Assembly (NCBI GenBank): GCA_902800815.1
Contig: CADCGB010000003.1
Location: 62,001-126,000, forward strand
Direction of reading: 5' to 3'
From: Fibrobacter succinogenes
GTDB taxonomy: Bacteria > Fibrobacterota > Fibrobacteria > Fibrobacterales > Fibrobacteraceae
DNA: 64,000 bases
This document shows positions 1 to 64,000 of the stretch, one piece after another. The translations under genes were made by a program, and so were the position numbers. The notes beneath the pieces are model-generated. The model was not told the origin of the DNA, ran no database searches, and saw only the letters and a program-made list of their open reading frames with translations. Each line of letters begins with the position of its first letter. Within the stretch, counting starts at the first letter, position 1.

Positions 1-2066
1 CGCTTCAAAACTTTAAGTTGGTGCACAGAGCCCGCAGTCACGAGGCGGACAAGATAGACGCCAGCACGGAGGCCCGAGAGGTCTAGCACGCGGGCGGAAC
101 TGGCAAGCACCTTCGTGCCGTCCATCCGCAGCACGTCCACACGAACCGCGCCGGGCACATAGACCTCCAGACGGGATTCGCGGGCAAGGTAGCGCATGGG
201 TTCCCCGTGCAAGGGAGCCGCTACAGGCAGGGCGTCCGGGCCGGAAGACTCCACACTCGACGAACTTTCGGCCTTCCCCGAAGAAGAAGACTTCGCCTCC
301 GACGAACTAGACTTTTCATCACTGCTAGAAGATGACTTCGCTTCCGACGAACTAGACTTTACGGAACTGCTAGAAGATGCCGGCGCGGACGAAGAACTCG
401 ACACGACAATGACTCCCCCGTTCCAGCCCTTGTACGCGATAAGCGCATCCTTGAGGGCCTGGTTCACGTCAGAGGAAGCATCGTCCGTAGAATTGTCAAA
501 CGTCCACTTGAAATCGCCGCCCTGCACGCGGCCCGCAAAAGCCATCACATTCGCCTTAGCTGTCGCGGCATCGTCTGCCTTGTAGCTGTACATCACGGAG
601 TTATCGGTATCGAAGTTGTTATAGGTATTCTCCCCGTCGTACGACTTGACCGTAGTGGGCACCTTTGCGTCGCGGCTATCCACAACGTATGCATCAAAGT
701 CCACCGAAGTATTGATTCCCTGGCTTGCCGCAGTCGTTTCCGTTCCCTTTACTTTATACGAAGTTGCACCATACGGAATAAACGTGAAGGAACCTTCCAT
801 GTAATTGCCGTAAGCCTTGATGGTTCCACCCGCCTCCTTGCTGAATGTGCCGTAGTTCGTCGGATCGCGCTTAGTGCCGCTCGCATAGACGTCAGACCCC
901 TGCAACGAGGTGAGCATCGGGTACTTGCAGTTGCGGAAGTAGTTGTTTTCCATAAACACCGACGACCCGAGCGTGGAACCCGCACCATACTTGGCATTGC
1001 CATCGTAATAGTTGTTATATACATGGGCGCTGTAGTAGCGGATGCGCGGGTGACGGCTATCGGAATGGTCGTACCAGTTGTGGTGATACGTGATATAGAG
1101 GCCTTCGGTCGTGCCTTCAGAAAGCCCGAGCAAGTTAGACTTGCCGTTATCCCAGAAGTGGTTGTAGCTGAAGGTCACGTAGGTAGACTTCTTGCAGTCA
1201 AGCGCACCATCGCCCTTCACCTGGTCCTTGTCGCTCCCCGCATCGCCATAGAAAAAGTCGCAGTTGTGCACCCACACGTACTTGTTGTCCTGCTGCAGGC
1301 CGATATTGTCGCCCTCCCCGCTGTTGACGTTCATAATCCCGAGGTTGCGGATTTCCACGTCCTGCGCGTTCTTGACACGGATACCCCACCCGTTCGCTGT
1401 CGCATCGTTACCGATTCCCTCGATAGTCATGGAAAGACCTTCCTTCTTGCCCATGTCGACAAGGATATCGCCCTTATCCGTAAACTCCGGGTCAGTGACG
1501 TTGCCCACCAGGCGGAAAACAAACGGGCGCTTGTCGTAGCCCTTCTTGAGCGCATTCAGGATCGGCTGGAAGCCCGTAGAATCCACCATTCCGCCCTTGT
1601 TATCCTTCGCGACAGAAACCGTAACCGTATTTTTCGTGCTTTCCGTAATGTAGACCACCACGGCACCGTCCTTGAGCGTGCCATCAGCCTTGTACGCACC
1701 AGGGACATGACCGTCGGCAAAAGCAAAACCACTGCGGTCGTGAGCCTTTACCGAAAGCGTCTTCGTCGTAGCCGCAGCACCCTCCTTGCCGTTCTTGACC
1801 CCCACAATCTTGAGCGTGTAGTCGCCCGCCTTGAGGCCCGGCACATCCACGCGCCAGATAGAACCGTACTTGCGGACAAGCGCGGCATCGACCTTCACAT
1901 CGGTCTTACCCGCACCGCTATAATAAACGTTGTAGCTATCCGAGCCGTCAGACCCCCACTGCGCATAGGCAGATTCGAGCCAGCCGCCGGCATCGCCGAG
2001 GGTCACCTGGGCACCCGCCACGGCCACCAAACCGAGGCAAGCGAGAGCTGTCGCAAATAATTTCAT
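1..2066 (-). CDS. Secreted pectate lyase, PL1 family, with poly-Ser linker and C-terminal sorting-like domain (3' end cut by window)
   Basis: Probably cleaves polygalacturonate by beta-elimination outside the cell. Reading leftward from ATG 2066, the protein begins with a signal peptide (MKLFATALACLGLVAVAGAQ), then an Ig-like region, then a right-handed beta-helix. Two hallmarks of PL1 lyases are visible: VWVHNCDFFYGDAG and HHNWYDHSDSRHPRIR, whose RHPR arginine is the expected catalytic base. A Ser/Glu/Lys-rich linker of SSSS blocks (about 250-450) leads to a C-terminal domain with RAGVYLVRL near position 50, resembling T9SS type A sorting domains. The frame is still open at base 1, but by family length only a few residues should be missing. 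AGGGA lies upstream of the start. It is divergent from the outer-membrane operon at 2291. Confidence 0.88.
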   Translation of the reverse strand, partial: MKLFATALACLGLVAVAGAQVTLGDAGGWLESAYAQWGSDGSDSYNVYYSGAGKTDVKVDAALVRKYGSIWRVDVPGLKAGDYTLKIVGVKNGKEGAAATTKTLSVKAHDRSGFAFADGHVPGAYKADGTLKDGAVVVYITESTKNTVTVSVAKDNKGGMVDSTGFQPILNALKKGYDKRPFVFRLVGNVTDPEFTDKGDILVDMGKKEGLSMTIEGIGNDATANGWGIRVKNAQDVEIRNLGIMNVNSGEGDNIGLQQDNKYVWVHNCDFFYGDAGSDKDQVKGDGALDCKKSTYVTFSYNHFWDNGKSNLLGLSEGTTEGLYITYHHNWYDHSDSRHPRIRYYSAHVYNNYYDGNAKYGAGSTLGSSVFMENNYFRNCKYPMLTSLQGSDVYASGTKRDPTNYGTFSKEAGGTIKAYGNYMEGSFTFIPYGATSYKVKGTETTAASQGINTSVDFDAYVVDSRDAKVPTTVKSYDGENTYNNFDTDNSVMYSYKADDAATAKANVMAFAGRVQGGDFKWTFDNSTDDASSDVNQALKDALIAYKGWNGGVIVVSSSSSAPASSSSSVKSSSSEAKSSSSSDEKSSSSEAKSSSSGKAESSSSVESSGPDALPVAAPLHGEPMRYLARESRLEVYVPGAVRVDVLRMDGTKVLASSARVLDLSGLRAGVYLVRLVTAGSVHQLKVLK

Positions 2067-2140
2067 AATCACATCCCTTTTTATTGTTCTCACTAAATAT
2101 ACACACATTTTTAAATAAAATCAATATATTTCTTTAAATT

Positions 2141-2201
2141 TTTACAATTTTACAATGTTTTTGATTAAAAATGTTCTCAAAATTTACAAAATCGTTGTAA
2201 A
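2141..2201. promoter_or_regulatory. Possible operator: repeated TTTACAA half-sites between divergent genes
   Basis: The 224-bp AT-rich gap between the pectate lyase and the barrel operon holds TTTACAA at 2141-2147, 2149-2155 and 2183-2189, and the inverted copy TTGTAAA at 2195-2201. The last two form a perfect 7-bp palindrome with a 5-base spacer, a shape typical of dimeric repressor or activator sites. No regulator gene sits next to it. Operator function is inference. Confidence 0.35.
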
Positions 2202-2252
2202 ACATAACATTTAAAAAAGCGAAAAAGCCTCCGCAAAACTATTTTGTTAAGT

Positions 2253-2260
2253 TATCTTTG
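2253..2260 (+). promoter_or_regulatory. TAnnTTTG promoter-like element (TATCTTTG)
   Basis: This octamer lies about 30 bases before the chosen start of the first barrel gene (2291). The same pattern occurs before several other genes in the window. It resembles the Bacteroidetes -7 element. Confidence 0.4.
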
Positions 2261-2290
2261 TTGGCGGAGAAAAAACATTTCGGACAAATT

Positions 2291-3553
2291 ATGAAATTAA
2301 AACTGCACCTTTTCGCGTTAGCAACGATTGTCGCAGCTACCTTTGCGGACCCCCCATCGGACTCCTCCGCCTTTGACATACTTCACGGAAGCGAATACAA
2401 TGACGGCATCGGCACAACGGCCGGCAGGGGCATTTCCGGCATATCTACGAGCCTCCCTGGCGCCTCACTAGCCTACACCGACCTGTTCGAATCCCCCTAC
2501 CTATTCTACAACCACCAGTATGTCGCCTTGTCCCCCACCAACGATTATGGCACCATTGCCTACAACGGTAAGGACATGACAACGTACCTACACATGTTCC
2601 GTTACGACAACCAGCGCGCCAAGACCATTCTCGGTATAGCCACAAAGACCTTCGGATGGGATTTCAGCTGGGCCATGCGCGACCTCCTAGACTTTAACGA
2701 AGAAAAATCGCGCTACGACAAGACCGAAGAACGTTTTTCCTCTTACAGCAACTCGTTCGGCACCACATTTTCCATGCCGCTGACGAACGTCGACTTCTCC
2801 GCGAGAGTCTGGTTTATCCAGAATGCCTACACCGACACCCTCCACACCACGAAATATTCTGACGCCGACGGGAAGAAGGAATACACCTATGACCGTAACG
2901 GCTTCACCGCATCCGCCAGCCTCATCATCTCGAACCGCCCGTCCGCCAAAGGCTTCTCGTGGAAATTCGGAGGTTACGCCAACAAGTTCGTGTACGAACA
3001 GGATTCCAGTTTCCGTGATAGCGAGAACCCCGACAACAACTACAAGGTCAAGAGCCTGAATGGTGGCAAGCCGTACACATTCGGAGACATATTCTACTCC
3101 TTCGGTGCTGAAGTGCTGAAATCTAGCAACGCCCGCATAATCCTCGGCGGTACCGTGGCCGCGTCGGCGAGAGTATACGACAAGCAGAAAGACAAGAAGA
3201 ACGGAAGGGAAGACTTCTATATCCAGGGAAGCATTGATGCCGCTCCCCAAATCCTTGCCGAATACGCATTCAACAAGAACTGGATGTTCTGGCACCAGAC
3301 CGCCCTCGTATGGGCGAACGATGTTGACTATGAGTCGTACAACGAACTCGCCGGCACGAAAGAGAAGAGGAAAAACTCACTCATCGAATTCGAATCCGAA
3401 ACAAGTTCTATCAGCACCGAGACCGGCCTACGATTCCAGTACGGCAACCTAGCACTCGAGTCCACTCTGAGCTACATCCTGTTCCGGAATCCGCTTGGCG
3501 GGTTCGACGGCAGGAGCATGTTTACGAGTTTCGAGGCCATCTACTTCTTTTAA
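2291..3553 (+). CDS. Outer-membrane beta-barrel protein (Fibrobacter paralogue 1)
   Basis: 420 residues. The start at 2291 is chosen because it gives a clean signal peptide (MKLKLHLFALATIVAATFA); a longer reading from TTG 2258 would add 11 residues before it. The body is rich in alternating aromatic and polar strands and ends in ...FEAIYFF, the terminal-aromatic pattern of outer-membrane barrels. It is clearly related to the 4199 product: HGxxYN near the N-terminus, SNRPSAK against SNDPSAK, and LKSSNARIILGG against LKSEKARVLLGL. Function is unknown; a role in fibre adhesion or transport is only inference. First gene of a four-gene operon with short gaps (12, 27 and 15 bp). Confidence 0.75.
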   Translation: MKLKLHLFALATIVAATFADPPSDSSAFDILHGSEYNDGIGTTAGRGISGISTSLPGASLAYTDLFESPYLFYNHQYVALSPTNDYGTIAYNGKDMTTYLHMFRYDNQRAKTILGIATKTFGWDFSWAMRDLLDFNEEKSRYDKTEERFSSYSNSFGTTFSMPLTNVDFSARVWFIQNAYTDTLHTTKYSDADGKKEYTYDRNGFTASASLIISNRPSAKGFSWKFGGYANKFVYEQDSSFRDSENPDNNYKVKSLNGGKPYTFGDIFYSFGAEVLKSSNARIILGGTVAASARVYDKQKDKKNGREDFYIQGSIDAAPQILAEYAFNKNWMFWHQTALVWANDVDYESYNELAGTKEKRKNSLIEFESETSSISTETGLRFQYGNLALESTLSYILFRNPLGGFDGRSMFTSFEAIYFF

Positions 3554-3565
3554 CGGAGAACGCTC

Positions 3566-4171
3566 ATGAAAAAGATTATTACCAGCATATCGATTCTAGC
3601 GGCGCTCATCCTCCTCGCCTGTACCAGCGACGTCACTATCTCTGGCCCGAACAATTCCAAGACGCCCCATTCCGATGCCGTCTTGACCAGCTCTTCCAAG
3701 AAGAGTTCCTCGAGCAGTGCAGAAGAAAGTTCGAGTTCTTCGGCCACGTCTTCAAGCAGCAGCTACTCGAGTTCCTCCAGTTCCGACGACGAAGAGGAAA
3801 GTTCCTCGAGCACCGCTTCTTCTAGTTCCATAAGCAGTTCTAGCAGCGTCGCCTCCTCGAGTTCTGTCAGCAGTTCGAGCAGCGATACGGAAGAATCCAG
3901 CTCTTCCGAAGCCGAAAGTTCTTCGAGCGACATCACGGAATCTTCCAGCAGTGATGCAACCGAGAGTTCCAGCAGCGATTTCATCGATAGTTCCTCGAGC
4001 GACATCGTGGAATCTTCCAGCAGCGACCTTATAGAAAGTTCTTCAAGCGAAGAGGAATCCAGTTCCTCGCTCGAGATAGACAGTTCCTCTAGCGAAAATT
4101 TTGAATTATCTAGCAGTTCGGAAAATTCTTCGAATATCGAAGAAGACCCCGAATCCTCTAGCAGCACGTAA
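3566..4171 (+). CDS. Serine/glutamate-rich lipoprotein
   Basis: 201 residues. The lipobox LLAC follows a short basic signal (MKKIITSISILAALILLAC). Nearly all residues after about 40 are SSSS blocks separated by Glu/Asp-rich spacers such as SSSDITES. No folded domain is evident. Such poly-Ser stretches serve as linkers in Fibrobacter secreted enzymes, but here the linker is almost the whole protein, so it may be a surface spacer or an acidic, possibly glycosylated, coat protein (inference). It lies between two related barrel genes and is probably translated from the same mRNA. Confidence 0.7.
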   Translation: MKKIITSISILAALILLACTSDVTISGPNNSKTPHSDAVLTSSSKKSSSSSAEESSSSSATSSSSSYSSSSSSDDEEESSSSTASSSSISSSSSVASSSSVSSSSSDTEESSSSEAESSSSDITESSSSDATESSSSDFIDSSSSDIVESSSSDLIESSSSEEESSSSLEIDSSSSENFELSSSSENSSNIEEDPESSSST

Positions 4172-4198
4172 GTTTAAAACAATAACAAAGGATAAACA

Positions 4199-5572
4199 AT
4201 GGATATCAAACTGATTACCTTGACTACGGCAGTCGCAATCGCGAGCGCCATGGCCCAAGACAACAGCGACGTAACAGTTGTTCCGCTGGGGCAGAATGCC
4301 GCCCCGGCAGCTGAAGCGAGCGCTCCGGCACCCGCTCCCGCACCGGCCGCAGCTCCGGCACCTGCAGCAAAGCCTGCACCTGCACCCGTTGCAAAGGCAG
4401 CGCCTGCAGTTGACACCGCCAGTGCGGCAAAGGCACCCGAAGTCGTACACGGTATCGCCTATAACAACGTAGGCAACGCTGCAGCAGCCCCGACCATCCG
4501 CGACAACCTCGACAAGCCCTACAAGATGGCCGGTTCCAAGTTGGTCTATATGGAACCCACGAGCGAATTCAGCGCGGTTGCCTTCGGCACGGGTAACACC
4601 AAGTTTATCTCCTTCGAGAACTACAACAGCCTCGCCATGGCGACCTTCGGCCTTGCCAGCAAGGGCCTGGGTATTTCTCTTAGCTACGCTCTTGCAAAGG
4701 ACCTCACCTTCACCTCCACGAAGGACCCCTACGAGAAGGAAGACGTGGACACCTATACCGTGGGTGCAAATGATATCCTGCGCCTGCGCCTCGCCCTCCC
4801 CCTCGGCGGAATCGACGTAAACGCCTCTGCGTTCTGGCTCACCTATCAGGACCAGACCTCGACCGACACCGAGCAGAAGGATGCCGACGGGAAGTCCACT
4901 GTTGAAATAGACTACGACTACTGGGATCTCGGTGCAACATTCGCCATCAGTAACGACCCGTCCGCAAAGGACATCTTCTGGAACATGGGCGTGACCTTCA
5001 CCCGTCACGAGAACGCCTACTCCCGCGAAAGCAAGTCTGGTTCTTCCAAGAACGAGACCGAAACTACGGGCAAGGACGCACACATCCTTATCCAGCCGGA
5101 ATTCAACATCGGTGGCACCATCCTCAAAAGCGAAAAGGCCCGCGTGTTGCTCGGCTTGAACAGCCGCGCCCCCATCGTATTCTTTGACGAATTCAAGGAC
5201 GAAAGCAACCACAATAAGGACGAGTACTCCACCATGGGCTTATACGCCGAACCCAACATCTTTGCCGAACTCGCTCTCGGCAACTGTTGGACCGTCTTTG
5301 GCGGCGCAAACTACACCTGGGCAGTGATAACCATGGAAAGCGAAGAGTTCACCACCGACTACAACGACGAACTCGACATCGTGAAGAACAGCATCACCCA
5401 TATGAGATCGCGTACAGGTGTTGCTACGGCAAACATCGGCGCACGCTTCCAGTACAGCAACTTCGCCGTGGAAGCCTCCATTGAGGACACGTTCTACTCC
5501 AACCCGTTCACCGGATTTAGCAACGCGAACAACAACTTCATTGCGAACTTCGGCGCATTCATCTACTTCTAA
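4199..5572 (+). CDS. Outer-membrane beta-barrel protein with Ala/Pro-rich N-terminus (paralogue 2)
   Basis: 457 residues. The signal peptide ends around ASAMAQ. Residues about 30-80 are an Ala/Pro-rich segment (repeats such as APAPAPAAAPAPA) likely to span periplasm or bind peptidoglycan. A barrel-like domain follows and ends in ...NFGAFIYF, with a terminal Phe as in barrels inserted by BAM. It shares segments with the 2291 product, so the two are paralogues. AAAGGA lies before the ATG. Function is unknown. An Ala/Pro-rich stretch of the same kind begins the 1179-residue protein at 12224. Confidence 0.75.
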   Translation: MDIKLITLTTAVAIASAMAQDNSDVTVVPLGQNAAPAAEASAPAPAPAPAAAPAPAAKPAPAPVAKAAPAVDTASAAKAPEVVHGIAYNNVGNAAAAPTIRDNLDKPYKMAGSKLVYMEPTSEFSAVAFGTGNTKFISFENYNSLAMATFGLASKGLGISLSYALAKDLTFTSTKDPYEKEDVDTYTVGANDILRLRLALPLGGIDVNASAFWLTYQDQTSTDTEQKDADGKSTVEIDYDYWDLGATFAISNDPSAKDIFWNMGVTFTRHENAYSRESKSGSSKNETETTGKDAHILIQPEFNIGGTILKSEKARVLLGLNSRAPIVFFDEFKDESNHNKDEYSTMGLYAEPNIFAELALGNCWTVFGGANYTWAVITMESEEFTTDYNDELDIVKNSITHMRSRTGVATANIGARFQYSNFAVEASIEDTFYSNPFTGFSNANNNFIANFGAFIYF

Positions 5573-5587
5573 GCAGGAGGAATCATC

Positions 5588-5815
5588 ATGAAAAAAGCAA
5601 TCGCAACATTACTTTGCTCCATGGCGGTGATCGCCCTCTCTGCATGTTCTGCCGCAGACAACAGCACCATCACGAGTCCGCGCATGGGTAATACCATCAA
5701 CAGCTACTGCACCTTCTACGAGAAGGTGTCCGTATCTTCGACGTACACGACCTACAGGTGCAACGACGACGGCACGACGTACAAGTGCGACTCTACTGGG
5801 TGTGAAGAAGACTAA
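5588..5815 (+). CDS. Small cysteine-containing lipoprotein
   Basis: 75 residues, signal MKKAIATLLCSMAVIALSAC with lipobox LSAC. The mature part is about 55 residues with four cysteines (YCTF, YRCND, YKCDS, TGCEE) that could form two disulfides in the periplasm or on the surface. AGGAGG lies 8 bases before the ATG. It is the last gene of the 2291-5815 operon and is followed by a strong terminator. I do not recognise a family. The order barrel-lipoprotein-barrel-lipoprotein suggests each lipoprotein partners the barrel before it. Confidence 0.65.
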   Translation: MKKAIATLLCSMAVIALSACSAADNSTITSPRMGNTINSYCTFYEKVSVSSTYTTYRCNDDGTTYKCDSTGCEED

Positions 5816-5856
5816 CAAGAATAGCCTTCAGCAAGCGTAAGCCTGCCACACAAAAG

Positions 5857-5881
5857 CGCGCCGGAAACGGCGCGTTTTTTA
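5857..5881 (+). terminator. Rho-independent terminator of the barrel/lipoprotein operon
   Basis: A perfect 7-bp stem CGCGCCG/CGGCGCG with a GAAA tetraloop is followed by a run of T. It lies 42 bases after the last stop codon of the operon. Confidence 0.9.
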
Positions 5882-6205
5882 TAGGTTTTCAAGCTGGGCG
5901 TACAGGTCGTGCAGGCGCTGCACGCCGTTTTCGAGACCGTAGTAATGCTTTATGTAGGGCACGAGGAGCGCAAAGAATAGCACATCCAGGCAGAAAATCG
6001 GGATTTCGGGGAAAGCCACGAAGAAAAACACCCCGCCTACACTCAAAACCGCAAAAAGGATCATCACCAGCTCGTGAGCAAGCCTTTCGTGCTGGAAAAA
6101 ACCGATGCGGGTCGCAACCGACTGGAGTTGGTCGGCACTCAGGGGGCACCCCGCGGCCACAAGGCCCTGTAGGGTTTTCTCGTAATCAGACAGTTTCTTA
6201 AGCAT
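5879..6205 (-). CDS. Small two-helix membrane protein, unknown function
   Basis: 108 residues. A charged N-terminal region (about 1-40, MLKKLSDYEKTLQGLV) is followed by two hydrophobic segments (about 45-62 and 66-82) and a short amphipathic tail. No family recognised. Its 3' end overlaps the T-run of the facing terminator. It diverges from the acyl-CoA synthetase gene across a 71-bp AT-rich gap. No clear Shine-Dalgarno is visible before ATG 6205. Confidence 0.55.
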   Translation of the reverse strand: MLKKLSDYEKTLQGLVAAGCPLSADQLQSVATRIGFFQHERLAHELVMILFAVLSVGGVFFFVAFPEIPIFCLDVLFFALLVPYIKHYYGLENGVQRLHDLYAQLENL

Positions 6206-6276
6206 TTTGGGGTAAAATAACTAAAAAATCTTAAAAAAAACAACTCGTTTTGCAATAAGAATAGTATTTTAAGGGT

Positions 6277-8046
6277 ATGGAGCCGCTGCAGTACCCATCT
6301 CTTGTCTCGATGTTCTTCGCAACATGCTCCCGCAACGACTTTGGCGGGTGGTACAAGAGGGTCGACGGGCAATGGCTCCACTACTCGCGCGACTTTTTAA
6401 GGGACAGCGCCATCTACCTTTCCATCGCACTCAACAACCGCGGGCTACAGCCCCACGACAGCGTGAGTATTATCGCACCGAGTTCGCCGGAATGGTTCAT
6501 CGCGGATATCGCCACGCAAATCAATCATGCGCAGGTGGCCCCGCTGTTTCCGAACATCTCTTCCGAGAATTTCAAGTTCCAGTGCGACGATTCCAACGCG
6601 CAAATCCTCTTTGTGAATACCGTAGAGGAACTCGACGCACCGCTACACGCATTCCTCGGCCGCTTCAAGCTGGTCATCTGCATTGACAAGAAGTCGGCGC
6701 TCCCCGAGAACGGAATCTACTGGAACAACCTTATCGACGAGGGCAAGGAACTCGCAGAAAGCAACCGCTACTTCAGTTGGGTCGATGACCAGATACAGTC
6801 CATACGCCCCGACGACCTCTTCAGCATCATCTACACGAGCGGTTCCCTAGGCTCGCCCAAGGGCGTAGACCTCTCGCAGCGTAACATGCTGGCACAGGTC
6901 CAGAACTTGGTGGAACTCTTCCCGCTGAACAGCCAGGAAGACGCCTGCCTTACGATTCTCCCGGTCGCCCACATTTTAGAACGCATGGCGGTCTACTTCT
7001 ACATGCTGAACGGGGTCCGCATCTACTTCGGTGACACTCCCAAGAACGTGGCCACGATGCTCACCGAAGTCCACCCCACCGTGATGATTGTCGTGCCCCG
7101 AATCCTGGAACGCCTGTACGAAAGCATGACCATCATCGGCGACAAGGCGAAGGGCCCCAAGCGCATGGTAATCCAGAGCGCCATCAAGCTTGCAAAGATC
7201 AGCGAACCCGGCAAAAAGCGCACGCTCATGCAGCGCGTCTACGACCGGCTCGTATACCGCCGGATGCGTGATGCCCTAGGCGGAAAGTTCAGGCTTATCG
7301 TGAGCGGTAGCTGCGCCCTGAACAAGTCTATCCTCAGGTTCCTCCTGAACATCGGACTCCCCGTCTACGAAGGCTACGGGATGACGGAATGCAGCCCAGT
7401 AGTTTCTGCGAACTGCCCTAAGGTCTCGAAGGCAGGCACCATCGGGAAGCCCCTCTCGCAACTCGAGGTGAAGATTGGCGACAACAGCGAAATCTGGGTA
7501 AAGGGCGACAGCGTATTTGTGGGCTACCACAACGACCCCGTAACCAACAAGCGGGTCTTTACCGAAGACGGATTCTTCAAGACGGGCGACCAGGGATTCT
7601 TCGACAGCGAGGACTTTTTGAACTTCACCGGCCGCATCAAGGAACTCCTGAAAACGAGCACCGGCAAGTACGTGTGCCCGAGCCCCATCGAGCTAGAAAT
7701 TAGCCGGCATCCCGTAATCGAGCAGGCGCTCGTAATCGCGAACAACCGCAAGTTCGCCTCCGCAGTCGTATGGCTCAACCCCGAAGGCGCCCGCCGGCTC
7801 CTAAAGTTCCAGAAAGAGGAATTCAGCGTCGAGAAGGCGTTGCAGTCGGTCCGCGTGCACGAGGCCATCAACAGGCACATCGCCCGCATCAACAAGAAAC
7901 TCAACCACTGGGAACAAATCCGCAAGTGGACACTCATCGGTGACGAACTCACCGTAGAATCCGGGCTGCTTACACCCACGCTAAAGATACGCCGCAAGGT
8001 TGCTGAAGAGGTATACTCTCAGCAAATCGAAGCGATGTATGCTTAA
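6277..8046 (+). CDS. AMP-binding long-chain acyl-CoA synthetase-like protein
   Basis: 589 residues, usual length for the long-chain fatty acyl-CoA ligase group. It should activate a fatty acid with ATP to an acyl-adenylate and then to acyl-CoA. Visible motifs are the ATP/AMP loop YTSGSLGSPKGV (about 186-197; the usual TTG is replaced by SLG), the A5-type motif GYGMTECSPV, and the TGRIKELLKTSTGKYV segment with the hinge and the start of the lysine-bearing C-terminal subdomain. No signal peptide, so cytoplasmic. It ends 3 bases from the convergent CorC-like gene. Substrate chain length cannot be read from sequence. Confidence 0.87.
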   Translation: MEPLQYPSLVSMFFATCSRNDFGGWYKRVDGQWLHYSRDFLRDSAIYLSIALNNRGLQPHDSVSIIAPSSPEWFIADIATQINHAQVAPLFPNISSENFKFQCDDSNAQILFVNTVEELDAPLHAFLGRFKLVICIDKKSALPENGIYWNNLIDEGKELAESNRYFSWVDDQIQSIRPDDLFSIIYTSGSLGSPKGVDLSQRNMLAQVQNLVELFPLNSQEDACLTILPVAHILERMAVYFYMLNGVRIYFGDTPKNVATMLTEVHPTVMIVVPRILERLYESMTIIGDKAKGPKRMVIQSAIKLAKISEPGKKRTLMQRVYDRLVYRRMRDALGGKFRLIVSGSCALNKSILRFLLNIGLPVYEGYGMTECSPVVSANCPKVSKAGTIGKPLSQLEVKIGDNSEIWVKGDSVFVGYHNDPVTNKRVFTEDGFFKTGDQGFFDSEDFLNFTGRIKELLKTSTGKYVCPSPIELEISRHPVIEQALVIANNRKFASAVVWLNPEGARRLLKFQKEEFSVEKALQSVRVHEAINRHIARINKKLNHWEQIRKWTLIGDELTVESGLLTPTLKIRRKVAEEVYSQQIEAMYA

Positions 8047-8049
8047 AGG

Positions 8050-9378
8050 CTAGTTCCCGACAGTCTTGAACTTGCCGGTCGGGGAAACTTCACCGGGAGG
8101 CAAGATCATCATGACCTTTTCCATGCGGGTGCCGTCCATCTTGAGCACGCGGAAGGTATAGCCCTTTATCTTGACTTCTGCACCTGGGGAGGGAATCACA
8201 CCCAAAGTCGCCTGGATAAGGCCCGAGAGCGTCTCGACATGCGAACCTTCGGGAGGAACAAGTTCCACGCCGAATTCATCCTCGATTTCGGAAAGCCTTA
8301 CGAGCGGGTCGAGGATGTAACGGCCATCCTTCAACTTCTGCACGTCATCTTCCTCGTCCACGTCATCCTCGTCGCGGATTTCGCCGACGATTTCTTCCAG
8401 GATATCCTCGAGCGTCACGAGGCCCGCCGTTCCACCGTATTCGTCGATAACGATAGCAAGCTGGTTACCCGTCTTGCGCAGTTCGGTAAGCAGGTCGTCA
8501 ATCTTCTTGTGGTAGGGCACGAACACCGGCGGCATCACGATCTTCATGATGTCGAACGGTTCATCACCGTGCTCGGTGTACCACTCCAAAAAGTCGCGGT
8601 TCGAAAGAATACCCACGATGTTATCCATCGTGTCCTTATAGACCGGCAGGCGGGAATGGCGCTCGCTGTTCAGCACCTTCACCAAATCCTCGAGCGGCGT
8701 ATCCACGTCGATAGCGCACATATCCACACGCGGGGTCATGATTTCGCGTACCGGAGTTTCCACGAAGTCGAAGATATTGAGGATCATCTGCTGTTCCTCT
8801 TTCTCAAGGCCTTCGTCTTCGCCATCGGTCACGTCGGAGAGGTCCGCCTGAACGGCATCGCGCATTTCTTCGGGCAAGAAACTCAATTTGGAATCGTACC
8901 CGAAAAGGTCAAGCAGTTTCACGAACACCACATGGCAGAACTTTGCCGCGGGCACGAACGGAAGGCGCACCAGCCTGAACAGCGGGACAAGCACGATCGA
9001 AAGCGTATCGGGCTTGAGGCTTGCAATCAGGTACGGGATAAACACGGTCACTACATACAGCACGGCACAGGCGATAATCAGGTATGCCGCCACCGAGATG
9101 TAGGGGTACGTCTCTACCAGGGCAATGTTGGAATTGCCCAGCACGAAGAACCCGAGCACGCCCGCGCTCACATTGCCAAAAATGCGCCCTATGGACACGC
9201 ACTCGTTAAAGCCGTTCCATTTCACGATTTCTGCAATTTTTTCTTCGCGCTCGTTGCGTTCCTTGGGGTCACGCTTCGCGAAAATCAGGCTGAACGCGCA
9301 CTTGGTCGCAGAGAACATTGCCGAGGTAAGAATGAACACGCAAAGGAATACGATGGCAAGTACTTCGGAATTATCCAT
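8050..9378 (-). CDS. CorC/HlyC-type transporter-like protein (DUF21 + CBS pair + CorC_HlyC)
   Basis: 442 residues. The N-terminal DUF21/CNNM membrane domain (about 1-190) has several hydrophobic segments. The CBS pair follows ([14 protein letters not shown], then [17 protein letters not shown] and [19 protein letters not shown]), and a C-terminal CorC_HlyC domain ends the protein. Members act in Mg2+/Co2+ export or resistance at the inner membrane; this one's ion is not shown. The ATG overlaps the ybeY stop as TAATG, so the two are translationally coupled. The ybeY-corC neighbourhood is widely conserved. Confidence 0.88.
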
Positions 9379-9836
9379 TACTTACCTTCCTTGTACAGGT
9401 CGAGCCCGAGGAATTCGCATTCGCGCTTGCGCATTACCTTGCGGTCAGCAGCCTTGATGTGGTCGTAGCCCGAAAGATGCAACAGCCCGTGCACGAGCAC
9501 GCGCTTGAGTTCGGCATAGAACGTGTTACCGTACTCCGGAGCCTGGCGCTTCACCTGGTCGCGGGCGATGTAGATTTCGCCCAGAAAGTCCTCTTCGTGC
9601 CATTCATAAGAAAGCACGTCTGTTACCTTGTCCAGACCGCGATAGTTCTTGTTCATCTCGCGGACAAATTCGTCTGTACAGAGGACCACGTTAACATTGT
9701 TTTCCGTGCCCTCCTCGTGCAAGAGCTTACGGGCAACGGATTCGAGCCGATCCTTCCACGGGAAAGACTCGATGTTTCCTTCACAAAGGAAATCTATCTT
9801 GTATTTCTTCTTTTTACTACTAGCAGGGTCTGCCAT
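9378..9836 (-). CDS. ybeY: YbeY endoribonuclease / rRNA maturation factor
   Basis: 152 residues. The signature HGLLHLSGYDH supplies the three histidines that bind the catalytic metal. The family acts in 16S rRNA 3'-end maturation and ribosome quality control in the cytoplasm. The start at 9836 (MADPASS) is preferred over ATG 9851 because it overlaps the preceding stop as TAATG, and the same coupling links it to the CorC-like gene downstream. Confidence 0.93.
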   Translation of the reverse strand: MADPASSKKKKYKIDFLCEGNIESFPWKDRLESVARKLLHEEGTENNVNVVLCTDEFVREMNKNYRGLDKVTDVLSYEWHEEDFLGEIYIARDQVKRQAPEYGNTFYAELKRVLVHGLLHLSGYDHIKAADRKVMRKRECEFLGLDLYKEGK

Positions 9837-10126
9837 TAAATGTTGTACCACTTCTTTAAATTCTCGATAATGGCTTCGGCCTGGGCCTTGCCACTGATAT
9901 TGAACTTGCTACGGGCCTTGAATGCCCCGCCGGCCTTCTGGTAACGGCGCAGATACACCTTGGGTTCGCCAAATTCGCCCGTTTTGGCGTTTTTTTCCTG
10001 ACAAAGGAACATCATGGTCTGCCAGGCGCCCTTGGTAAGGACGGCCTTGTCCAGTTCCTTGATGACCTGTTCACCCGTTTCGGTATCGACCATTTCGACG
10101 GTGGGTTCTTCAGTTTCCATGCTCAT
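9836..10126 (-). CDS. Conserved small protein, unknown function, upstream of ybeY
   Basis: 96 residues from ATG 10126 (MSMETEEPTVEMVD). AGAGAGG lies 6 bases upstream, so the longer reading to 10150 is unlikely. The N-terminus is acidic; the C-terminal half is basic with aromatic residues (VYLRRYQKAGGAFKARSKFN), which could bind RNA or ribosome (inference). No family recognised. It overlaps ybeY by one base (TAATG) and is the first gene of a three-gene operon. TATCTTTG at 10163-10170 on this strand is a plausible promoter element. Confidence 0.7.
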   Translation of the reverse strand: MSMETEEPTVEMVDTETGEQVIKELDKAVLTKGAWQTMMFLCQEKNAKTGEFGEPKVYLRRYQKAGGAFKARSKFNISGKAQAEAIIENLKKWYNI

Positions 10127-10162
10127 GAGTAACCTCTCTAAAAAACACAAAAAATCTTATAC

Positions 10163-10170
10163 CAAAGATA
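10163..10170 (-). promoter_or_regulatory. TAnnTTTG promoter-like element (TATCTTTG)
   Basis: It lies 36 bases before the start of the small gene that leads the ybeY operon. It is one of two such elements in the 115-bp divergent gap, the other facing the FecR gene. Confidence 0.4.
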
Positions 10171-10202
10171 CATTTATTATACGCAAAAACAAATTAATAA
10201 GA

Positions 10203-10210
10203 TATATTTG
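10203..10210 (+). promoter_or_regulatory. TAnnTTTG promoter-like element (TATATTTG)
   Basis: It lies 31 bases before the ATG of the FecR-domain gene, in an AT-rich stretch. Confidence 0.4.
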
Positions 10211-10241
10211 TATCAAGTTTACATCTTGCAAGTGAGGCAAT

Positions 10242-12227
10242 ATGTCGTTTTCTGGAAAAATCAAGGCTTCGATAGTCCTGCTCATGGCAGTCTCGTCGCT
10301 TACCTTTGCCGCGAAGGGCACTTCGGGCAAGGTTATCGACAAACTCGGTGAAGCAAAACTCCAAAAGGCCGCCAAGATTGGCACCTGGGACGAAATCAGT
10401 GTTGGCAACAGGGTCAGGGAAAAAGACCAGATCCGTACCGGGATAGAATCCCACGTCGCCATCACGCTTTCTGACGGTAGTTCCATCGTGGTCCAGGAGA
10501 ACTCACTCGTGGAATTCACTACGCTCCAGGCCGAAGATGGCATCCAGACCGCCCTCACCGACGTGAAGACCGGTAAAATCAAGTTCGACGCCCAAAAGCA
10601 GCATTCCGGCGGAAGCTTCAAGTTCAAGACGGCAACCGCAACCGCAGCTATCCGCGGTACGGACGGCTATTTCGGATGGACGGTGAAGTCCCGCGGCACA
10701 TACCTTTCGCTTGGCCGCGGCAACGCCTTGCTCAAGAGCAACGACGGCGCAGAATGTGAAGTGAACGGTGGGCAGACCGCGTTCTTCCGCGGGAACTCCA
10801 ACAAGTGCCACGTTTTCGATGCCAAGTCCTCGGGTAACAAGGACTTCATTAACGGGCTCGATTCCCTGCTCGACAACGAGACCATCACTGAAGACCAACT
10901 TAACGACTTTATCAAGAATCTCGACGCCGACCTCCAGGAGAGGATGAACAAGGCCATCGAGGCCATCTCCTGCAAGTTCGAAGACCTCGAAGACACCATT
11001 ACCGTGAGCAAGGTGAGCATCAAGGGCGTCTGCAGCCCGGGAGTGACGCTTTCCCTGTCGGGAGCCACATTCCAGAGCAATGGCGAGGCATTCGAAATCC
11101 AGACGGAATGGGCCCCGAAGGCCGCAGGCGCCAAGAAATTCAATGCGACCTGCACCGGCAGTCTAGAAGTCCCCTGCAAGCAGGAAAAGCAAAAGGGAAA
11201 GAAGGGCAAGCAGCCCGTTTGCAAGAAAGAAGTCACCATAGAGTGCGGTACGCTTACCACCTTCTACAAGAACCCCGCTGACACTGTCGCAGCCGACACG
11301 GCCGCAGCACAGGACACGGTTAAGGTCGACTCCGTTGTCGCAAAGCCCTTCGCCGTGACCACCCCATCGCCGGTAACCGTCTGCGAGCCCGGGTCCGTGA
11401 CCATCGAAGGTACATTTGACCAGACCGACCCCAAGGGAACCCTCTACGTGAAGATGGGCAACTACAAATCCAGGAACCTGGTACCCCTGAGCGCAAACGG
11501 CGAGTTCATCCACATGATTAACATTAGCGACATCGCCGGCAACTGGAACGAGTCCAAGGTGACCGTCGAATACAGCGGCGCCAGCGGCAACCGCAACGCG
11601 ACCATCATCCTGAATGTCGACAAGACCTGCAAGCAGGTGAACATGAAGCGCCCGGCTCTCACGTTCGTGAGCACGAGCCCCATCCGCTGCGATGCCAGGT
11701 TCGCCCTTTCCGAAGCGACAGACGACATCGTGATTGTTTCCAAGGAAATTGACGGCAATGCCTACGGCGAGACATCGTACAGGCAGAACTCGAACCTCGC
11801 CCTCAAGCTTACGCCGGGTGTCCACAAGTACACGCTCAAGGCAACCGACCAGGCCGGCAACACGGCAAACATATCCAAAAAACTCGGGTGTTTCCCGCCC
11901 CATACGGCATCTATCGAAGTGGTTGGCGGGACCTATGACCCCATGCGTTCGCCTCCGCCACCGCCAAACGCATCGAACGAAATCCGCAAGATGCTGCGTT
12001 TCAAGATAGTCGGCGTGTTGCAGCAGGACCCCGCACAGGTCAAGCATGTCAAGGTAACGCAAGACAATAAAACGATTGTTAACGACAATGGCGACCAGAT
12101 TACCGACCTGGACTACAATATTCCGATAACGCTTTACCGCGGAACAAGGTCCATCGTCAACATTTATGTCGAAATGATGAACGGCAAGAAGTATAATGCC
12201 GTCAAGATTTACGGGGACAAAAAATGA
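10242..12227 (+). CDS. Secreted FecR-domain protein
   Basis: 661 residues. A signal peptide (ending about SSLTFA) precedes a FecR domain at about 30-145, seen in VGNRVREKDQIRTG, ITLSDGSSIVVQENSLVEF and FKTATATAAIRGTDGYFGW. The rest contains Cys-containing beta-rich repeats with Ig-like character (CEPGSVTIEGTF, then a segment with RCDARFALSEATDDI) and ends before a tail with PPPPPNAS. There is no cytoplasmic anti-sigma helix and no sigma factor or TonB receptor nearby, so this is a structural or periplasmic use of the FecR fold, not classic iron signalling (inference). Its stop overlaps the next start as ATGA. Confidence 0.82.
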   Translation: MSFSGKIKASIVLLMAVSSLTFAAKGTSGKVIDKLGEAKLQKAAKIGTWDEISVGNRVREKDQIRTGIESHVAITLSDGSSIVVQENSLVEFTTLQAEDGIQTALTDVKTGKIKFDAQKQHSGGSFKFKTATATAAIRGTDGYFGWTVKSRGTYLSLGRGNALLKSNDGAECEVNGGQTAFFRGNSNKCHVFDAKSSGNKDFINGLDSLLDNETITEDQLNDFIKNLDADLQERMNKAIEAISCKFEDLEDTITVSKVSIKGVCSPGVTLSLSGATFQSNGEAFEIQTEWAPKAAGAKKFNATCTGSLEVPCKQEKQKGKKGKQPVCKKEVTIECGTLTTFYKNPADTVAADTAAAQDTVKVDSVVAKPFAVTTPSPVTVCEPGSVTIEGTFDQTDPKGTLYVKMGNYKSRNLVPLSANGEFIHMINISDIAGNWNESKVTVEYSGASGNRNATIILNVDKTCKQVNMKRPALTFVSTSPIRCDARFALSEATDDIVIVSKEIDGNAYGETSYRQNSNLALKLTPGVHKYTLKATDQAGNTANISKKLGCFPPHTASIEVVGGTYDPMRSPPPPPNASNEIRKMLRFKIVGVLQQDPAQVKHVKVTQDNKTIVNDNGDQITDLDYNIPITLYRGTRSIVNIYVEMMNGKKYNAVKIYGDKK

Positions 12228-15200
12228 AATACGCTTACAAAACATTGATTTCGACTATCGCCCTCAGTTCGGCAATGATCTTCGCGCAGGCACCCGCAGA
12301 AGCACCTGCGCCTGCAGCCGCACAGCCTGCAGCACCGACCGCAGAACAGGCAGCCCCCGCAACACCGGCTGAAGCGGCCCCCGCAACGGCACCCGAAGCC
12401 CAGCCGGCCGCTCCCGTAGCGGAAGCCCCGGCAGCACAGCCGGCACCCGAAGCGGCTGCGCCTGCACCGGCAGCGACCGAAGCGCCTGCAACCACCGCCG
12501 AAGCAGCACCCGCGCCCGAGGCACCGGCCCAGGCCGATTCCCTCACCAGCACTGCAGCGGCCGCACCGGCAGATTCCACGCAGCCGGCACCTGATAGTAC
12601 CGTCGCAGCAACCGCACCCGCCGACTCGGCAGCAAGCGGATTTGTCGCCGACACGACAACGCCTCCGCCCTCACTTTTCGAAGGCACCGAAATTGCAGGC
12701 GACATTCACGGGTTCCTGAAACTCGACAAGTCACCCTACATTGCGACCGACATGCTCATTGTTTCCCCGAACACGAGCCTTGTTATCGAACCCGGTGTCG
12801 TTATCTACTTCAAGCTGGGCACGGGCATCCAGGTGAACAAGGGCCAGTTAGTTATTGCCGGCTCCAAGATTTCGCCGGTAACCCTCCGTTCCGCCTTCGA
12901 CCGCAGCAAGCCGGGTGACTGGCAGGGTATTACCATTACGGGTGACCAACGCGCAGAAATCCGCAACGTGCACATTAGCGACGCCGCAGTCGGCATCGCC
13001 ATCGAGAACGGATCGATGGACCTGAAGGATGCGAAAATCGAGAACACCTCGGTGCGCGGCATTTACGCCCGTAACGCCTCCGTCGCCATAAGCGACTGCG
13101 AATTCACGAACAACCAGATTGCATTGGACGTTTCAAACTACACGTACGCAGATGTCGACCGTGTTTCCTTCGAAAAGAACAAGGTCGCCATCATGAACTC
13201 GCCCCTTGCCGAGACCCACGTTTCGTCCTCGAAGATCGAAGAAAACGAGTTGGGTATTCTCAACATGGGCAACAGCCTCATCACGTTCAACAATACCGAA
13301 ATCACGAAGAACGAACAGGGCGTTTCCTCTGTCGAAGTGCTCCCTCCCGAGATTATCGAATGCGTCAAGGGCAACACGCTTGACCTGGACAACCAGGCCG
13401 AAGCGATGGCATCAACCCTGCCGCCCGCACCCGAGATTCCGGGTATCGAGCAGAGGCAGGTGCGCGCCTCCGACAAGATCGGAGACATTGTCGCCGAAAG
13501 GCTTGAGGCCGAGACCAAGACCGACTCCACGCAGTCCCGCTGGAGCGTCATCGGTAATGTGATGCTCGGAACCGGATTCCACTATATAAAGACCCGCAGG
13601 AACTACACCGACGACGAAATCGTCCTCGGGACCGATACCATCGCCCCGGGTAACCACTACAAGAACAACTTCCAGGTCCCCGGCCTCGCCTCTCGCGCCA
13701 GCGCCTACTTGCTCATGCAGTCAGTCGACGGCCAGACACTCGAGTTCAACACCGACCTTACCATCGATTCCTGGAACAAGTTCTCCCCGAACCCGGTAAC
13801 GCTGAGCTACACCGACGCCGTCAACAAGGTAACCCTCGGTGACTTCCAGCTCGTCGGCGGCGAAACCTACATGGCGGGCATTCCCGTATTCGGTATCGAC
13901 TATACGCTTTCCCTGCTCAAGAACAACGCCGACCAGCCCCTGTTCCAGTTGGGCGGATTCTTCGGCGAAGCCCAGCGGAGCCTCGTGGCAGGCGCTCGCC
14001 ACCCCTACCTCTACAACGACTACATCGATGACGGTGAACTTCAGGCACAGCGCCTTGCCTACGGTGGTTTCATCAAGTGGGCTCCGGTACGTCGTTTCGA
14101 TGCAAAGTTCGGCGTGATTTACGCAGACGATGAACTCGAAGACCCGCTGCTCCGTGACGGTGCAAATGAAAGATGGTCTACCAGCGACCCGATGCAGGAA
14201 TCGTTCACGCTCTATGCCGACGGAAACTGGCTATTCTTCCCGGGCGATATCGAACTTAACGGACAGATCGCCGTGGGCCGTGCAGACACCTCCGATGTCG
14301 TACGCCAGCGTGCCATCAACAAGGTGTTTAGCGACGCCGGCATTAGCCCCGTCTCTTACAACCTCCTGCGCCAGCTAATGCAGAACCAGTCCAAGATAAA
14401 CTCCCTCTCTGACGCGGAACTCTATTCCATCTTTAGCGACAACACGACCCTCAACAGGAGCCAGATGCGCGACTCCTTGCGCACCCTTATCCGCGAAGCC
14501 AAGAACGTGCAGAGGGATACCGAGGAAGACCGTGACGAAGACCGCGTGCTCGGCCTCAACTGGGGTAGCCAGAACTTTGCTATCGGGGCATCGCTCAACT
14601 GGAATATCTACAAGACAAGCATCAGCGGCCACATCAAGTACGTGGGCGAAGACTTCTACAGCGCCGGTTCCCCGAACCAGCTTTCGGACACCCGTGAATT
14701 CGGTGGCCGCATCGAGCAGGACATTCTTGGATTCTGGGATCTGGGATTCTCTTACCAGATCAGTATCGAGAATGCCGCCAAGGGTGACAAGACCAACATC
14801 TTCGGCCTTGGCGAAGGCACCGAATGGGGCCTGTTTGCCGATGAAGACAGCAAATGGTTCGACAAGCACGAACTCGACAACGACCGCACCAAATACATCC
14901 AGAATGCCGGTATCGACAACACGTTCAAGGTCAACAAGAATGTCGACGTGAACGTGGGTTACAACTTCGAATACAAGACCCAGTACAAGCCCTACCAGCT
15001 CCACTACAACTTTACCCTCGAAGACGGTATTTACAGGGATGGCTGGTTCAACACACGTAAGGGCCGCGACTCCACGATGATTGTCGAAGGTGATGACACC
15101 ACTTACGTGGACGCCGTACGTTGGGGCGAATACACGGCCCTTTCCAAGGAATCCTTCCTCGCCTCGCGATTCCAGGAACGCCTCTTCAAGCACACCTGGA

Positions 15201-15763
15201 ACCTGGGAACAGCTATCCGAGCCTACAACTCCGTATTCAAGGTTGGCGGCCAGTGGACCTACCGTACCGATGGTTCCAAGTTCCACAGGGATAGCCTCAT
15301 CGAAGGCCTGAACCTCTCGAACGCCACCTGGGAAAAGCTGGGTTACTACTTCGGCGGTTCCGACTACTTCGAGCAGACCTACCCCATGTCCGTGACCACG
15401 ACTCTAGCAATCCTGCAGAACAGGTTCTCGCTTACCCCGAGATTCAAGAGCTACAGCCGCGACGACATGAGCGAAGTGGAAATCTCGATTGAAGACGAAT
15501 TCGAAATGCCCCTCAAGAACAACTTCTTTGTTCTTGGCGTGAACGCAGGCTTCCGCTACATGGTTACCGACTGGGAAGAATACGGCGAATCCTACGATGA
15601 AACCGAAACTGACGTAACCGGCAACGTGAACCTGCGCGTGAACCACAACAAGCGCTTCTACACGGAATGGTACACCGGCGCAGCACTCTACTACCGCCCG
15701 GACAACCTGAGCAACGAATACAAGGATGTCTACGTTGGCGTGAACGCTCACTTCGTATTTTAG
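12224..15763 (+). CDS. Very large outer-membrane protein: Ala/Pro-rich segment, beta-helix, C-terminal barrel
   Basis: 1179 residues. After a signal peptide (to about MIFAQA) comes a stretch of about 120 residues made largely of Ala, Pro, Glu and Thr (about 22-145). A parallel beta-helix follows (about 160-385; repeated turns such as ISDAAVGIAIENGSMDLKDA and ENELGILNMGNSLITFNNT). From about 445 to the end the pattern is that of alternating barrel strands, ending in a terminal Phe (VGVNAHFVF). It starts inside the stop of the FecR gene (ATGA), so both are made together and may form one complex. The family is unknown to me; fibre binding or export are guesses. Confidence 0.8.
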   Translation: MKYAYKTLISTIALSSAMIFAQAPAEAPAPAAAQPAAPTAEQAAPATPAEAAPATAPEAQPAAPVAEAPAAQPAPEAAAPAPAATEAPATTAEAAPAPEAPAQADSLTSTAAAAPADSTQPAPDSTVAATAPADSAASGFVADTTTPPPSLFEGTEIAGDIHGFLKLDKSPYIATDMLIVSPNTSLVIEPGVVIYFKLGTGIQVNKGQLVIAGSKISPVTLRSAFDRSKPGDWQGITITGDQRAEIRNVHISDAAVGIAIENGSMDLKDAKIENTSVRGIYARNASVAISDCEFTNNQIALDVSNYTYADVDRVSFEKNKVAIMNSPLAETHVSSSKIEENELGILNMGNSLITFNNTEITKNEQGVSSVEVLPPEIIECVKGNTLDLDNQAEAMASTLPPAPEIPGIEQRQVRASDKIGDIVAERLEAETKTDSTQSRWSVIGNVMLGTGFHYIKTRRNYTDDEIVLGTDTIAPGNHYKNNFQVPGLASRASAYLLMQSVDGQTLEFNTDLTIDSWNKFSPNPVTLSYTDAVNKVTLGDFQLVGGETYMAGIPVFGIDYTLSLLKNNADQPLFQLGGFFGEAQRSLVAGARHPYLYNDYIDDGELQAQRLAYGGFIKWAPVRRFDAKFGVIYADDELEDPLLRDGANERWSTSDPMQESFTLYADGNWLFFPGDIELNGQIAVGRADTSDVVRQRAINKVFSDAGISPVSYNLLRQLMQNQSKINSLSDAELYSIFSDNTTLNRSQMRDSLRTLIREAKNVQRDTEEDRDEDRVLGLNWGSQNFAIGASLNWNIYKTSISGHIKYVGEDFYSAGSPNQLSDTREFGGRIEQDILGFWDLGFSYQISIENAAKGDKTNIFGLGEGTEWGLFADEDSKWFDKHELDNDRTKYIQNAGIDNTFKVNKNVDVNVGYNFEYKTQYKPYQLHYNFTLEDGIYRDGWFNTRKGRDSTMIVEGDDTTYVDAVRWGEYTALSKESFLASRFQERLFKHTWNLGTAIRAYNSVFKVGGQWTYRTDGSKFHRDSLIEGLNLSNATWEKLGYYFGGSDYFEQTYPMSVTTTLAILQNRFSLTPRFKSYSRDDMSEVEISIEDEFEMPLKNNFFVLGVNAGFRYMVTDWEEYGESYDETETDVTGNVNLRVNHNKRFYTEWYTGAALYYRPDNLSNEYKDVYVGVNAHFVF

Positions 15764-15784
15764 TGAGTAAAGCGATTTTCAAAG

Positions 15785-15809
15785 GCGGGCCGAAAGGCTC
15801 GCTTTTTTT
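15785..15809 (+). terminator. Rho-independent terminator after the FecR/barrel operon
   Basis: A 7-bp stem (GCGGGCC/GGCTCGC, one G-T pair) with a GAAA loop is followed by seven T. It lies 21 bases after the stop. Confidence 0.88.
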
Positions 15810-15821
15810 ATTTTTGTAATA

Positions 15822-17414
15822 ATGTTCACCTACCGCTACAGAGAACTGCCCGTCGCCCTCGAAAAGAAGGGCCAGTTCCGCGAGGCGCTCGCCCGCGAGC
15901 TCAGGCTACACCCCGAGAAGATTTTCAACCTGGAGGTGGAGCGGTTTGCGCTGGACAGTCGTCGCAAGGGAGCGCCGCACTGGAGCTACAACGTCATCTT
16001 TGACGTGGAACGCCCGCTTCGCGCTTCGGGCAATGCGGCCCGCGGGCTTATCGAGGCAACTCGAGAACGAGAGACACTCGAAAGTGACCCGCTTACAAGT
16101 AGCGTACCGATGGCGAGCCACGTGGACATTATCGGGGCGGGACCCGCAGGGCTGTGGGCAGCCCTCCACCTGCTGCGTCGCGGATTTACCGTAGACTTGT
16201 ACGAGCAGGGCAAACCCGTAGAGGAGCGGTTCCGCGACATCCGCAGGTTCTTCGCCGACCGAATCTTCAACGAGCATTCCAACGTACTGTTCGGCGAAGG
16301 CGGGGCCGGCGCATTCAGTGACGGCAAGCTCAATACCCGCAGCCGCAATATTTTCTCGGAAACGGTCCTGCGCGACATGGTGGATTTCGGCGTGGACGAG
16401 AGCGTCGTCACCTTCGCAAAGCCGCATATCGGTACCGACAGACTCGTGCTGATGCTGCGCCAGATACGTGCGGAGATTGCACGGCTTGGCGGGAAGATAC
16501 ACTTCAATACCGCGCTCGAGGATGTGGAAATTAACGGCGGAAAGGTCTGCGCGATTAAATTAAATGAATTAAACAGCGCCGCCCGCTGGCAAAAGTGCGA
16601 GGCGCTGGTACTTGCCACGGGGCATTCCGCCCGCGGGATTTACGAACTTCTGGCCGCCCGCGGGGTTACGCTCGAAAGCAAGGCATTCGCGATGGGCGTA
16701 CGCGTCGAACACCCGCAGGCCCTTATCAACCTCAGGCAACTCGGGAAGGGCGTAGACACACGCCTTACGGGTGCCGCAGAATACTTCCTCGCCACCCCGA
16801 CACTAAACAAGACGAGCAGCGCCTACAGTTTCTGCATGTGCCCGGGTGGAGTTCTGGTGCCCTGCGCATCGGAACCGGGAACGCTCGCCACCAACGGCAT
16901 GAGCTACAGCCGCCGCAACGGCCCCACCGCGAACGGCGCGATTGTCGTACCCGTAGAGGCAAGCGAAACGACCTTCGGCGGGCTCGATTTCCAGCGCAAG
17001 ACGGAGCGCGACGCCTTCGAGGTCGGCGGCAAGGCATACGCAGCACCCGCACAGACCATCAAGGCGTTCCTCGCCCACCACGCCGACAGGAATTTGCCCA
17101 AAACGACTTACCCCTGCGGGCTTGTCGCCTGCAACATGTGGGATTGGCTCGACAAGAAAATCTGCAGTTCGCTTGCAGAAGGTTTCCAGAATTTTGACCG
17201 CAAGATTCCGGGATTTATAGAGCAGGGCCTGATTGTAGCCCCCGAGACGCGCACGAGCTCCCCGGTGCGCATCACGCGCAATAACGACACGCTCGAAAGC
17301 GTCAACACGCAGGGGCTATTTGTGCTCGGCGAAGGAGCGGGCTATTCCGGCGGAATCGTCACGAGCGCCGCGGACGGCGTGAGACTTGCCGTGCGTGCAA
17401 AGAAAAGCGAATAA
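15822..17414 (+). CDS. FAD-dependent oxidoreductase, COG2509-like
   Basis: 530 residues. An N-terminal domain of about 100 residues precedes the dinucleotide-binding motif GAGPAGLWAALHL (about residues 107-119) followed by an acidic strand end (VDLYEQGKP). The conserved family block FGEGGAGAFSDGKLNTR follows, and the C-terminus has GLFVLGEGAGYSGGIVTSAADG, the second FAD contact. Such proteins are cytoplasmic flavoproteins of undefined substrate. The gene stands alone, with terminators before and a 279-bp gap after. Confidence 0.85.
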   Translation: MFTYRYRELPVALEKKGQFREALARELRLHPEKIFNLEVERFALDSRRKGAPHWSYNVIFDVERPLRASGNAARGLIEATRERETLESDPLTSSVPMASHVDIIGAGPAGLWAALHLLRRGFTVDLYEQGKPVEERFRDIRRFFADRIFNEHSNVLFGEGGAGAFSDGKLNTRSRNIFSETVLRDMVDFGVDESVVTFAKPHIGTDRLVLMLRQIRAEIARLGGKIHFNTALEDVEINGGKVCAIKLNELNSAARWQKCEALVLATGHSARGIYELLAARGVTLESKAFAMGVRVEHPQALINLRQLGKGVDTRLTGAAEYFLATPTLNKTSSAYSFCMCPGGVLVPCASEPGTLATNGMSYSRRNGPTANGAIVVPVEASETTFGGLDFQRKTERDAFEVGGKAYAAPAQTIKAFLAHHADRNLPKTTYPCGLVACNMWDWLDKKICSSLAEGFQNFDRKIPGFIEQGLIVAPETRTSSPVRITRNNDTLESVNTQGLFVLGEGAGYSGGIVTSAADGVRLAVRAKKSE

Positions 17415-17497
17415 GAAGAGAATATTTCAATAAACGACATTCACGAGCAGCATAATTCGATAACTATCGTCAGTCGTTTAACGCCCACACACATTTC

Positions 17498-17537
17498 GCG
17501 GAAATCTGCAGGGACTAACAGTCACAAGGATTTCCGC
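17498..17537. repeat. Nested inverted repeat in the convergent gap 17415-17693
   Basis: An outer 9-bp perfect inverted repeat (GCGGAAATC at 17498-17506, GATTTCCGC at 17529-17537) encloses a 4-bp one (GACT/AGTC at 17513-17523). No T-run follows on either strand, so it is a poor intrinsic terminator. Since the gap separates convergent genes it may still act as an mRNA end or encode a small RNA. The rest of the gap shows only a tandem GTGAACGT near 17642. Confidence 0.4.
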
Positions 17538-17693
17538 AGATTCTGATTATTGCAAACATACTGCAATAAGCAGTCTTCTACCGGAGCAACTATCGTATTT
17601 TTGCGAAGAGGGGCGTTTTACAAAGAGAACACTCGAACGAAGTGAACGTGTGAACGTGTAAATAGACTCTCGTAGCAAACACTTTAACAAACT

Positions 17694-18005
17694 TTACTTG
17701 AATTTCACGGCAGTCCCGTACACGATAATTTCGGACGACCCCGCCATAACAGATGACGTCGCAAAGCGCACGTTCACGACAGCGTCACCACCGATACGGG
17801 ACGCTTCCTCTATCATGCGCTGCATCGCGATGTTGCGGGCATCGTTCAGCATCTCGGTATAACCGGCAATTTCGCCACCGATAATCGTCTTGAGGCCCGC
17901 AAAGATATCGCGCACCACGTTCTTGCTGAACACGACACTCCCCTTGACCACCTGGATAGTCTCAATTTCCTTGCCCGTAATGAAATCTGTCGTTACAATC
18001 TGCAT
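17694..18005 (-). CDS. YbjQ/UPF0145-family protein
   Basis: 103 residues, normal for the family. The family pattern is visible: MQIVTTDFITGKEI at the N-terminus, the AMQRMIEEASRIGGDAVVNV helix and the closing GTAVKF strand. Members form pentameric beta-rich rings; function is not established. AAGGAGG lies before the ATG. Cytoplasmic, single gene. It converges with the FAD oxidoreductase gene. Confidence 0.88.
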   Translation of the reverse strand: MQIVTTDFITGKEIETIQVVKGSVVFSKNVVRDIFAGLKTIIGGEIAGYTEMLNDARNIAMQRMIEEASRIGGDAVVNVRFATSSVMAGSSEIIVYGTAVKFK

Positions 18006-18059
18006 ATTCCATGCCTCCTTTTTTGCACGAATATATAAAAATCAGCGCTGACTTAGGCG

Positions 18060-20174
18060 TTATTTTAGCCGCGGCTTGATAAGGCGTTCAATAAGCACGA
18101 TGAACAGCACGTCGGCAGCCACAAATACACCTAGCCACATGGCTGTGCCGTTCTGGAATCCGTAACTGTGCAGCCCTACCCCAAGCAAGTTCACACCGAA
18201 CCAGCAAAGGAAAGTCACGATTACATTGAAGCAGTTGAGCAAGGCGAACATGCGCGCATCCACCAAGCGACCAGAGCGCAAATGCAAAAGGAGCATCGCC
18301 CACAGGATAACGAAAAGCGCACCACATTCCTTCGGGTCGAACCCCCAGAAGCGACCCCACGCATAGTCCGCCCACACGCCGCCCAGAAGCGTACCGATTA
18401 CGGTAAAGACCGCCCCGAATACAAGCGTGCCGTACAGGAGTGAATCGAGCGGAGAGCCCGCGCGGTCTTTTTCTGAAGTGGAAACGATTTTGCCGGTAAT
18501 AGATGCGCGGAACAACGCCACATGCGCCACGACGCCCGAAAGGATCATTCCCGCAAAGCCAAGCGCAATCGTAAACACGTGTATCGTGAGGAACACCGAG
18601 GAATTCAGCACCGCCGGGATGGGCCGGAACGTATCGCCCGGTTCCAACACGAACTTCGCGAAGAACAGGAGTACCGCAGCCATGAACGTCACGGGAACCA
18701 TAAGCGTGAAGGTTCTCTTTTTGCAGAATATAAACGCTCCGGCTTCAAAGGCCATCAAGAGCATCGCCACGAGCAATACGATTTCGTACAGGCTAGAAAG
18801 CGGAGCGTGGGCGGCAATGTATGTGCGCAAGGCAAACAGGACAGCAAGAATACCCGCCGTCGCGATGCAGACCCCATTCGCCGCGATATCGAGTTTGCGC
18901 GACTTGAATACCATATTCAGCGAGGCAAGCAGGCAGGCAATAAATGCAAGGACAAATGCGACCAGGGCAAGATTCGCCTTATGGTAAGACACCTCCGTCG
19001 CAAGCCGTTTCACATCCACCGACTCCGAAGAAGATTCCTCAACAATGGTAAACGCAGTTTTATTCTTTACCGCTTCATACTGCAACACGTTTGAATAAAG
19101 CCGTTTCATCTCGGATGTCGCCGGATGACTATCTTCCCGACTCGCATAAAGTTCCAGCAAATTACGCGATGGCGCCAACTCCGCATAGCTTACATAGCGA
19201 GAATCAGCCGGCAAACGCAAGGCTTCCAACACATCGCTGCGCAACACCTTGAAAAGCGCCAGATTACTTGTTTTTTCTGACAAATCCTTTATCCACCCAA
19301 CAATGTTTACGGCAGGTTCCTTTCCGTCGCAAAAATCCTTTTCCCGACACTTGTATGTAACACGCCCACTCAAATCATCGAGGAATCCCCGTGCAAACGA
19401 ATCAAACGGACGCACTACGCCATCCACAATCACCGGAGCCTTTCCATCCACCGAGAACCATATCAGGGCATCATCCGGAATTTCGTCGGCCCGTACATTC
19501 ATCGGCAATGCAAGCATCGCTAGTGCCAACACCGGCACGATTTTTGCGCCCATACGAGTAGCAGACTTTCGCGATGTACGCACCTTCACCACGTAATGGA
19601 ACACTGCCCCCAGCAAGAAAAGCACCATAAACGCATACGGCACAAAGTGGAACGGATCGTAATAGACCTTGTACATCGAGATGACCTTGTCCTTCGACAT
19701 AGGCAGGTCGCCCCGGAAATGCGCATAGTAGGGCCAACCCGTGAGCAACACGGACTCATCCAGATTCACGGGCTCAGCACCCAGGCTGTCATTTGCCGCA
19801 TAGAACTTGACATTCTGCGTGGTTGCAACAGAGAACCCGTTATATTCCTGCTTTACGGCACTTCCGACAACGCCGCCCACAAGCAATACAAGCAAGGCAA
19901 TATGCATGAGCCAGAGGCCCGCATTTTTCCAACCGCGAGGCATCCGGAAAACCATGTTCGCGACAAGGTTCACGCACGCAAGAACCGCAATGCTCTTGAA
20001 CGCGGGCAGCGGAACCACGCCCAGCGCCCATATAAAGTAACTGCCAAAGAAACGCTCGACAGCAACCGACGCCGGAATACCTGCCGCCTCCGCATTCGCC
20101 TGCGCCAGGGTTCCCCAGAACGTGAGCACCAGGAAGGCGACAAGGACCGCAGCCGTCACCTTCAGCGACGCCAT
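18060..20174 (-). CDS. Fused ResB/CcsA-type cytochrome c assembly protein (CcsBA)
   Basis: 704 residues. The N-terminal part (about 1-190) has four hydrophobic segments and looks ResB/CcsB-like. A periplasmic region of about 180 residues follows, then a CcsA-like part with about eight membrane segments. The heme-handling tryptophan-rich motif is present as WADYAWGRFWGFDPKE, with histidines in nearby helices (TIHVF, VVAHVALF, GVGLHSYGF). System II proteins of this kind export heme and attach it to CxxCH apocytochromes. No cytochrome gene is in the window. It lies 21 bases after the metallophosphoesterase gene, so co-transcription is likely. Confidence 0.82.
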   Translation of the reverse strand: MASLKVTAAVLVAFLVLTFWGTLAQANAEAAGIPASVAVERFFGSYFIWALGVVPLPAFKSIAVLACVNLVANMVFRMPRGWKNAGLWLMHIALLVLLVGGVVGSAVKQEYNGFSVATTQNVKFYAANDSLGAEPVNLDESVLLTGWPYYAHFRGDLPMSKDKVISMYKVYYDPFHFVPYAFMVLFLLGAVFHYVVKVRTSRKSATRMGAKIVPVLALAMLALPMNVRADEIPDDALIWFSVDGKAPVIVDGVVRPFDSFARGFLDDLSGRVTYKCREKDFCDGKEPAVNIVGWIKDLSEKTSNLALFKVLRSDVLEALRLPADSRYVSYAELAPSRNLLELYASREDSHPATSEMKRLYSNVLQYEAVKNKTAFTIVEESSSESVDVKRLATEVSYHKANLALVAFVLAFIACLLASLNMVFKSRKLDIAANGVCIATAGILAVLFALRTYIAAHAPLSSLYEIVLLVAMLLMAFEAGAFIFCKKRTFTLMVPVTFMAAVLLFFAKFVLEPGDTFRPIPAVLNSSVFLTIHVFTIALGFAGMILSGVVAHVALFRASITGKIVSTSEKDRAGSPLDSLLYGTLVFGAVFTVIGTLLGGVWADYAWGRFWGFDPKECGALFVILWAMLLLHLRSGRLVDARMFALLNCFNVIVTFLCWFGVNLLGVGLHSYGFQNGTAMWLGVFVAADVLFIVLIERLIKPRLK

Positions 20175-20195
20175 CTTTTTTAACAGGAGTTTCGT

Positions 20196-21188
20196 CTAGA
20201 TAGCCTCCACCCACACGAACTTGCTTTCGTCCAGGGTCTGTTCGCCATCAAAGCGGTAAGCCGCCAAGCGCCCGTCGCCGCGGTAGCCCGCCACACTAAA
20301 GTCGAGGCAGCACACGTTACTCCGGATAAGTTTCGGGAGCCCCGTAAGCCAGTAGTGCCCGAAGAACACCGGCTTTTCGCCTTCGCCATAAAAGTCGTGC
20401 CCGAGCACCTCCGCAGGTGCAGCACAGGCCGGCAACTTCACTCCCGGCTGGAAGGCGAGTTCCCGCAGGCTACTCGCCTTCGGGTCAATCCACCACCGGA
20501 CACGCGCCCGCTTGCGGAGCACGCCTTCCCCGTCGCGGAACGTAATCCCGTCGGGCAAGTTCATCTCGGGCCCCTTCAAGAAGTAGTTTATCGGGTCAAA
20601 GAGAGAATCATCATACTCATTGAACTGGTCGTTTGCACGTGCGATAAGCTCATCAAAATTCCCGTCGGCAAAGCAACTGATTCCCAGCGCCTTCAACGCC
20701 TCGGCCGCACCCCTGTCAAAGCAGGCGTGCTGTGCCCGGAAGGTGGGTGCATCGATAAAGAACGGAAGCGTCCGCAGGAACTTGAGCATGTCCTCGAATT
20801 CCTTTTTGCGCCCCTTGTAGCTTTCGACCGTCCTCGTGTGGATTGCCACCTTGTTAAAGCTGTGCTCGCGCAGGTAGCCCCCGGGAATACTGTGAATCAC
20901 GTGAGAACCGCCGGCACCGTTCTGCTGCCAAAAGCAGAGCGCATTGAACTCATGGTTCCCCATCAGGGCGACCGCCGAACCTGCGTCGCGCATGGCACGA
21001 ACCAGGTCAATCACTTCGCGCGACTGGCTCCCGCGATCGATGTAGTCACCCAGGAACACAACCGAGCGCTCGCCACCCGGGTAGCGGAACGCGCCCATGG
21101 ATTCCTCGTAACCCAGCTTCTTTAACAGCATGCGCAGTTCTTCGCAATGCCCGTGGATATCGCCAATAAAATCGATAGAGGAATTCAT
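20196..21188 (-). CDS. Calcineurin-like metallophosphoesterase
   Basis: 330 residues from ATG 21188 (MNSSIDFIGDIHGHCEEL). An upstream extension to 21485 is rejected because it would run through the divergent DUF5662 gene and lacks family character. The dinuclear-metal motifs are all present: GDIHGH, GDYIDRG and GNHE, with histidines later (AQHACFDRG, GHYWLTG). This set is typical of PP1/ApaH-like phosphatases, acting on phosphoproteins or dinucleotides; the substrate is unknown. Cytoplasmic. Confidence 0.88.
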   Translation of the reverse strand: MNSSIDFIGDIHGHCEELRMLLKKLGYEESMGAFRYPGGERSVVFLGDYIDRGSQSREVIDLVRAMRDAGSAVALMGNHEFNALCFWQQNGAGGSHVIHSIPGGYLREHSFNKVAIHTRTVESYKGRKKEFEDMLKFLRTLPFFIDAPTFRAQHACFDRGAAEALKALGISCFADGNFDELIARANDQFNEYDDSLFDPINYFLKGPEMNLPDGITFRDGEGVLRKRARVRWWIDPKASSLRELAFQPGVKLPACAAPAEVLGHDFYGEGEKPVFFGHYWLTGLPKLIRSNVCCLDFSVAGYRGDGRLAAYRFDGEQTLDESKFVWVEAI

Positions 21189-21242
21189 GACTGAAATATA
21201 ATTTCTAATCGCCCGCCTGTCGGCATTTTTTATCTTTTTCGC

Positions 21243-21803
21243 ATGTTCCACCCCATCCGGCACTTTATTACCATCACAAAGCACCGCAACGAAGTCGTGC
21301 GGCTCTGCTTCAAGGCCGGTATCGGGCTGCAGGGGCTGTTCCACGACCTTTCCAAGTACTCGCCCACGGAATTTATCCCGGGAGCGCGCTACTACAGCGG
21401 GCACGAGTCGCCCAACAACGGGGAGCGCCGCGATACGGGAATGAGCCTCGCATGGATGCACCACAAGGGCAGGAACAAGCACCACTTTGAATTCTGGTAC
21501 GACTACGAACTGGCCACCAAGAAAATCGTGCCGATGGACATGCCCGACCGCTACATCAAGGAGATGTTCTGCGACCGCATCGCCGCATCCAAGACCTACA
21601 ACAAGGCCGGCTACACGCAGCGTTCCCCGCTCGAATACCTCGAAAAGAGTACCGCCAAGGAGAAGATGACGGAGAATACCTACCGCAAGCTCCTGTTCCT
21701 ACTGCGCATGCTTGCCGAAAAGGGCGAAAAGGAGACGCTCCGGTTCGTGCGCCACTGCAAGGAACTGCCGCTCGCCGAGACCACCCCGAGCACGGCTCCG
21801 TAA
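21243..21803 (+). CDS. DUF5662 family protein
   Basis: 186 residues. The family signature is easy to see: HRNEVVRLCFKAGI, GLFHDLSKYSPTEF and MHHKGRNKHHFEFWYDYE. The conserved His/Asp residues (HDLSK, HHKGRNKHH) suggest a metal-binding helical protein of HD-like type (inference; biochemical role unknown to me). Cytoplasmic. It is divergent from the metallophosphoesterase, with 54 bases between starts. Confidence 0.8.
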   Translation: MFHPIRHFITITKHRNEVVRLCFKAGIGLQGLFHDLSKYSPTEFIPGARYYSGHESPNNGERRDTGMSLAWMHHKGRNKHHFEFWYDYELATKKIVPMDMPDRYIKEMFCDRIAASKTYNKAGYTQRSPLEYLEKSTAKEKMTENTYRKLLFLLRMLAEKGEKETLRFVRHCKELPLAETTPSTAP

Positions 21804-21865
21804 AATCCTATATTTTTACTGTCGCGGATGGTCGCGACACCAACACCTGAACGGAAAGGCAAAAA

Positions 21866-22699
21866 ATGGAAATCGGAAAGATTAACCGCGCCCGCGTCGA
21901 CGCAATCATGCCCCAGGGATTCTACCTGGAACTCGAAACCGGCGGCCGCGTGCTGCTCCCCGGCAACAAGAACCAGTTTACGCTCGAAGAGGGCGAAATC
22001 ATCGACGTCTTCGTCTACATGGATTCCGAAGACCGCCCCATCGCCACGCTCGACAAGCCGTATGCACAGGCAGGCGAATTTGCAGTCCTCACCGTCAAGG
22101 ATGTGAACCGCGTGGGCGCATTCCTGGACTGGGGCCTGAACAAGGACCTGTTCCTCCCCTACAAGCAGCAACTCGGCGAACTCGTGGAAGGCGACCGCTG
22201 CGTAGTCTATATCCTGGTAGACGAGAAGAGCGGAAGGCTTGTCGCGACCGAAAAGATCAAGACGTTTATCGACTACGATACCGAAGACCTGCACGTGGGC
22301 CAGCGCGTGGAACTCGCCGCCTACGAAGTGACCCGCGAGTACGTGGACTTTCTAGTGGACTACCGCTACACAGGAAGACTCATGCTTACCCCGGGAATGC
22401 AACGCATATACATCGGCGATACCATGCCCGGGTTTATCCAGCGCATCAACAACGATGGCAAGATTACGCTGAACCTCACGCCCGTGGGCTACAAGGGCGT
22501 AATCAACAGCGACGCCCCAAGCACGATTTTGAACAAACTCGCAGAAGCCGGCGGATTCCTGCCCTACGGCGACAACAGCGAACCCGAAGCCATACGCGCT
22601 GAATTCGGGATATCGAAAAAGGCTTTCAAGAAGATTATCGGCGGCCTCTTCCGCGACGGAAAAATCACGATAAGCGACGACGGCATCCGTTCCGTCTAG
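21866..22699 (+). CDS. CvfB/YitL-like S1-domain RNA-binding protein
   Basis: 277 residues, the usual size. Several S1-like beta-barrel segments run in order (about 1-65, 68-135, 145-215; for example VNRVGAFLDWGLNKDLFLP) and a C-terminal winged-helix-like segment (about 220-277; FGISKKAFKKIIGGLFRDGK). The family binds RNA and affects gene expression post-transcriptionally in Firmicutes. Before the ATG is GGAAAGG. Cytoplasmic. Confidence 0.87.
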   Translation: MEIGKINRARVDAIMPQGFYLELETGGRVLLPGNKNQFTLEEGEIIDVFVYMDSEDRPIATLDKPYAQAGEFAVLTVKDVNRVGAFLDWGLNKDLFLPYKQQLGELVEGDRCVVYILVDEKSGRLVATEKIKTFIDYDTEDLHVGQRVELAAYEVTREYVDFLVDYRYTGRLMLTPGMQRIYIGDTMPGFIQRINNDGKITLNLTPVGYKGVINSDAPSTILNKLAEAGGFLPYGDNSEPEAIRAEFGISKKAFKKIIGGLFRDGKITISDDGIRSV

Positions 22700-22716
22700 G
22701 GCCGGAACCGTTTTTA

Positions 22717-23448
22717 CTACTCGCTTTTCGCGTTCACTTCGTCCGGGTTCACCACTCGGATTTCTATACGGCGGTTCGCCTTGCGGCCTGCCTCGGTCGC
22801 GTTATCTTCCCTGGGGCGGCTGGAACCATAGCCCACCGCAGTCACGCGGTCCTTCGAGATGCCCTTGCTAATCATGTATTCCATGACGCTGTTCGCACGA
22901 TCCTCGGAAAGTTTCTGGTTAAAGGAATCGCTCCCTTCGCTACTGGTGTGGCCCTCGATTTCGACCTTCGCCTTGGCATTGCGCTTGAGGCCCGCAATCG
23001 CGTTATCGAGCGTCCTGAGCGAGTTCGGGATAAGCTCGGCACTGCCCACCTTGAAGTTCACGCCGGTAAGTTCCGCACGCGTATCGTCAAAGAGTACCGT
23101 CACGCCGCCCGTGCTCGCCGTCAGGGAAACGTAGGGCGTAGTGCCACATTCGAACGGGCCGGTAAGGCTCTCGCAGAGGATAGTGTAGGAATCCTCGCGC
23201 GGGATCATGAAGGCGGCCTCGCCATACATGTCGGTAACCACGGTAATCTTGTGTTTCGGGTTCTTCTTGCCTACAAAAACGAGCTTTTTCTTTGCCTGCG
23301 GAACGTCATCGTAGTTCGTGTAGGTGACATTCAGAACTGCGTGCGTCTTGTTGGGGGCCAGTTCGCCGGCAACAGAAAGGGCAGGAGCCATAAGGCCAAA
23401 TGCGGCACAGGCGCAGAGAGCAGCAGTCAAGCGGGAAAAAACGGGCAT
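22717..23448 (-). CDS. OmpA-family peptidoglycan-binding outer-membrane protein
   Basis: 243 residues from ATG 23448; GATGAGG lies upstream, so the longer reading (to 23469) is unlikely. The signal peptide ends about LSVAG. A beta-rich N-terminal part (about 30-120) precedes a C-terminal OmpA domain (about 130-243) with VEIEGHTSSEGSD, LSEDRANSVMEYMISKGI and a closing RKANRRIEIRV, the peptidoglycan-binding pattern. TATCTTTG at 23480-23487 is a likely promoter element. Confidence 0.88.
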   Translation of the reverse strand: MPVFSRLTAALCACAAFGLMAPALSVAGELAPNKTHAVLNVTYTNYDDVPQAKKKLVFVGKKNPKHKITVVTDMYGEAAFMIPREDSYTILCESLTGPFECGTTPYVSLTASTGGVTVLFDDTRAELTGVNFKVGSAELIPNSLRTLDNAIAGLKRNAKAKVEIEGHTSSEGSDSFNQKLSEDRANSVMEYMISKGISKDRVTAVGYGSSRPREDNATEAGRKANRRIEIRVVNPDEVNAKSE

Positions 23449-23479
23449 ACACACCTCATCCATAATCAATAATCCGCGA

Positions 23480-23487
23480 CAAAGATA
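23480..23487 (-). promoter_or_regulatory. TAnnTTTG promoter-like element (TATCTTTG)
   Basis: It lies 31 bases before the start of the OmpA-family gene, matching the spacing seen at the FecR gene. Confidence 0.4.
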
Positions 23488-23601
23488 AAAAATCGCGACA
23501 AATGGGGAAAGAGGGCATTTCCAAAAGGGTCGTTAAATTCTATCTTTAGCCCCGAAACAATAAGGTGCCACCGGAACAGCGTGGCCATCATAGGAGAAAC
23601 G

Positions 23602-24648
23602 ATGAAACACCTAAAGATTGCGGCAGCACTCCTGACCATGGGGCTTGCCACCTCCGCATTCGCCATTGACGGTGAATTCGGCCTCAAGGGCAACGTACAG
23701 ACCCAGGTTACCAAGTCCATCGCCGACGAAGACAACAACTTCAGCAGCGGCTGGATCCGTGCCAACGTGGGCGGCCAGTACAAGAGCGAAAACCTCGACG
23801 GGCTCATCATGCTCCGCATCTTCGCGCCGGAGTTCGGCAACAAGATTGACGGCAAGAACTACGACAAGATTCTCGCCGACCTCTACTGGGTGAACTACAA
23901 GTGGAAACTGGGCGAAAGCGACATGCTGAACCTCAAGGTTGGCCGCTGGAAGACGGACTGGTCGCAGTCCACCCACTTCGGTACCTACGTGGACAAGGAT
24001 CTCACCAAGCGCGGTCTCTGGATGCGCGACTACAGCCACAACGCCCTCGAGCTCGGCTGGAAGCATGACCTGAACCAGTTGAACGTGATGCTCGCCACCC
24101 AGGACGGCAATGCAAACCGCGGCTACCTGCGCGTGGAAGACGACATGAAGTTCACCTTCCCGCTCGAAGTGAAGGTGGCCTACCGCGGTAACCTCGTCGA
24201 CGTGGTGCAGAACTCCGCCTACATCACCCACCGTATTGCAGCCTACGCCAGCTACGATCTGCTCTCCATGCTGCGCGTGTACGGCGAATACTCCTGCGTG
24301 TACACCCAGGAAGACGACGACATCAACCCGAACGCAAGCAACTACATTGCCCCCGAAACCAAGTACTACCTGCCGGGCATCTACTTCCAGCCGTTCTACC
24401 TGGGTGTTGACTTTGCGCCCAAGACCGGCTTTATGAACCTGCTCATGAGCAACCTCATGGTGGAATGGGAATACATCAACAAGCGCGACAACCTGTACGC
24501 CGTAACCAAGCACACCTACGATGACTGGGCCTGGACGGTTGCATGGGTCAAGAAGATCGGTTCTTCCAAGCTGCAGTTCAGCGTGTATAGCGAAAACGAG
24601 ATGAGCGACGTTGGCCTCGCCTTCCGCCTCACCTCTACGATTAAGTAG
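23602..24648 (+). CDS. Porin-like outer-membrane protein
   Basis: 348 residues from ATG 23602, preceded by AGGAG with a 5-base spacer; a reading from GTG 23581 lacks this support. The signal peptide ends about TSAFA. The rest alternates polar and hydrophobic residues in strands with aromatic girdles (GWIRANVGGQYKSENLDGL, NLKVGRWKTDWSQS), as in porins. The C-terminal strand is VGLAFRLTSTIK, without the usual final Phe. Substrate unknown. Followed by a strong terminator. Confidence 0.75.
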   Translation: MKHLKIAAALLTMGLATSAFAIDGEFGLKGNVQTQVTKSIADEDNNFSSGWIRANVGGQYKSENLDGLIMLRIFAPEFGNKIDGKNYDKILADLYWVNYKWKLGESDMLNLKVGRWKTDWSQSTHFGTYVDKDLTKRGLWMRDYSHNALELGWKHDLNQLNVMLATQDGNANRGYLRVEDDMKFTFPLEVKVAYRGNLVDVVQNSAYITHRIAAYASYDLLSMLRVYGEYSCVYTQEDDDINPNASNYIAPETKYYLPGIYFQPFYLGVDFAPKTGFMNLLMSNLMVEWEYINKRDNLYAVTKHTYDDWAWTVAWVKKIGSSKLQFSVYSENEMSDVGLAFRLTSTIK

Positions 24649-24687
24649 TAATTCGCCGGCGTTCGATAACCGACCGATACAAATTCT

Positions 24688-24717
24688 CCCCCGCACTTCG
24701 TGCGAGGGATTTTTTTT
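24688..24717 (+). terminator. Rho-independent terminator after the porin-like gene
   Basis: A stem CCCCCGCAC/GTGCGAGGG with one mismatch and a TTC loop is followed by eight T. Confidence 0.88.
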
Positions 24718-24805
24718 GTCCAATCAGTTTCAAATTAGCCCCAAAAAGCGTTCACAAACGAAAGGACTAAAACAAGGGGACAATAAGGGCTTGATTTGAG
24801 GGTAT

Positions 24806-24831
24806 GAAAAAGCCCCGCATTGCTGCGGGGC
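24806..24831 (-). terminator. Rho-independent terminator of the barrel gene at 24854
   Basis: A perfect 8-bp stem GCCCCGCA/TGCGGGGC with a TTGC loop is followed on the minus strand by five T. It lies 22 bases after the stop of the barrel gene. Confidence 0.88.
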
Positions 24832-24853
24832 CAAACTTTTACCTAGGTGAAGA

Positions 24854-25738
24854 TTACATCGGAGTGTAACCCGTCACGAAGAACTGGAGAGACCAGGTCT
24901 TGGTATCTTTCATTTCGATTTCGTCTGAAAGTTTCGTCATATCGAGAACGAAGCGGGCACCGATGTCGCCGAACTTGTTGTTGCCAATACCGAGGGTATA
25001 GCCTGCACCGAACTGGAGTGCTATAATGGTAGATGCGCAATTCCAATCATCGAGAGTCTGGTCAATGCCGTATTCGTCACTGGTAACGGCGTAGTCAGCA
25101 TAGAGGTTTACGGTAAATGCTGCACCGGCCTCGACGAAGATCTGCGGAGTCGGGTTGTAGCGGACCATCACCGGGATATTCAGGTTGAACTGGCGGAGGT
25201 TGAACTGCACGTCAGTTGCATAGCCAGCAAAGTATCCATAGTCATCTGTCACAGGATAACTTTGATCAGCATTGGTGAAGTAGTCGCGCACTTCGAAGTT
25301 CACTTCCGGCACGATGCTGAACATGTTGTTGATGTGGTAGTTGAAGATGAAGCCGAGGGCGACCTGCACACCCATCCAGCCCTTATAGGCATCTTCTTCT
25401 GCACCAGTTTCGTTGATAGTCGTCGGGGTATTGAAGAAATCGGCAAGACCCAAGGAAATCCTTGCACCGAGGTTGTACGGGCGGTCAAAGATGGAGGACA
25501 TTTCGCCTTCGTTGCGGCTCACCTTCTTGTCCTTGTCGTCCATGCTCTTGTAATCGACATCAGATGCAGGCTGTTCTTCGGCAGCGGGCTTGTCACCACT
25601 GTCCATGTCGGTGTAGCCGTCATCGCTGCTGGTGGAGGCTTCGGTGCCGTAGTCGTCACCGTAGTCGTAGTCGTCCTGTGCAAAAGCCATCGTGCTGACA
25701 AGGCTTGCCGCAGCGAGAGCGAGGAACATCTTTTTCAT
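24854..25738 (-). CDS. Outer-membrane beta-barrel protein with acidic N-terminal segment
   Basis: 294 residues. The signal peptide ends at MAFAQ. Residues about 22-80 are acidic and Asp/Tyr-rich (DDYDYGDDYGTEAS). The rest is an 8-stranded-like barrel (FNYHINNMFSIVPEVNFEVR, FNLNIPVMVRYNPTPQIFVE, GYTLGIGNNKFGDIGARFVL) in the style of PorT-like or OMP_b-brl proteins. Function unknown. TAAATTTG at 25772-25779 is a possible promoter element. Confidence 0.78.
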   Translation of the reverse strand: MKKMFLALAAASLVSTMAFAQDDYDYGDDYGTEASTSSDDGYTDMDSGDKPAAEEQPASDVDYKSMDDKDKKVSRNEGEMSSIFDRPYNLGARISLGLADFFNTPTTINETGAEEDAYKGWMGVQVALGFIFNYHINNMFSIVPEVNFEVRDYFTNADQSYPVTDDYGYFAGYATDVQFNLRQFNLNIPVMVRYNPTPQIFVEAGAAFTVNLYADYAVTSDEYGIDQTLDDWNCASTIIALQFGAGYTLGIGNNKFGDIGARFVLDMTKLSDEIEMKDTKTWSLQFFVTGYTPM

Positions 25739-25771
25739 TGGATCTTCTCCTTATGGATTGTTATTTTAGTC

Positions 25772-25779
25772 CAAATTTA
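25772..25779 (-). promoter_or_regulatory. TAnnTTTG promoter-like element (TAAATTTG)
   Basis: It lies 33 bases before the start of the barrel gene, in the short gap after the CsgG-like gene. Confidence 0.35.
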
Positions 25780-25802
25780 GAAATATTTTACCCCGAACCG
25801 CC

Positions 25803-27065
25803 CTACTTGGTCAGTTCTTTGGTAACTTTAGTTATCTCTGCCACAGACTTGCGGGCAAAATCGACCGTCATCTGGTCGTTCATCTCGCTGCAGGAACGCA
25901 GTGTCACCTCGGTATGCTTGCAGATAGGCAAGAACGCGCGCGGGTCGCCAGAACAGCCCGCCACTATACCCGACGACATCACGCCTACGCGCACGTCGGT
26001 CTTTTTCTTGACTTCGCCCGTCTTGAAATCGAGAATCTGGATAAAGCCGGAGGTCGAAGCCTTCTTCGTGAGCGAGTCGATCACGATAGTCGCATACACG
26101 TTGGCATAGTCGTTCACGTCGTAGCAACGGCGCTTGCCACTCTTGAGAGTCTCGCATTCCTGGTGGCTGCCGACCTTCACGCGGTTCGCATTTTCCTTCT
26201 CTTCGCGATCGCGCTCCACTGCACGTTCGTCGTCGGAACACACGTGTTTCTCGATGGAACCCGCGATGAGGAATTCCGCGGTACGGAGATTGCCCATCAT
26301 TTCATCACCCTCGCCTTCCTTGAAATCGCCCGAAGAAGCAAGCGTCTGCTCTTCGAGAATGCGGTCCAGGTCGGCACGGGTCAAGAACTGCAGGAATTCA
26401 GAGGCTTCCTTGTTCTTCTGGAGTTCGGCAATCAGGGCGGCATCCATGCGGCCACTGTAGTCGTTGTTGAACGGGTCAACCGCTACGCGCACCGTACCAC
26501 GCTTCTTGCAGTCCGCGTAGAGCTGCTTGGAATCCTCGTAGTCGGCATGGTAGGTGAACGCCTTGCGGAAGTGGACCGCGGCTTCCTGCTGGGCGGCCTT
26601 CCCGCGCCCGTTCATCTTTTCAAGACCTGCGGCATAGTGCGATGCGGCGGCACTGTCGCGGGCGATCTTGATATCTTCGGGATTGACTTCCACACTCAGT
26701 TTGAGCTTGTCGTTACGGCGGGCAATAAGCTTCAGCTGCTTCGCGTAATCGGCCTTCTGCTCTTCCATAAACACGATCTTGTCCCAGCGCTTGGGGTTCG
26801 GGTCGTCGCGCTTCTTGAACATCGCAATCGTATCGTTCTTCGCGGCGATCACGTCGTCAAACGTCTTGTTCAGAAACTCGATGGCGGGCTTGTAGTCGGG
26901 CTTGATTTTCAGGGCCTCGAGAGCCTCGGCAATAGCCTTGTCGTCCTTGCCGTCATTGTACGCCTTCTGCGCGCGGTTAAAGGCATCCACGTGCGGGCCA
27001 GAAGAGGCGCACGACATAAACACGAACGCAGCGGAAGCGATTGCGGAAAGCCAGATCTTCTTCAT
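25803..27065 (-). CDS. CsgG-like lipoprotein with N-terminal TPR
   Basis: 420 residues. The lipobox is FMSC (MKKIWLSAIASAAFVFMSC). A tetratricopeptide-like segment covers about 25-65 (AFNRAQKAYNDGKDDKAIAE). The middle and C-terminal parts resemble CsgG/FlgT-type domains: VRVAVDPFNNDYSGRMDAAL, LTRADLDRILEEQTLASSG and TAEFLIAGSIEKH. Such domains serve at the periplasmic face of the outer membrane. It follows the 27088 gene by 22 bases, probably as an operon. Confidence 0.72.
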   Translation of the reverse strand: MKKIWLSAIASAAFVFMSCASSGPHVDAFNRAQKAYNDGKDDKAIAEALEALKIKPDYKPAIEFLNKTFDDVIAAKNDTIAMFKKRDDPNPKRWDKIVFMEEQKADYAKQLKLIARRNDKLKLSVEVNPEDIKIARDSAAASHYAAGLEKMNGRGKAAQQEAAVHFRKAFTYHADYEDSKQLYADCKKRGTVRVAVDPFNNDYSGRMDAALIAELQKNKEASEFLQFLTRADLDRILEEQTLASSGDFKEGEGDEMMGNLRTAEFLIAGSIEKHVCSDDERAVERDREEKENANRVKVGSHQECETLKSGKRRCYDVNDYANVYATIVIDSLTKKASTSGFIQILDFKTGEVKKKTDVRVGVMSSGIVAGCSGDPRAFLPICKHTEVTLRSCSEMNDQMTVDFARKSVAEITKVTKELTK

Positions 27066-27087
27066 TACGCTAAAACTCCTTTCTCTA

Positions 27088-28104
27088 TTACTTCAAGAAT
27101 TCAAACACGACCTTGCCGTCAATATCATGCGGACCATCGAAGGACTTCTCGTCGAAGCCGGGCTTGTCGCCAATCGCCTCGAGAATCGCCGTACCGAGAT
27201 CGCCCTTAGACCCCTTGAACGTCACGGAGTAGGTCACCACATCCTTTGCGGGCTGGGTCTGCGAATTTATAGTAACAACGCCCTTGAGCGCCTTCTCGAA
27301 CGGAATCTTCTGGCTGCGGGCGGACTTCATCTTACGGAGTTCCACCACGAACTGCGAGCCGTTGTCGGCTGCGTTGATCCAGGCTTCCATCACCTGTTCC
27401 GAAAGCGTGCGGGCAGCAACGACGGCCGCCTTGTTGATGCCGCCATTGCGGGCAACTTCCTTGTTGTTAGCAACGGTGTGCACGCCGTTCGAGAACGCGG
27501 CAATCACCTCGCCCGAATTCACGTCGATAACCTCGACCCCTATCTGGAGCGAAGCCTTGATCTTGTTGCCCTTCACCTTCGTGTAGCTGGTCACCGCGAC
27601 TTCACCGCGGGCAACGAAGTTTACGCCTTCCTTCTCGGCATATTTTTTGACGGCAGCGCGGTCAGAAGGGTTCACGCCGGTCTTTGCGAGCGAGGGGGCC
27701 AGGGCAATGTTGCGGGCCATGTCGGAAGACTTCACGTTGAACTGCTGCTTCACGAACTGCTGCTGGAACTTGTCGACAATCTGGGCATCGGGAATCTTTG
27801 TCCAGATATCCTCGCTGTAGGTCGCCTCGGTAGTTACCGCAACCGTCTTCGCACGTGCCTTGGAGGACTTACCCGATGCATTGTCAGAGGTACTTTCCGA
27901 AACCGTTTCCTCGCTTTCGGAATGGTTGACCTCGGTAGTGACCTCCGCGCCCTTCTTTTCCCAGGTGGTAAGCACAAACGCGATGGACGGGCGCGCCTTC
28001 TGCACGGCACCGTAACCATTGCCGGTCAGGTCGTAGGCAAACCCGAAGGAAGCCAAAGCAAAAATGGCGAAAAACGCCAGGGCAAAGATGGATATCTTTT
28101 TCAC
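27088..28104 (-). CDS. Secreted protein related to the LPP20/FlgT-type superfamily
   Basis: 338 residues from GTG 28104 (CGAGG lies 7 bases upstream; the reading from TTG 28119 lacks a site). A signal peptide (KKISIFALAFFAIFALASFGFA) is followed by a Ser/Glu/Lys-rich segment (about 55-85) and a domain with VKKYAEKEGVNFVARGEVAV, IGVEVIDVNSGEVIAAFSNG and KAAVVAARTLSEQVMEAWI, the repeated pattern seen in CsgG/FlgT/LPP20-like proteins. It probably pairs with the downstream CsgG-like lipoprotein. The exact role is unknown. Confidence 0.65.
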   Translation of the reverse strand: MKKISIFALAFFAIFALASFGFAYDLTGNGYGAVQKARPSIAFVLTTWEKKGAEVTTEVNHSESEETVSESTSDNASGKSSKARAKTVAVTTEATYSEDIWTKIPDAQIVDKFQQQFVKQQFNVKSSDMARNIALAPSLAKTGVNPSDRAAVKKYAEKEGVNFVARGEVAVTSYTKVKGNKIKASLQIGVEVIDVNSGEVIAAFSNGVHTVANNKEVARNGGINKAAVVAARTLSEQVMEAWINAADNGSQFVVELRKMKSARSQKIPFEKALKGVVTINSQTQPAKDVVTYSVTFKGSKGDLGTAILEAIGDKPGFDEKSFDGPHDIDGKVVFEFLK

Positions 28105-28202
28105 AGATAAACCTCGCAATAAAAGAATTCTACTAGGCTTAATTTAACTTTTAGGAGAGGACAAGTCAATAGGGCAAACAAAGGCCCCCGCTAATTTGCA
28201 TA

Positions 28203-28233
28203 AAAAAAAGATATCCCCGCCAAGGGCGGGGAT
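28203..28233 (-). terminator. Rho-independent terminator of the GH11-CBM6 xylanase gene
   Basis: A perfect 9-bp stem ATCCCCGCC/GGCGGGGAT with a 3-base loop is followed on the minus strand by a T-rich run of eight. It lies 24 bases after the stop. Confidence 0.9.
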
Positions 28234-28257
28234 AAAAGATTGTCTTTATGACACCGA

Positions 28258-29814
28258 TTAGCGGTTTATGACGCGCACCTTCTTGATGCCCAGGAGATCC
28301 TTCACCATGTAGATGCCGGACTTCTGGAACTTGGCGGCGATAGCCTCGTTAACGCTCGTGCCAGCGGCAATTTCCACCTTGCCGAGGAACTTGCCCTGCA
28401 TGTCGAACACCTGCACGGTACGGGCGATGTTGTTCATGCGGATGAGCTGAGCGATGGCGGTCGTGCCAGAATCATCCGGACCCGGATTGACAATGATTTC
28501 TTCGCCCGGCAGAGTGAACTTCACGTAGTCCACGTTGGTATTGGCGTTGGCAATCGTGATACGGAGCGTGTGCTTACCAGCGGTAAGGGTAGCCTTGCCC
28601 GTAGAGAGTTCGTAGGTATTCCAGTCATTCTCGGTACCCGTGAAGGAGAGAGAAGCAAGGGACTTGCCATCGATAGAAAGGTTGAGCTTGCCAGCGCCGG
28701 AACCGTTCGAAACGTTGGCTTCGATATCGTATTCGCCATCCTTAGCGACTTCCACGGTGTATTCGAGCCATTCATCAGCAGCGGTGTAACCCACAGCCTT
28801 GCCCGTACCACCTTCAACGATACCGACATAGTAATCTTTACCACGGTAATCCTTGTCAACTTCAGCGTCGCCCGGGGTGTTGGTGCCACCGTAGGAATCG
28901 CCTTCGTTACCTTCGTCAAAGTTTTCGGCTTCGATGATACCAGGAATCGTTGCGGTAACGCCCTTGAACGGTTTGCGGTCGATCGGATCCGGTTCTTCAA
29001 TCGGAGAGCTTTCACCGTCATCGGTCATGTTGAAGTAGGTGTAGTCCACTTCACCACTAGAGTTACCACCGGCTTCATTCATAAGCATAACTTCGGTCAC
29101 CTTACCGAACTTAAGCGTTGCAGATCCACCGCCCTTAGAGCCACGGAGATTTTTCTGCTGACCGGTAAAGAGTTCATCCCACTTGTTGAAGTGAGCGGAA
29201 ATATCGATGTGGCCACACTGACGAGCCTGCTTACGGATACTGAAAATCTGCAAGAAGGTAGAGGTACCCGTCTTGGAGGGTTCCTGCTGACGGAGGAACG
29301 CATGGATTGTGTACGTGGCACCATCAACCGTAATTTCGCCGAACTTTTCACCAACGTAGTTTTCGCTCGGCTGGCTGTACCAGTCATCCACGATGTAGTA
29401 CTCGACCTGCGGATCCACGGTCCAGCCATAAACACCGATATAACCATAAGAACCATGACCATTCTTGGTGTACTTATAGTCAACCGTGTAATGCTTGGTC
29501 TTGTGGTCAACACCCGGGCCGTTATCGCCGTAGCGGTAACCCACACGGGCGAGGAAGTCGTTCGAGTTGGTCCACTTGGCAGAGAACGTACCATTGCTGT
29601 AGTAGGTCATGCTGTTGCTGCCACCGTCGGCCCACAGTTCATAACCCCACGGCGTTCCATTGATGGAACCCGTCTGGTTGCGGTTCACCTGAGTGCCACC
29701 GCCGTTGTGCCCCATTGCATCGCTACAAGCGTCCGCAGCAAAAGCACTGTTCACGCAGAGGCCAAAGGCCAATGCAATGCCCATCTTCGTAATGTTCCTA
29801 ATGCTCCTATTCAT
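28258..29814 (-). CDS. Secreted GH11 endo-1,4-beta-xylanase with CBM6
   Basis: 518 residues. The signal peptide ends about SAFA. The GH11 domain spans about 28-262: the nucleophile is expected at Glu138 (QVEYYIVDDW) and the acid/base at Glu247 (VMLMNEAGG). The thumb-region pattern is LRQQEPSKTGTSTFLQIFS. A CBM6 follows at about 285-430 (IPGIIEAENFDEG, ADEWLEYTVEVAKDGEYDIE), which usually binds xylan or amorphous cellulose. The C-terminal 70 residues match the end of the neighbouring XynC-like enzyme (VFDMQGKFLGKVEI, KSGIYMVKD). AGGAG precedes the ATG. The catalytic domain is close to the first domain of the 30002 gene. Confidence 0.93.
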   Translation of the reverse strand: MNRSIRNITKMGIALAFGLCVNSAFAADACSDAMGHNGGGTQVNRNQTGSINGTPWGYELWADGGSNSMTYYSNGTFSAKWTNSNDFLARVGYRYGDNGPGVDHKTKHYTVDYKYTKNGHGSYGYIGVYGWTVDPQVEYYIVDDWYSQPSENYVGEKFGEITVDGATYTIHAFLRQQEPSKTGTSTFLQIFSIRKQARQCGHIDISAHFNKWDELFTGQQKNLRGSKGGGSATLKFGKVTEVMLMNEAGGNSSGEVDYTYFNMTDDGESSPIEEPDPIDRKPFKGVTATIPGIIEAENFDEGNEGDSYGGTNTPGDAEVDKDYRGKDYYVGIVEGGTGKAVGYTAADEWLEYTVEVAKDGEYDIEANVSNGSGAGKLNLSIDGKSLASLSFTGTENDWNTYELSTGKATLTAGKHTLRITIANANTNVDYVKFTLPGEEIIVNPGPDDSGTTAIAQLIRMNNIARTVQVFDMQGKFLGKVEIAAGTSVNEAIAAKFQKSGIYMVKDLLGIKKVRVINR

Positions 29815-29845
29815 TTTCTAACTCCTGAATGTTTAGGTTCTGTTC

Positions 29846-29853
29846 CAAAGATA
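29846..29853 (-). promoter_or_regulatory. TAnnTTTG promoter-like element (TATCTTTG)
   Basis: It lies 31 bases before the start of the GH11-CBM6 gene, the same spacing as before the FecR and OmpA-family genes. It implies the gene has its own promoter downstream of the terminators of the XynC-like gene. Confidence 0.42.
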
Positions 29854-29885
29854 TATCCGCACATTCCAATTTGGAATAGTTACAA

Positions 29886-29914
29886 CAAAAAGGCGTTGTT
29901 GCAAAAAACAACGC
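29886..29914 (-). terminator. Second hairpin after the XynC-like gene
   Basis: A perfect 8-bp stem GCGTTGTT/AACAACGC with a 6-base loop is followed on the minus strand by C and five T. It lies behind the hairpin at 29948, so the two act in tandem. Confidence 0.65.
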
Positions 29915-29947
29915 AATTTTCGTCAAAAATGGCGATTTTAACGAAAA

Positions 29948-29967
29948 TTCCCCGCTTTCGCGGGGAA
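29948..29967 (-). terminator. First hairpin after the XynC-like gene
   Basis: A perfect 8-bp stem TTCCCCGC/GCGGGGAA with a TTTC loop, followed on the minus strand by TTTTCG. It lies 34 bases after the stop. Confidence 0.72.
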
Positions 29968-30001
29968 CTTCGTTCAGGAGTATCTGAAGATTAAGCGTTT
30001 T

Positions 30002-31882
30002 TTACGGAGTCACCTTCACACGGAGGAAGCTCTTGCCCTGCTTCACGAGGTAGATGCCCGTATTCTTGAACTTCGCCTTGATGGCAGAAGCAACCGTAGA
30101 ACCGGCCGGCACATCGATTGCGCCGAGAGTGCGGCCCTGCATGTCGAACACCATGAACTGGCCATCCATTGACGCAAGCGCCTGGGTCATGAACGGGATA
30201 GCGTCCGTGCTGCTACTGCTGCGGCCCCAATTCCAGCCGCCACGGCTAGAGCTAGATTTTGCGGTGCCGCTGGAGCTAGACTTAACCACGCTGGAGCTGG
30301 ATTCCGGGGTAGCGACTTCAAGCGGATGCGCCTTGTCGGTCATCTTGAAGTAGTTAACATCGAACGAGCCCGAGCCACCACCGGCTTCGACAAGCACCTT
30401 GGCTTCGTACATCTTACCCATCTTCATGCCGAGGGATTCCCACTTCTTGAAGTGAGCCGTGATGTCGATATGGCCACAGGAACGGGCACCCTTACGCTTG
30501 CTGAAGTACTGCGGGAAGGTAGCATTCCCCTTGATAGAGGGTGCGTTGTTACGCTGGTTCTGGTAAATTTCGTAGGTAGCACCATCAACCGTGAACTCAC
30601 CCTTCTTCTGGCCAAGGAGGTTCGGACCCGGCTCGCTGAACCAGTCATCGACGATGTAGTATTCCACCAGCGGATCGACCGTCCAGCCGTAGATACCGAT
30701 GTAGTTGTAGCCACCGGCGTTGCCACTCTTTTTCCAGTTAAAGTAGGCATCGATGGGGCCGAGATCTTCGTGAGATTTGTCTTCGTTGTACTTGAAGCCG
30801 ACACGGGCAAGGAAGTCGTTGGTGCCACTCCATTTGGCAGTGAACGTACCGTTGTCGTAAGAGGTCATGGAGTTGTTGCCGCCCTGGTACCAGATTTCGT
30901 AATGGTACGGAGAGTTACCGACTTTACCCGTTGCGCTCTGGTTGTCACGGCCATTATCAACCTTGCCGTTGCCTTCATGGCCCATCTGGTCCTTACAGGC
31001 GTCAATCGTACCGGAAACAGTCGAGCCACCATTGGAAGAGCTGGATTTCGCCACGGAAGAGCTAGATTTCGTCGAGGCGCTAGAAGTCGGCGACGACGAG
31101 GCTTTGTCGGTCATGTCGAAGTAGGTGTAGTCCACGGAACCCGTAGCGCCACCACCGGCTTCGGTCATAAGCATCACTTCGGTCACGTTACCGAACTTGA
31201 GCGAAGCAGATCCACCGCCCTTCGAACCGCGGAGTTGCTTCTGCTGACCGGTAAAGAGTTCATCCCACTTCTTGAAGTGGGCGGAGATGTCGATGTGGCC
31301 GCACTGACGCGGAGTTTCGCGAATGCTGAAGAACTGCACAAACGTAGAGGTGCCCGACTTGGAGGGTTCCTGCTGGCGAAGGAACGCATGAATGGAGTAC
31401 TTGGCGCCATCGACGGTAATCTCGCCGAACTTTTCGCCTACATACTGTTCGCTCGGCTTGCTGTACCAGTCATCCACGATGTAGTATTCGGTTTCCGGAT
31501 TCTTGGTCCAGCCATACACGCCGATGTAGCCGTAAGAGGCATTACCTGTCTTGGTGTACTTGTAATCGACTGCAAAATTCTTCGACTTGTGGTCGATTCC
31601 GTTGCCGTTGTACTGGTAACCCACGCGAGTCAGGTAGTCGTTGGAGTTACTCCAGTTGGCCTTGAACGTACCATTGCTGTAGTAGGTCATCGAGGCGTTG
31701 CCACCCTGATACCACTGTTCGTAGCCCCAGGGAGTTCCACTGATGGAGCCAACCTTGTTGCCGCTCACTTGCGAGCCGTTTCCTGAATGACCCATGTTGT
31801 CATTGCAGGCATCAGCAGCAAAACTGCTGACCGCCAGTCCCATGATTAGGGCAAATCCCACGCCCCAAAAGTTCTTTTTCAT
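30002..31882 (-). CDS. xynC: XynC-like endoxylanase with two GH11 catalytic domains
   Basis: 626 residues from ATG 31882 (AAGGAG 5 bases upstream; the reading from 31912 lacks a site). After a signal peptide ending about SSFA come GH11 domain A (about 24-255), a Ser-rich linker, GH11 domain B (about 300-525; LVEYYIVDDWFSEPGP and VLVEAGGGSGSF), a second Ser linker and a C-terminal domain with VFDMQGRTLGAIDV and NTGIYLVKQG. Both catalytic Glu positions are kept in both domains. Two GH11 domains in one chain is the known layout of F. succinogenes XynC. It hydrolyses xylan outside the cell. Domain A is much nearer to the neighbouring gene's domain than to its own domain B. Confidence 0.9.
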   Translation of the reverse strand: MKKNFWGVGFALIMGLAVSSFAADACNDNMGHSGNGSQVSGNKVGSISGTPWGYEQWYQGGNASMTYYSNGTFKANWSNSNDYLTRVGYQYNGNGIDHKSKNFAVDYKYTKTGNASYGYIGVYGWTKNPETEYYIVDDWYSKPSEQYVGEKFGEITVDGAKYSIHAFLRQQEPSKSGTSTFVQFFSIRETPRQCGHIDISAHFKKWDELFTGQQKQLRGSKGGGSASLKFGNVTEVMLMTEAGGGATGSVDYTYFDMTDKASSSPTSSASTKSSSSVAKSSSSNGGSTVSGTIDACKDQMGHEGNGKVDNGRDNQSATGKVGNSPYHYEIWYQGGNNSMTSYDNGTFTAKWSGTNDFLARVGFKYNEDKSHEDLGPIDAYFNWKKSGNAGGYNYIGIYGWTVDPLVEYYIVDDWFSEPGPNLLGQKKGEFTVDGATYEIYQNQRNNAPSIKGNATFPQYFSKRKGARSCGHIDITAHFKKWESLGMKMGKMYEAKVLVEAGGGSGSFDVNYFKMTDKAHPLEVATPESSSSVVKSSSSGTAKSSSSRGGWNWGRSSSSTDAIPFMTQALASMDGQFMVFDMQGRTLGAIDVPAGSTVASAIKAKFKNTGIYLVKQGKSFLRVKVTP

Positions 31883-32043
31883 ACATACTCCTTGTTTCCG
31901 GGTTAACTCCACCCGTACAGCATATAATCTATACCGCAGGGCAGACTTTAGCCCATTCCGGAGTTAAAACACGTTGTAAGTAAAGACAACAAACCTTAAT
32001 TTTTTTAAACAGGATTGCGATTTTGAGCAAATTAGCGCAAATC

Positions 32044-32070
32044 AAAAAGCGCTCCCGAAAAGGGAGCGCT
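32044..32070 (-). terminator. Rho-independent terminator after gyrA
   Basis: A perfect 9-bp stem AGCGCTCCC/GGGAGCGCT with a GAAAA loop is followed on the minus strand by T. It lies 58 bases after the gyrA stop. Confidence 0.85.
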
Positions 32071-32090
32071 ATATATATAATGTTGTATGT

Positions 32091-32118
32091 GGGCACTGCG
32101 TTCAAGCGCAGTTAGCCC
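32091..32118. other. Additional hairpin between gyrA and its terminator
   Basis: GGGC and ACTGCG pair with CGCAGT and GCCC around a TTCAAG loop, giving a 10-bp stem with a 2-base bulge. It has no T-run. It lies just after the gyrA stop and may protect the mRNA end. Confidence 0.45.
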
Positions 32119-32128
32119 GACTTATTTA

Positions 32129-34801
32129 TTACATGTCATCGCCGGCAGGCATATCATCGGCAGGTGCGGACTTTTCGACGGAATCGTCATCCACTTCCAC
32201 ACCCTGCACGTGATCAAATGTTTCCTTTGCCTCGGCGCTATCCTGCTCGATGTCCTCCACGCTCGGGAGCGCGGTGGCATCTTGCACCATGTCGCCGTCG
32301 CGCAGGCTAATCGCCTTCACGCCCTGGGCATTGCGGCCCGTGAGGCGGATGGAATCGGCCTTGATGCGGATGACCTGACCTTCCTTACTCGTGATAATCA
32401 GGTCGTAGTCATCTGCAACGCTATCGACAAACACGGCCGGGCCAATCTTGTCGGTCACGTTCAGGTTCTTCACGCCCTTGCTCCCGCGCTTGGTGACGCG
32501 GTAGGTACCCGGTTCACTGCGCTTGCCATAGCCCTTCTCGGTAATGGTGAGCACCTTGTTGCCTTCCTTGAGCCACAGGAGCGAAATGACCTCGTCGCCT
32601 TCGGCAAGTTTGATACCGCGAACACCGTGCGTGCCACGGCCCATCGGGCGGAAGCACGTAATCGGGAACGTGACGGCCTGACCGTTGCGGGTCGCAAGCA
32701 TAAGCAGGTCCTTCGGAATCGGGCGACCTTCGAGATCGTCGGCATCATCGCCTTCGACTTCCGGAGCATCCGTTTCGGGCGCATTGTCGTCGCCTTCGCC
32801 GGCATTGAGCGAGGCCTTGTATTCCTCTTCGGACATGCCTACGAGCTGCACCTTCACGAGTTCATCACCCTCGTCGAGGGTAATAGCGTTCACGCCGGCC
32901 TTGCGCGGGCGGCTGAACAGAGTGAGGTCCATCTTGTTGATGATACCCTTCTTGGTCGCAAACACGAGGCAGAAGTAACCGCCGAACTTGCGCACGGGCA
33001 CAATCGCCTGAACCTTCTCGCCCTCGGTGAGGCCTACAAAGTTCACGATCGGGCGACCCTTGCCGCTACGCGTGCCTTCGGGCAGGCGGTAGACCTTGGT
33101 CCAGTAGGCACGACCCTTGTTGGTAAACACGAGCAGGTAGCTGTGCGTGCTTGCCGTAAAGATCTGGTCCACGTCATCTTCTTCCTTGAGGCCGGCACCG
33201 ATAATGCCCTTGCCGCCACGGCTCTGGGTCTTGAACGTGTCGATCGGGAGGCGCTTGATGTAGCCTTCCTTGCTCAAGGTAATCACCTGTTCCTCTTCGG
33301 CAATCAGGTCTTCGTAGTCGCTGTCATCGACGGATTCGCCGATGGTGGTGCGACGTTCGTCACCAAACTTGTCCACCACTTCGTCAAGGCGCTTGAGGAT
33401 AATCGCAATGCGGCGTTCGCGCTTAGCGAGGATATCTTCGAGGTCGGCAACTGTCGCGATGAGTTCGTTGTATTCCGCTTCCAGTTTTTCGAGGTTGAGG
33501 CCCGTCAACTGAGAGAGTCGCATGTCGACAATCGCCTGCGACTGGATTTCATCGAGGCCAAAGCGGTCCTGCAAGCTCTGTTTCGCGATTTCGGTCGTCT
33601 TGCTCGCCTTGATGATCTGCACCACTTCATCGATGTTCTGCGTTGCAATGCGCAGGCCCTCGATAATGTGGAGGCGTGCCTTCGCCTTGTTCAGGTCGAA
33701 CTGCGTCGAGCGAGTCACCACATCCATGCGGTGGTCGATGTAAATCTGGACAAGGTCCTTGAGCGTGAGGAGCTTCGGCAGGTTGTTCACGAGCGCCAAG
33801 TTGTAGATACTGAACGTGGTCTGCAACTGCGTGTACTTGAACAAATTATTTAGGACCACCTCGCCCACAGCATCGCGCCTGAGTTCAATAACGATGCGGA
33901 TATCCTTCGCGGATTCATCGCGGATATCGGTGATGCCGTCTACGCGCTTTTCGCGAACGAGGTCCGCAATCTTCTTGCAGAGCTCGGACTTGTTCACCAT
34001 GTAGGGAATTTCAGTCACGATGATGCGCGGCTTGCCCTTGGAATCAATCTCGATGTCGGTACGGGCGCGCACACGTACGCGGCCGTGGCCCGTGAGGTAT
34101 GCATCGCGGATACCCGCACGCCCACAAATGATGGCGCCGGTCGGGAAGTCAGGACCGGAAACGTACTGCAAAAGTTCTTCGCCCGTAATTTCGGGGTTCT
34201 CCGCCACCGCGTGGATAGCGTTTGCAATTTCGCGCAGGTTGTGCGGAGCCATCGAGGTCGCCATACCCACGGCGATACCCGTAGTACCGTTCACGAGCAT
34301 GTTCGGGAGCACGGACGGGAGCACCAGCGGTTCTTCGAGCGATTCGTCGAAGTTCGGGCCCATGTCCACGGTGTCCTTCTCGAGGTCCTCGAGCATCAGG
34401 GCACCCATGTTGTTCATCTTCGCTTCGGTGTAACGCATTGCGGCGGCACCGTCGCCGTCGATGTTACCGAAGTTACCCTGACCAAACACCAGCGGGTAAC
34501 GCAGCGAGAAATCCTGCGCCATGCGGACGAGCGTCTCGTAAACAGCGGAGTCGCCATGCGGATGGTACTTACCGATCACATCACCCACGATACGCGCACT
34601 CTTGACCGTCGACTTGTTGGGAACCACGCCCAACTTGTGCATACTGTACATCACGCGGCGGTGCACCGGCTTGAAGCCGTCACGTGCGTCCGGGAGCGCA
34701 CGCGCCACAATGACGCTCATGGAGTAGCGGAGATAGCAGTCCTGCATGTCCTTTTCGATAAGGCTCTTGAACTGCGTTCCTGGTACCAATTCTTCTGACA
34801 T
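32129..34801 (-). CDS. gyrA: DNA gyrase subunit A
   Basis: 890 residues, full length. The catalytic tyrosine is Tyr124 in AAMRYTEAK. The quinolone-determining region reads YHPHGDSAVYETLVRM, with Ser85 and Glu89 at the E. coli 83 and 87 positions, a sensitive-type pattern. The C-terminal beta-pinwheel contains the GyrA box as QSRGGKG, where the usual form is QRRGGKG, and ends in a long acidic tail with an insertion of about 35 acidic residues near 690-725 (GEGDDNAPETDAPEVEGDDA). It supercoils DNA with GyrB. AGAGGA precedes the ATG. surE lies 18 bases upstream. Confidence 0.97.
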   Translation of the reverse strand: MSEELVPGTQFKSLIEKDMQDCYLRYSMSVIVARALPDARDGFKPVHRRVMYSMHKLGVVPNKSTVKSARIVGDVIGKYHPHGDSAVYETLVRMAQDFSLRYPLVFGQGNFGNIDGDGAAAMRYTEAKMNNMGALMLEDLEKDTVDMGPNFDESLEEPLVLPSVLPNMLVNGTTGIAVGMATSMAPHNLREIANAIHAVAENPEITGEELLQYVSGPDFPTGAIICGRAGIRDAYLTGHGRVRVRARTDIEIDSKGKPRIIVTEIPYMVNKSELCKKIADLVREKRVDGITDIRDESAKDIRIVIELRRDAVGEVVLNNLFKYTQLQTTFSIYNLALVNNLPKLLTLKDLVQIYIDHRMDVVTRSTQFDLNKAKARLHIIEGLRIATQNIDEVVQIIKASKTTEIAKQSLQDRFGLDEIQSQAIVDMRLSQLTGLNLEKLEAEYNELIATVADLEDILAKRERRIAIILKRLDEVVDKFGDERRTTIGESVDDSDYEDLIAEEEQVITLSKEGYIKRLPIDTFKTQSRGGKGIIGAGLKEEDDVDQIFTASTHSYLLVFTNKGRAYWTKVYRLPEGTRSGKGRPIVNFVGLTEGEKVQAIVPVRKFGGYFCLVFATKKGIINKMDLTLFSRPRKAGVNAITLDEGDELVKVQLVGMSEEEYKASLNAGEGDDNAPETDAPEVEGDDADDLEGRPIPKDLLMLATRNGQAVTFPITCFRPMGRGTHGVRGIKLAEGDEVISLLWLKEGNKVLTITEKGYGKRSEPGTYRVTKRGSKGVKNLNVTDKIGPAVFVDSVADDYDLIITSKEGQVIRIKADSIRLTGRNAQGVKAISLRDGDMVQDATALPSVEDIEQDSAEAKETFDHVQGVEVDDDSVEKSAPADDMPAGDDM

Positions 34802-34819
34802 TCGTTATCCTCTTAGTGA

Positions 34820-35614
34820 TTAGCCGTTTCCGGCCAACATCTCGTTTATTTTTTTCAAATTCTCTTCATCCGTCTGGTCGATGCGGTGCGGCGTAATGGT
34901 CGCATAGCCCTGGTCCAGCAGGTAGTCATCACTACCCTCAGGCTGCTTTTCCCACAACTTTTCGCCATCGAGCTGCCACAGGTTCCCTTCGCTGGTGTAG
35001 TGGTCGGTAAACATACCGAGCGCCATCGTACACGCACGGAACCCCTTGAACGCGGCAGGTTCGACCTTCGGGAAGTTCACGTTCCAGAATACGCCCGCGG
35101 GGATATTCCTGAACATTCCCTCGCGCACGACCTTTACTGCAAAATCAATCGATACCTGCAAAAGCGTATTGCCACCGCGAAGCGAGAGGGCTACCCCAGG
35201 CACGCTCCAGAGGGCTGCCTCGCGGGCTCCGGCGACCGTACCCGAGTAGAGCGCGGACACGCCCGAATTCTCACCGATGTTCACGCCCGAAAAGCACACG
35301 TCAAACTGACCCGGACCGCGCCCCTCGGTTTGTTCAAGCCCGAAGGCGGCATAGTGCCCGAGCGCAAACTTCACGCAGTCGGCAGGGGTCCCGTCCACAG
35401 AAAACGCCCTGTAACCGCCTTCTGACGGACATTCCTCGATACAGAGGGGGCGGCGCAGCGTAAACGCGTGGGAAACCCCGCTCTGTTCCATTTGCGGGGC
35501 AAACACGAAAACCTCCCCATAGGGAGCAAGTGCACGCGCCAAAGCGTGCATATTCGCGCTATTTACCCCATCGTCGTTCGTGATGAGGATACGCGGTTTT
35601 CGAGGGCTTTGCAT
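34820..35614 (-). CDS. surE: 5'/3'-nucleotidase SurE
   Basis: 264 residues, usual length. The metal-binding motif ITNDDGV is at the N-terminus (NDDG), with SGVNIGENSGVSALYSGTVAGAREA and FSVDGTPADCVKFAL as further family blocks. It dephosphorylates nucleoside monophosphates in the cytoplasm. It precedes gyrA by 18 bases and is probably in one transcript with it. TATATTTC just upstream of the start is a promoter-like variant. Confidence 0.95.
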   Translation of the reverse strand: MQSPRKPRILITNDDGVNSANMHALARALAPYGEVFVFAPQMEQSGVSHAFTLRRPLCIEECPSEGGYRAFSVDGTPADCVKFALGHYAAFGLEQTEGRGPGQFDVCFSGVNIGENSGVSALYSGTVAGAREAALWSVPGVALSLRGGNTLLQVSIDFAVKVVREGMFRNIPAGVFWNVNFPKVEPAAFKGFRACTMALGMFTDHYTSEGNLWQLDGEKLWEKQPEGSDDYLLDQGYATITPHRIDQTDEENLKKINEMLAGNG

Positions 35615-35669
35615 ACTGCCCGAAATATAGAAAAATCCCCAGAATTTTAAGAAAAATAACAGATTTTCG

Positions 35670-35699
35670 AGCCCCTAAAAAGGCCGAATTTCAGGGGCT
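35670..35699 (-). terminator. Possible terminator of the propeller lipoprotein gene
   Basis: A 7-bp perfect stem AGCCCCT/AGGGGCT with a 16-base loop starts 4 bases after the stop. The downstream T-run is weak, so efficiency is uncertain. Confidence 0.5.
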
Positions 35700-35703
35700 G
35701 AAT

Positions 35704-36747
35704 TTAGCGGTCAAACCACAAATCAGGGTGCCACATAGACACGCCGTCCGACTTGATAAACTTATGCACTTTTGACTGCGTATAATCAATCAGAACAACG
35801 TCAAAATACTCCAGGTCCATCGACGAAAGGATACCCACCTGCACGGGGATTCCATAGAGCCATTCCACCTGGTCAAACGCCGTATTCGGGAGCGTCTCGA
35901 TAGCCTTCACGATCTTTCCGGTTTCGTCCTCGTAAAAGATGAAGTGGTGCCAGGCTCCCGATTGGTCGTGGGTGAATTCACGCCCCATCTTCCCCGCCGT
36001 TTCCAGGAAAGAAATCAACTTCGAGGAATCCCTGGATACGGAGACGTTACAAACCTGCTGGTCCCCATAACGGTCCTCGAAAACATCCTCCGCATCTTCG
36101 GCCCTGTGGAAATACAGGCGTGTCGCTCCGGTAGCGGCAAAGGAAAAGTCGTAGGCGTAGCCCCCGTTATAACTGCGGTCAAATATCTTTTCGGGCGTTC
36201 CGAAACCATTTACTTTGTACGTAACCTTCCACGATGCCGAAGAGAGCCACAGTTCATTCTTGTCGTCCCCATTATAGTCGACAAAGGTTATGATGGTATC
36301 GCCATCCGGGAGTACGTACCACCTGGGGATTGCCGCACTTTCCACATCCAGCGAGTCCATCTTTTCGGGATTTTTCAAGTCAATAATATACAGGCGCGAT
36401 TCAAACGGGGCGCCCTCATAGGCCGAACAAAAGGCAATCTTGCTACCATCCGGGGAGAACGTCGGATGGTACACGTTATAGCCATCCGCCAATTTCGTCA
36501 TTTTCAAGGAGCCATCTGTATGTTCCAGCAGTACGAGATTCCCGACATCGCCATCACGGAACACGAGCTTAAAGCGGTCACTCCCGAGCAAAGCCTTTAT
36601 GGAATCGGATGCCATCAACAGCGTAAAGTCATTTACCTTGATTTCATGCGGTTCCTGCGGGCCCTCATCGGAAGAACCCGACGAGGAATCAGACCCGCAC
36701 GCAACAAGCAGGAGCATCAAAAATACAATGGCATATCTGTAAAGCAT
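35704..36747 (-). CDS. Lipoprotein with a TolB-like beta-propeller
   Basis: 347 residues from ATG 36747 (MLYRYAIVFLMLLLVACGSD, lipobox LVAC; AAAGG upstream). A Ser/Gly linker is followed by a propeller with the blade motif HPTFSPDGSKIAFCS (WD40-like, PD40). The blocks DVESAAIPRW, FGTPEKIFD and MWHPDLWF are nearly the same as in the propeller domain of the three-domain proteins at 37595, 43210 and 45963. It therefore looks like a propeller-only member of that group. Function unknown; a periplasmic or surface scaffold is inference. Confidence 0.75.
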   Translation of the reverse strand: MLYRYAIVFLMLLLVACGSDSSSGSSDEGPQEPHEIKVNDFTLLMASDSIKALLGSDRFKLVFRDGDVGNLVLLEHTDGSLKMTKLADGYNVYHPTFSPDGSKIAFCSAYEGAPFESRLYIIDLKNPEKMDSLDVESAAIPRWYVLPDGDTIITFVDYNGDDKNELWLSSASWKVTYKVNGFGTPEKIFDRSYNGGYAYDFSFAATGATRLYFHRAEDAEDVFEDRYGDQQVCNVSVSRDSSKLISFLETAGKMGREFTHDQSGAWHHFIFYEDETGKIVKAIETLPNTAFDQVEWLYGIPVQVGILSSMDLEYFDVVLIDYTQSKVHKFIKSDGVSMWHPDLWFDR

Positions 36748-36814
36748 CGTGGAGTCACCTTTCTCAAGACATCCATTTAAATATAACATTTCTAGCACCA
36801 AAAGTCATATTTGC

Positions 36815-36822
36815 TATATTTG
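36815..36822 (+). promoter_or_regulatory. TAnnTTTG promoter-like element (TATATTTG)
   Basis: It lies only 5 bases before the ATG of the SpoU-family gene at 36828, so if used the mRNA would be nearly leaderless. Confidence 0.3.
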
Positions 36823-36827
36823 AATTG

Positions 36828-37583
36828 ATGTACACGGAACCGAAATTTCTCGCAATGAAGGAAACCTCCAAGGCTAAGCGCATGGCGGAACTCCTGCGAG
36901 TCATCATCTTGCAACTGGGCGACGACGTTCCCCGCGCAAAGCGTGAATTCGAGACATACGCCAGCTGGATGAAATTGCCCGAAGAAGAGCGCATTACCGG
37001 CAAGAACCAGGCGCAGATGATCGACCTGTACAAGACATTCCGCACGCGAGCAGGGCTTGGATTCGAGCGCGACGTATACCTGGAACAGGAACCGGGTGAC
37101 CGCGAAGTCGCCAACGAAGCGCCTATCCCGTTTGCAGTCCTCGTTCACAACCTGCGAAGCGCCTTCAATGTCGGCTCCATCATCAGGAGCACGGACTGCT
37201 TTGGGCTCGAGGGTGTACACCTGAGCGGCTACAGCACCAATCCCGACCACGTGACGGTCAAGAGCGCCGCGCGCGGGTGCCAGGAATGGATCCCCATCAA
37301 GCGCTGGGAAAGCCCGTTTGACTGCATCAAGTGGCACAAGGAAAACGGCTACGAGATTATCGCTCTCGAAACAGGCGAAGACATCCCTAGCATCAATGAA
37401 GTTTCCTGGCCCAAGAAAGGGCTCATCATCCTCGGGAACGAGGAACTCGGGATTGCCCCCGAAATCATGGCCGAATCAACCATGAAGGTGACTATCCCCA
37501 TGGCTGGCCGCAAGGCAAGCATGAATGTCGCCGGGGCGTTTGCCATCATGGCATTCAAGATTCGCAGCAACTTTACTCCATAG
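36828..37583 (+). CDS. SpoU/TrmH-family RNA 2'-O-methyltransferase
   Basis: 251 residues. The three SpoU (SPOUT knot) motifs are visible: NLRSAFNVGSIIRSTDCFG (motif 1), IILGNEELGI (motif 2) and IPMAGRKASMNVAGAFAIM (motif 3). It should methylate a ribose of tRNA or rRNA with S-adenosylmethionine. The target cannot be told from sequence. An extra N-terminal region of about 100 residues, basic and helical, may bind RNA. The next gene starts 11 bases later. Confidence 0.9.
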   Translation: MYTEPKFLAMKETSKAKRMAELLRVIILQLGDDVPRAKREFETYASWMKLPEEERITGKNQAQMIDLYKTFRTRAGLGFERDVYLEQEPGDREVANEAPIPFAVLVHNLRSAFNVGSIIRSTDCFGLEGVHLSGYSTNPDHVTVKSAARGCQEWIPIKRWESPFDCIKWHKENGYEIIALETGEDIPSINEVSWPKKGLIILGNEELGIAPEIMAESTMKVTIPMAGRKASMNVAGAFAIMAFKIRSNFTP

Positions 37584-37594
37584 CAGGCAGTTCC

Positions 37595-40309
37595 ATGAAA
37601 TACCGGTACCTACTGCTTCTACTATTCCCGTTCTGGACGAGTTGCTCGAATAGCGAACTTTATGCCTACGGGGAGCATACCCCTATCTCCGGGGACCTAT
37701 CCACCGACTTTGTCAAAATAACCACCCACGACAAGATTGTCGAAATCAAGGACATAACGGTCGAAGACAATGATGGCAAAAACCCGGCAATAAAGGTCGA
37801 GCTTACCTACGACTTCTACCTGGAAAAGCACGAAGTCACATGCAAGGAATACACGCAGTTCCTAAAATCCGCTACGTGTAACAACGATTCCCTACCGGTA
37901 ACGAACGTCACCTTCATAGATGCCATGCTTTTCGCGAACGAAAAAAGCAAGGCCGAAGGCTATGACACGGCATACACCTATACATCCGTCTCGTGCGATG
38001 AGGGCTCTTGCACCCAAATCGAGGGATTTTCTTTCCAGCCCAATGTCGAAGCCTACCGCCTCCCTACCGAGGCAGAATGGATTCTCGCCGCAAGACAAGG
38101 CTGGGATGTAAAAAACAGCTGGTACGCAAGCAATGCCAAGAGCAACCTCCACTCCGCATGCAGCAAGGACCACAACACGCTCGGCATTTGCGATATGGAA
38201 GGCAACGTATCGGAATGGGTTAACGACTGGTTTGGCAATGTATGGGACACCACCGTAACAAACTTTATCGGTGCGGCCAACGGGGGTTCTCTCGGCGAAC
38301 GCATCATCAAGGGCGGCAACTTTCACATGGCAGAAAGCGGAATCAGTCCCTATAGCCGTGGAGACGTCTACACCGTCACTTCTTCTACAACAAGCGACTA
38401 CCTCGGGTTCCGACTTGCTTTCGGCAAGATTCCCGATGCCCTATGGCTTTCCAAAAGCCCGAATTCCACAGACGCCCTCCCCACCTATCGCACATCCAGC
38501 GTAGGTAGCGTCCGCAAAAAGACAGGGACTTTCAGGACAAAGATTGCCTTCCGTCACGATATCAGCGGAAGCCTCGCCTACATAGATTACTCGAGCCATA
38601 TCCTCTCGCCTCTCGCAGTCCTGGATACTATAAACACATTCCATCCTGACATTTCTCCCGACGGGCAACGGGTCGCATTCTGCACAAAGCCCGAAGGCGT
38701 CAACGGGCAATCAAACATTTACGTCCGCGATTTAAACAAAAAAGGCAGCCACCTTGTAAAGCTCGACGTTGAAAACGCGGCCATCCCGCGCTGGAAGGTT
38801 CTTGATTTCAAGGACACCGTCATCATATACGTCTCCTCCGCAAGCAACAACAAGTACGAGCCGTCGTTCCTGAGCAAATCTACATGGATGGTACCCTTCT
38901 CTAACGGAAAGTTCGGCGAACCCCAAAAGCTGTTTGATGGCGCATATCATGGAGGCGTCGGCGACGACCTGAAATTTGCCGTCACGGGCTCGTCCCTATT
39001 GCGAGTAAGAAGGTCCGACCTCAAGGATACTGTTTGGTACAACTCGGAACAGGCATGCAATGTGAGCCTAGCCAAGGACGGGAGCAACCGCATACTGTTC
39101 CTTGACTTCGGCGGCAAAGAAGGGCGAAAGTTCGTTGGGAAGAACTACGGCGTTCACGAGCAAATCCTTATCATGGACAGCACCGGTAAACTCATCCAGA
39201 ACATTCCCGCACCAAAGGGGTACACATTCGACCATCCCGAATGGGTCGACAGCCACTTTATCACGGCAATGCTCACCACGCCCGACGGCACACACGAAAA
39301 GATCGTCCTCATCGACCTTAATGATTCTTCCATCATGGAACTTATCAAGGGCGACGAGCTCTGGCATCCGTGCATCTGGATAGGAGAAGTCAATAAGACA
39401 GAATCGCCCCTTGAACCGGACAGCGCCGCCATTTACTGGAACGATGACGACGACCCGCTACTAGCGACAAAGATGAACGCCTTCTGGGCAATAGCCGACT
39501 CCATCGAAGTCATGGCCCTCGGATCGTCAAGAACCAGCATCGGGTTTGCCACAATTTCTATAACCTACGGCGTTCCGTTCAATATGGCGACAATCCCCAA
39601 CGACATGGACGTCAACTATTACCTGGCAAAGAACTACGTATTCCCGCACTGCAAGAATCTCGAGTACATCATACTCGCCCTCGATCTTGACCTGTGGTCC
39701 GAAAAGTCCGGGGTCAACGTCAAGCGGAATATTCTTTCGATACCGGGTTTCCATTACGACGCAAACCACGATTTCTGGAAAAAGGGAAACGCCTCCCATA
39801 TCATAGAAGCTAGCAAGCAGCAACTTTCTGAACAACTATACCTAGAGGACATCGCATGGCTTCATGGTTTTGTCAAGAACATGGAAGTCAACTCCTGGAC
39901 ATACGGCGGAAGCAACCCCAACTCGCTCGTAAGCGATTCCACCTGGAGCGACAGGAATACGGTTTACAAGACCGCACTCCAGCAGATCGAGGACATCATC
40001 AAGATTGCTCAGGAAAAAGGCATCAAGGTCATCGGCGTTGTCTACCCGCAAAGCCCCGAATACGCCAAGACAGGGGCATTCGGCAGGCACGGCATGAGGC
40101 GTAGCACCGCCATCAGTATCCTAGACAACATTGCCAAGTTCAGTTCCACCTATCCCAACTTCATACTCATGGACGAGAACAAGATGGGCAAGCACGACTA
40201 TGCCGACAACCTCGCATACGACTACGACCACCTCAACATGTATGGGGCATTCCAGCTTAGTGCCCGCATAGACTCGCTACTGTGGGCACTCGGCAAAAAG
40301 AAGGAATAG
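37595..40309 (+). CDS. Three-domain lipoprotein: SUMF1-like + beta-propeller + SGNH-like (TIGR02171-type)
   Basis: 904 residues. Lipobox TSC, mature start CSNSE. Domain 1 (about 65-278) is like formylglycine-generating enzyme (SUMF1): FYLEKHEVTCKEY, YRLPTEAEW, GNVSEWVNDW and GFRLAFG, but the C-terminal active-site cysteines of true FGE are absent. Domain 2 (about 310-620) is a PD40 propeller (FHPDISPDGQRVAFCT). Domain 3 (about 635-900) is SGNH-like, with LGSSRTSIG, VIGVVYPQSP and a DHLN near the end that could be the Ser and His blocks. The family as I recall it is a Fibrobacter-only paralogous group of unknown function. It is 11 bases from the SpoU gene. Confidence 0.8.
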   Translation: MKYRYLLLLLFPFWTSCSNSELYAYGEHTPISGDLSTDFVKITTHDKIVEIKDITVEDNDGKNPAIKVELTYDFYLEKHEVTCKEYTQFLKSATCNNDSLPVTNVTFIDAMLFANEKSKAEGYDTAYTYTSVSCDEGSCTQIEGFSFQPNVEAYRLPTEAEWILAARQGWDVKNSWYASNAKSNLHSACSKDHNTLGICDMEGNVSEWVNDWFGNVWDTTVTNFIGAANGGSLGERIIKGGNFHMAESGISPYSRGDVYTVTSSTTSDYLGFRLAFGKIPDALWLSKSPNSTDALPTYRTSSVGSVRKKTGTFRTKIAFRHDISGSLAYIDYSSHILSPLAVLDTINTFHPDISPDGQRVAFCTKPEGVNGQSNIYVRDLNKKGSHLVKLDVENAAIPRWKVLDFKDTVIIYVSSASNNKYEPSFLSKSTWMVPFSNGKFGEPQKLFDGAYHGGVGDDLKFAVTGSSLLRVRRSDLKDTVWYNSEQACNVSLAKDGSNRILFLDFGGKEGRKFVGKNYGVHEQILIMDSTGKLIQNIPAPKGYTFDHPEWVDSHFITAMLTTPDGTHEKIVLIDLNDSSIMELIKGDELWHPCIWIGEVNKTESPLEPDSAAIYWNDDDDPLLATKMNAFWAIADSIEVMALGSSRTSIGFATISITYGVPFNMATIPNDMDVNYYLAKNYVFPHCKNLEYIILALDLDLWSEKSGVNVKRNILSIPGFHYDANHDFWKKGNASHIIEASKQQLSEQLYLEDIAWLHGFVKNMEVNSWTYGGSNPNSLVSDSTWSDRNTVYKTALQQIEDIIKIAQEKGIKVIGVVYPQSPEYAKTGAFGRHGMRRSTAISILDNIAKFSSTYPNFILMDENKMGKHDYADNLAYDYDHLNMYGAFQLSARIDSLLWALGKKKE

Positions 40310-40319
40310 CTAGCGAAAG

Positions 40320-41516
40320 CTATTTTGAAAGGGCCTTGACCGCTTCGGTCAGGCGGTCAATTGCCTGAATGAGTTCATCCATCTTGGCGTCGCTCACGCC
40401 ACCTGCAACAGCGGCACCGACCGCAGCCTGGGCAGCAGTCTCGACGGCCTTCACAGGCGTTTCCTTCACGGGGAGCTTGCCGAACCAGATATCGGGCCAG
40501 CGGTCGTTACCCGTGTGGTAGGTAATGCGGGTCGCCGTCTCTACCGGCTCGCCAATCTTCCAGATGTAGAGCTCATAATCGAACATGTCGTGGTCGTGGC
40601 CCTTGTCGGTCGCACCCCACACGAGCCACTTGCCATCGGGCGAAAGGCGCGGGAAGTACTCGTGACTGCGGCGGCCCGGCAGGTCCATCAGCTTCACGTT
40701 CTTCGGGATGCCGAAGAATCCGACCTTCTCGATCTGCTTGCCATCCTTGGCGCTGAACCACAGGATTTCGCTCGGGGCGGCAGTACCGCCGTTACCCGTC
40801 GGGTTCACACGGTAAATCTTGCTGCCATCAAAGTTCCAGTCAATCTGGCAGCCGTCGCCGGACTTGGTCCACTGGGACTTTTCCAGGTCCCACACGCCCG
40901 TCTCGCGCATGGAACCGCGAAGCGTAATCGCCAGGTGCTTGCCGTCGGGGCTCATGTTCGGCTCCTGTAGAATCACGCCCGACTTCTTGAAGGCCACCTC
41001 GCCATCCAGGATCATCTTTTCGGCCTTGCTCTCGAGGTCCATCGTAAAGACCTTCCCCGCGCGGCTGAACACGATGGACTTACCATCAGGCCTCCAGGTG
41101 CCCCATGTGGCGTTATCGACCACCTTGCGGGCGTTCTCGCCTGTAATGTCGATCATCCACAGGTCCCACTTTTCGGGGTAGTTCGCGTCGTTCTCGGGTA
41201 CCCAGCCGCCCTTGCTGCGGTTAAACAGCACCGTGGCGCCATCCGGAGAAATCCTCGGGAACCAGTCCACATTGTCGCCCTGTGTCAAGGCGCGCGGGTT
41301 CGTGCCGTCGGCGTTCATAATCCAGATGTCATGGTGGCTGTTCGCGCGGCTTGTTGCCCACACGATTGCACCTTCGAGCTTACCCTTGAGGGCTTCGAGC
41401 GCCTTCTGCTCGTCGGCAGTCGGGTCCACGGCGGCACCCGTCGGGGCTCCCTGCTGGGCAAAAACCGAAGTTGCGGCAAATGCCGCGCACGCAAAAAACT
41501 TCACAATATTATTCAT
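40320..41516 (-). CDS. Secreted TolB-like beta-propeller protein
   Basis: 398 residues. The signal peptide ends about TSVFAQ. The WD40/PD40 motifs are FPRISPDGATVLFNRS, WRPDGKSIVFSR, MSPDGKHLAITL and FPRLSPDGKWLVWG, giving a propeller of several blades. The last 70 residues are Ala/Val-rich and helical. Unlike its neighbours it has no lipobox, so it should be periplasmic or secreted. It sits in a cluster of propeller genes. Function unknown. Confidence 0.78.
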   Translation of the reverse strand: MNNIVKFFACAAFAATSVFAQQGAPTGAAVDPTADEQKALEALKGKLEGAIVWATSRANSHHDIWIMNADGTNPRALTQGDNVDWFPRISPDGATVLFNRSKGGWVPENDANYPEKWDLWMIDITGENARKVVDNATWGTWRPDGKSIVFSRAGKVFTMDLESKAEKMILDGEVAFKKSGVILQEPNMSPDGKHLAITLRGSMRETGVWDLEKSQWTKSGDGCQIDWNFDGSKIYRVNPTGNGGTAAPSEILWFSAKDGKQIEKVGFFGIPKNVKLMDLPGRRSHEYFPRLSPDGKWLVWGATDKGHDHDMFDYELYIWKIGEPVETATRITYHTGNDRWPDIWFGKLPVKETPVKAVETAAQAAVGAAVAGGVSDAKMDELIQAIDRLTEAVKALSK

Positions 41517-41533
41517 GCCCTAAAAATACGAAA

Positions 41534-41562
41534 AAAAGAGCGCCTGTCTTTTCGACAAGCGC
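41534..41562 (-). terminator. Rho-independent terminator of the GH8 gene
   Basis: Stem GCGCCTGTC/GACAAGCGC with one C-A mismatch and a 5-base loop. On the minus strand it is followed by a T-rich run of seven. Confidence 0.8.
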
Positions 41563-41601
41563 CATTTTTTATGAAATCAGCAAACTGTTCGAGTATCTGG
41601 G

Positions 41602-43092
41602 CTATTGCAGGCGTATTTTCTGCAACATTGTCGAGGTCGCCGTCTGGACCCGGACAACATAGATACCCGCGGGGATTCCCTGGAGGGCAAGTTCCATGCT
41701 ACCCGTTGCATTCCCGTTCCAGAGCGTCTTGACTGCGGCTCCGGTCACGCCGAACAGGTCCACACGCACATGGCCCGCATAGTTCACCTGGAGGGTACGC
41801 CCGTGCATCGACACCGCCGGAGCGGCAGCCACGTGTGCAGCAGGCAATGCGGTAATCTCGCTGGAACTCGATTCCGGGTTCACGTTCGGCCCGCTAGAAG
41901 AAGTCGGGGGTTCCGTACCGGAAGAACTAGTGGGCGGCACGGAAGAACTCGATGCCGGAGGCTGCGAGCCTGCCGTCATGAGGTTCGGCATGTTGCCCGA
42001 AACCAGGAGGCCACAAAGCACCTTCATCGACTGTTCGAAATAAGCCTCATCACCCAAGGAAACAGCCTCGTTCCAGTATTCATCAAGTTTAGACTGGCGA
42101 GAAGCATCCGTAACCAACGAAGTCATAAGCGTTGCCACAAACGTGCTGTTGTGGTCATTCCACATGGTACTACCGCTACGTTCAATCGTTCCCTTCATCG
42201 CCGATGCCGCATAGCCACTTACCCAAGTTCCAAGCTTATCGAGCATTGTCTTGGCCTTCGATTCACCGAACCAGTAAAAATCCTGCGCCAAGCGCCACGG
42301 TGTACGGGCGGCATCGTACCCATAGTACTTGTCAAGGCCCTTTCCGCTGGCATCCGACCAGTTGTCAAAAAGTCCTGTGGAATATTCCGCAGAGTTCGTC
42401 TCCAACAAGGCATAGTTGGCATTCATCGCCGTCGTATTCCAGAACTCGGCATTGTCCTTATCCACCTCGGCAAAAAGCCTATAGTAGGCAGGAGCAATAT
42501 AGGAAGGATTCTTCTTGTCGTTCCAGGCATCGCCCGGTTTATGCAGGCCCTTATCTTCAAATTCATACTGCTTCACATTCTTCAAAAGAGTGCGAGCTTC
42601 GTCAAGATACTTTTCATCACCAAACTGGTACGAAGCCATAATCAAGGCTGCAGCAACATCCATTTCCGCATCGGTTGCCGCATTCGCCTTATTATCGTAC
42701 GGGTTCAAGCCGCCAAATGACCAGTTCATTAGGCCATGTTGATTAGACCCCGCCTTGTAGAATGCCCATAGTTTATCGAACTGTGCCTGGTAACTGGTCG
42801 TATTGTCACTGAAGTAGACCATCATCAGCATTCCGTAGCCGGTTCCTTCCGACACGTAATTGTTACCACCTTTGTCTTTTTCGATTGCAGCGTAATTACC
42901 GCTTTCCTTATACTTATCCGTCAGGTAAAATTCAAAAGCCTTCTTCAACTGCGTCGAGGCTTCGGCCTGATTAGAAAGAACAACACCGTTCCCGCCATAA
43001 TTGGAATTCTGCGGAAAGGGGAAATTGACGGCAGCCTCGGAAAGGCCAAACGCGAAGAGGCCGGCAAGGCCCATCTTTACCAAACAATTCAT
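41602..43092 (-). CDS. Secreted GH8 endoglucanase with Ser/Pro linker and sorting-like domain
   Basis: 496 residues from ATG 43092 (AAGGAG upstream). The signal peptide ends about FGLSEA. The GH8 catalytic domain spans about 22-375: the proton donor is expected at Glu82 (VSEGTGYGM) and the base at Asp141 (AATDAEMDVA). A linker with SSSS and PP repeats (about 385-420) leads to a C-terminal domain (about 430-496) with HVRVDLFGVTGAAVKTL and IPAGIYVVRVQT, like T9SS type A sorting domains. The usual activity is on beta-1,4-glucan, though some GH8 act on xylan or chitosan. Confidence 0.92.
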   Translation of the reverse strand: MNCLVKMGLAGLFAFGLSEAAVNFPFPQNSNYGGNGVVLSNQAEASTQLKKAFEFYLTDKYKESGNYAAIEKDKGGNNYVSEGTGYGMLMMVYFSDNTTSYQAQFDKLWAFYKAGSNQHGLMNWSFGGLNPYDNKANAATDAEMDVAAALIMASYQFGDEKYLDEARTLLKNVKQYEFEDKGLHKPGDAWNDKKNPSYIAPAYYRLFAEVDKDNAEFWNTTAMNANYALLETNSAEYSTGLFDNWSDASGKGLDKYYGYDAARTPWRLAQDFYWFGESKAKTMLDKLGTWVSGYAASAMKGTIERSGSTMWNDHNSTFVATLMTSLVTDASRQSKLDEYWNEAVSLGDEAYFEQSMKVLCGLLVSGNMPNLMTAGSQPPASSSSVPPTSSSGTEPPTSSSGPNVNPESSSSEITALPAAHVAAAPAVSMHGRTLQVNYAGHVRVDLFGVTGAAVKTLWNGNATGSMELALQGIPAGIYVVRVQTATSTMLQKIRLQ

Positions 43093-43209
43093 GAACACTC
43101 CTTGTCGCATGAGCGACTACACCTTAAATTATATGTTATTGTCCGTTTTTGCAACCTATTTTTTACTGATTTCCATCAAAAAACGGGCATTTGTGATTTA
43201 TTTCAACCT

Positions 43210-45960
43210 TTATTTGCTCGTCCACTTCAACGTCTTCAATACGGAATCCAGGCGCGCCGTCATCTGCACCGCACCCTTGTAGCTCAAATGGTCGCGATTC
43301 TGGGCCATTTCATCCGTATAGTCATGGTTCCCCATCTTATTTTCATCCATCAGCACAAAATAGGGCTTTGCCTTGGCAAGGGAATCCAGGTAGGCAATCT
43401 TTTTCTTCGCCACGCTGCGCTGCAGGCCGTACAGGCCAAACGATCCCGTCTCCCTATACTGTGGAGCCTGGGGGAAAATTATCCCAATTACGTAGATGTC
43501 CCGTTCCGAAGCGATATCCACTATGGCCATCAGGTCTTCTATCCGGGCATTCACGCATGCCATTTCCTTTTCCGTGAATACGGAATCCTTCAGGATTTCC
43601 ACCGCATCGGCATCCCACCCCCGCGAAGGCGGAAACAGGCCTCCCCTAACAGAAAAACTATTCACCTCTTCCAAAGGCGCGGGGTAAGAATTCTCGACCG
43701 CTTCGACAAAGCCCTTAGGTACGCCATCCTTCCAAAAATCATGACTTGCATCGTAAACATAGCCAGGGCCACCTAGCAAGACCAGTTCTAGATGGTCCTC
43801 ATAGCAGTGCCACCCGTCCAAGTCTACGGAAACAACGATGGCCTTCAAGTTTTGCGAGTGGTTCAACGCGTAGTTACTAACAAAGTAATAGTCTCTAGCT
43901 GGGTCTATTCCCGTCACCCCGAAATTAAGCATTTCCCATTCTGGGTAAATTTCCGGCCCTACGCCCATTTCCATTCGGGAACTGCCCGCAAGGAACACCT
44001 TTGTCGAGTCAATCCTTTTCCAGAATTTCTCTAGCTTGATACGGAAACGCACCTGTTCCAACTCGTGGCTCTCGGAAAGATAGGCGCCAGCACTATCCAA
44101 GTCAATCGGAGAATCAGCATCCGGCAATACAACCGGCCTTGCCCATAGCGACGGGTGCCACAGTTCATCGCCTTCCACAAGGTCAACAACAGAGGAGTCC
44201 CCAAAATCCACCAGGACCACCTTCTGGTGAGCGCCGCCCGCATTCAAAAGCGTCGCCACGGCCAGGTTCCGGCCCACGACCCATTCGCTATGGTCAAAGG
44301 AATACCCGGCCGGGGCAGCGACAGACTGGATTAACGCTCCAGTACTATCCACGACAAGCATGCGTTCGTGCGTGCCATAATCCTTCCCCACAAACGTGCG
44401 GCCGGCCTTTCCGCCAAAATCCAGGAAAAGCGTACGCTTGCTGCTATCCTTGGCAAGCGATGCATTGCAGGCCTGTTCGCCATCGTACCACGTGGTATCG
44501 CGGGCATTGCCCGTCACCGTCGATCCGGAATCTGCAACACGGGCACGTAGGAGCCTTGCCCCGGTTACCGCAAGCGAATTGTCCTCGCTAATCCCGCCGT
44601 GGTATGCCCCGTCGAAAAGTTTTTCCGGAGTTCCAAATCGCCCGTTCGAAAAGCGCACCTGCCAGGTCGATGATGCACGGAATGCAGCGTCATCCTTGTT
44701 GTTGCCCGCATCGGTCACGTAAACAATCACCGTATCGCCGTTTGCGAGCACGCGCCAGCGCGGGATAGCCGCAGATTCCACGTCAAGTTTCACGAGGTTC
44801 GTGCCTTCCGCATTCAGGTCACGCACGTAGAGCGAAGACACTCCCGAAACGCCCTCGAGCCTTGTACAGAAGGCCACCCTCTCCCCATCCGGAGATATTT
44901 CCGGATGAAAGACATCCAGCGTATCAACAATTTCAACCACCGACGATGTTCCGCCAGAATAGTCGATATAGGCCAAGTTGCCCGACACATCGTTGCGGAA
45001 AGCCAGTTTTACCTTGTAGGTCCCCGTAAAGGCACGCATAGTCGTCGCTTCCGCAATTCCCACGATCCTGTTCGGATTTGCGTCACCATCACGTCCCATC
45101 CATTTTGCATCCGGGACCTGCCCAAAGGCAAGGCGGAAACCGACATAGTCCGCGCGGGTCGCCGATGTCACCGTATAGACGTCGCCACGGCCATAGAGCG
45201 TAATGGACGAGGCCTGGTTCCGGTAACTACCCCCCTTCACCACGCGTTCGCCAATGGAGCCCCCATCGGGAGCCCCCACAAAATTTTCAACAGTCACATC
45301 GCGGAACGGGCCCATCCAGTCGTTCACCCATTCCATCGCATTCCCCATAATATCGCAGATTTCTGCAGAATCCGAGAGTTCGCACACGCGGTGCAGCCTG
45401 TAATCCGAATTCTCAGCCGTCCAGGCCTTTTGCGTATTCCATTTCTGGCCAGCCACCAAAACCCATTCCGCTTCCGTCGGCAGGCGATACGCGCTAACTT
45501 CGGGGTGGTACGCAAAGCCCTCCAGATTCACGCAATGTCCCTCGGAATCAAACTTTCCAGAGGCATACGTGTAGGCCGTATCAAGCTTTTCGGATTTACT
45601 GCGTTCATTCGCAAACAGGACTGCATCGTAGAAAGTCACGTTTGTCGCTGGCATATTGCCATCTTCACAGGCGAGCGCAAGCCCTATCGAAGACTGCATC
45701 AGCGAATTGAATTCATCGCATGTCACTTCATGGCGCCCAATCGAGAAATCGTAATCGAACAGCACCTTCATGCTCGGGCGCTCATTGGAACGCGCCTGCG
45801 AATCATCCGTCCCGAGAACCGTAAATACACTGGAGGCAAGGACGCGCATCATCCCCGGGAGCGTATCCGGCTTGACATCGGCCTCAGAGGACGAGACGAT
45901 TTCGGAATTGGAACAGGCAACCAACCCGCAAAAAATCAACAATACAACGAGCCTTCTCAT
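43210..45960 (-). CDS. Three-domain lipoprotein: SUMF1-like + beta-propeller + SGNH-like (tandem copy 2)
   Basis: 916 residues from ATG 45960 (MRRLVVLLIFCGLVAC, lipobox VAC, mature CSNSE). The ATG lies 2 bases after the stop of the 45963 gene, so both come from one mRNA; GGAG overlaps that stop. Domain order is as in the 37595 product. SUMF1-like motifs are GNAMEWVNDWMG and GFRLAFGQ, without FGE cysteines. The propeller has FHPEISPDGERVAFCT. The SGNH-like part has LAGSSRMEMG, VIGIIFPQAP, MDENKMGNHDY and RDHLSYKG. Domains 1 and 2 are strongly similar to the 45963 product, domain 3 clearly less. Confidence 0.8.
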   Translation of the reverse strand: MRRLVVLLIFCGLVACSNSEIVSSSEADVKPDTLPGMMRVLASSVFTVLGTDDSQARSNERPSMKVLFDYDFSIGRHEVTCDEFNSLMQSSIGLALACEDGNMPATNVTFYDAVLFANERSKSEKLDTAYTYASGKFDSEGHCVNLEGFAYHPEVSAYRLPTEAEWVLVAGQKWNTQKAWTAENSDYRLHRVCELSDSAEICDIMGNAMEWVNDWMGPFRDVTVENFVGAPDGGSIGERVVKGGSYRNQASSITLYGRGDVYTVTSATRADYVGFRLAFGQVPDAKWMGRDGDANPNRIVGIAEATTMRAFTGTYKVKLAFRNDVSGNLAYIDYSGGTSSVVEIVDTLDVFHPEISPDGERVAFCTRLEGVSGVSSLYVRDLNAEGTNLVKLDVESAAIPRWRVLANGDTVIVYVTDAGNNKDDAAFRASSTWQVRFSNGRFGTPEKLFDGAYHGGISEDNSLAVTGARLLRARVADSGSTVTGNARDTTWYDGEQACNASLAKDSSKRTLFLDFGGKAGRTFVGKDYGTHERMLVVDSTGALIQSVAAPAGYSFDHSEWVVGRNLAVATLLNAGGAHQKVVLVDFGDSSVVDLVEGDELWHPSLWARPVVLPDADSPIDLDSAGAYLSESHELEQVRFRIKLEKFWKRIDSTKVFLAGSSRMEMGVGPEIYPEWEMLNFGVTGIDPARDYYFVSNYALNHSQNLKAIVVSVDLDGWHCYEDHLELVLLGGPGYVYDASHDFWKDGVPKGFVEAVENSYPAPLEEVNSFSVRGGLFPPSRGWDADAVEILKDSVFTEKEMACVNARIEDLMAIVDIASERDIYVIGIIFPQAPQYRETGSFGLYGLQRSVAKKKIAYLDSLAKAKPYFVLMDENKMGNHDYTDEMAQNRDHLSYKGAVQMTARLDSVLKTLKWTSK

Positions 45961-45962
45961 AC

Positions 45963-48776
45963 TTACTCCAAAGACCTTAGCACAGAATCCAGGCGCGCCG
46001 TCATCTGCAAAGCACCAAGATAGCATAAATGATCCCTATTGCCTGCCATCGGGTCCGGATAATCGTGGTCACCCATCTTGTTTTCATCCATAAAGATGAA
46101 ATTCGGGTAAGACATCTCCAAATCCTTTATTTTCTGCAAAAGCGCAGGAGCCTCGCTCCGCCGTATCCCGTACTTTCCGAACGAGCCCGTATTCTTGAAG
46201 TTCGGGCTCTGCGGGAACACGACCCCGATAACATGGATTCCGTAGTTTTCCGAAATTTCAAGAATCCTTCTCAAGTGCGAGAGCGACGCATAGAAATTAT
46301 CCGAGTCGTAACTCATCCACGTGCTGTCATTTTCAATGGAGGGGTTCGCCTCCCAGTCTCCCGACTCCCCGTAGACATAGCCGCGGGTCATTTTCAGGTT
46401 CGTTACGTAGTAATCCATTCCCAAGGATTCCGAGGTCCTTTCGGCAAGCCCCTCGGGGTAGCCGTCCTTCCAGAAATCATGATGCATATCATACACGTAG
46501 CCGGGAATCTTCTTGTAGTCCATATAGAAGAAATTGTAGTCGCTATTTTCATCCTTATGCCACAGGTCTACATCGAGCGAAATAATGATATACTTCAGCC
46601 TCTTGAGGTGGGGAATCAGATAATGCTCCAGAATGAATTCCGAGGACACCACCATGTTAGGAACATTCGACAGGTTCAGTGCAAAGAATCCCTCGCTAAA
46701 CTTATCCGGAATCACCCCCGTAAGCGTTCTCGACGACCCGAGAATCGCCACGTTCGCCAAATCCCTGTAGAGCCATATCAGTTCCATCTTGTAGCGCATG
46801 ATAATCGAACCGACATCGCCACCCTCAAGGTAGTACACGCCGGCGCTATCCGCATCTAGGGCAACCGACCCCGTCACCACGGAATTATCCTTAACCCATA
46901 GCGAGGGGTGCCACAGTTCATCGCCATCCAGGAGTTCCGTGACGGAACTGTCCGTAAGGTTCACGAGGGCAATCTTCTGATGCATGCCGCTGGCATTCGT
47001 AAGCGAGACTACGGCCAGGTTGCGGCCACCCGAAATCCATTCACTATGGTCAAAGGAATACCCGGCAGGTGCGGCGACAGACTGTACCAGCGTTCCGGTG
47101 CTGTCCACGACAAGCAGGCGCTCGTGAGTGCCGTATTCCACCCCCGCAAACTTGCGGCCGGGTTTCCCTCCAAAATCAAGGAACAGCGTACGCTTGCTAC
47201 CGTCCTTTGCAAGCGAGGCGTTGCAGGCCTGTTCGCCATCGTACCAGACCGTATCGCGAGCATTCACAAACACTGTCGAGCCGGAATCGGCAACACGCGC
47301 CCGCAGGAGCCTTGCCCCGGTTACAGCCAGCATATTATCTTCACTCAGGCCTCCGTGATAGGCTCCGTCAAAAAGTTTTTCCGGAGTTCCAAACTTGCCG
47401 TCCGTAAATTTCACCCGCCATGTAGACTTCGCCCTAAACGAAGATTCTTCCTTGTTGTTGCCCGCATCGGTCACGTAGACAATCACCGTATCGCCGCTTT
47501 CGAGCACACGCCAGCGCGGGATTGCGGCACTTTCCACATCAAGCCTTACAAGATTCGAGCCTTCCGCATTCAGGTCGCGCACATACAGCGATGACTTGCC
47601 CGAAACGCCTTCAAGCCCCGTGCAAAAAGCCACCTTTCCGCCATCCGGAGACACCTCCGGGTGGTATACCTCCATCGTATCCACGATTTCAACGACAGAC
47701 AGGATTCCGTTCGAATAGTCAACGTACGCCAGGTTACCCGAAATATCATTACGGAAGGCAAGCTTTACCTTATACGAGCCCGTCAACGAGCGCAAGGTCG
47801 AGGAACTTGCCATCGGGACAATGCGCGTCGTATTCGCCTTGCCGTCGCGGTCCATCCAGAGCGCATCGGGGATCTGGCCAAAGGCAAGGCGGAAACCGAC
47901 ATAATCCGCGCGGGTCGACGAAGTTACCGTATAGATATCGCCGCGCCCATAGAGCGTAATGGAATTAGCCTGGTTCCGGTAACTGCCGCCCTTCACCACA
48001 CGCTCGCCAATGGTACCCCCATCAGGAGCCCCCACGAAATTTGTAACCGTCGTATCGCGGAACAGGCCCATCCAGTCGTTCACCCACTCCATGGCATTCC
48101 CCGCCATGTCGCAGGCACCCTCCCCCTGATTGGGGACTGTACACACTTCATGAAGCCTGTAACCCGAATTTTCAGCATTCCAGCCATCCGTCGGCTTCCA
48201 GTTCAATCCGGCGACAAGCATCCATTCCGCCTCGGTCGGAAGGCGATAGGCATCTACATCCGGGCGAAAGGCGAAACCCTCCAGGTTCGTGCAATGTTTC
48301 TCGTTGTCAAAGGCCGCTCGGCTATAAGTGTAGGCGCTGTCAAAGCCACTCTTTTTACTCAGCGCATTCGCATAGAGGACCGCATCGTAATAAGTCACGT
48401 CCGTTGCAGGCAGGCTATCTTGCGCACAATCTAGCGTAAGGCCCGTAACAGGTTCCATCAGGCCGTTGAATTCGGCACAAGTCACCTCATGCCGCCCCAT
48501 CGAAAACGAGTAATCAAAGGCAGCCTTCATCTGCGGGCGTTCGTTCGCCTTGACCTGGTTATCCTCCGTTCCCAGGTTCACCGTAGAGTTCTCCGCCGAC
48601 ACATGGAGCATTCCCGGGAGAGAATCCGCCTCCGCTTCCAGCACAATACCGGAATAAGGTCTTTCGGAATTCGAGCATGAAACAAGCAAGACGAAAAGCG
48701 CCAACAAGCCCAGCAAGGGCAAGGCGGTTTTACAATCTCGCTTTGGCATGTTCATCAGTAAGCAATATAGCAACAT
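45963..48776 (-). CDS. Three-domain lipoprotein: SUMF1-like + beta-propeller + SGNH-like (tandem copy 1)
   Basis: 937 residues as drawn. The start is uncertain: ATG 48776 has a weak upstream AGGGA, while ATG 48755 or 48749 gives a better lipoprotein signal (MNMPKRDCKTALPLL, then LLVSC, mature CSNSE). Motifs repeat those of the 43210 product: YRLPTEAEWMLVAG, GNAMEWVNDWMG and GFRLAFGQ in the SUMF1-like part, YHPEVSPDGGKVAFCT in the propeller, and LGSSRTLTG, VIGVVFPQSP, MDENKMGDHDYPDP and RDHLCYLG in the SGNH-like part. FGE cysteines are absent. It leads a two-gene tandem operon. Confidence 0.8.
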   Translation of the reverse strand: MLLYCLLMNMPKRDCKTALPLLGLLALFVLLVSCSNSERPYSGIVLEAEADSLPGMLHVSAENSTVNLGTEDNQVKANERPQMKAAFDYSFSMGRHEVTCAEFNGLMEPVTGLTLDCAQDSLPATDVTYYDAVLYANALSKKSGFDSAYTYSRAAFDNEKHCTNLEGFAFRPDVDAYRLPTEAEWMLVAGLNWKPTDGWNAENSGYRLHEVCTVPNQGEGACDMAGNAMEWVNDWMGLFRDTTVTNFVGAPDGGTIGERVVKGGSYRNQANSITLYGRGDIYTVTSSTRADYVGFRLAFGQIPDALWMDRDGKANTTRIVPMASSSTLRSLTGSYKVKLAFRNDISGNLAYVDYSNGILSVVEIVDTMEVYHPEVSPDGGKVAFCTGLEGVSGKSSLYVRDLNAEGSNLVRLDVESAAIPRWRVLESGDTVIVYVTDAGNNKEESSFRAKSTWRVKFTDGKFGTPEKLFDGAYHGGLSEDNMLAVTGARLLRARVADSGSTVFVNARDTVWYDGEQACNASLAKDGSKRTLFLDFGGKPGRKFAGVEYGTHERLLVVDSTGTLVQSVAAPAGYSFDHSEWISGGRNLAVVSLTNASGMHQKIALVNLTDSSVTELLDGDELWHPSLWVKDNSVVTGSVALDADSAGVYYLEGGDVGSIIMRYKMELIWLYRDLANVAILGSSRTLTGVIPDKFSEGFFALNLSNVPNMVVSSEFILEHYLIPHLKRLKYIIISLDVDLWHKDENSDYNFFYMDYKKIPGYVYDMHHDFWKDGYPEGLAERTSESLGMDYYVTNLKMTRGYVYGESGDWEANPSIENDSTWMSYDSDNFYASLSHLRRILEISENYGIHVIGVVFPQSPNFKNTGSFGKYGIRRSEAPALLQKIKDLEMSYPNFIFMDENKMGDHDYPDPMAGNRDHLCYLGALQMTARLDSVLRSLE

Positions 48777-48847
48777 GGGGAGAAATCCCTACGTTCCTTC
48801 CCCCATAATTTGCTAAATTCATAGGGTAGAAAAACACAGGAGTCATT

Positions 48848-49039
48848 ATGCCCGCTCAAGGTGAACACAACAAATGGATTGCTCTTGCCCTCTGCATTCT
48901 GCTAGGGTATCTCGGCATGCACCGCTTCTACGAAGGCAAGATCTGGACGGGAATCCTCTGGCTCTGCACCGGCGGCCTCTGCGGCGTAGGCATCGTCGTT
49001 GACGCCATCCTTATCGTGATGAAGCCGGAACACTACTAA
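48848..49039 (+). CDS. TM2-domain membrane protein
   Basis: 63 residues with two membrane helices. The TM2 pattern is complete: LLGYLGMHRFYEGKIWTGIL, then a glycine-rich turn, then VGIVVDAILIVM. Bacterial TM2 proteins are of unknown function. AGGAG precedes the ATG by 6 bases. rdgB begins 8 bases after the stop, suggesting one transcript. Confidence 0.85.
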   Translation: MPAQGEHNKWIALALCILLGYLGMHRFYEGKIWTGILWLCTGGLCGVGIVVDAILIVMKPEHY

Positions 49040-49047
49040 CAGGCATT

Positions 49048-49725
49048 ATGAAACACTTATTTGTTATTGCGACGGCGAGCGCCGGCAAAATCAGGGACTT
49101 TGCACACATCCTCGGTACCGACCACTACGAATTCAAGACACTCAAGGACATCGGATTCGACGAGGAAATCATTGAAGACGGCAACTCTTTTGCCGAAAAT
49201 GCCATCATCAAGTCGAACACGACCGCACTGTGGCTTGCAAAGCGTGGCATCGAGGCAACCGTACTTGCCGACGACTCCGGCCTGGAAGTTTTCGCGCTCG
49301 GCGGAGCACCCGGAATCTACAGTGCCCGCTACAGCGGCATCCACGGCGCAGACGAAGACAACAACACACTGCTTCTGAAGAACCTCGCCGGCATCGAAGA
49401 CCGCAAGGCACGTTATTTTTGCGCACTCTCATACCAGACAGTGACGCGGGTTGACGCCCCGGTTTTAAAAGGCGCACAGCAGGCATTAAACGGCGCCGGG
49501 ACTCGGGTCGGCGACTTCATCGTGAGCGAACCGCAGATTTTCGAGGGCGAATGCCGCGGGAATATCAACTACGCTCCCGTAGGCGACATGGGCTTCGGTT
49601 ACGACCCGCTGTTCGTTCCCGATGGCGAGACACGCACCTTCGCGCAGATGGAACTCGAAGAGAAGAAGGCCATCAGCCACCGCGGAAACGCCATCCGCGC
49701 CCTGAAAAAGGCACTCGGGAAATAA
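49048..49725 (+). CDS. rdgB: RdgB/HAM1 non-canonical purine NTP pyrophosphatase
   Basis: 225 residues. It hydrolyses dITP, ITP and XTP to monophosphates to keep them out of DNA and RNA. Family motifs are ATASAGKIRDF (usually TxNxxK), EDGNSFAENAIIKS, VLADDSGLEVFALGGAPGIY with the catalytic Asp, YDPLFVPDG and ISHRGNAIRAL. The length is slightly longer than E. coli RdgB. Cytoplasmic. Follows the TM2 gene by 8 bases. Confidence 0.95.
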   Translation: MKHLFVIATASAGKIRDFAHILGTDHYEFKTLKDIGFDEEIIEDGNSFAENAIIKSNTTALWLAKRGIEATVLADDSGLEVFALGGAPGIYSARYSGIHGADEDNNTLLLKNLAGIEDRKARYFCALSYQTVTRVDAPVLKGAQQALNGAGTRVGDFIVSEPQIFEGECRGNINYAPVGDMGFGYDPLFVPDGETRTFAQMELEEKKAISHRGNAIRALKKALGK

Positions 49726-49769
49726 AGGCCTCGCCACCTTTTCAAAACGTTCGCAAGAATTGTGCCATA

Positions 49770-50750
49770 ATGAAAATCTTATTCGCACCGTTACAAGGTT
49801 ACACAACGGGCATCTACCGTAAAGCCCATGCTGAAATCTTTGGCGGAGTCGATGCATATTACGCACCCTTCCTGCGCATAGAAAACGGGAAACCGCGCGA
49901 AAAGGATTTGCGGGATTTGGAAGTTTCCAACCCGCAGCATTCCAACCCAGAAAAGCCGGCATGCGCAATTACCGTGCCGCAGATTATCGCGAACAGCGCA
50001 AGCGAATTCAAGATTCTCGCCGACGCCATCCTGCAAAAAGGCTTCACCGAAATCGACTTCAACATGGGATGCCCCTTCCCCATGCAGGTCAGCCGCCACC
50101 GCGGTGCGGGCCTCTTGAACGACACACGAACCGTCCAGGAAATCATGGACGAAATCGCACGGCTGTCCACAGCGGGCACCGCAAGGTTTTCCGTCAAGAT
50201 GCGGCTCGGGCAAGACTCCCCCGACGAGGCATTCGCACTGTTGCCCATTTTAAACGACGCACCGCTCACGCAAATCACGCTCCACCCGAGGCTCGGCAGG
50301 CAGCAATACAAGGGCGCCCTGGACATCCCTTCTTTCGAGAAGTTCTACAACGAATGCCGCCATCCGCTCATCTACAACGGCGACATCACGAGCGTTGGCC
50401 AGATACGCAAAATAGAATCGGGCTACCCCAAGCTTGCCGGCATCATGATTGGCCGCGGGTTGCTCGCCCGTCCAAGCCTCGCCGCAGAATACAAGGCCGC
50501 AACTGACGCAAACGCCGTCAGCGAAAACGAACTGTTGAGCAAAATCCTAAAGATGCACGGCAAGCTGTACGAACATGCGCGCAGCACTTACCAGGGCGAC
50601 AGCCAGTTCCTCTCGCACATCAAGAGCTTCTGGGATTATCTAGAGCCAAGCCTCCCCAAAAAAGTCTTCAAGAAAATTCAGAAGGCCGGAAAACTGAGCG
50701 AATACGATGCGGCCATCCAGTCGCTCATCATGGAGCAGGCCGATGAATAG
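49770..50750 (+). CDS. tRNA-dihydrouridine synthase family protein
   Basis: 326 residues from ATG 49770 (MKILFAPLQGYTTGIYRKAH); a reading back to 49551 would overlap rdgB and is rejected. It reduces uridine in the tRNA D-loop with FMN. Visible family blocks are VPQIIANSASEF, IDFNMGCPFPM with the catalytic Cys, GAGLLND, FSVKMRLGQD and YNGDITSV. It overlaps the radical SAM gene by 8 bases, so translation is probably coupled. Which Dus subfamily is not decided. Confidence 0.92.
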   Translation: MKILFAPLQGYTTGIYRKAHAEIFGGVDAYYAPFLRIENGKPREKDLRDLEVSNPQHSNPEKPACAITVPQIIANSASEFKILADAILQKGFTEIDFNMGCPFPMQVSRHRGAGLLNDTRTVQEIMDEIARLSTAGTARFSVKMRLGQDSPDEAFALLPILNDAPLTQITLHPRLGRQQYKGALDIPSFEKFYNECRHPLIYNGDITSVGQIRKIESGYPKLAGIMIGRGLLARPSLAAEYKAATDANAVSENELLSKILKMHGKLYEHARSTYQGDSQFLSHIKSFWDYLEPSLPKKVFKKIQKAGKLSEYDAAIQSLIMEQADE

Positions 50751-51645
50751 CGTTTATATTGAGATAACGGACGCCTGCAACTTGCGTTGCAGTTTTTGCC
50801 CCAGCAGTGATTGCAGGGACGAGGCCGGTTCGGGCGTATCGCACACGTTCATGCCGAGCGCACTCTTCAAGAAGTGTATCGCGGGAGCAGTAGAAGCGGG
50901 CATCGAGAACGTTTATTTGCACGTTTTAGGCGAACCCACGCTACATCCCGGTTTTGCGCTCTTCCTCAAGGATATAAAAGCCGCGGGCCTTACCGCCACG
51001 CTCACCACGAACGGCACGACCATCAGGCGAGTCGCCCACCACATATTGAACTGCCCCGCCGTGCGCCAGGTAAACTTCTCGACGCACGCATATGCGGAAC
51101 TCCCGCCAAGCGACGCCCGCGAGCACCTCGAAGACGTTCTCGACTTCTGCAGAATCGCGCTCATCGCAAGGCCCGAGATGTACATCAATCTGCGGCTCTG
51201 GAACATCGGTGCAGCAACCGCCGGAGACTGGAACGAGTTCGCGATTTCTCGCATAAACGAGACGTTCAACACGCAGGTCGCTCCGGGGAATTTCTGCAGC
51301 AGGCACAAGAGTTTCCCTATCGCAGGGCGACTCTACCTGCACGAGGATTCCCGCTTTGAATGGCCGGGAAAGAGCCCGCAGGCAGAGAATTCCCGCGACC
51401 CGCAACAAATTGTCCGCGGGACCTGCCACGCCCTCGACACGCACGTAGCAATACTCCACGACGGGCGCGTAGTCGCCTGCTGTCTTGATTACAGCGGGCA
51501 AATCGCTCTCGGGAACATTGCCGACCAGAGCCTGCCCGAAATTCTCGACTCGCCCACTGCCCGCAATATACGCGAAGGGTTCGAAAAGCACGAACTCCGG
51601 CACCCGTTCTGCCAAAGTTGTTCCTATTGCAAGCGCTTCAAGTAA
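50743..51645 (+). CDS. Radical SAM protein with C-terminal SPASM-like cysteines
   Basis: 300 residues from ATG 50743 (MNSVYIEITDACNLRCSFC). The 4Fe-4S motif CNLRCSFC is the standard CxxxCxxC. HVLGEPTLHPGF is the SAM-binding GEP motif. Toward the C-terminus are CHALDTHVAILHDGRVVACC and CQSCSYC, cysteines typical of a SPASM or twitch auxiliary cluster. The substrate is unknown; it might be a peptide maturase or small-molecule enzyme. The 8-base overlap with dus points to co-expression. Confidence 0.85.
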   Translation: MNSVYIEITDACNLRCSFCPSSDCRDEAGSGVSHTFMPSALFKKCIAGAVEAGIENVYLHVLGEPTLHPGFALFLKDIKAAGLTATLTTNGTTIRRVAHHILNCPAVRQVNFSTHAYAELPPSDAREHLEDVLDFCRIALIARPEMYINLRLWNIGAATAGDWNEFAISRINETFNTQVAPGNFCSRHKSFPIAGRLYLHEDSRFEWPGKSPQAENSRDPQQIVRGTCHALDTHVAILHDGRVVACCLDYSGQIALGNIADQSLPEILDSPTARNIREGFEKHELRHPFCQSCSYCKRFK

Positions 51646-51690
51646 AAAATAGAGCACGCAAAATCTTTTCCTGTTTTGTATATTAGGGAC

Positions 51691-52473
51691 ATGCCGCAAG
51701 ACATTTGTACCATCCAAGACTTTACGGGAGTCTATACCGAGCAGCCCTTTATGCAGGAGTTGCGTGGGCACGATGGTACCCGCTATATCGACTGCACCGA
51801 CATTCCAGGCACGGACTGCTACTGCGATAACGAGGCCGTCGAAGCCATTCGCAAGCGCATTGCAGACGCGGGCATCACGGATGCACGCGGAATCCACTTC
51901 TTCGACAACGGGAATTACCACTACATGAGCAAAATCTGGACCGACATGGTCCAGGAACCGTTCACGCTCGTGGTATTCGATCACCACCCCGACATGCAGG
52001 AGCCGCGTTTCGGTAACATCCTCAGTTGCGGCGGCTGGGTCAAGAAGGTGGCGGAAGAGAACAAATTCGTGCAGAGCGTAACTCTCATTGGAGTTGCCGA
52101 CCATCTAGCGGAAGAAATCCCACCCCATGACAAGGTCATCATTATCCGCGAAAGCGAACTACCCTCAGTCACCCTGGAGGGGCGTAGCCCCGATAGGGTC
52201 CACGCATCTTCACACCCCATCTACATATCCATCGACAAGGACGCCCTCTCCCCGGACCATGCGGCCACAAACTGGGACCAGGGCTCGCTCAGCCTTGAAC
52301 ACATGAAGGCGATTATCGAAGCCCTTGCACAAGGCCACAAGATTCTCGGCGTGGACATCTGCGGTGAGCGCGCCCGCGACTTTGCCGGCGACGAGCACCA
52401 TTCCGTCCAGGAAGCGGACACGCTGAACGACCGCACAAACCGCGAATTGGTCGAATTTTCGCAGAATTTTTAA
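51691..52473 (+). CDS. Arginase/ureohydrolase-like protein
   Basis: 260 residues from ATG 51691. The metal-binding blocks FDHHPDMQ and YISIDKDALSPD match the DxHxD and SxDxDxxDP patterns of the ureohydrolase superfamily, and GVDICGE follows. N-terminal IHFFDNGNYHY is where the first metal His is expected. This is a divergent member, so the substrate (arginine, agmatine, formiminoglutamate or other) cannot be said. The gene is followed by the promoter of the queuosine transporter. Confidence 0.75.
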   Translation: MPQDICTIQDFTGVYTEQPFMQELRGHDGTRYIDCTDIPGTDCYCDNEAVEAIRKRIADAGITDARGIHFFDNGNYHYMSKIWTDMVQEPFTLVVFDHHPDMQEPRFGNILSCGGWVKKVAEENKFVQSVTLIGVADHLAEEIPPHDKVIIIRESELPSVTLEGRSPDRVHASSHPIYISIDKDALSPDHAATNWDQGSLSLEHMKAIIEALAQGHKILGVDICGERARDFAGDEHHSVQEADTLNDRTNRELVEFSQNF

Positions 52474-52479
52474 CAGCTC

Positions 52480-52508
52480 TTGAAAATTTTCCGTCAATAA
52501 CCTATATT
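52480..52508 (+). promoter_or_regulatory. Sigma70-like promoter for the queuosine-transporter mRNA
   Basis: TTGAAA at 52480-52485 and TATATT at 52503-52508 are separated by 17 bases, an ideal spacer. TATATTTG also fits the window's TAnnTTTG pattern. Transcription would start near 52515, giving a leader of about 66 bases. Confidence 0.65.
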
Positions 52509-52546
52509 TGGCGCGTTAGAATTCTGCGATGTTGCAGGATTTTTCC

Positions 52547-52580
52547 GGAAGTCTTTGTCTAACCTTCCTTAAAAAACAAA
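52547..52580 (+). ncRNA. Class-I preQ1 riboswitch-like pseudoknot
   Basis: P1 is GGAAG (52547-52551) with CUUCC (52564-52568). Loop 1 starts UC, then UUUGU (52554-52558) can pair with ACAAA (52576-52580) as P2, and loop 2 ends UAAC, where C52563 stands at the preQ1-pairing position. Loop 3 is UUAAAAA, the usual A-rich strand. Compared with the T. tengcongensis aptamer, U and C after P1, the UAAC, and the A-rich tail before C are all kept. P2 ends right at the ATG of a queuosine-precursor transporter gene, so ligand binding would hide the start and lower translation. The aptamer class is inference from shape and context. Confidence 0.72.
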
Positions 52581-53333
52581 ATGAAAAGCTATATCCAGCG
52601 TGAATGGCAGGACTTGGTTATCCTGCTTCGCAACATTCCCTCCCTCGCCGTCAGTTTCTTTATCCTCTCCGTCGTGTGCATGAACTTGCTCGCGAACAAG
52701 GAACTTGTATCGTTTGAATACATGGCACTTGACTGCGGCTTTACGCTCAGCTGGTTCTCCTTCCTCTGCATGGACATGATATGCAAGCGGTTCGGGCCCA
52801 AGGCTGCCATGAAGGTCTCGGTGGTCGCCCTCTTCGTGAACCTGTGCACCTGCCTGTTCTTCAACATCCTTTCGCATGCGCCGGGAATGTGGGGCGAATT
52901 CTACAGCTACATCGACACGAACCCCGATGCGGCCAAGGTCGCAAACGACGCCCTCAACGCCACGTTTGGCGGCTCCTGGTACGTGGTGCTCGGTTCTGCG
53001 CTCGCGATGTTCACCGCCTCGTTCGTCAACTCCGTCGTAAACTACGGCATGGGGAAAATCGCAAGGGGCAAGGACTTCAAGACGTTCGCCGCTCGTTCCT
53101 ACGTATCGACGATGGTCGCGCAGTTTGTCGACAACATGATTTTCGCCCTTACGGTTAGCCACGTATTCTTTGGCTGGACCATGAAGCAGGTCCTTATCTG
53201 CTCCATTACGGGCTCCGTCATGGAACTCCTCTGCGAAGTCGTCTTCAGTCCCTTCGGATACAAGATGGCCTGCAAATGGGAAAAGGAAAACGTCGGTAGC
53301 GATTACCTCAAGTTCAAGGCAGGTCAAGCATGA
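52581..53333 (+). CDS. Queuosine-precursor transporter (VUT/YhhQ family)
   Basis: 250 residues with about six membrane helices. The VUT family pattern is seen in VVCMNLLANKELV and LDCGFTLSWFSFLCMDMICK, then ALAMFTASFVNSVVN, and VAQFVDNMIFAL. Members import preQ0, preQ1 or queuine for tRNA modification. There is no Shine-Dalgarno; the sequence before the ATG is the tail of the riboswitch-like pseudoknot. The stop overlaps the SDR start by 4 bases (ATGA). Confidence 0.87.
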   Translation: MKSYIQREWQDLVILLRNIPSLAVSFFILSVVCMNLLANKELVSFEYMALDCGFTLSWFSFLCMDMICKRFGPKAAMKVSVVALFVNLCTCLFFNILSHAPGMWGEFYSYIDTNPDAAKVANDALNATFGGSWYVVLGSALAMFTASFVNSVVNYGMGKIARGKDFKTFAARSYVSTMVAQFVDNMIFALTVSHVFFGWTMKQVLICSITGSVMELLCEVVFSPFGYKMACKWEKENVGSDYLKFKAGQA

Positions 53334-53989
53334 ACGTCTTTATCAGTGGAACGCACAGCGGCATTGGCCGCGCCATCGCGGAACTGTTCTTGAGCAGGGG
53401 CGCGCATGTCGTCGGGTTCGACGTCAAGGAATCGACGATTGACCACGCCGAATACGAGCATCATATTGCCGACGTCTCGGACAAGGCTTCTTTCCCGGAA
53501 CTTTCTATTGCGGCAAACATCGTCGTGAGCAACGCGGGCGTACAGAACTCCGGCCGCGATATCGAAATCAACCTGATGGGCGCGATGAACTTTGTCGAAA
53601 AATACGCCATTCAGGCCGAAATCAAGTCAGTTCTTTTCATTGCATCTTCGAGCGCGCACACCGGCGACGAATTCCCCGAATACGCGGTGTCCAAAGGCGG
53701 GCTTTTAACTTACGTGAAAAACGTAGGCCGCCGCGTCGCCAAGTTCGGTGCCACATGCAACAGTATCTCTCCGGGCGGTGTCAAGACAAGCCTCAACAAG
53801 CCCGTGATGGACGACCCTGCGCTCTGGAACCGCATCATGGACGTGACGCCGCTCAGGCGCTGGGCCGAACCCGAAGACATCGCGGAATGGGTCTGGTTCC
53901 TGACGGTGGTGAACAAGAACTGCACGGGCCAGGACATCCTCGTCGATAACGGCGAGAAGGACCTGAACAGCACCTTCGTGTGGCCGTAA
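53330..53989 (+). CDS. Short-chain dehydrogenase/reductase
   Basis: 219 residues. The Rossmann motif is GTHSGIGRAI (TGxxxGxG form), then VSNAGVQ (NAG), and a catalytic Tyr-Lys in YAVSK with an upstream Ser (IASSSAH). ISPGGVKT is the usual PG block. It should reduce or oxidise a carbonyl or alcohol with NAD(P)H. It is about 30 residues shorter than most FabG-type enzymes. It starts inside the stop of the queuosine transporter, so its expression should follow the riboswitch. A link to queuosine metabolism is inference. Confidence 0.87.
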   Translation: MNVFISGTHSGIGRAIAELFLSRGAHVVGFDVKESTIDHAEYEHHIADVSDKASFPELSIAANIVVSNAGVQNSGRDIEINLMGAMNFVEKYAIQAEIKSVLFIASSSAHTGDEFPEYAVSKGGLLTYVKNVGRRVAKFGATCNSISPGGVKTSLNKPVMDDPALWNRIMDVTPLRRWAEPEDIAEWVWFLTVVNKNCTGQDILVDNGEKDLNSTFVWP

Positions 53990-53991
53990 TA

Positions 53992-54528
53992 CTAGCGAAT
54001 ATCCAACTTGGTAAAGGTTTCGTAGTGATCTGCGGTATAGTAGATTACGCAATCCGGCTGATACACAAGTCGCTTGGTTCCGCGGTTTGCACCAGAGTAA
54101 TCTACGTCTGCTTCGTGATAGTCACCTTCAGGTAGGGCTGCATGATAATTATCTGGATTCGATGCATAATTATCAAAATTATCACCGCCAATCATCTTAC
54201 CAAGCGTTGTCCACGGGTTAAAATTCCACTTTTCAAATGCCTTGCCTGTTTCGGATTCGTAAAGCTTTTTACCCTCGTTCTTGCCCACATAATTTGCAGG
54301 CAACGTGTCGAACTTGCACAAATACGCCGCCACGGAATCCCTGGTCGTATACAGGCCGGATTCCTCCACCGCGTCATAGATGCTCCCGGCCTTTGCACCA
54401 GAGGACTCAACGCTGGACAAGGACTCCAGTTCGTCATCGCCGTCGACAGATTCCCCCGTCGCCGTACAGGCCACAAAGAAAGCCGAGACAAAAACGGCAA
54501 GGAGTATCTTTATAGAAACTTCCTTCAT
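53992..54528 (-). CDS. Lipoprotein, unknown function
   Basis: 178 residues. Signal with lipobox FVAC (MKEVSIKILLAVFVSAFFVAC). A Ser/Asp/Glu-rich linker (about 22-45) is followed by a compact domain with aromatic residues (YETFTKLDIR at the end, YHEADVDYSGANRGTKRLVY). I do not recognise the fold. It lies 15 bases after the Fib_succ_major-type gene and probably shares its transcript. It ends 2 bases from the convergent SDR stop. Confidence 0.65.
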   Translation of the reverse strand: MKEVSIKILLAVFVSAFFVACTATGESVDGDDELESLSSVESSGAKAGSIYDAVEESGLYTTRDSVAAYLCKFDTLPANYVGKNEGKKLYESETGKAFEKWNFNPWTTLGKMIGGDNFDNYASNPDNYHAALPEGDYHEADVDYSGANRGTKRLVYQPDCVIYYTADHYETFTKLDIR

Positions 54529-54543
54529 GCTAGAAACGCACCT

Positions 54544-55308
54544 TTAAAAACTGTTCCGCAGGCATCGGACAGAATACCCGTTGACCTTGTACCCGTATTC
54601 CAGAAACGCAACGGTGTCGAAATGGCACAGATCCATGTAGTTCGCATTGATGCCTCCTATGCGATCGGTAGAACACCAGAAATACGCATATCGGCCATCC
54701 TCAAGAAATCCCTCATAAAAATGTCTGTAACCACCAGGCAACGCAGAAAAAGAAACAGAATCCGGTCCGTTGCCATTATTAAGCCAACCAGACTGGGACT
54801 TGAGCACCCTGCCAGCATAGATTTGTCCTCCCAACACCTTGAACAGGACTCTCCAATCTGTAGAATCAGGCAAGTGCCAGCCATCGGGACAGATCCCCTG
54901 AACCGGCGATTTCAGAGAACATTTCATATCATCCCCACAACCAGTCTTCACGGAATCCATTGCCGCAGCCCAGGTGTACAGGCGTCCCGTCACCTCGCAG
55001 TTGGCGGCAACATCCTTGAAGCACCAGCTCCTGCCCTTGAGGCTAGGAGTCGCGACACTGTCGGCATAGTTCAGGTTCTCCGCCATCCAGGTCTGTTCGC
55101 CTATGGTTACGGTCATATATGTCTTGTTGTCGCGAGTGTCAATCATTGTACCGTAGTCATAGTCAGGATTCATGCGGGCTTTCTTCGGCACGTTCCAGCT
55201 CCAGCCATCGGAAATTTCGTCATCTTCTACCGGGAGCGATGTCGTACAAGCAACGAAGAAAAGAGCGGTGAGACCTGCGAGTAAAAGCTTGAAAACGGGT
55301 TTGTTCAT
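54544..55308 (-). CDS. Fib_succ_major-domain lipoprotein (TIGR02145-type)
   Basis: 254 residues. Lipobox FVAC. The Fib_succ_major pattern is complete: VTIGEQTWMAENLNY, GRLYTWAAAM, CPDGWHLPDSTDWRVLF, FSALPGGYRHFYEGF and YSVRCLRN at the end. The domain occurs in many Fibrobacter and Bacteroidetes surface proteins, in multiple copies per genome; its function is unknown. It leads a two-lipoprotein operon with the 53992 gene. Surface display is likely from the lipid anchor. Confidence 0.88.
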   Translation of the reverse strand: MNKPVFKLLLAGLTALFFVACTTSLPVEDDEISDGWSWNVPKKARMNPDYDYGTMIDTRDNKTYMTVTIGEQTWMAENLNYADSVATPSLKGRSWCFKDVAANCEVTGRLYTWAAAMDSVKTGCGDDMKCSLKSPVQGICPDGWHLPDSTDWRVLFKVLGGQIYAGRVLKSQSGWLNNGNGPDSVSFSALPGGYRHFYEGFLEDGRYAYFWCSTDRIGGINANYMDLCHFDTVAFLEYGYKVNGYSVRCLRNSF

Positions 55309-55363
55309 GCAAGAAATATATATTCTTTTCCACGCTTTTGCTATTTTTGCGGCATAAATAACC

Positions 55364-55423
55364 TCGGGACTAGATCCTTCGACTCCGAGCCTTCGGCTCT
55401 CCGCTCAGGATGACACATCCCGA
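55364..55423. repeat. REP-like palindromic element, three nested stems
   Basis: TCGGGA/TCCCGA, ATCCT/AGGAT and GAGCC/GGCTC (loop TTC) pair in nested order over 60 bases. The sequence TCCTTCGACTCCGAGCC and CGCTCAGGATGACA is of the kind seen as dispersed palindromes in many bacterial genomes. Only one copy is in this window. Confidence 0.55.
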
Positions 55424-55435
55424 AACCAGCAATTC

Positions 55436-55473
55436 TAATAACTAGTAACTAATAACTAAGAACTAAGAACTAA
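55436..55473. repeat. Short tandem AACTAA(G/T) repeat before hisC
   Basis: About six imperfect copies of a 6-7 base unit (AACTAAT, AACTAAG) lie between the REP-like element and the hisC start. They replace any Shine-Dalgarno signal. Confidence 0.5.
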
Positions 55474-55477
55474 AATC

Positions 55478-56536
55478 ATGGACATTAACGAACTCGCACA
55501 AAAGCACATCTTGAACCAGCCGCTCTACGTGACCGGCAAGCCCATCGCCTACACCGCCCGCGAATTCGGCCTCGACCCGAAAGACATCGACAAGCTCGCG
55601 AGCAACGAGAACCCGTTCGGTCCGAGCCCGAAGGGCATGGAAGAGGCCCGCAAGGCGTTGGAAGAAGTGAACCTCTACCCGGATGGCGGCAGCTACGACC
55701 TCATCGGAAAGATTGCAGAGTTCCGCGGCGTGAAGCGCGAACAGATTGCCGTGGGTAACGGCAGCAACGTGATGGGCAAGCACTCTTTTGCCGTCTACAA
55801 ATTGGCCACCATGGCGATGAACGCGAAGATTATCGAAGTCGACATGCCGGCCCCGGCCTACAACTACGACCTCAAGGCCATGCGCGCCGCCGTGAACGAG
55901 AAGACCCGCATCGTGTTCCTCGCGAACCCGAACAACCCGACGGGCTCCGATCTCACCGCCAAGGAAATCATCGACTTCGCCGACAGCCTCCCGGAAACCT
56001 GCGTGCTCGTGATGGACGAAGCCTACACCGAATTCATCGAAGACACGCCGGAACTCGTCCCGGATTTCAACAGCCGCATCGCCGAAGGCAGGAACATCAT
56101 CTGCTGCCGTACGTTCAGCAAGATCTATGGTCTCGCCGGCCTCCGCGTGGGCTACTGCATCACCCGCCCCGAAATCGTGAACCTCATCAACCGCGTGCGT
56201 GAACCGTTCAACGTGAACAGCATCGCCCAAGCCGCCGCCATCGGCGCCATCGACGACCAGGAATACGTGAACAAGGTCCGCGAGCTCAACAAGAAGGGCC
56301 TCGACCAGCTCAAGGCCGGTTTCAAGGAACTGGGCCTCGCCTATGTGGACAGCCACGCGAACTTCATCGCCGTCAGCGGTTTCAAGGACCCGATGGACGC
56401 GTTCAAGTTCCTGCAGGCCAAGGGCACCATCATCCGCCCGCAGCCTGCCATGGGCGACGTGCTCCGCATTACCGTGGGCACCGAAGCGCAGAACAAGAAA
56501 TGCCTCGACAACATCAAGGCATACCTCGGAAAGTAA
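55478..56536 (+). CDS. hisC: Histidinol-phosphate aminotransferase-like protein with a short internal gap
   Basis: 352 residues. It should convert imidazole-acetol phosphate and glutamate to histidinol phosphate with PLP. Family blocks: LASNENPFGPSP, LYPDG, LANPNNPTGS, VMDEAYTEF, FSKIYGLAGLRVGY (the SK supplies the PLP lysine), and IIRPQPAMGDVLRITVGT. Oddity: after GNGSN (93-97) the chain goes directly to VMGKHSFAVYK, where relatives have about 20 more residues (helix after the PLP-phosphate loop). The frame is intact. It has no clear Shine-Dalgarno. rlu-type gene follows 26 bases later. Confidence 0.85.
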   Translation: MDINELAQKHILNQPLYVTGKPIAYTAREFGLDPKDIDKLASNENPFGPSPKGMEEARKALEEVNLYPDGGSYDLIGKIAEFRGVKREQIAVGNGSNVMGKHSFAVYKLATMAMNAKIIEVDMPAPAYNYDLKAMRAAVNEKTRIVFLANPNNPTGSDLTAKEIIDFADSLPETCVLVMDEAYTEFIEDTPELVPDFNSRIAEGRNIICCRTFSKIYGLAGLRVGYCITRPEIVNLINRVREPFNVNSIAQAAAIGAIDDQEYVNKVRELNKKGLDQLKAGFKELGLAYVDSHANFIAVSGFKDPMDAFKFLQAKGTIIRPQPAMGDVLRITVGTEAQNKKCLDNIKAYLGK

Positions 56537-56562
56537 ACCGAGGAACGAATAACGCGAAGTCC

Positions 56563-57312
56563 GTGCCAGGCGAAAAGCCTCACGGAGTCGCACGCGTTAT
56601 TTCCAAACGCGGCTTTTGCAGCCGTAGCGTAGCAGAAAACCTGGTCCGCGAGGGCCGGGTTTCTTTGCGTAGTAAAATCGTGCACGATCCCGAAACGCCC
56701 GCCTACGAGAACGACGAAATCGCAGTGGACGGGAAGCCCGTCGAGGCCGTCCAAAAGTTCTACTTCGCGATGAACAAGCCGCGCGGCATCGTCACCACCG
56801 CAAGCGACGAGAAAGGCCGCAAGACCGTGATGGACTTGTTCCGCGAGCAATACGCCAAGCTGTTCCCCGGCAGGCCCGTACCGCACATATCGCCGGTGGG
56901 CCGCCTCGATGCCGCGAGCGAAGGCCTGCTCCTGTTCACCAACGACACGCAATGGGCCGACGCATTGCTGGACCCGCGCGAACCTAGCAAGCACATTAAA
57001 ATCTACCGCGTTCAGGTCGCGGGCAAGCCCTCCGACGCCGAGCTCGAACAGATGGAAAAAGGCTTCAACGTCCCGCCCCGCGTATTCGGCGAGAGCGAGG
57101 AATTCATGCACGCCGAGCGCGCCGTTCTCCACAGCGAAGGCGAAAAGAACTGCTGGCTCGAAATTACGTTATCCGAAGGCAAGAACCGCGAAATCCGCCG
57201 CATGCTCGCCCACCTCGGCTACGAAGTCATGCGTCTCGTACGCATCCAGTTCGACAAGTACACGCTCGGTGACCTGAAACCCGGCGAAATCCGCCCCCTG
57301 ATTCTCCGCTAA
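56563..57312 (+). CDS. RsuA/RluB-family pseudouridine synthase
   Basis: 249 residues from GTG 56563; no ATG lies in this frame after the hisC stop, so the start is uncertain (an upstream reading begins inside hisC at 56500). An S4 RNA-binding domain is at the N-terminus (VARVISKRGFCSRSVAENLV, VAVDGKPV-like IAVDGKPVEA). The catalytic motif is SPVGRLDAASEGLLLFTND with the Asp of GRLD. Other family blocks are MNKPRGIVTT and LSEGKNREIRRMLAHLGYEV. It isomerises uridine in rRNA or tRNA. Confidence 0.87.
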   Translation: MPGEKPHGVARVISKRGFCSRSVAENLVREGRVSLRSKIVHDPETPAYENDEIAVDGKPVEAVQKFYFAMNKPRGIVTTASDEKGRKTVMDLFREQYAKLFPGRPVPHISPVGRLDAASEGLLLFTNDTQWADALLDPREPSKHIKIYRVQVAGKPSDAELEQMEKGFNVPPRVFGESEEFMHAERAVLHSEGEKNCWLEITLSEGKNREIRRMLAHLGYEVMRLVRIQFDKYTLGDLKPGEIRPLILR

Positions 57313-57373
57313 AAATCAGATTCCTTACCTTTCAGCATTATTTTATCCTATATTTCCTTCTAGGAGAAAATCT

Positions 57374-58999
57374 ATGGATTTCATCAAGCGAATTTATACA
57401 GCATCAATCGTCCTGTCCCTGGCCTTCTTCGCAGCCTGCGGGGATTCCGAATCAACCGACATCACCACCCCTAGCGACCCCTCAGGGACCGACATTGTGG
57501 ATTCAAGCAGTTCCTCTTCGGTCGAGATTTCGTCACCATCCAAAGATCAATCATCATCAAGTTCGGGCGCCCGCGACGTATCTTCGTCAAGTGCAAACAA
57601 CAACGTTTCCTCATCAAGCACGGGCAATAACAACACATCCTCGTCAAGTTCAGGCAACAACAGTACAATTTCATCCAGTTCGGATATAAACAGCACATCT
57701 TCATCATCCAGCATCAACGGCAGTGAAATAGCCGAAGGATGCTTCGTAAGCCTAGATCCTGTAGACTGGCGTATCGTAGGTAAAGACACCGTATATATGC
57801 GTTACATTATTTCCTGCGACGGAGTCTCCTTGGGCTATATCTATAACGAAACCAATGAAAATCTCCCCATCGCAGCCGGTGGTCAAAAATGCACCTTGGA
57901 CGACCACCTCGACGGCACTGTCGATGTTACCTGCGGCACAAACACCTATACAGCAAACAAGCCTAGCGACATGGGCGTAGGCCTTTTTTCTGCGCCCGAG
58001 CTCGTTTCTTGCAAGGACACGGATTTATGGTGCTATAGCCCAATTATAGACGGAGCCGACAAGAGCCCCATCACTCAGATGATCTACAGAGAAAACGAAG
58101 GCTTTTTCTTCGCCAGCACAGGCACTTACGACCTGACAGACTGGAACGGAATTTGCATCACCTATACATCCGATACTGCCGCATATCTTATCATGGACCT
58201 TGGCGAAACAAAGAACCAGGAACTGAACAACAACCTGCCGCAAGTTACGCTCAAGAACAAGGCTCCGCTCCCCACAGAAAGGTGTTTCGGTTGGAAAGCA
58301 TTCAAGCAGCCTCGCTGGGCTAGCCCCGCCATATCGGGAAATGACGCCGCCAAAACCATCGCCAGTTTCAAAATCGATCAACCATCAGGAAGCAATTTCG
58401 ACCTTATCCGCATAAGAGCGTATCGGAATGAAGATCATTCCTTTGATCGGACCTGCGGTGATATGTGGTGTGCCGAATATGCAGAAGAAACGGTCATTAC
58501 CGACTGCGGCAACGATCCTGTTGGAGTTTGGAAATCCACGACAGACGCCACCTCATCCGTGATTTGGCCCGCAAAACTCGGGCACGAGTTTAACCCTATA
58601 TCTCTACTTCCGGTTATTGAAATTTATAACAGTGTAGCAGGGACTTTCAACTTAGGCAATGGGGAAAATCCATACGCAAAGGTTGGTTTCGACATGAGCT
58701 ACAATTCCGATCAAAATTTCGACATCACCAAGTGGGGCGGATTCTGCATCACCTATAAATCCAGCCACGACTTCTTTGCAGAATTAACCCCGTCCAACGC
58801 CACCGAAGGCCAAAAGATTCCTAGAGTTCTAGTTCCCAGATCACTAGAATACACGACCATCGACTTGCCCTGGTCTTCGTTCAGCCCGTCAGACGCAAGT
58901 ACCGTAAACTTTGTCAACTTCGTGTTCAGCGAGCCCGCCGGAGCTACAGGCTATTTCGCATTCTATACCGTAGGCAAGCCGGGAACCTGCACAAAATAA
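57374..58999 (+). CDS. Poly-Ser lipoprotein with two related beta-rich domains
   Basis: 541 residues. Lipobox AAC. Residues about 30-115 are SSSS blocks with Asn/Thr/Gly spacers. Two copies of a similar beta-rich domain follow: in the first WNGICITYTS, LPQVTLKN and IASFKIDQPSGSNFDLIRI; in the second WGGFCITYKS, IPRVLVPR and NFVNFVFSEPAGATGYFAFY. These patterns are like galactose-binding-like (CBM11/CIA30-type) folds, so carbohydrate binding is a reasonable guess but not shown. No catalytic domain. AGGAG precedes the ATG. Confidence 0.7.
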   Translation: MDFIKRIYTASIVLSLAFFAACGDSESTDITTPSDPSGTDIVDSSSSSSVEISSPSKDQSSSSSGARDVSSSSANNNVSSSSTGNNNTSSSSSGNNSTISSSSDINSTSSSSSINGSEIAEGCFVSLDPVDWRIVGKDTVYMRYIISCDGVSLGYIYNETNENLPIAAGGQKCTLDDHLDGTVDVTCGTNTYTANKPSDMGVGLFSAPELVSCKDTDLWCYSPIIDGADKSPITQMIYRENEGFFFASTGTYDLTDWNGICITYTSDTAAYLIMDLGETKNQELNNNLPQVTLKNKAPLPTERCFGWKAFKQPRWASPAISGNDAAKTIASFKIDQPSGSNFDLIRIRAYRNEDHSFDRTCGDMWCAEYAEETVITDCGNDPVGVWKSTTDATSSVIWPAKLGHEFNPISLLPVIEIYNSVAGTFNLGNGENPYAKVGFDMSYNSDQNFDITKWGGFCITYKSSHDFFAELTPSNATEGQKIPRVLVPRSLEYTTIDLPWSSFSPSDASTVNFVNFVFSEPAGATGYFAFYTVGKPGTCTK

Positions 59000-59026
59000 G
59001 GGCAATCTAGTTCCGTTAAAACAGCG

Positions 59027-59761
59027 CTACTTCCAAGCGGCAGTCAGCGAAATCCCTAGGTGGAGGTTATTTATTTCTTCAACAGGGTCGCGTTTCGGGT
59101 TCTTCCCTATCCGGAAGTTCTCGTCGCCGTATTCGTAGTTCGAACCAGTCGCGTTTTCATATATTCCCATATTCAAGGTAAAGCCGATGAAGTAATGTTC
59201 TGACACCTTCCAGAGTTTGCCTACCTCGAACTTGCCGCCAACCTCAAAACCACAGTATGCCATTCCGTAGTCTTCCCATAAGTTGTCGGTAAACATGAAC
59301 GAAAGTGTCGCCCCGATAAAAGTCCCGTATAAAAATGAAGATTCTGTCTGGAAGGGGTACACCTTTAGTCCAAAACCAAAAATCGGGCGGACCATGACTT
59401 CGGTCCTATCGTATTCCTCCTTATCGCGGGAATAGAACTTGTAGCGTGAATCGCCTATCGATACGGCAAGGCCCAAATCAAAAAGGAAAATAAACCGCTT
59501 GGCTAGAGAAAGCCCCGCCTGCACATCGAGTATCGGGCCACCCCCTTCAAACGAGTAGATGTCGTAAGTGAGGTCCTCGTCATAGACCATCTCATCGCGG
59601 TCCTTGTCATGATACCAGTGGGTAGAGGATTCCGTCTCGTAACCAGATTTCGTATAATGGCCACCCAGGGATACTTCGAAATACGGGAGTACCGAATCGT
59701 CCGAAATAGCAAGCGCCGCACAGGCCAAGCACGCGACTAATTGCACCATCCGTTGGAACAT
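59027..59761 (-). CDS. Outer-membrane beta-barrel-like protein
   Basis: 244 residues. A short signal (MFQRMVQLVACLACAALAIS) is followed by alternating strands with aromatic residues (FEVSLGGHYTKSGY, GFGLKVYPFQ, YFIGFTLNMGIY) and a final strand LGISLTAAWK. The ATG at 59761 has TGAGG upstream and overlaps the preceding lipoprotein gene by 25 bases; ATG 59749 is an alternative. Function unknown. Confidence 0.65.
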   Translation of the reverse strand: MFQRMVQLVACLACAALAISDDSVLPYFEVSLGGHYTKSGYETESSTHWYHDKDRDEMVYDEDLTYDIYSFEGGGPILDVQAGLSLAKRFIFLFDLGLAVSIGDSRYKFYSRDKEEYDRTEVMVRPIFGFGLKVYPFQTESSFLYGTFIGATLSFMFTDNLWEDYGMAYCGFEVGGKFEVGKLWKVSEHYFIGFTLNMGIYENATGSNYEYGDENFRIGKNPKRDPVEEINNLHLGISLTAAWK

Positions 59762-60264
59762 TTCAACCTCAGGGCTGCGTAATTCACGAACTTGCCACAG
59801 GATGTATCCTCCGGCGGCAGGAATTTATCGAACTCGTAATCTCCGGCGATACTGCGCTCGTCAAATTCCACAAAGCGGAAATTGAGGTCATCCGGCTTCC
59901 AGTATTTCGAATGGCTGTCAATCTCGTACGTGGGTAGCGCAACGACCTTGTCACCGCAATAGAAAGAAATATCGACAGAAACTTTATTCTCGCGGCCAAG
60001 CGAGAACAAACTATCGCAGAAAGACCTACAAGTAACCCCGATTGAAGAGTCCGACTCTATGGACATATCCGCCCAGACGGTATCTCCGGCCTGGTAAGTA
60101 ATCCGCAATTCCAGGGAATCTACCTTGTCGGGCTTATATGCGGCAATGTCTATCGAGTATTCAGGGTCCACATCCCAATCCGGGTCACAGCCCATGCAAC
60201 AGAATGCAAGCCACGCCAAAACGAGCGCGTAAAACACTGCAAATCTGGACCTGATCAGCTTCAT
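59737..60264 (-). CDS. Cysteine-rich lipoprotein, unknown function
   Basis: 175 residues. The signal has lipobox CMGC (MKLIRSRFAVFYALVLAWLA, then FCCMGC). The mature domain is beta-rich with several cysteines (VTCRSFCDSL, FYCGDK, TSCGKF, LKCSNGWC). I do not recognise a family. It overlaps the barrel gene downstream by 25 bases, and the two are likely partners at the outer membrane. Confidence 0.65.
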   Translation of the reverse strand: MKLIRSRFAVFYALVLAWLAFCCMGCDPDWDVDPEYSIDIAAYKPDKVDSLELRITYQAGDTVWADMSIESDSSIGVTCRSFCDSLFSLGRENKVSVDISFYCGDKVVALPTYEIDSHSKYWKPDDLNFRFVEFDERSIAGDYEFDKFLPPEDTSCGKFVNYAALRLKCSNGWCN

Positions 60265-60318
60265 CAGGTTTTAATATATAAACAAATTAAATGTAGTGCA
60301 ACAGGCGCCGGTTAAAAA

Positions 60319-61971
60319 TTAGCAGCAGAAACTGAGTGCTGCAACCAGCGGGGCATTCCAATTGATGGCGGTCTCGTTGCTCGCAAAGGAACAGCGCTCA
60401 TCCGTGTACGAGAATCCAGGCTGCGGGCCCGGATAATGCGGGAACCTGTGCATGTCCTGCCTGTCGGCATTGATACCACCCACGACAAGGCCCGGAATCG
60501 GGGCCTCGATACCGTCGGAATGGCAAATGCGGTGATGCGGGAACTTCGGGGAACTCCACGCGGCACCGGTCACAAAGCAGCGGTTCACCGGATTCTTTCC
60601 ATAGACAAAGTCAATCATGCGCTTTGCGCAGTCCGCATAAGTGGCCGACGGGAACCATTCATCCACAAGGAACAGTGTAAGGGCGTGATTCGCAATCTCG
60701 CCGTTCGAGCCCCATACGAACTTGCGGATAGAAAGCCCGTACGGATCCTCGCCCGCAAGTTTCACGATTTCATCGGCAACACCCTTAAGCGTATTGCGGG
60801 CACGCACCTGCAAATCCATATCCTGCGACTGCAGGGCAAGCGCTATCCAGCCCAGGTTCTGCGTATCGCGCCAACTCATGCCAAAATCGGGCGGGCACTT
60901 TTCCATATCGCGGAGGAGCAGCTCCTTAAATCCCGCATCGGCGGCTCCCTGCCCTTCGCGGAACAGCGCCGCACGCGCCCAGAAGAACTCGTCATCGTAG
61001 CGCTCGTCACCGTAGCCGCCGCTACCCTCGGTATTGTGCGGGTAGGTCACCTCGGGATTCTCGATGGCCCAGCGGTAAGCGCGGAGGGCTGCATCCAGGC
61101 ATTTTTGCGCAAATGCCGGGTAGACCTTAGCAAATACGCGATGCGCCTGCGCGAGTGCCCCCGCAAAGTTCAGCGTCGATGTGGTCGATTTCCCGAGAAT
61201 CTGGCGCTTCTGCAGGGCATCGGACTGCGACGGCGAAACAAACCCGTCCCAGCGCACCGGCGACACCTTGAAAAACACGCCGCCGTCTTCGTCCTGCATA
61301 TGCAGGAAAAACTCGAGTTCAAACCGAATTTCCTCGAGCAGGTTCGAGCGGAACGACCCCACATCGAAAAAGTCCGCATTGCTAGAAACCATCGGGCGGT
61401 CATCCGCGAATTCTGCCGCCAGCAGGAGCGTCGCCAGCGATACGCCGCCATTCACGATGTACTTGCCGTAGTCGCCCGCATCGTACCAGCCACCATGCGC
61501 ATTCCAGGTTCCCCCGCGCGCCATGCTCGGGTGAAACTCGATGCAGTCATCCATATGGGCCGCAGGTCTCGCCCATTTACCCGCACGGTCCGGAGTCAAT
61601 TCCACACCACAGCGCTGGAAATAGAACGACTTGAGTGTCAGCGAAAGCTGTTCCAGGGCAAGCTTATCAGAAACTTCAAAGAACTTCGATTCGGCAATGA
61701 TATTCCCCTTCGCATCCATCACGCAGATGTGGTACTTGCCCGGGGTATCAAGCAGCGAAAAGTCGCCTTCCCATACAAATTCATCCGTGTACGAGCAGGG
61801 GCCCTTCTCGACCATCGATGCACCATACACCCGTTCGCCATTTTCCGCAATTATATCAAACCAGGGCAGCATTTCCTTTAAGGGATTGCTCACCGAATTG
61901 CATGCAAGCAGGAACACCTTCGGCCCCTTGGGGGCATAGCCGACATGGTTATAGCGAATCGAGAATTCCAT
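60319..61971 (-). CDS. GH9 glycoside hydrolase without signal peptide
   Basis: 550 residues. An N-terminal Ig-like domain (about 1-100, CelD_N type: YNHVGYAPKGPKVFLLA) precedes a GH9 catalytic domain. GGWYDAGDYGKY at 160-171 gives the catalytic Asp pair (D164, D167), KNPVNRCFVTGA and FPHHR are usual blocks, and Glu533 in SNETAINWNAPL is the expected acid. The upstream frame is closed by TAG two codons before the ATG, so no signal peptide can be hidden. It may act on cellodextrins in the cytoplasm (inference). No linker, CBM or sorting domain. Confidence 0.9.
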   Translation of the reverse strand: MEFSIRYNHVGYAPKGPKVFLLACNSVSNPLKEMLPWFDIIAENGERVYGASMVEKGPCSYTDEFVWEGDFSLLDTPGKYHICVMDAKGNIIAESKFFEVSDKLALEQLSLTLKSFYFQRCGVELTPDRAGKWARPAAHMDDCIEFHPSMARGGTWNAHGGWYDAGDYGKYIVNGGVSLATLLLAAEFADDRPMVSSNADFFDVGSFRSNLLEEIRFELEFFLHMQDEDGGVFFKVSPVRWDGFVSPSQSDALQKRQILGKSTTSTLNFAGALAQAHRVFAKVYPAFAQKCLDAALRAYRWAIENPEVTYPHNTEGSGGYGDERYDDEFFWARAALFREGQGAADAGFKELLLRDMEKCPPDFGMSWRDTQNLGWIALALQSQDMDLQVRARNTLKGVADEIVKLAGEDPYGLSIRKFVWGSNGEIANHALTLFLVDEWFPSATYADCAKRMIDFVYGKNPVNRCFVTGAAWSSPKFPHHRICHSDGIEAPIPGLVVGGINADRQDMHRFPHYPGPQPGFSYTDERCSFASNETAINWNAPLVAALSFCC

Positions 61972-62061
61972 GCCCTAATTCTAGATTTTTAAGGCCATCA
62001 AGGCACGTCTTTTCGCACAATTCCCGTTTACAGGAATAAACGGCCCCGTATACAGCAGGAC

Positions 62062-62652
62062 TCAAGGCATTCCAAAGGAGAAAAACAAGCCGAGATTCAG
62101 CATGGAGCCCCGTTTCGCATCGTACGTATTCGTGACCATATAGGAGTACGAGGCTGAAATCAAAGCAAAACCGGCATACACATTCAAACCCACATGCGGC
62201 CTGAAATAGAAATTCATATCCGGGCTAAACAGGAACCAGTCCGCCTTATACCCAGCCGCCACAGATACCGGCACAAACCTCTTCCACAGGAAAAACTCCA
62301 GAGTCGGGTTTAATGCCGTAAGCAAGCCGAATATAGAATTAGCCTCGTCAAAAAAGATAAACGGGAACATCGCTATCGACACAAGGCTTGCAAGCCCTGT
62401 CACGCGGCACGTGGAATCCGGTTCATCGGAAACCATATGGAGATTGAATGCATCGAAATTCAGACGTACCCTGTCCGTCAAGTCAGCACTCATGGAGACT
62501 ACAAAACTAAAATCAGTCATGTCCAAGAACTGGCCTTCCCACACCGCGACATCGACACCCATACCGAAGCGCTTAAAGTGTCTGTCCCAATCGGAGTCAG
62601 CAAAAGAGAAAGACGCCCAGAGCAGCAGGCAAGTCAATAATCTGGGGAACAC
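62062..62652 (-). CDS. Outer-membrane barrel-like protein, unknown function
   Basis: 196 residues. It begins with GTG 62652, whose G is the last base of the ftsE stop TAG, so it is coupled to ftsE. A signal peptide (MFPRLLTCLLLWASFSFA) precedes alternating hydrophobic and aromatic strands (FSFVVSMSADLTDRVRL, FYFRPHVGLNVYAGFAL, LNLGLFFSF). No family recognised. ftsX would be expected here. Confidence 0.6.
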   Translation of the reverse strand: MFPRLLTCLLLWASFSFADSDWDRHFKRFGMGVDVAVWEGQFLDMTDFSFVVSMSADLTDRVRLNFDAFNLHMVSDEPDSTCRVTGLASLVSIAMFPFIFFDEANSIFGLLTALNPTLEFFLWKRFVPVSVAAGYKADWFLFSPDMNFYFRPHVGLNVYAGFALISASYSYMVTNTYDAKRGSMLNLGLFFSFGMP

Positions 62653-63341
62653 TAGATCAAATCTCTGTTCAGGAGTTCGCCGTGGTCAAGCACCAGGCGG
62701 CGGAAGGGGCTATTCAGGTAAAAGTCCGGGTTATGCGTCGCCATTACGACGGTCGTTCCGCGGGCATTGATTTCCTTAAAAATCTTGAACACCTCGTCGG
62801 CGTTTTTCGGGTCAAGGTTACCGGTCGGTTCGTCCGCAAGCAGCAAGTACGGGTTGTGTACCATCGCGCGGGCAATCGCCACACGTTGCTGTTCACCACC
62901 GGAAAGTGTATAGGGCATCGCAAATCGTTTCTGGCTTATCCCCACCAGGGCAAGCGCATCAAACACGGCCGCATTTATCTTGCTGCTCGGAGTCCCCACG
63001 ATGCGCAGTGCAAGCGCCACATTCTCAAAGACATTCCTATCGGGCAACAATTTAAAATCCTGGAAGATTATTCCCATCTTGCGGCGGAATGCCTGTATCC
63101 TGTTGTCCGGGGAACTCTTGCTGTCGTAAATGCAGTCGCTGGTGAACTTCACCATCACCTGGCCGCCACGCTCCGTGTCGGGGCGTTCGTCCATATAAAT
63201 TAACTTCAGCACGGTCGACTTACCCGCACCCGAATGCCCCGTCAGGAACACGAACTCGCCCTTGTTGATACGGAAGGTGATGTTGTTCAGCGCCTTCCAG
63301 TTATCCTCGTAGGACTTTGTCACGTGGGTGAAGTGAATCAT
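62652..63341 (-). CDS. ftsE: FtsE-like cell-division ABC ATPase
   Basis: 229 residues from ATG 63341 ([20 protein letters not shown]); a reading to 63416 extends into the neighbouring gene and is rejected. Walker A is GHSGAGKST, the signature [15 protein letters not shown], Walker [12 protein letters not shown] and the His switch [24 protein letters not shown] is the FtsE-type Q-loop region. It should drive FtsX-dependent cell-wall hydrolase activation at the septum. The usual downstream partner ftsX is not here; a LolD-like role cannot be excluded. Confidence 0.85.
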
Positions 63342-63373
63342 GATGGTCCGTGCTCCTCGCCAAAACCGGAGAA

Positions 63374-64000
63374 CTATTCCGTCATGCGGATTTCGATATG
63401 GACTTCCTCGCGCCACTTCTTCAGGAGGGCGTTCAGTTTCTCGTTTTCTAGGTGGTTCGCCGCCATCGCCTCGATCTTGCCGTAGTCTTCCTCGAGCGTG
63501 AGTTCGCGGATCTGGCGCGAATCGTCCAGGCGGAACAGGTGGTACGATCCGTCAATCTCGACAGGCTCCGAGACCTCGCCCACGTTCAGGTTTGCCACCG
63601 GGTCAACGTATGCGGGTTCCATCTCGTTCTTCTGGTACCAGCCCAGCAGGCCGCCCGCAAAGTTGCTCGACTTGTCCTCGCTGAACTTCTTTGCCGCTGC
63701 GGCAAAGTCATCCTTAGTCTTGATGGAGGCACGGAGCGAATCCGCAATCTGTAGCACGCGGGCAGAATCCGCAGCCGTCGGAATCGTACGGAGCAGGATG
63801 TGTGCAGAACGCACGCCGTCTTCCTTACGGCCAAGCACGCGCACAATGTGCCAGCCACGGTCCGTCTTGACCGGAGTAGAGGAATACTGCCCGTTCTTCA
63901 ACTGGTCCAGCGTACGCTCGAAAGCCGGGTCCAGCAAGCCGCGCCTGTAGTAACCGAGGTCACCACCCTTTTCGGCAGAGGAATCCTGCGAATGGTTCTT
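63374..64000 (-). CDS. Parvulin-type peptidyl-prolyl isomerase (5' end cut by window)
   Basis: 208 codons are visible and the frame is open to the window end. GGDLGYYRRGLLDPAFE at its start is the end of one PPIC domain. A second PPIC domain follows: RSAHILLRTIPTAADSAR, FAAAAKKFSEDKSSNFAGGL and LGWYQKNEMEPAYVDPV. A helical tail (about 60 residues) ends at 63374. SurA/PpiD-like chaperones of the periplasm have this pair of domains and help fold outer-membrane proteins. It stands 32 bases before ftsE on the same strand. Confidence 0.85.
   Translation of the reverse strand, partial: KNHSQDSSAEKGGDLGYYRRGLLDPAFERTLDQLKNGQYSSTPVKTDRGWHIVRVLGRKEDGVRSAHILLRTIPTAADSARVLQIADSLRASIKTKDDFAAAAKKFSEDKSSNFAGGLLGWYQKNEMEPAYVDPVANLNVGEVSEPVEIDGSYHLFRLDDSRQIRELTLEEDYGKIEAMAANHLENEKLNALLKKWREEVHIEIRMTE

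Follow-up and report, generated by a model that had tools for sequence, protein, structure and literature searches.

A 33-nt H-type pseudoknot resembling class I preQ1 (preQ1-I) aptamers is located at positions 52547-52579 of the DNA analysed here, a 64-kb stretch (the window) from the rumen bacterium Fibrobacter succinogenes, and it stands at the start of a transporter gene of the VUT family. We read this element as a class I, type II-like preQ1 riboswitch which represses translation of a preQ1 importer, with a probability of about 0.88. For this reading, we infer the identity of the ligand, the direction of regulation and the step that would be blocked. The features of the locus are as follows.

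52480 to 52508, plus strand: promoter-like site TTGAAA-N17-TATATT, a consensus match only (10 of 12 positions)
52518 to 52543, plus strand: hairpin P0, 11 bp with an AUGU/AUGG loop, predicted by folding, directly upstream of the aptamer
52547 to 52551, plus strand: 5' strand of P1, GGAAG, pairing with 52564 to 52568
52552 to 52553, plus strand: L1, corresponding to U6 and C7 in the numbering of the Thermoanaerobacter tengcongensis (Tte) aptamer, invariant in all Fibrobacteraceae copies
52555 to 52557, plus strand: 5' strand of P2, UUG, invariant, with its partner at 52577 to 52579
52558 to 52563, plus strand: L2, UCUAAC, ending in the specificity cytosine C52563 after an A, which is the type II signature
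52564 to 52568, plus strand: 3' strand of P1, CUUCC
52569 to 52576, plus strand: A-rich L3, UUAAAAAA, in which A52576 is the counterpart of the ligand-contacting A29 of Tte
52577 to 52579, plus strand: 3' strand of P2, CAA, invariant, in which C52577 is the counterpart of C30 of Tte
52581 to 53333, plus strand: queuosine-precursor transporter gene of the VUT/COG1738 family, the proposed target of the riboswitch, with orthologues 55-98% identical

The element has the order of an H-type pseudoknot, namely P1, L1, the first strand of P2, L2, the second strand of P1 (P1'), an A-rich L3 and the second strand of P2, with a P2 of three invariant pairs. All the letters on which an earlier note on this DNA had relied were present, from GGAAG at 52547-52551 through the ATG at 52581. 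The 5-bp P1 GGAAG/CUUCC and the UC at 52552-52553 were as described there, and UAAC ending at C52563 and UUAAAAA from 52569 were both found in the sequence. The 5-bp P2 of that note (UUUGU at 52554-52558 with ACAAA at 52576-52580) was also present in letters, but only the three pairs of UUG/CAA were conserved. The outer pair U52554-A52580 was not kept: many relatives have A.C at this place, and F. intestinalis has A.A. The inner U52558 and A52576 more likely do not form a true pair, because the position of A52576 contacts preQ1 in solved class I structures.

Like the Tte aptamer, the element has a complete set of pocket bases: G52551-C52564 corresponds to G5-C16, U52552 to U6, C52553 to C7, G52557 to G11 and C52577 to C30. 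C52563 and A52576 are the counterparts of C15 and A29, and L2 is 2 nt longer than that of Tte. C52563, the floor pair G52551-C52564, U52552 and A52576 did not vary in any copy. In class I aptamers U6 touches preQ1, and in the Tte aptamer the L3 adenine contacts the ligand (PMC11625349). Type II aptamers are marked by AC before the 3' strand of P1, and type I aptamers by UC at that place and UU after P1 (PMC11625349); all copies of our element have the type II signature, with UC after P1 and AAC before P1'.

A motif descriptor (5-bp P1 ending in G; UC or UU; 3-bp P2; [AU]C before P1'; A-rich L3) matched only the site at 52547-52579 when both strands of the window were searched. About 0.4 matches per strand would be expected by chance in random 64-kb sequence of the same dinucleotide content, and the probability that 120 nt of random leader with this composition contain the motif was about 0.0016. 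These statistics indicate that the motif is more than chance, and its conservation in relatives is far stronger evidence. In a first search the motif was found at the start codon in all 14 same-genus genomes with a close transporter (77-98% identity). A motif model run over 168 Fibrobacterota genomes added copies in two sister-genus genomes, one of them matching the F. intestinalis locus, and gave nothing convincing beyond Fibrobacter and these two. Outside Fibrobacteraceae the custom model R1 gave weak matches (E of at least 0.001), which were dropped, the motif being absent from them. No motif was seen at VUT genes of the phylum that are less closely related (L022-L034, about 30% identity). 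In three divergent lineages the motif was 91-97% identical to that of the window, compared with 25-56% for the 80 nt upstream; for L021, the motif was 91%, the 80 nt upstream 25% and the coding region 82% identical.

The earlier note had named covariation of the two stems as a check. For P1, pairing was kept through changes on both sides. In the most diverged lineage, L021/L053, P1 is AGAAG/CUUCU, a compensatory change from G-C to A-U, and an A-U pair of the window is replaced by C-G in leaders from Olsenella, again compensatory. When the Fibrobacter and Olsenella type II-like leaders were aligned together, two of the five P1 pairs had changed on both sides with 100% of cells paired, and none of 500 shuffles reached as high a value in cells paired or in covariation score; within Fibrobacteraceae alone a single P1 pair covaries. 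The P2 pairs were invariant throughout the alignable set, so covariation neither supports nor refutes P2.

We searched GTDB genomes for orthologues of the transporter and found them, at 54-67% identity, in F. intestinalis, Bacteroidales, Clostridia, Mogibacterium, Collinsella and Olsenella. A preQ1-I-like pseudoknot leader was present within 140 nt upstream in 62 of 68 non-Fibrobacter orthologue loci; among shuffled leaders the count was 2 in 3,400. Of the five Bacteroidales loci without a leader directly upstream, at least four have a preQ1-I-like one ahead of the gene that precedes the transporter gene. In the non-Fibrobacter leaders P1 reads AAGCAG, GAGCAG, GCGCUG or GCGGAG, and the complementary strand is present each time. 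Most of them show the type I-like signature UUC...UC, those of the Olsenella group the type II-like UCC...AAC. The leaders tested from Clostridia, Collinsella and Olsenella gave no score in an E-value scan with the Rfam preQ1-I model, RF00522, probably owing to loops longer than those of the model, and were assessed by the descriptor with shuffled controls. The preQ1-I label of the leaders outside Fibrobacter thus rests on signature and context, and we regard them as candidates.

In four Bacteroidales loci (L079, L080, L081 and L085; L078 has the same gene pair), the gene upstream of the transporter encodes a protein of about 200-235 amino acid residues with a signal peptide-like start, for which a Pfam search gave no match. 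A preQ1-I-like leader precedes the gene of this protein, which may therefore serve in precursor uptake as a partner in the outer membrane.

A conserved A-rich site for ribosome loading or protein binding, with a hairpin formed by chance and no riboswitch, would agree with the absence of covariation in P2, and initiation independent of a Shine-Dalgarno (SD) sequence would likewise be compatible with A-rich letters ahead of the ATG. We consider this explanation next to negligible, as it leaves unexplained the invariant bases of L1 and L2, the compensatory changes in P1 and the preQ1-I-like leaders in other phyla.

A search with the Rfam model had also been suggested for the element, and here the outcome was negative: RF00522 gave it 14.8 bits, under the gathering cut-off of 39, which is a database threshold and not a defining feature of the class. 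Over the whole genome RF00522 gave noise-level matches only, and scans of the window and 15 orthologue loci at gathering level gave no matches. In Fibrobacter genomes with their own preQ1 synthesis, textbook type I preQ1-I-like leaders were found at queC and at queF-vut operons, as listed here.

L148, near position 1383, plus strand: type I-like leader
L150 and L151, minus strand: type I-like leaders
L160, positions 11 to 57: type I-like leader
L162, positions 3435 to 3388: type I-like leader
Several among L165-L183: further type I-like leaders

These leaders, for example GUCAG-UUCGAAACCCAUC-CUGAC-UUAAAACAAAACUAGGAG, are near the type I consensus and carry a clear SD sequence. Those tested scored 19-26 bits with RF00522 against the same cut-off of 39. 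Because the cut-off also misses type I leaders of the same genus, the 14.8 bits are no argument against membership of our element in the class; the cut-off hides preQ1-I riboswitches in Fibrobacterota.

As expected of a class I element, the pseudoknot precedes a gene of queuosine synthesis or transport. The ORF at 52581-53333 matched Pfam Vut_1 (PF02592) with an E-value of 7.4e-24, in agreement with the VUT transporter assigned in the earlier note, and NCBIfam TIGR00697 (queuosine precursor transporter) with 1.7e-9, below the curated cut-off. Both tgt and queA are present in all 44 genomes of the genus with a completeness of 90% or more. No gene of the window genome scored above cut-off for queF or queC, and the carriers of switch and transporter keep tgt and queA and mostly lack queF and queC. 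Among these 44 genomes and three of the sister genus, switch and transporter occurred in 11 of 13 genomes without queF and in 2 of 34 with queF (Fisher p 3e-7, a value inflated by kinship, since related genomes are counted and independence is overstated). The sister genus follows the same pattern, with two members that have the switch and no queF and one that has queF and no switch. The exceptions are G036 and G140, which have the switch together with queC/queF; G147, 87% complete, has both the switch and queF.

In organisms with tgt and queA and no queF, preQ1 is the sole salvageable precursor for TGT (PMC5372724). The transporter is therefore most likely an importer of preQ1, and preQ1 is most likely what the switch senses. 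The same fold could bind another ligand such as preQ0 or queuine: VUT members also import preQ0, with subgroups possibly specific for preQ0, preQ1 or queuine (PMC5372724), and the Tte type II aptamer binds preQ0 too (PMC11625349). However, preQ0 cannot feed TGT in carriers that mostly lack QueF, the QueA that the carriers keep is not needed for salvage of queuine, and the pocket bases match those of aptamers that bind preQ1; we judge a different ligand highly improbable. The central claim of the earlier note, a class I preQ1 aptamer at the start of the transporter gene, is thus supported, with preQ1 as the predicted ligand, by the pocket bases, the P1 compensation, the leaders in foreign phyla and the loss of queF and queC in the carriers.

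Two further observations were made on the pathway. In the Fibrobacter genomes G026 and G139, queF is missing and the sole VUT gene is a distant one. In G026 this gene is about 30% identical, and its surroundings gave no preQ1-I-like leader; perhaps the two genomes salvage by another route. A second full-length tgt-like gene is present in nearly all 44 Fibrobacter genomes, with both copies above the TIGR00430 cut-off.

The earlier note had P2 ending at the ATG itself. The adjacency stands, and the exact abutment does not hold here, where the ATG follows P2 after 1 nt (0, 2 or 5 nt in relatives). It had also stated that no ribosome binding site lies between aptamer and ATG, and this was so in all copies: no SD motif was found between P1 and the ATG in any of them, nor, consequently, the occluded SD by which SD-occluding riboswitches are recognised. 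SD motifs were found for 14 of 45 window genes, compared with 3 of 45 in a background stretch, and 37% use is tabulated for the class Fibrobacteria (PMC10783764). The organism thus uses SD motifs for part of its genes, and the transporter gene is one without.

Farther upstream, the TATATT of the promoter-like site is kept among F. succinogenes-type leaders. P0 was 98.9% paired by cells in eight leaders, with two pairs changed on both sides, and it is absent from the L021/L053 lineage; P0 is therefore not essential and no part of the aptamer. We can only guess that P0 keeps the U-tract off the A-tract of L3, or that it shields the 5' end. Pairing of the U-tract with the A-tract was considered as an alternative apo state and rejected: it lost to P0 when a longer leader was folded, and the position of the U-tract is not kept in L021/L053.

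With 0-5 nt from the end of the aptamer to the start codon and no terminator-like site found between aptamer and gene, control at translation initiation is likely. A preQ1-I riboswitch acting mainly on transcription, by ligand-controlled pausing or termination, with the adjacency to the ATG incidental, has a precedent in some type II aptamers such as that of B. subtilis, where the pseudoknot stabilises pausing (PMC11625349), and U residues do follow the hairpin P0. These U residues, however, belong to the P0 stem, upstream of the aptamer, and with 0-5 nt to the ATG in every copy there is no room for a terminator or antiterminator, in line with the negative search for a terminator-like site. 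We regard control mainly at transcription as very unlikely.

For a riboswitch acting on translation we propose the following mechanism. At low preQ1, P1 would be formed and P2 unstable, which would leave the A-rich start region UUAAAAAACAAAAUG open, and the ribosome would initiate without an SD helix. At high preQ1, the ligand would pair with C52563, be held by U52552 and A52576, and stack between P1 and P2, so that the pseudoknot would be locked, with the A-tract docked along P1 and CAA paired beside the AUG. The 30S subunit would then be unable to place the start codon, and the importer would be switched off. The block would come from the folded knot at the start region and not from masking of an SD sequence. 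A natural preQ1 riboswitch that represses translation without any SD, in which L3 serves both as part of the pocket and as ribosome-loading stretch and the fold reaches the start codon, is the arrangement toward which we lean. Such an SD-less translational switch was predicted by a 2024 review, which calls these switches hard to find.

The element shares with the Tte preQ1-I type II riboswitch a 5-bp P1 with a closing G-C pair, the UC that follows P1, the AC ahead of the P1 3' strand, an A-rich L3, and a ligand-contacting A whose 3' neighbour is a C pairing with G11; control at translation, known for Tte, is inferred here. Unlike Tte, which buries the first two bases of its SD sequence, the window element has no SD, and its P2 is UUG/CAA, running straight to the AUG. 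Like the preQ1-I type III riboswitch of E. coli yhhQ, it is a very small aptamer with AC before the 3' strand of P1 at a gene of the same transporter family, but yhhQ has UU after P1 and a complete SD in P2, where the window element has UC and no SD. The type I-like leaders of Fibrobacter queC and queF-vut (L148, L150, L151, L160 and L162) share genus, pathway and overall architecture with it; they differ in their UUC/UC signature, in their tail ACUAGGAG with a clear SD, and in standing at biosynthesis genes, while the window genome is without queC and queF. The Olsenella/Coriobacteriia leaders (L107, L115 and L145) are likewise type II-like (UC, AAC) and precede an orthologous transporter 54-57% identical, but their tail ACCGGGAG appears to pair the SD into P2.

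The riboswitch class is already known; the new parts are the phylum and the SD-less, start-adjacent arrangement. Fibrobacterota is not among the phyla named in the 2024 review, and no paper combining 'preQ1 riboswitch' and Fibrobacter was found within the library searched. With 33 nt and a distance of 0-5 nt from the start codon, the locus is a concrete, testable case of an SD-less switch, for which the type I preQ1 leaders with SD sequences found in this genus provide a comparison set. It also points to a preQ1-salvaging branch of rumen Fibrobacter.
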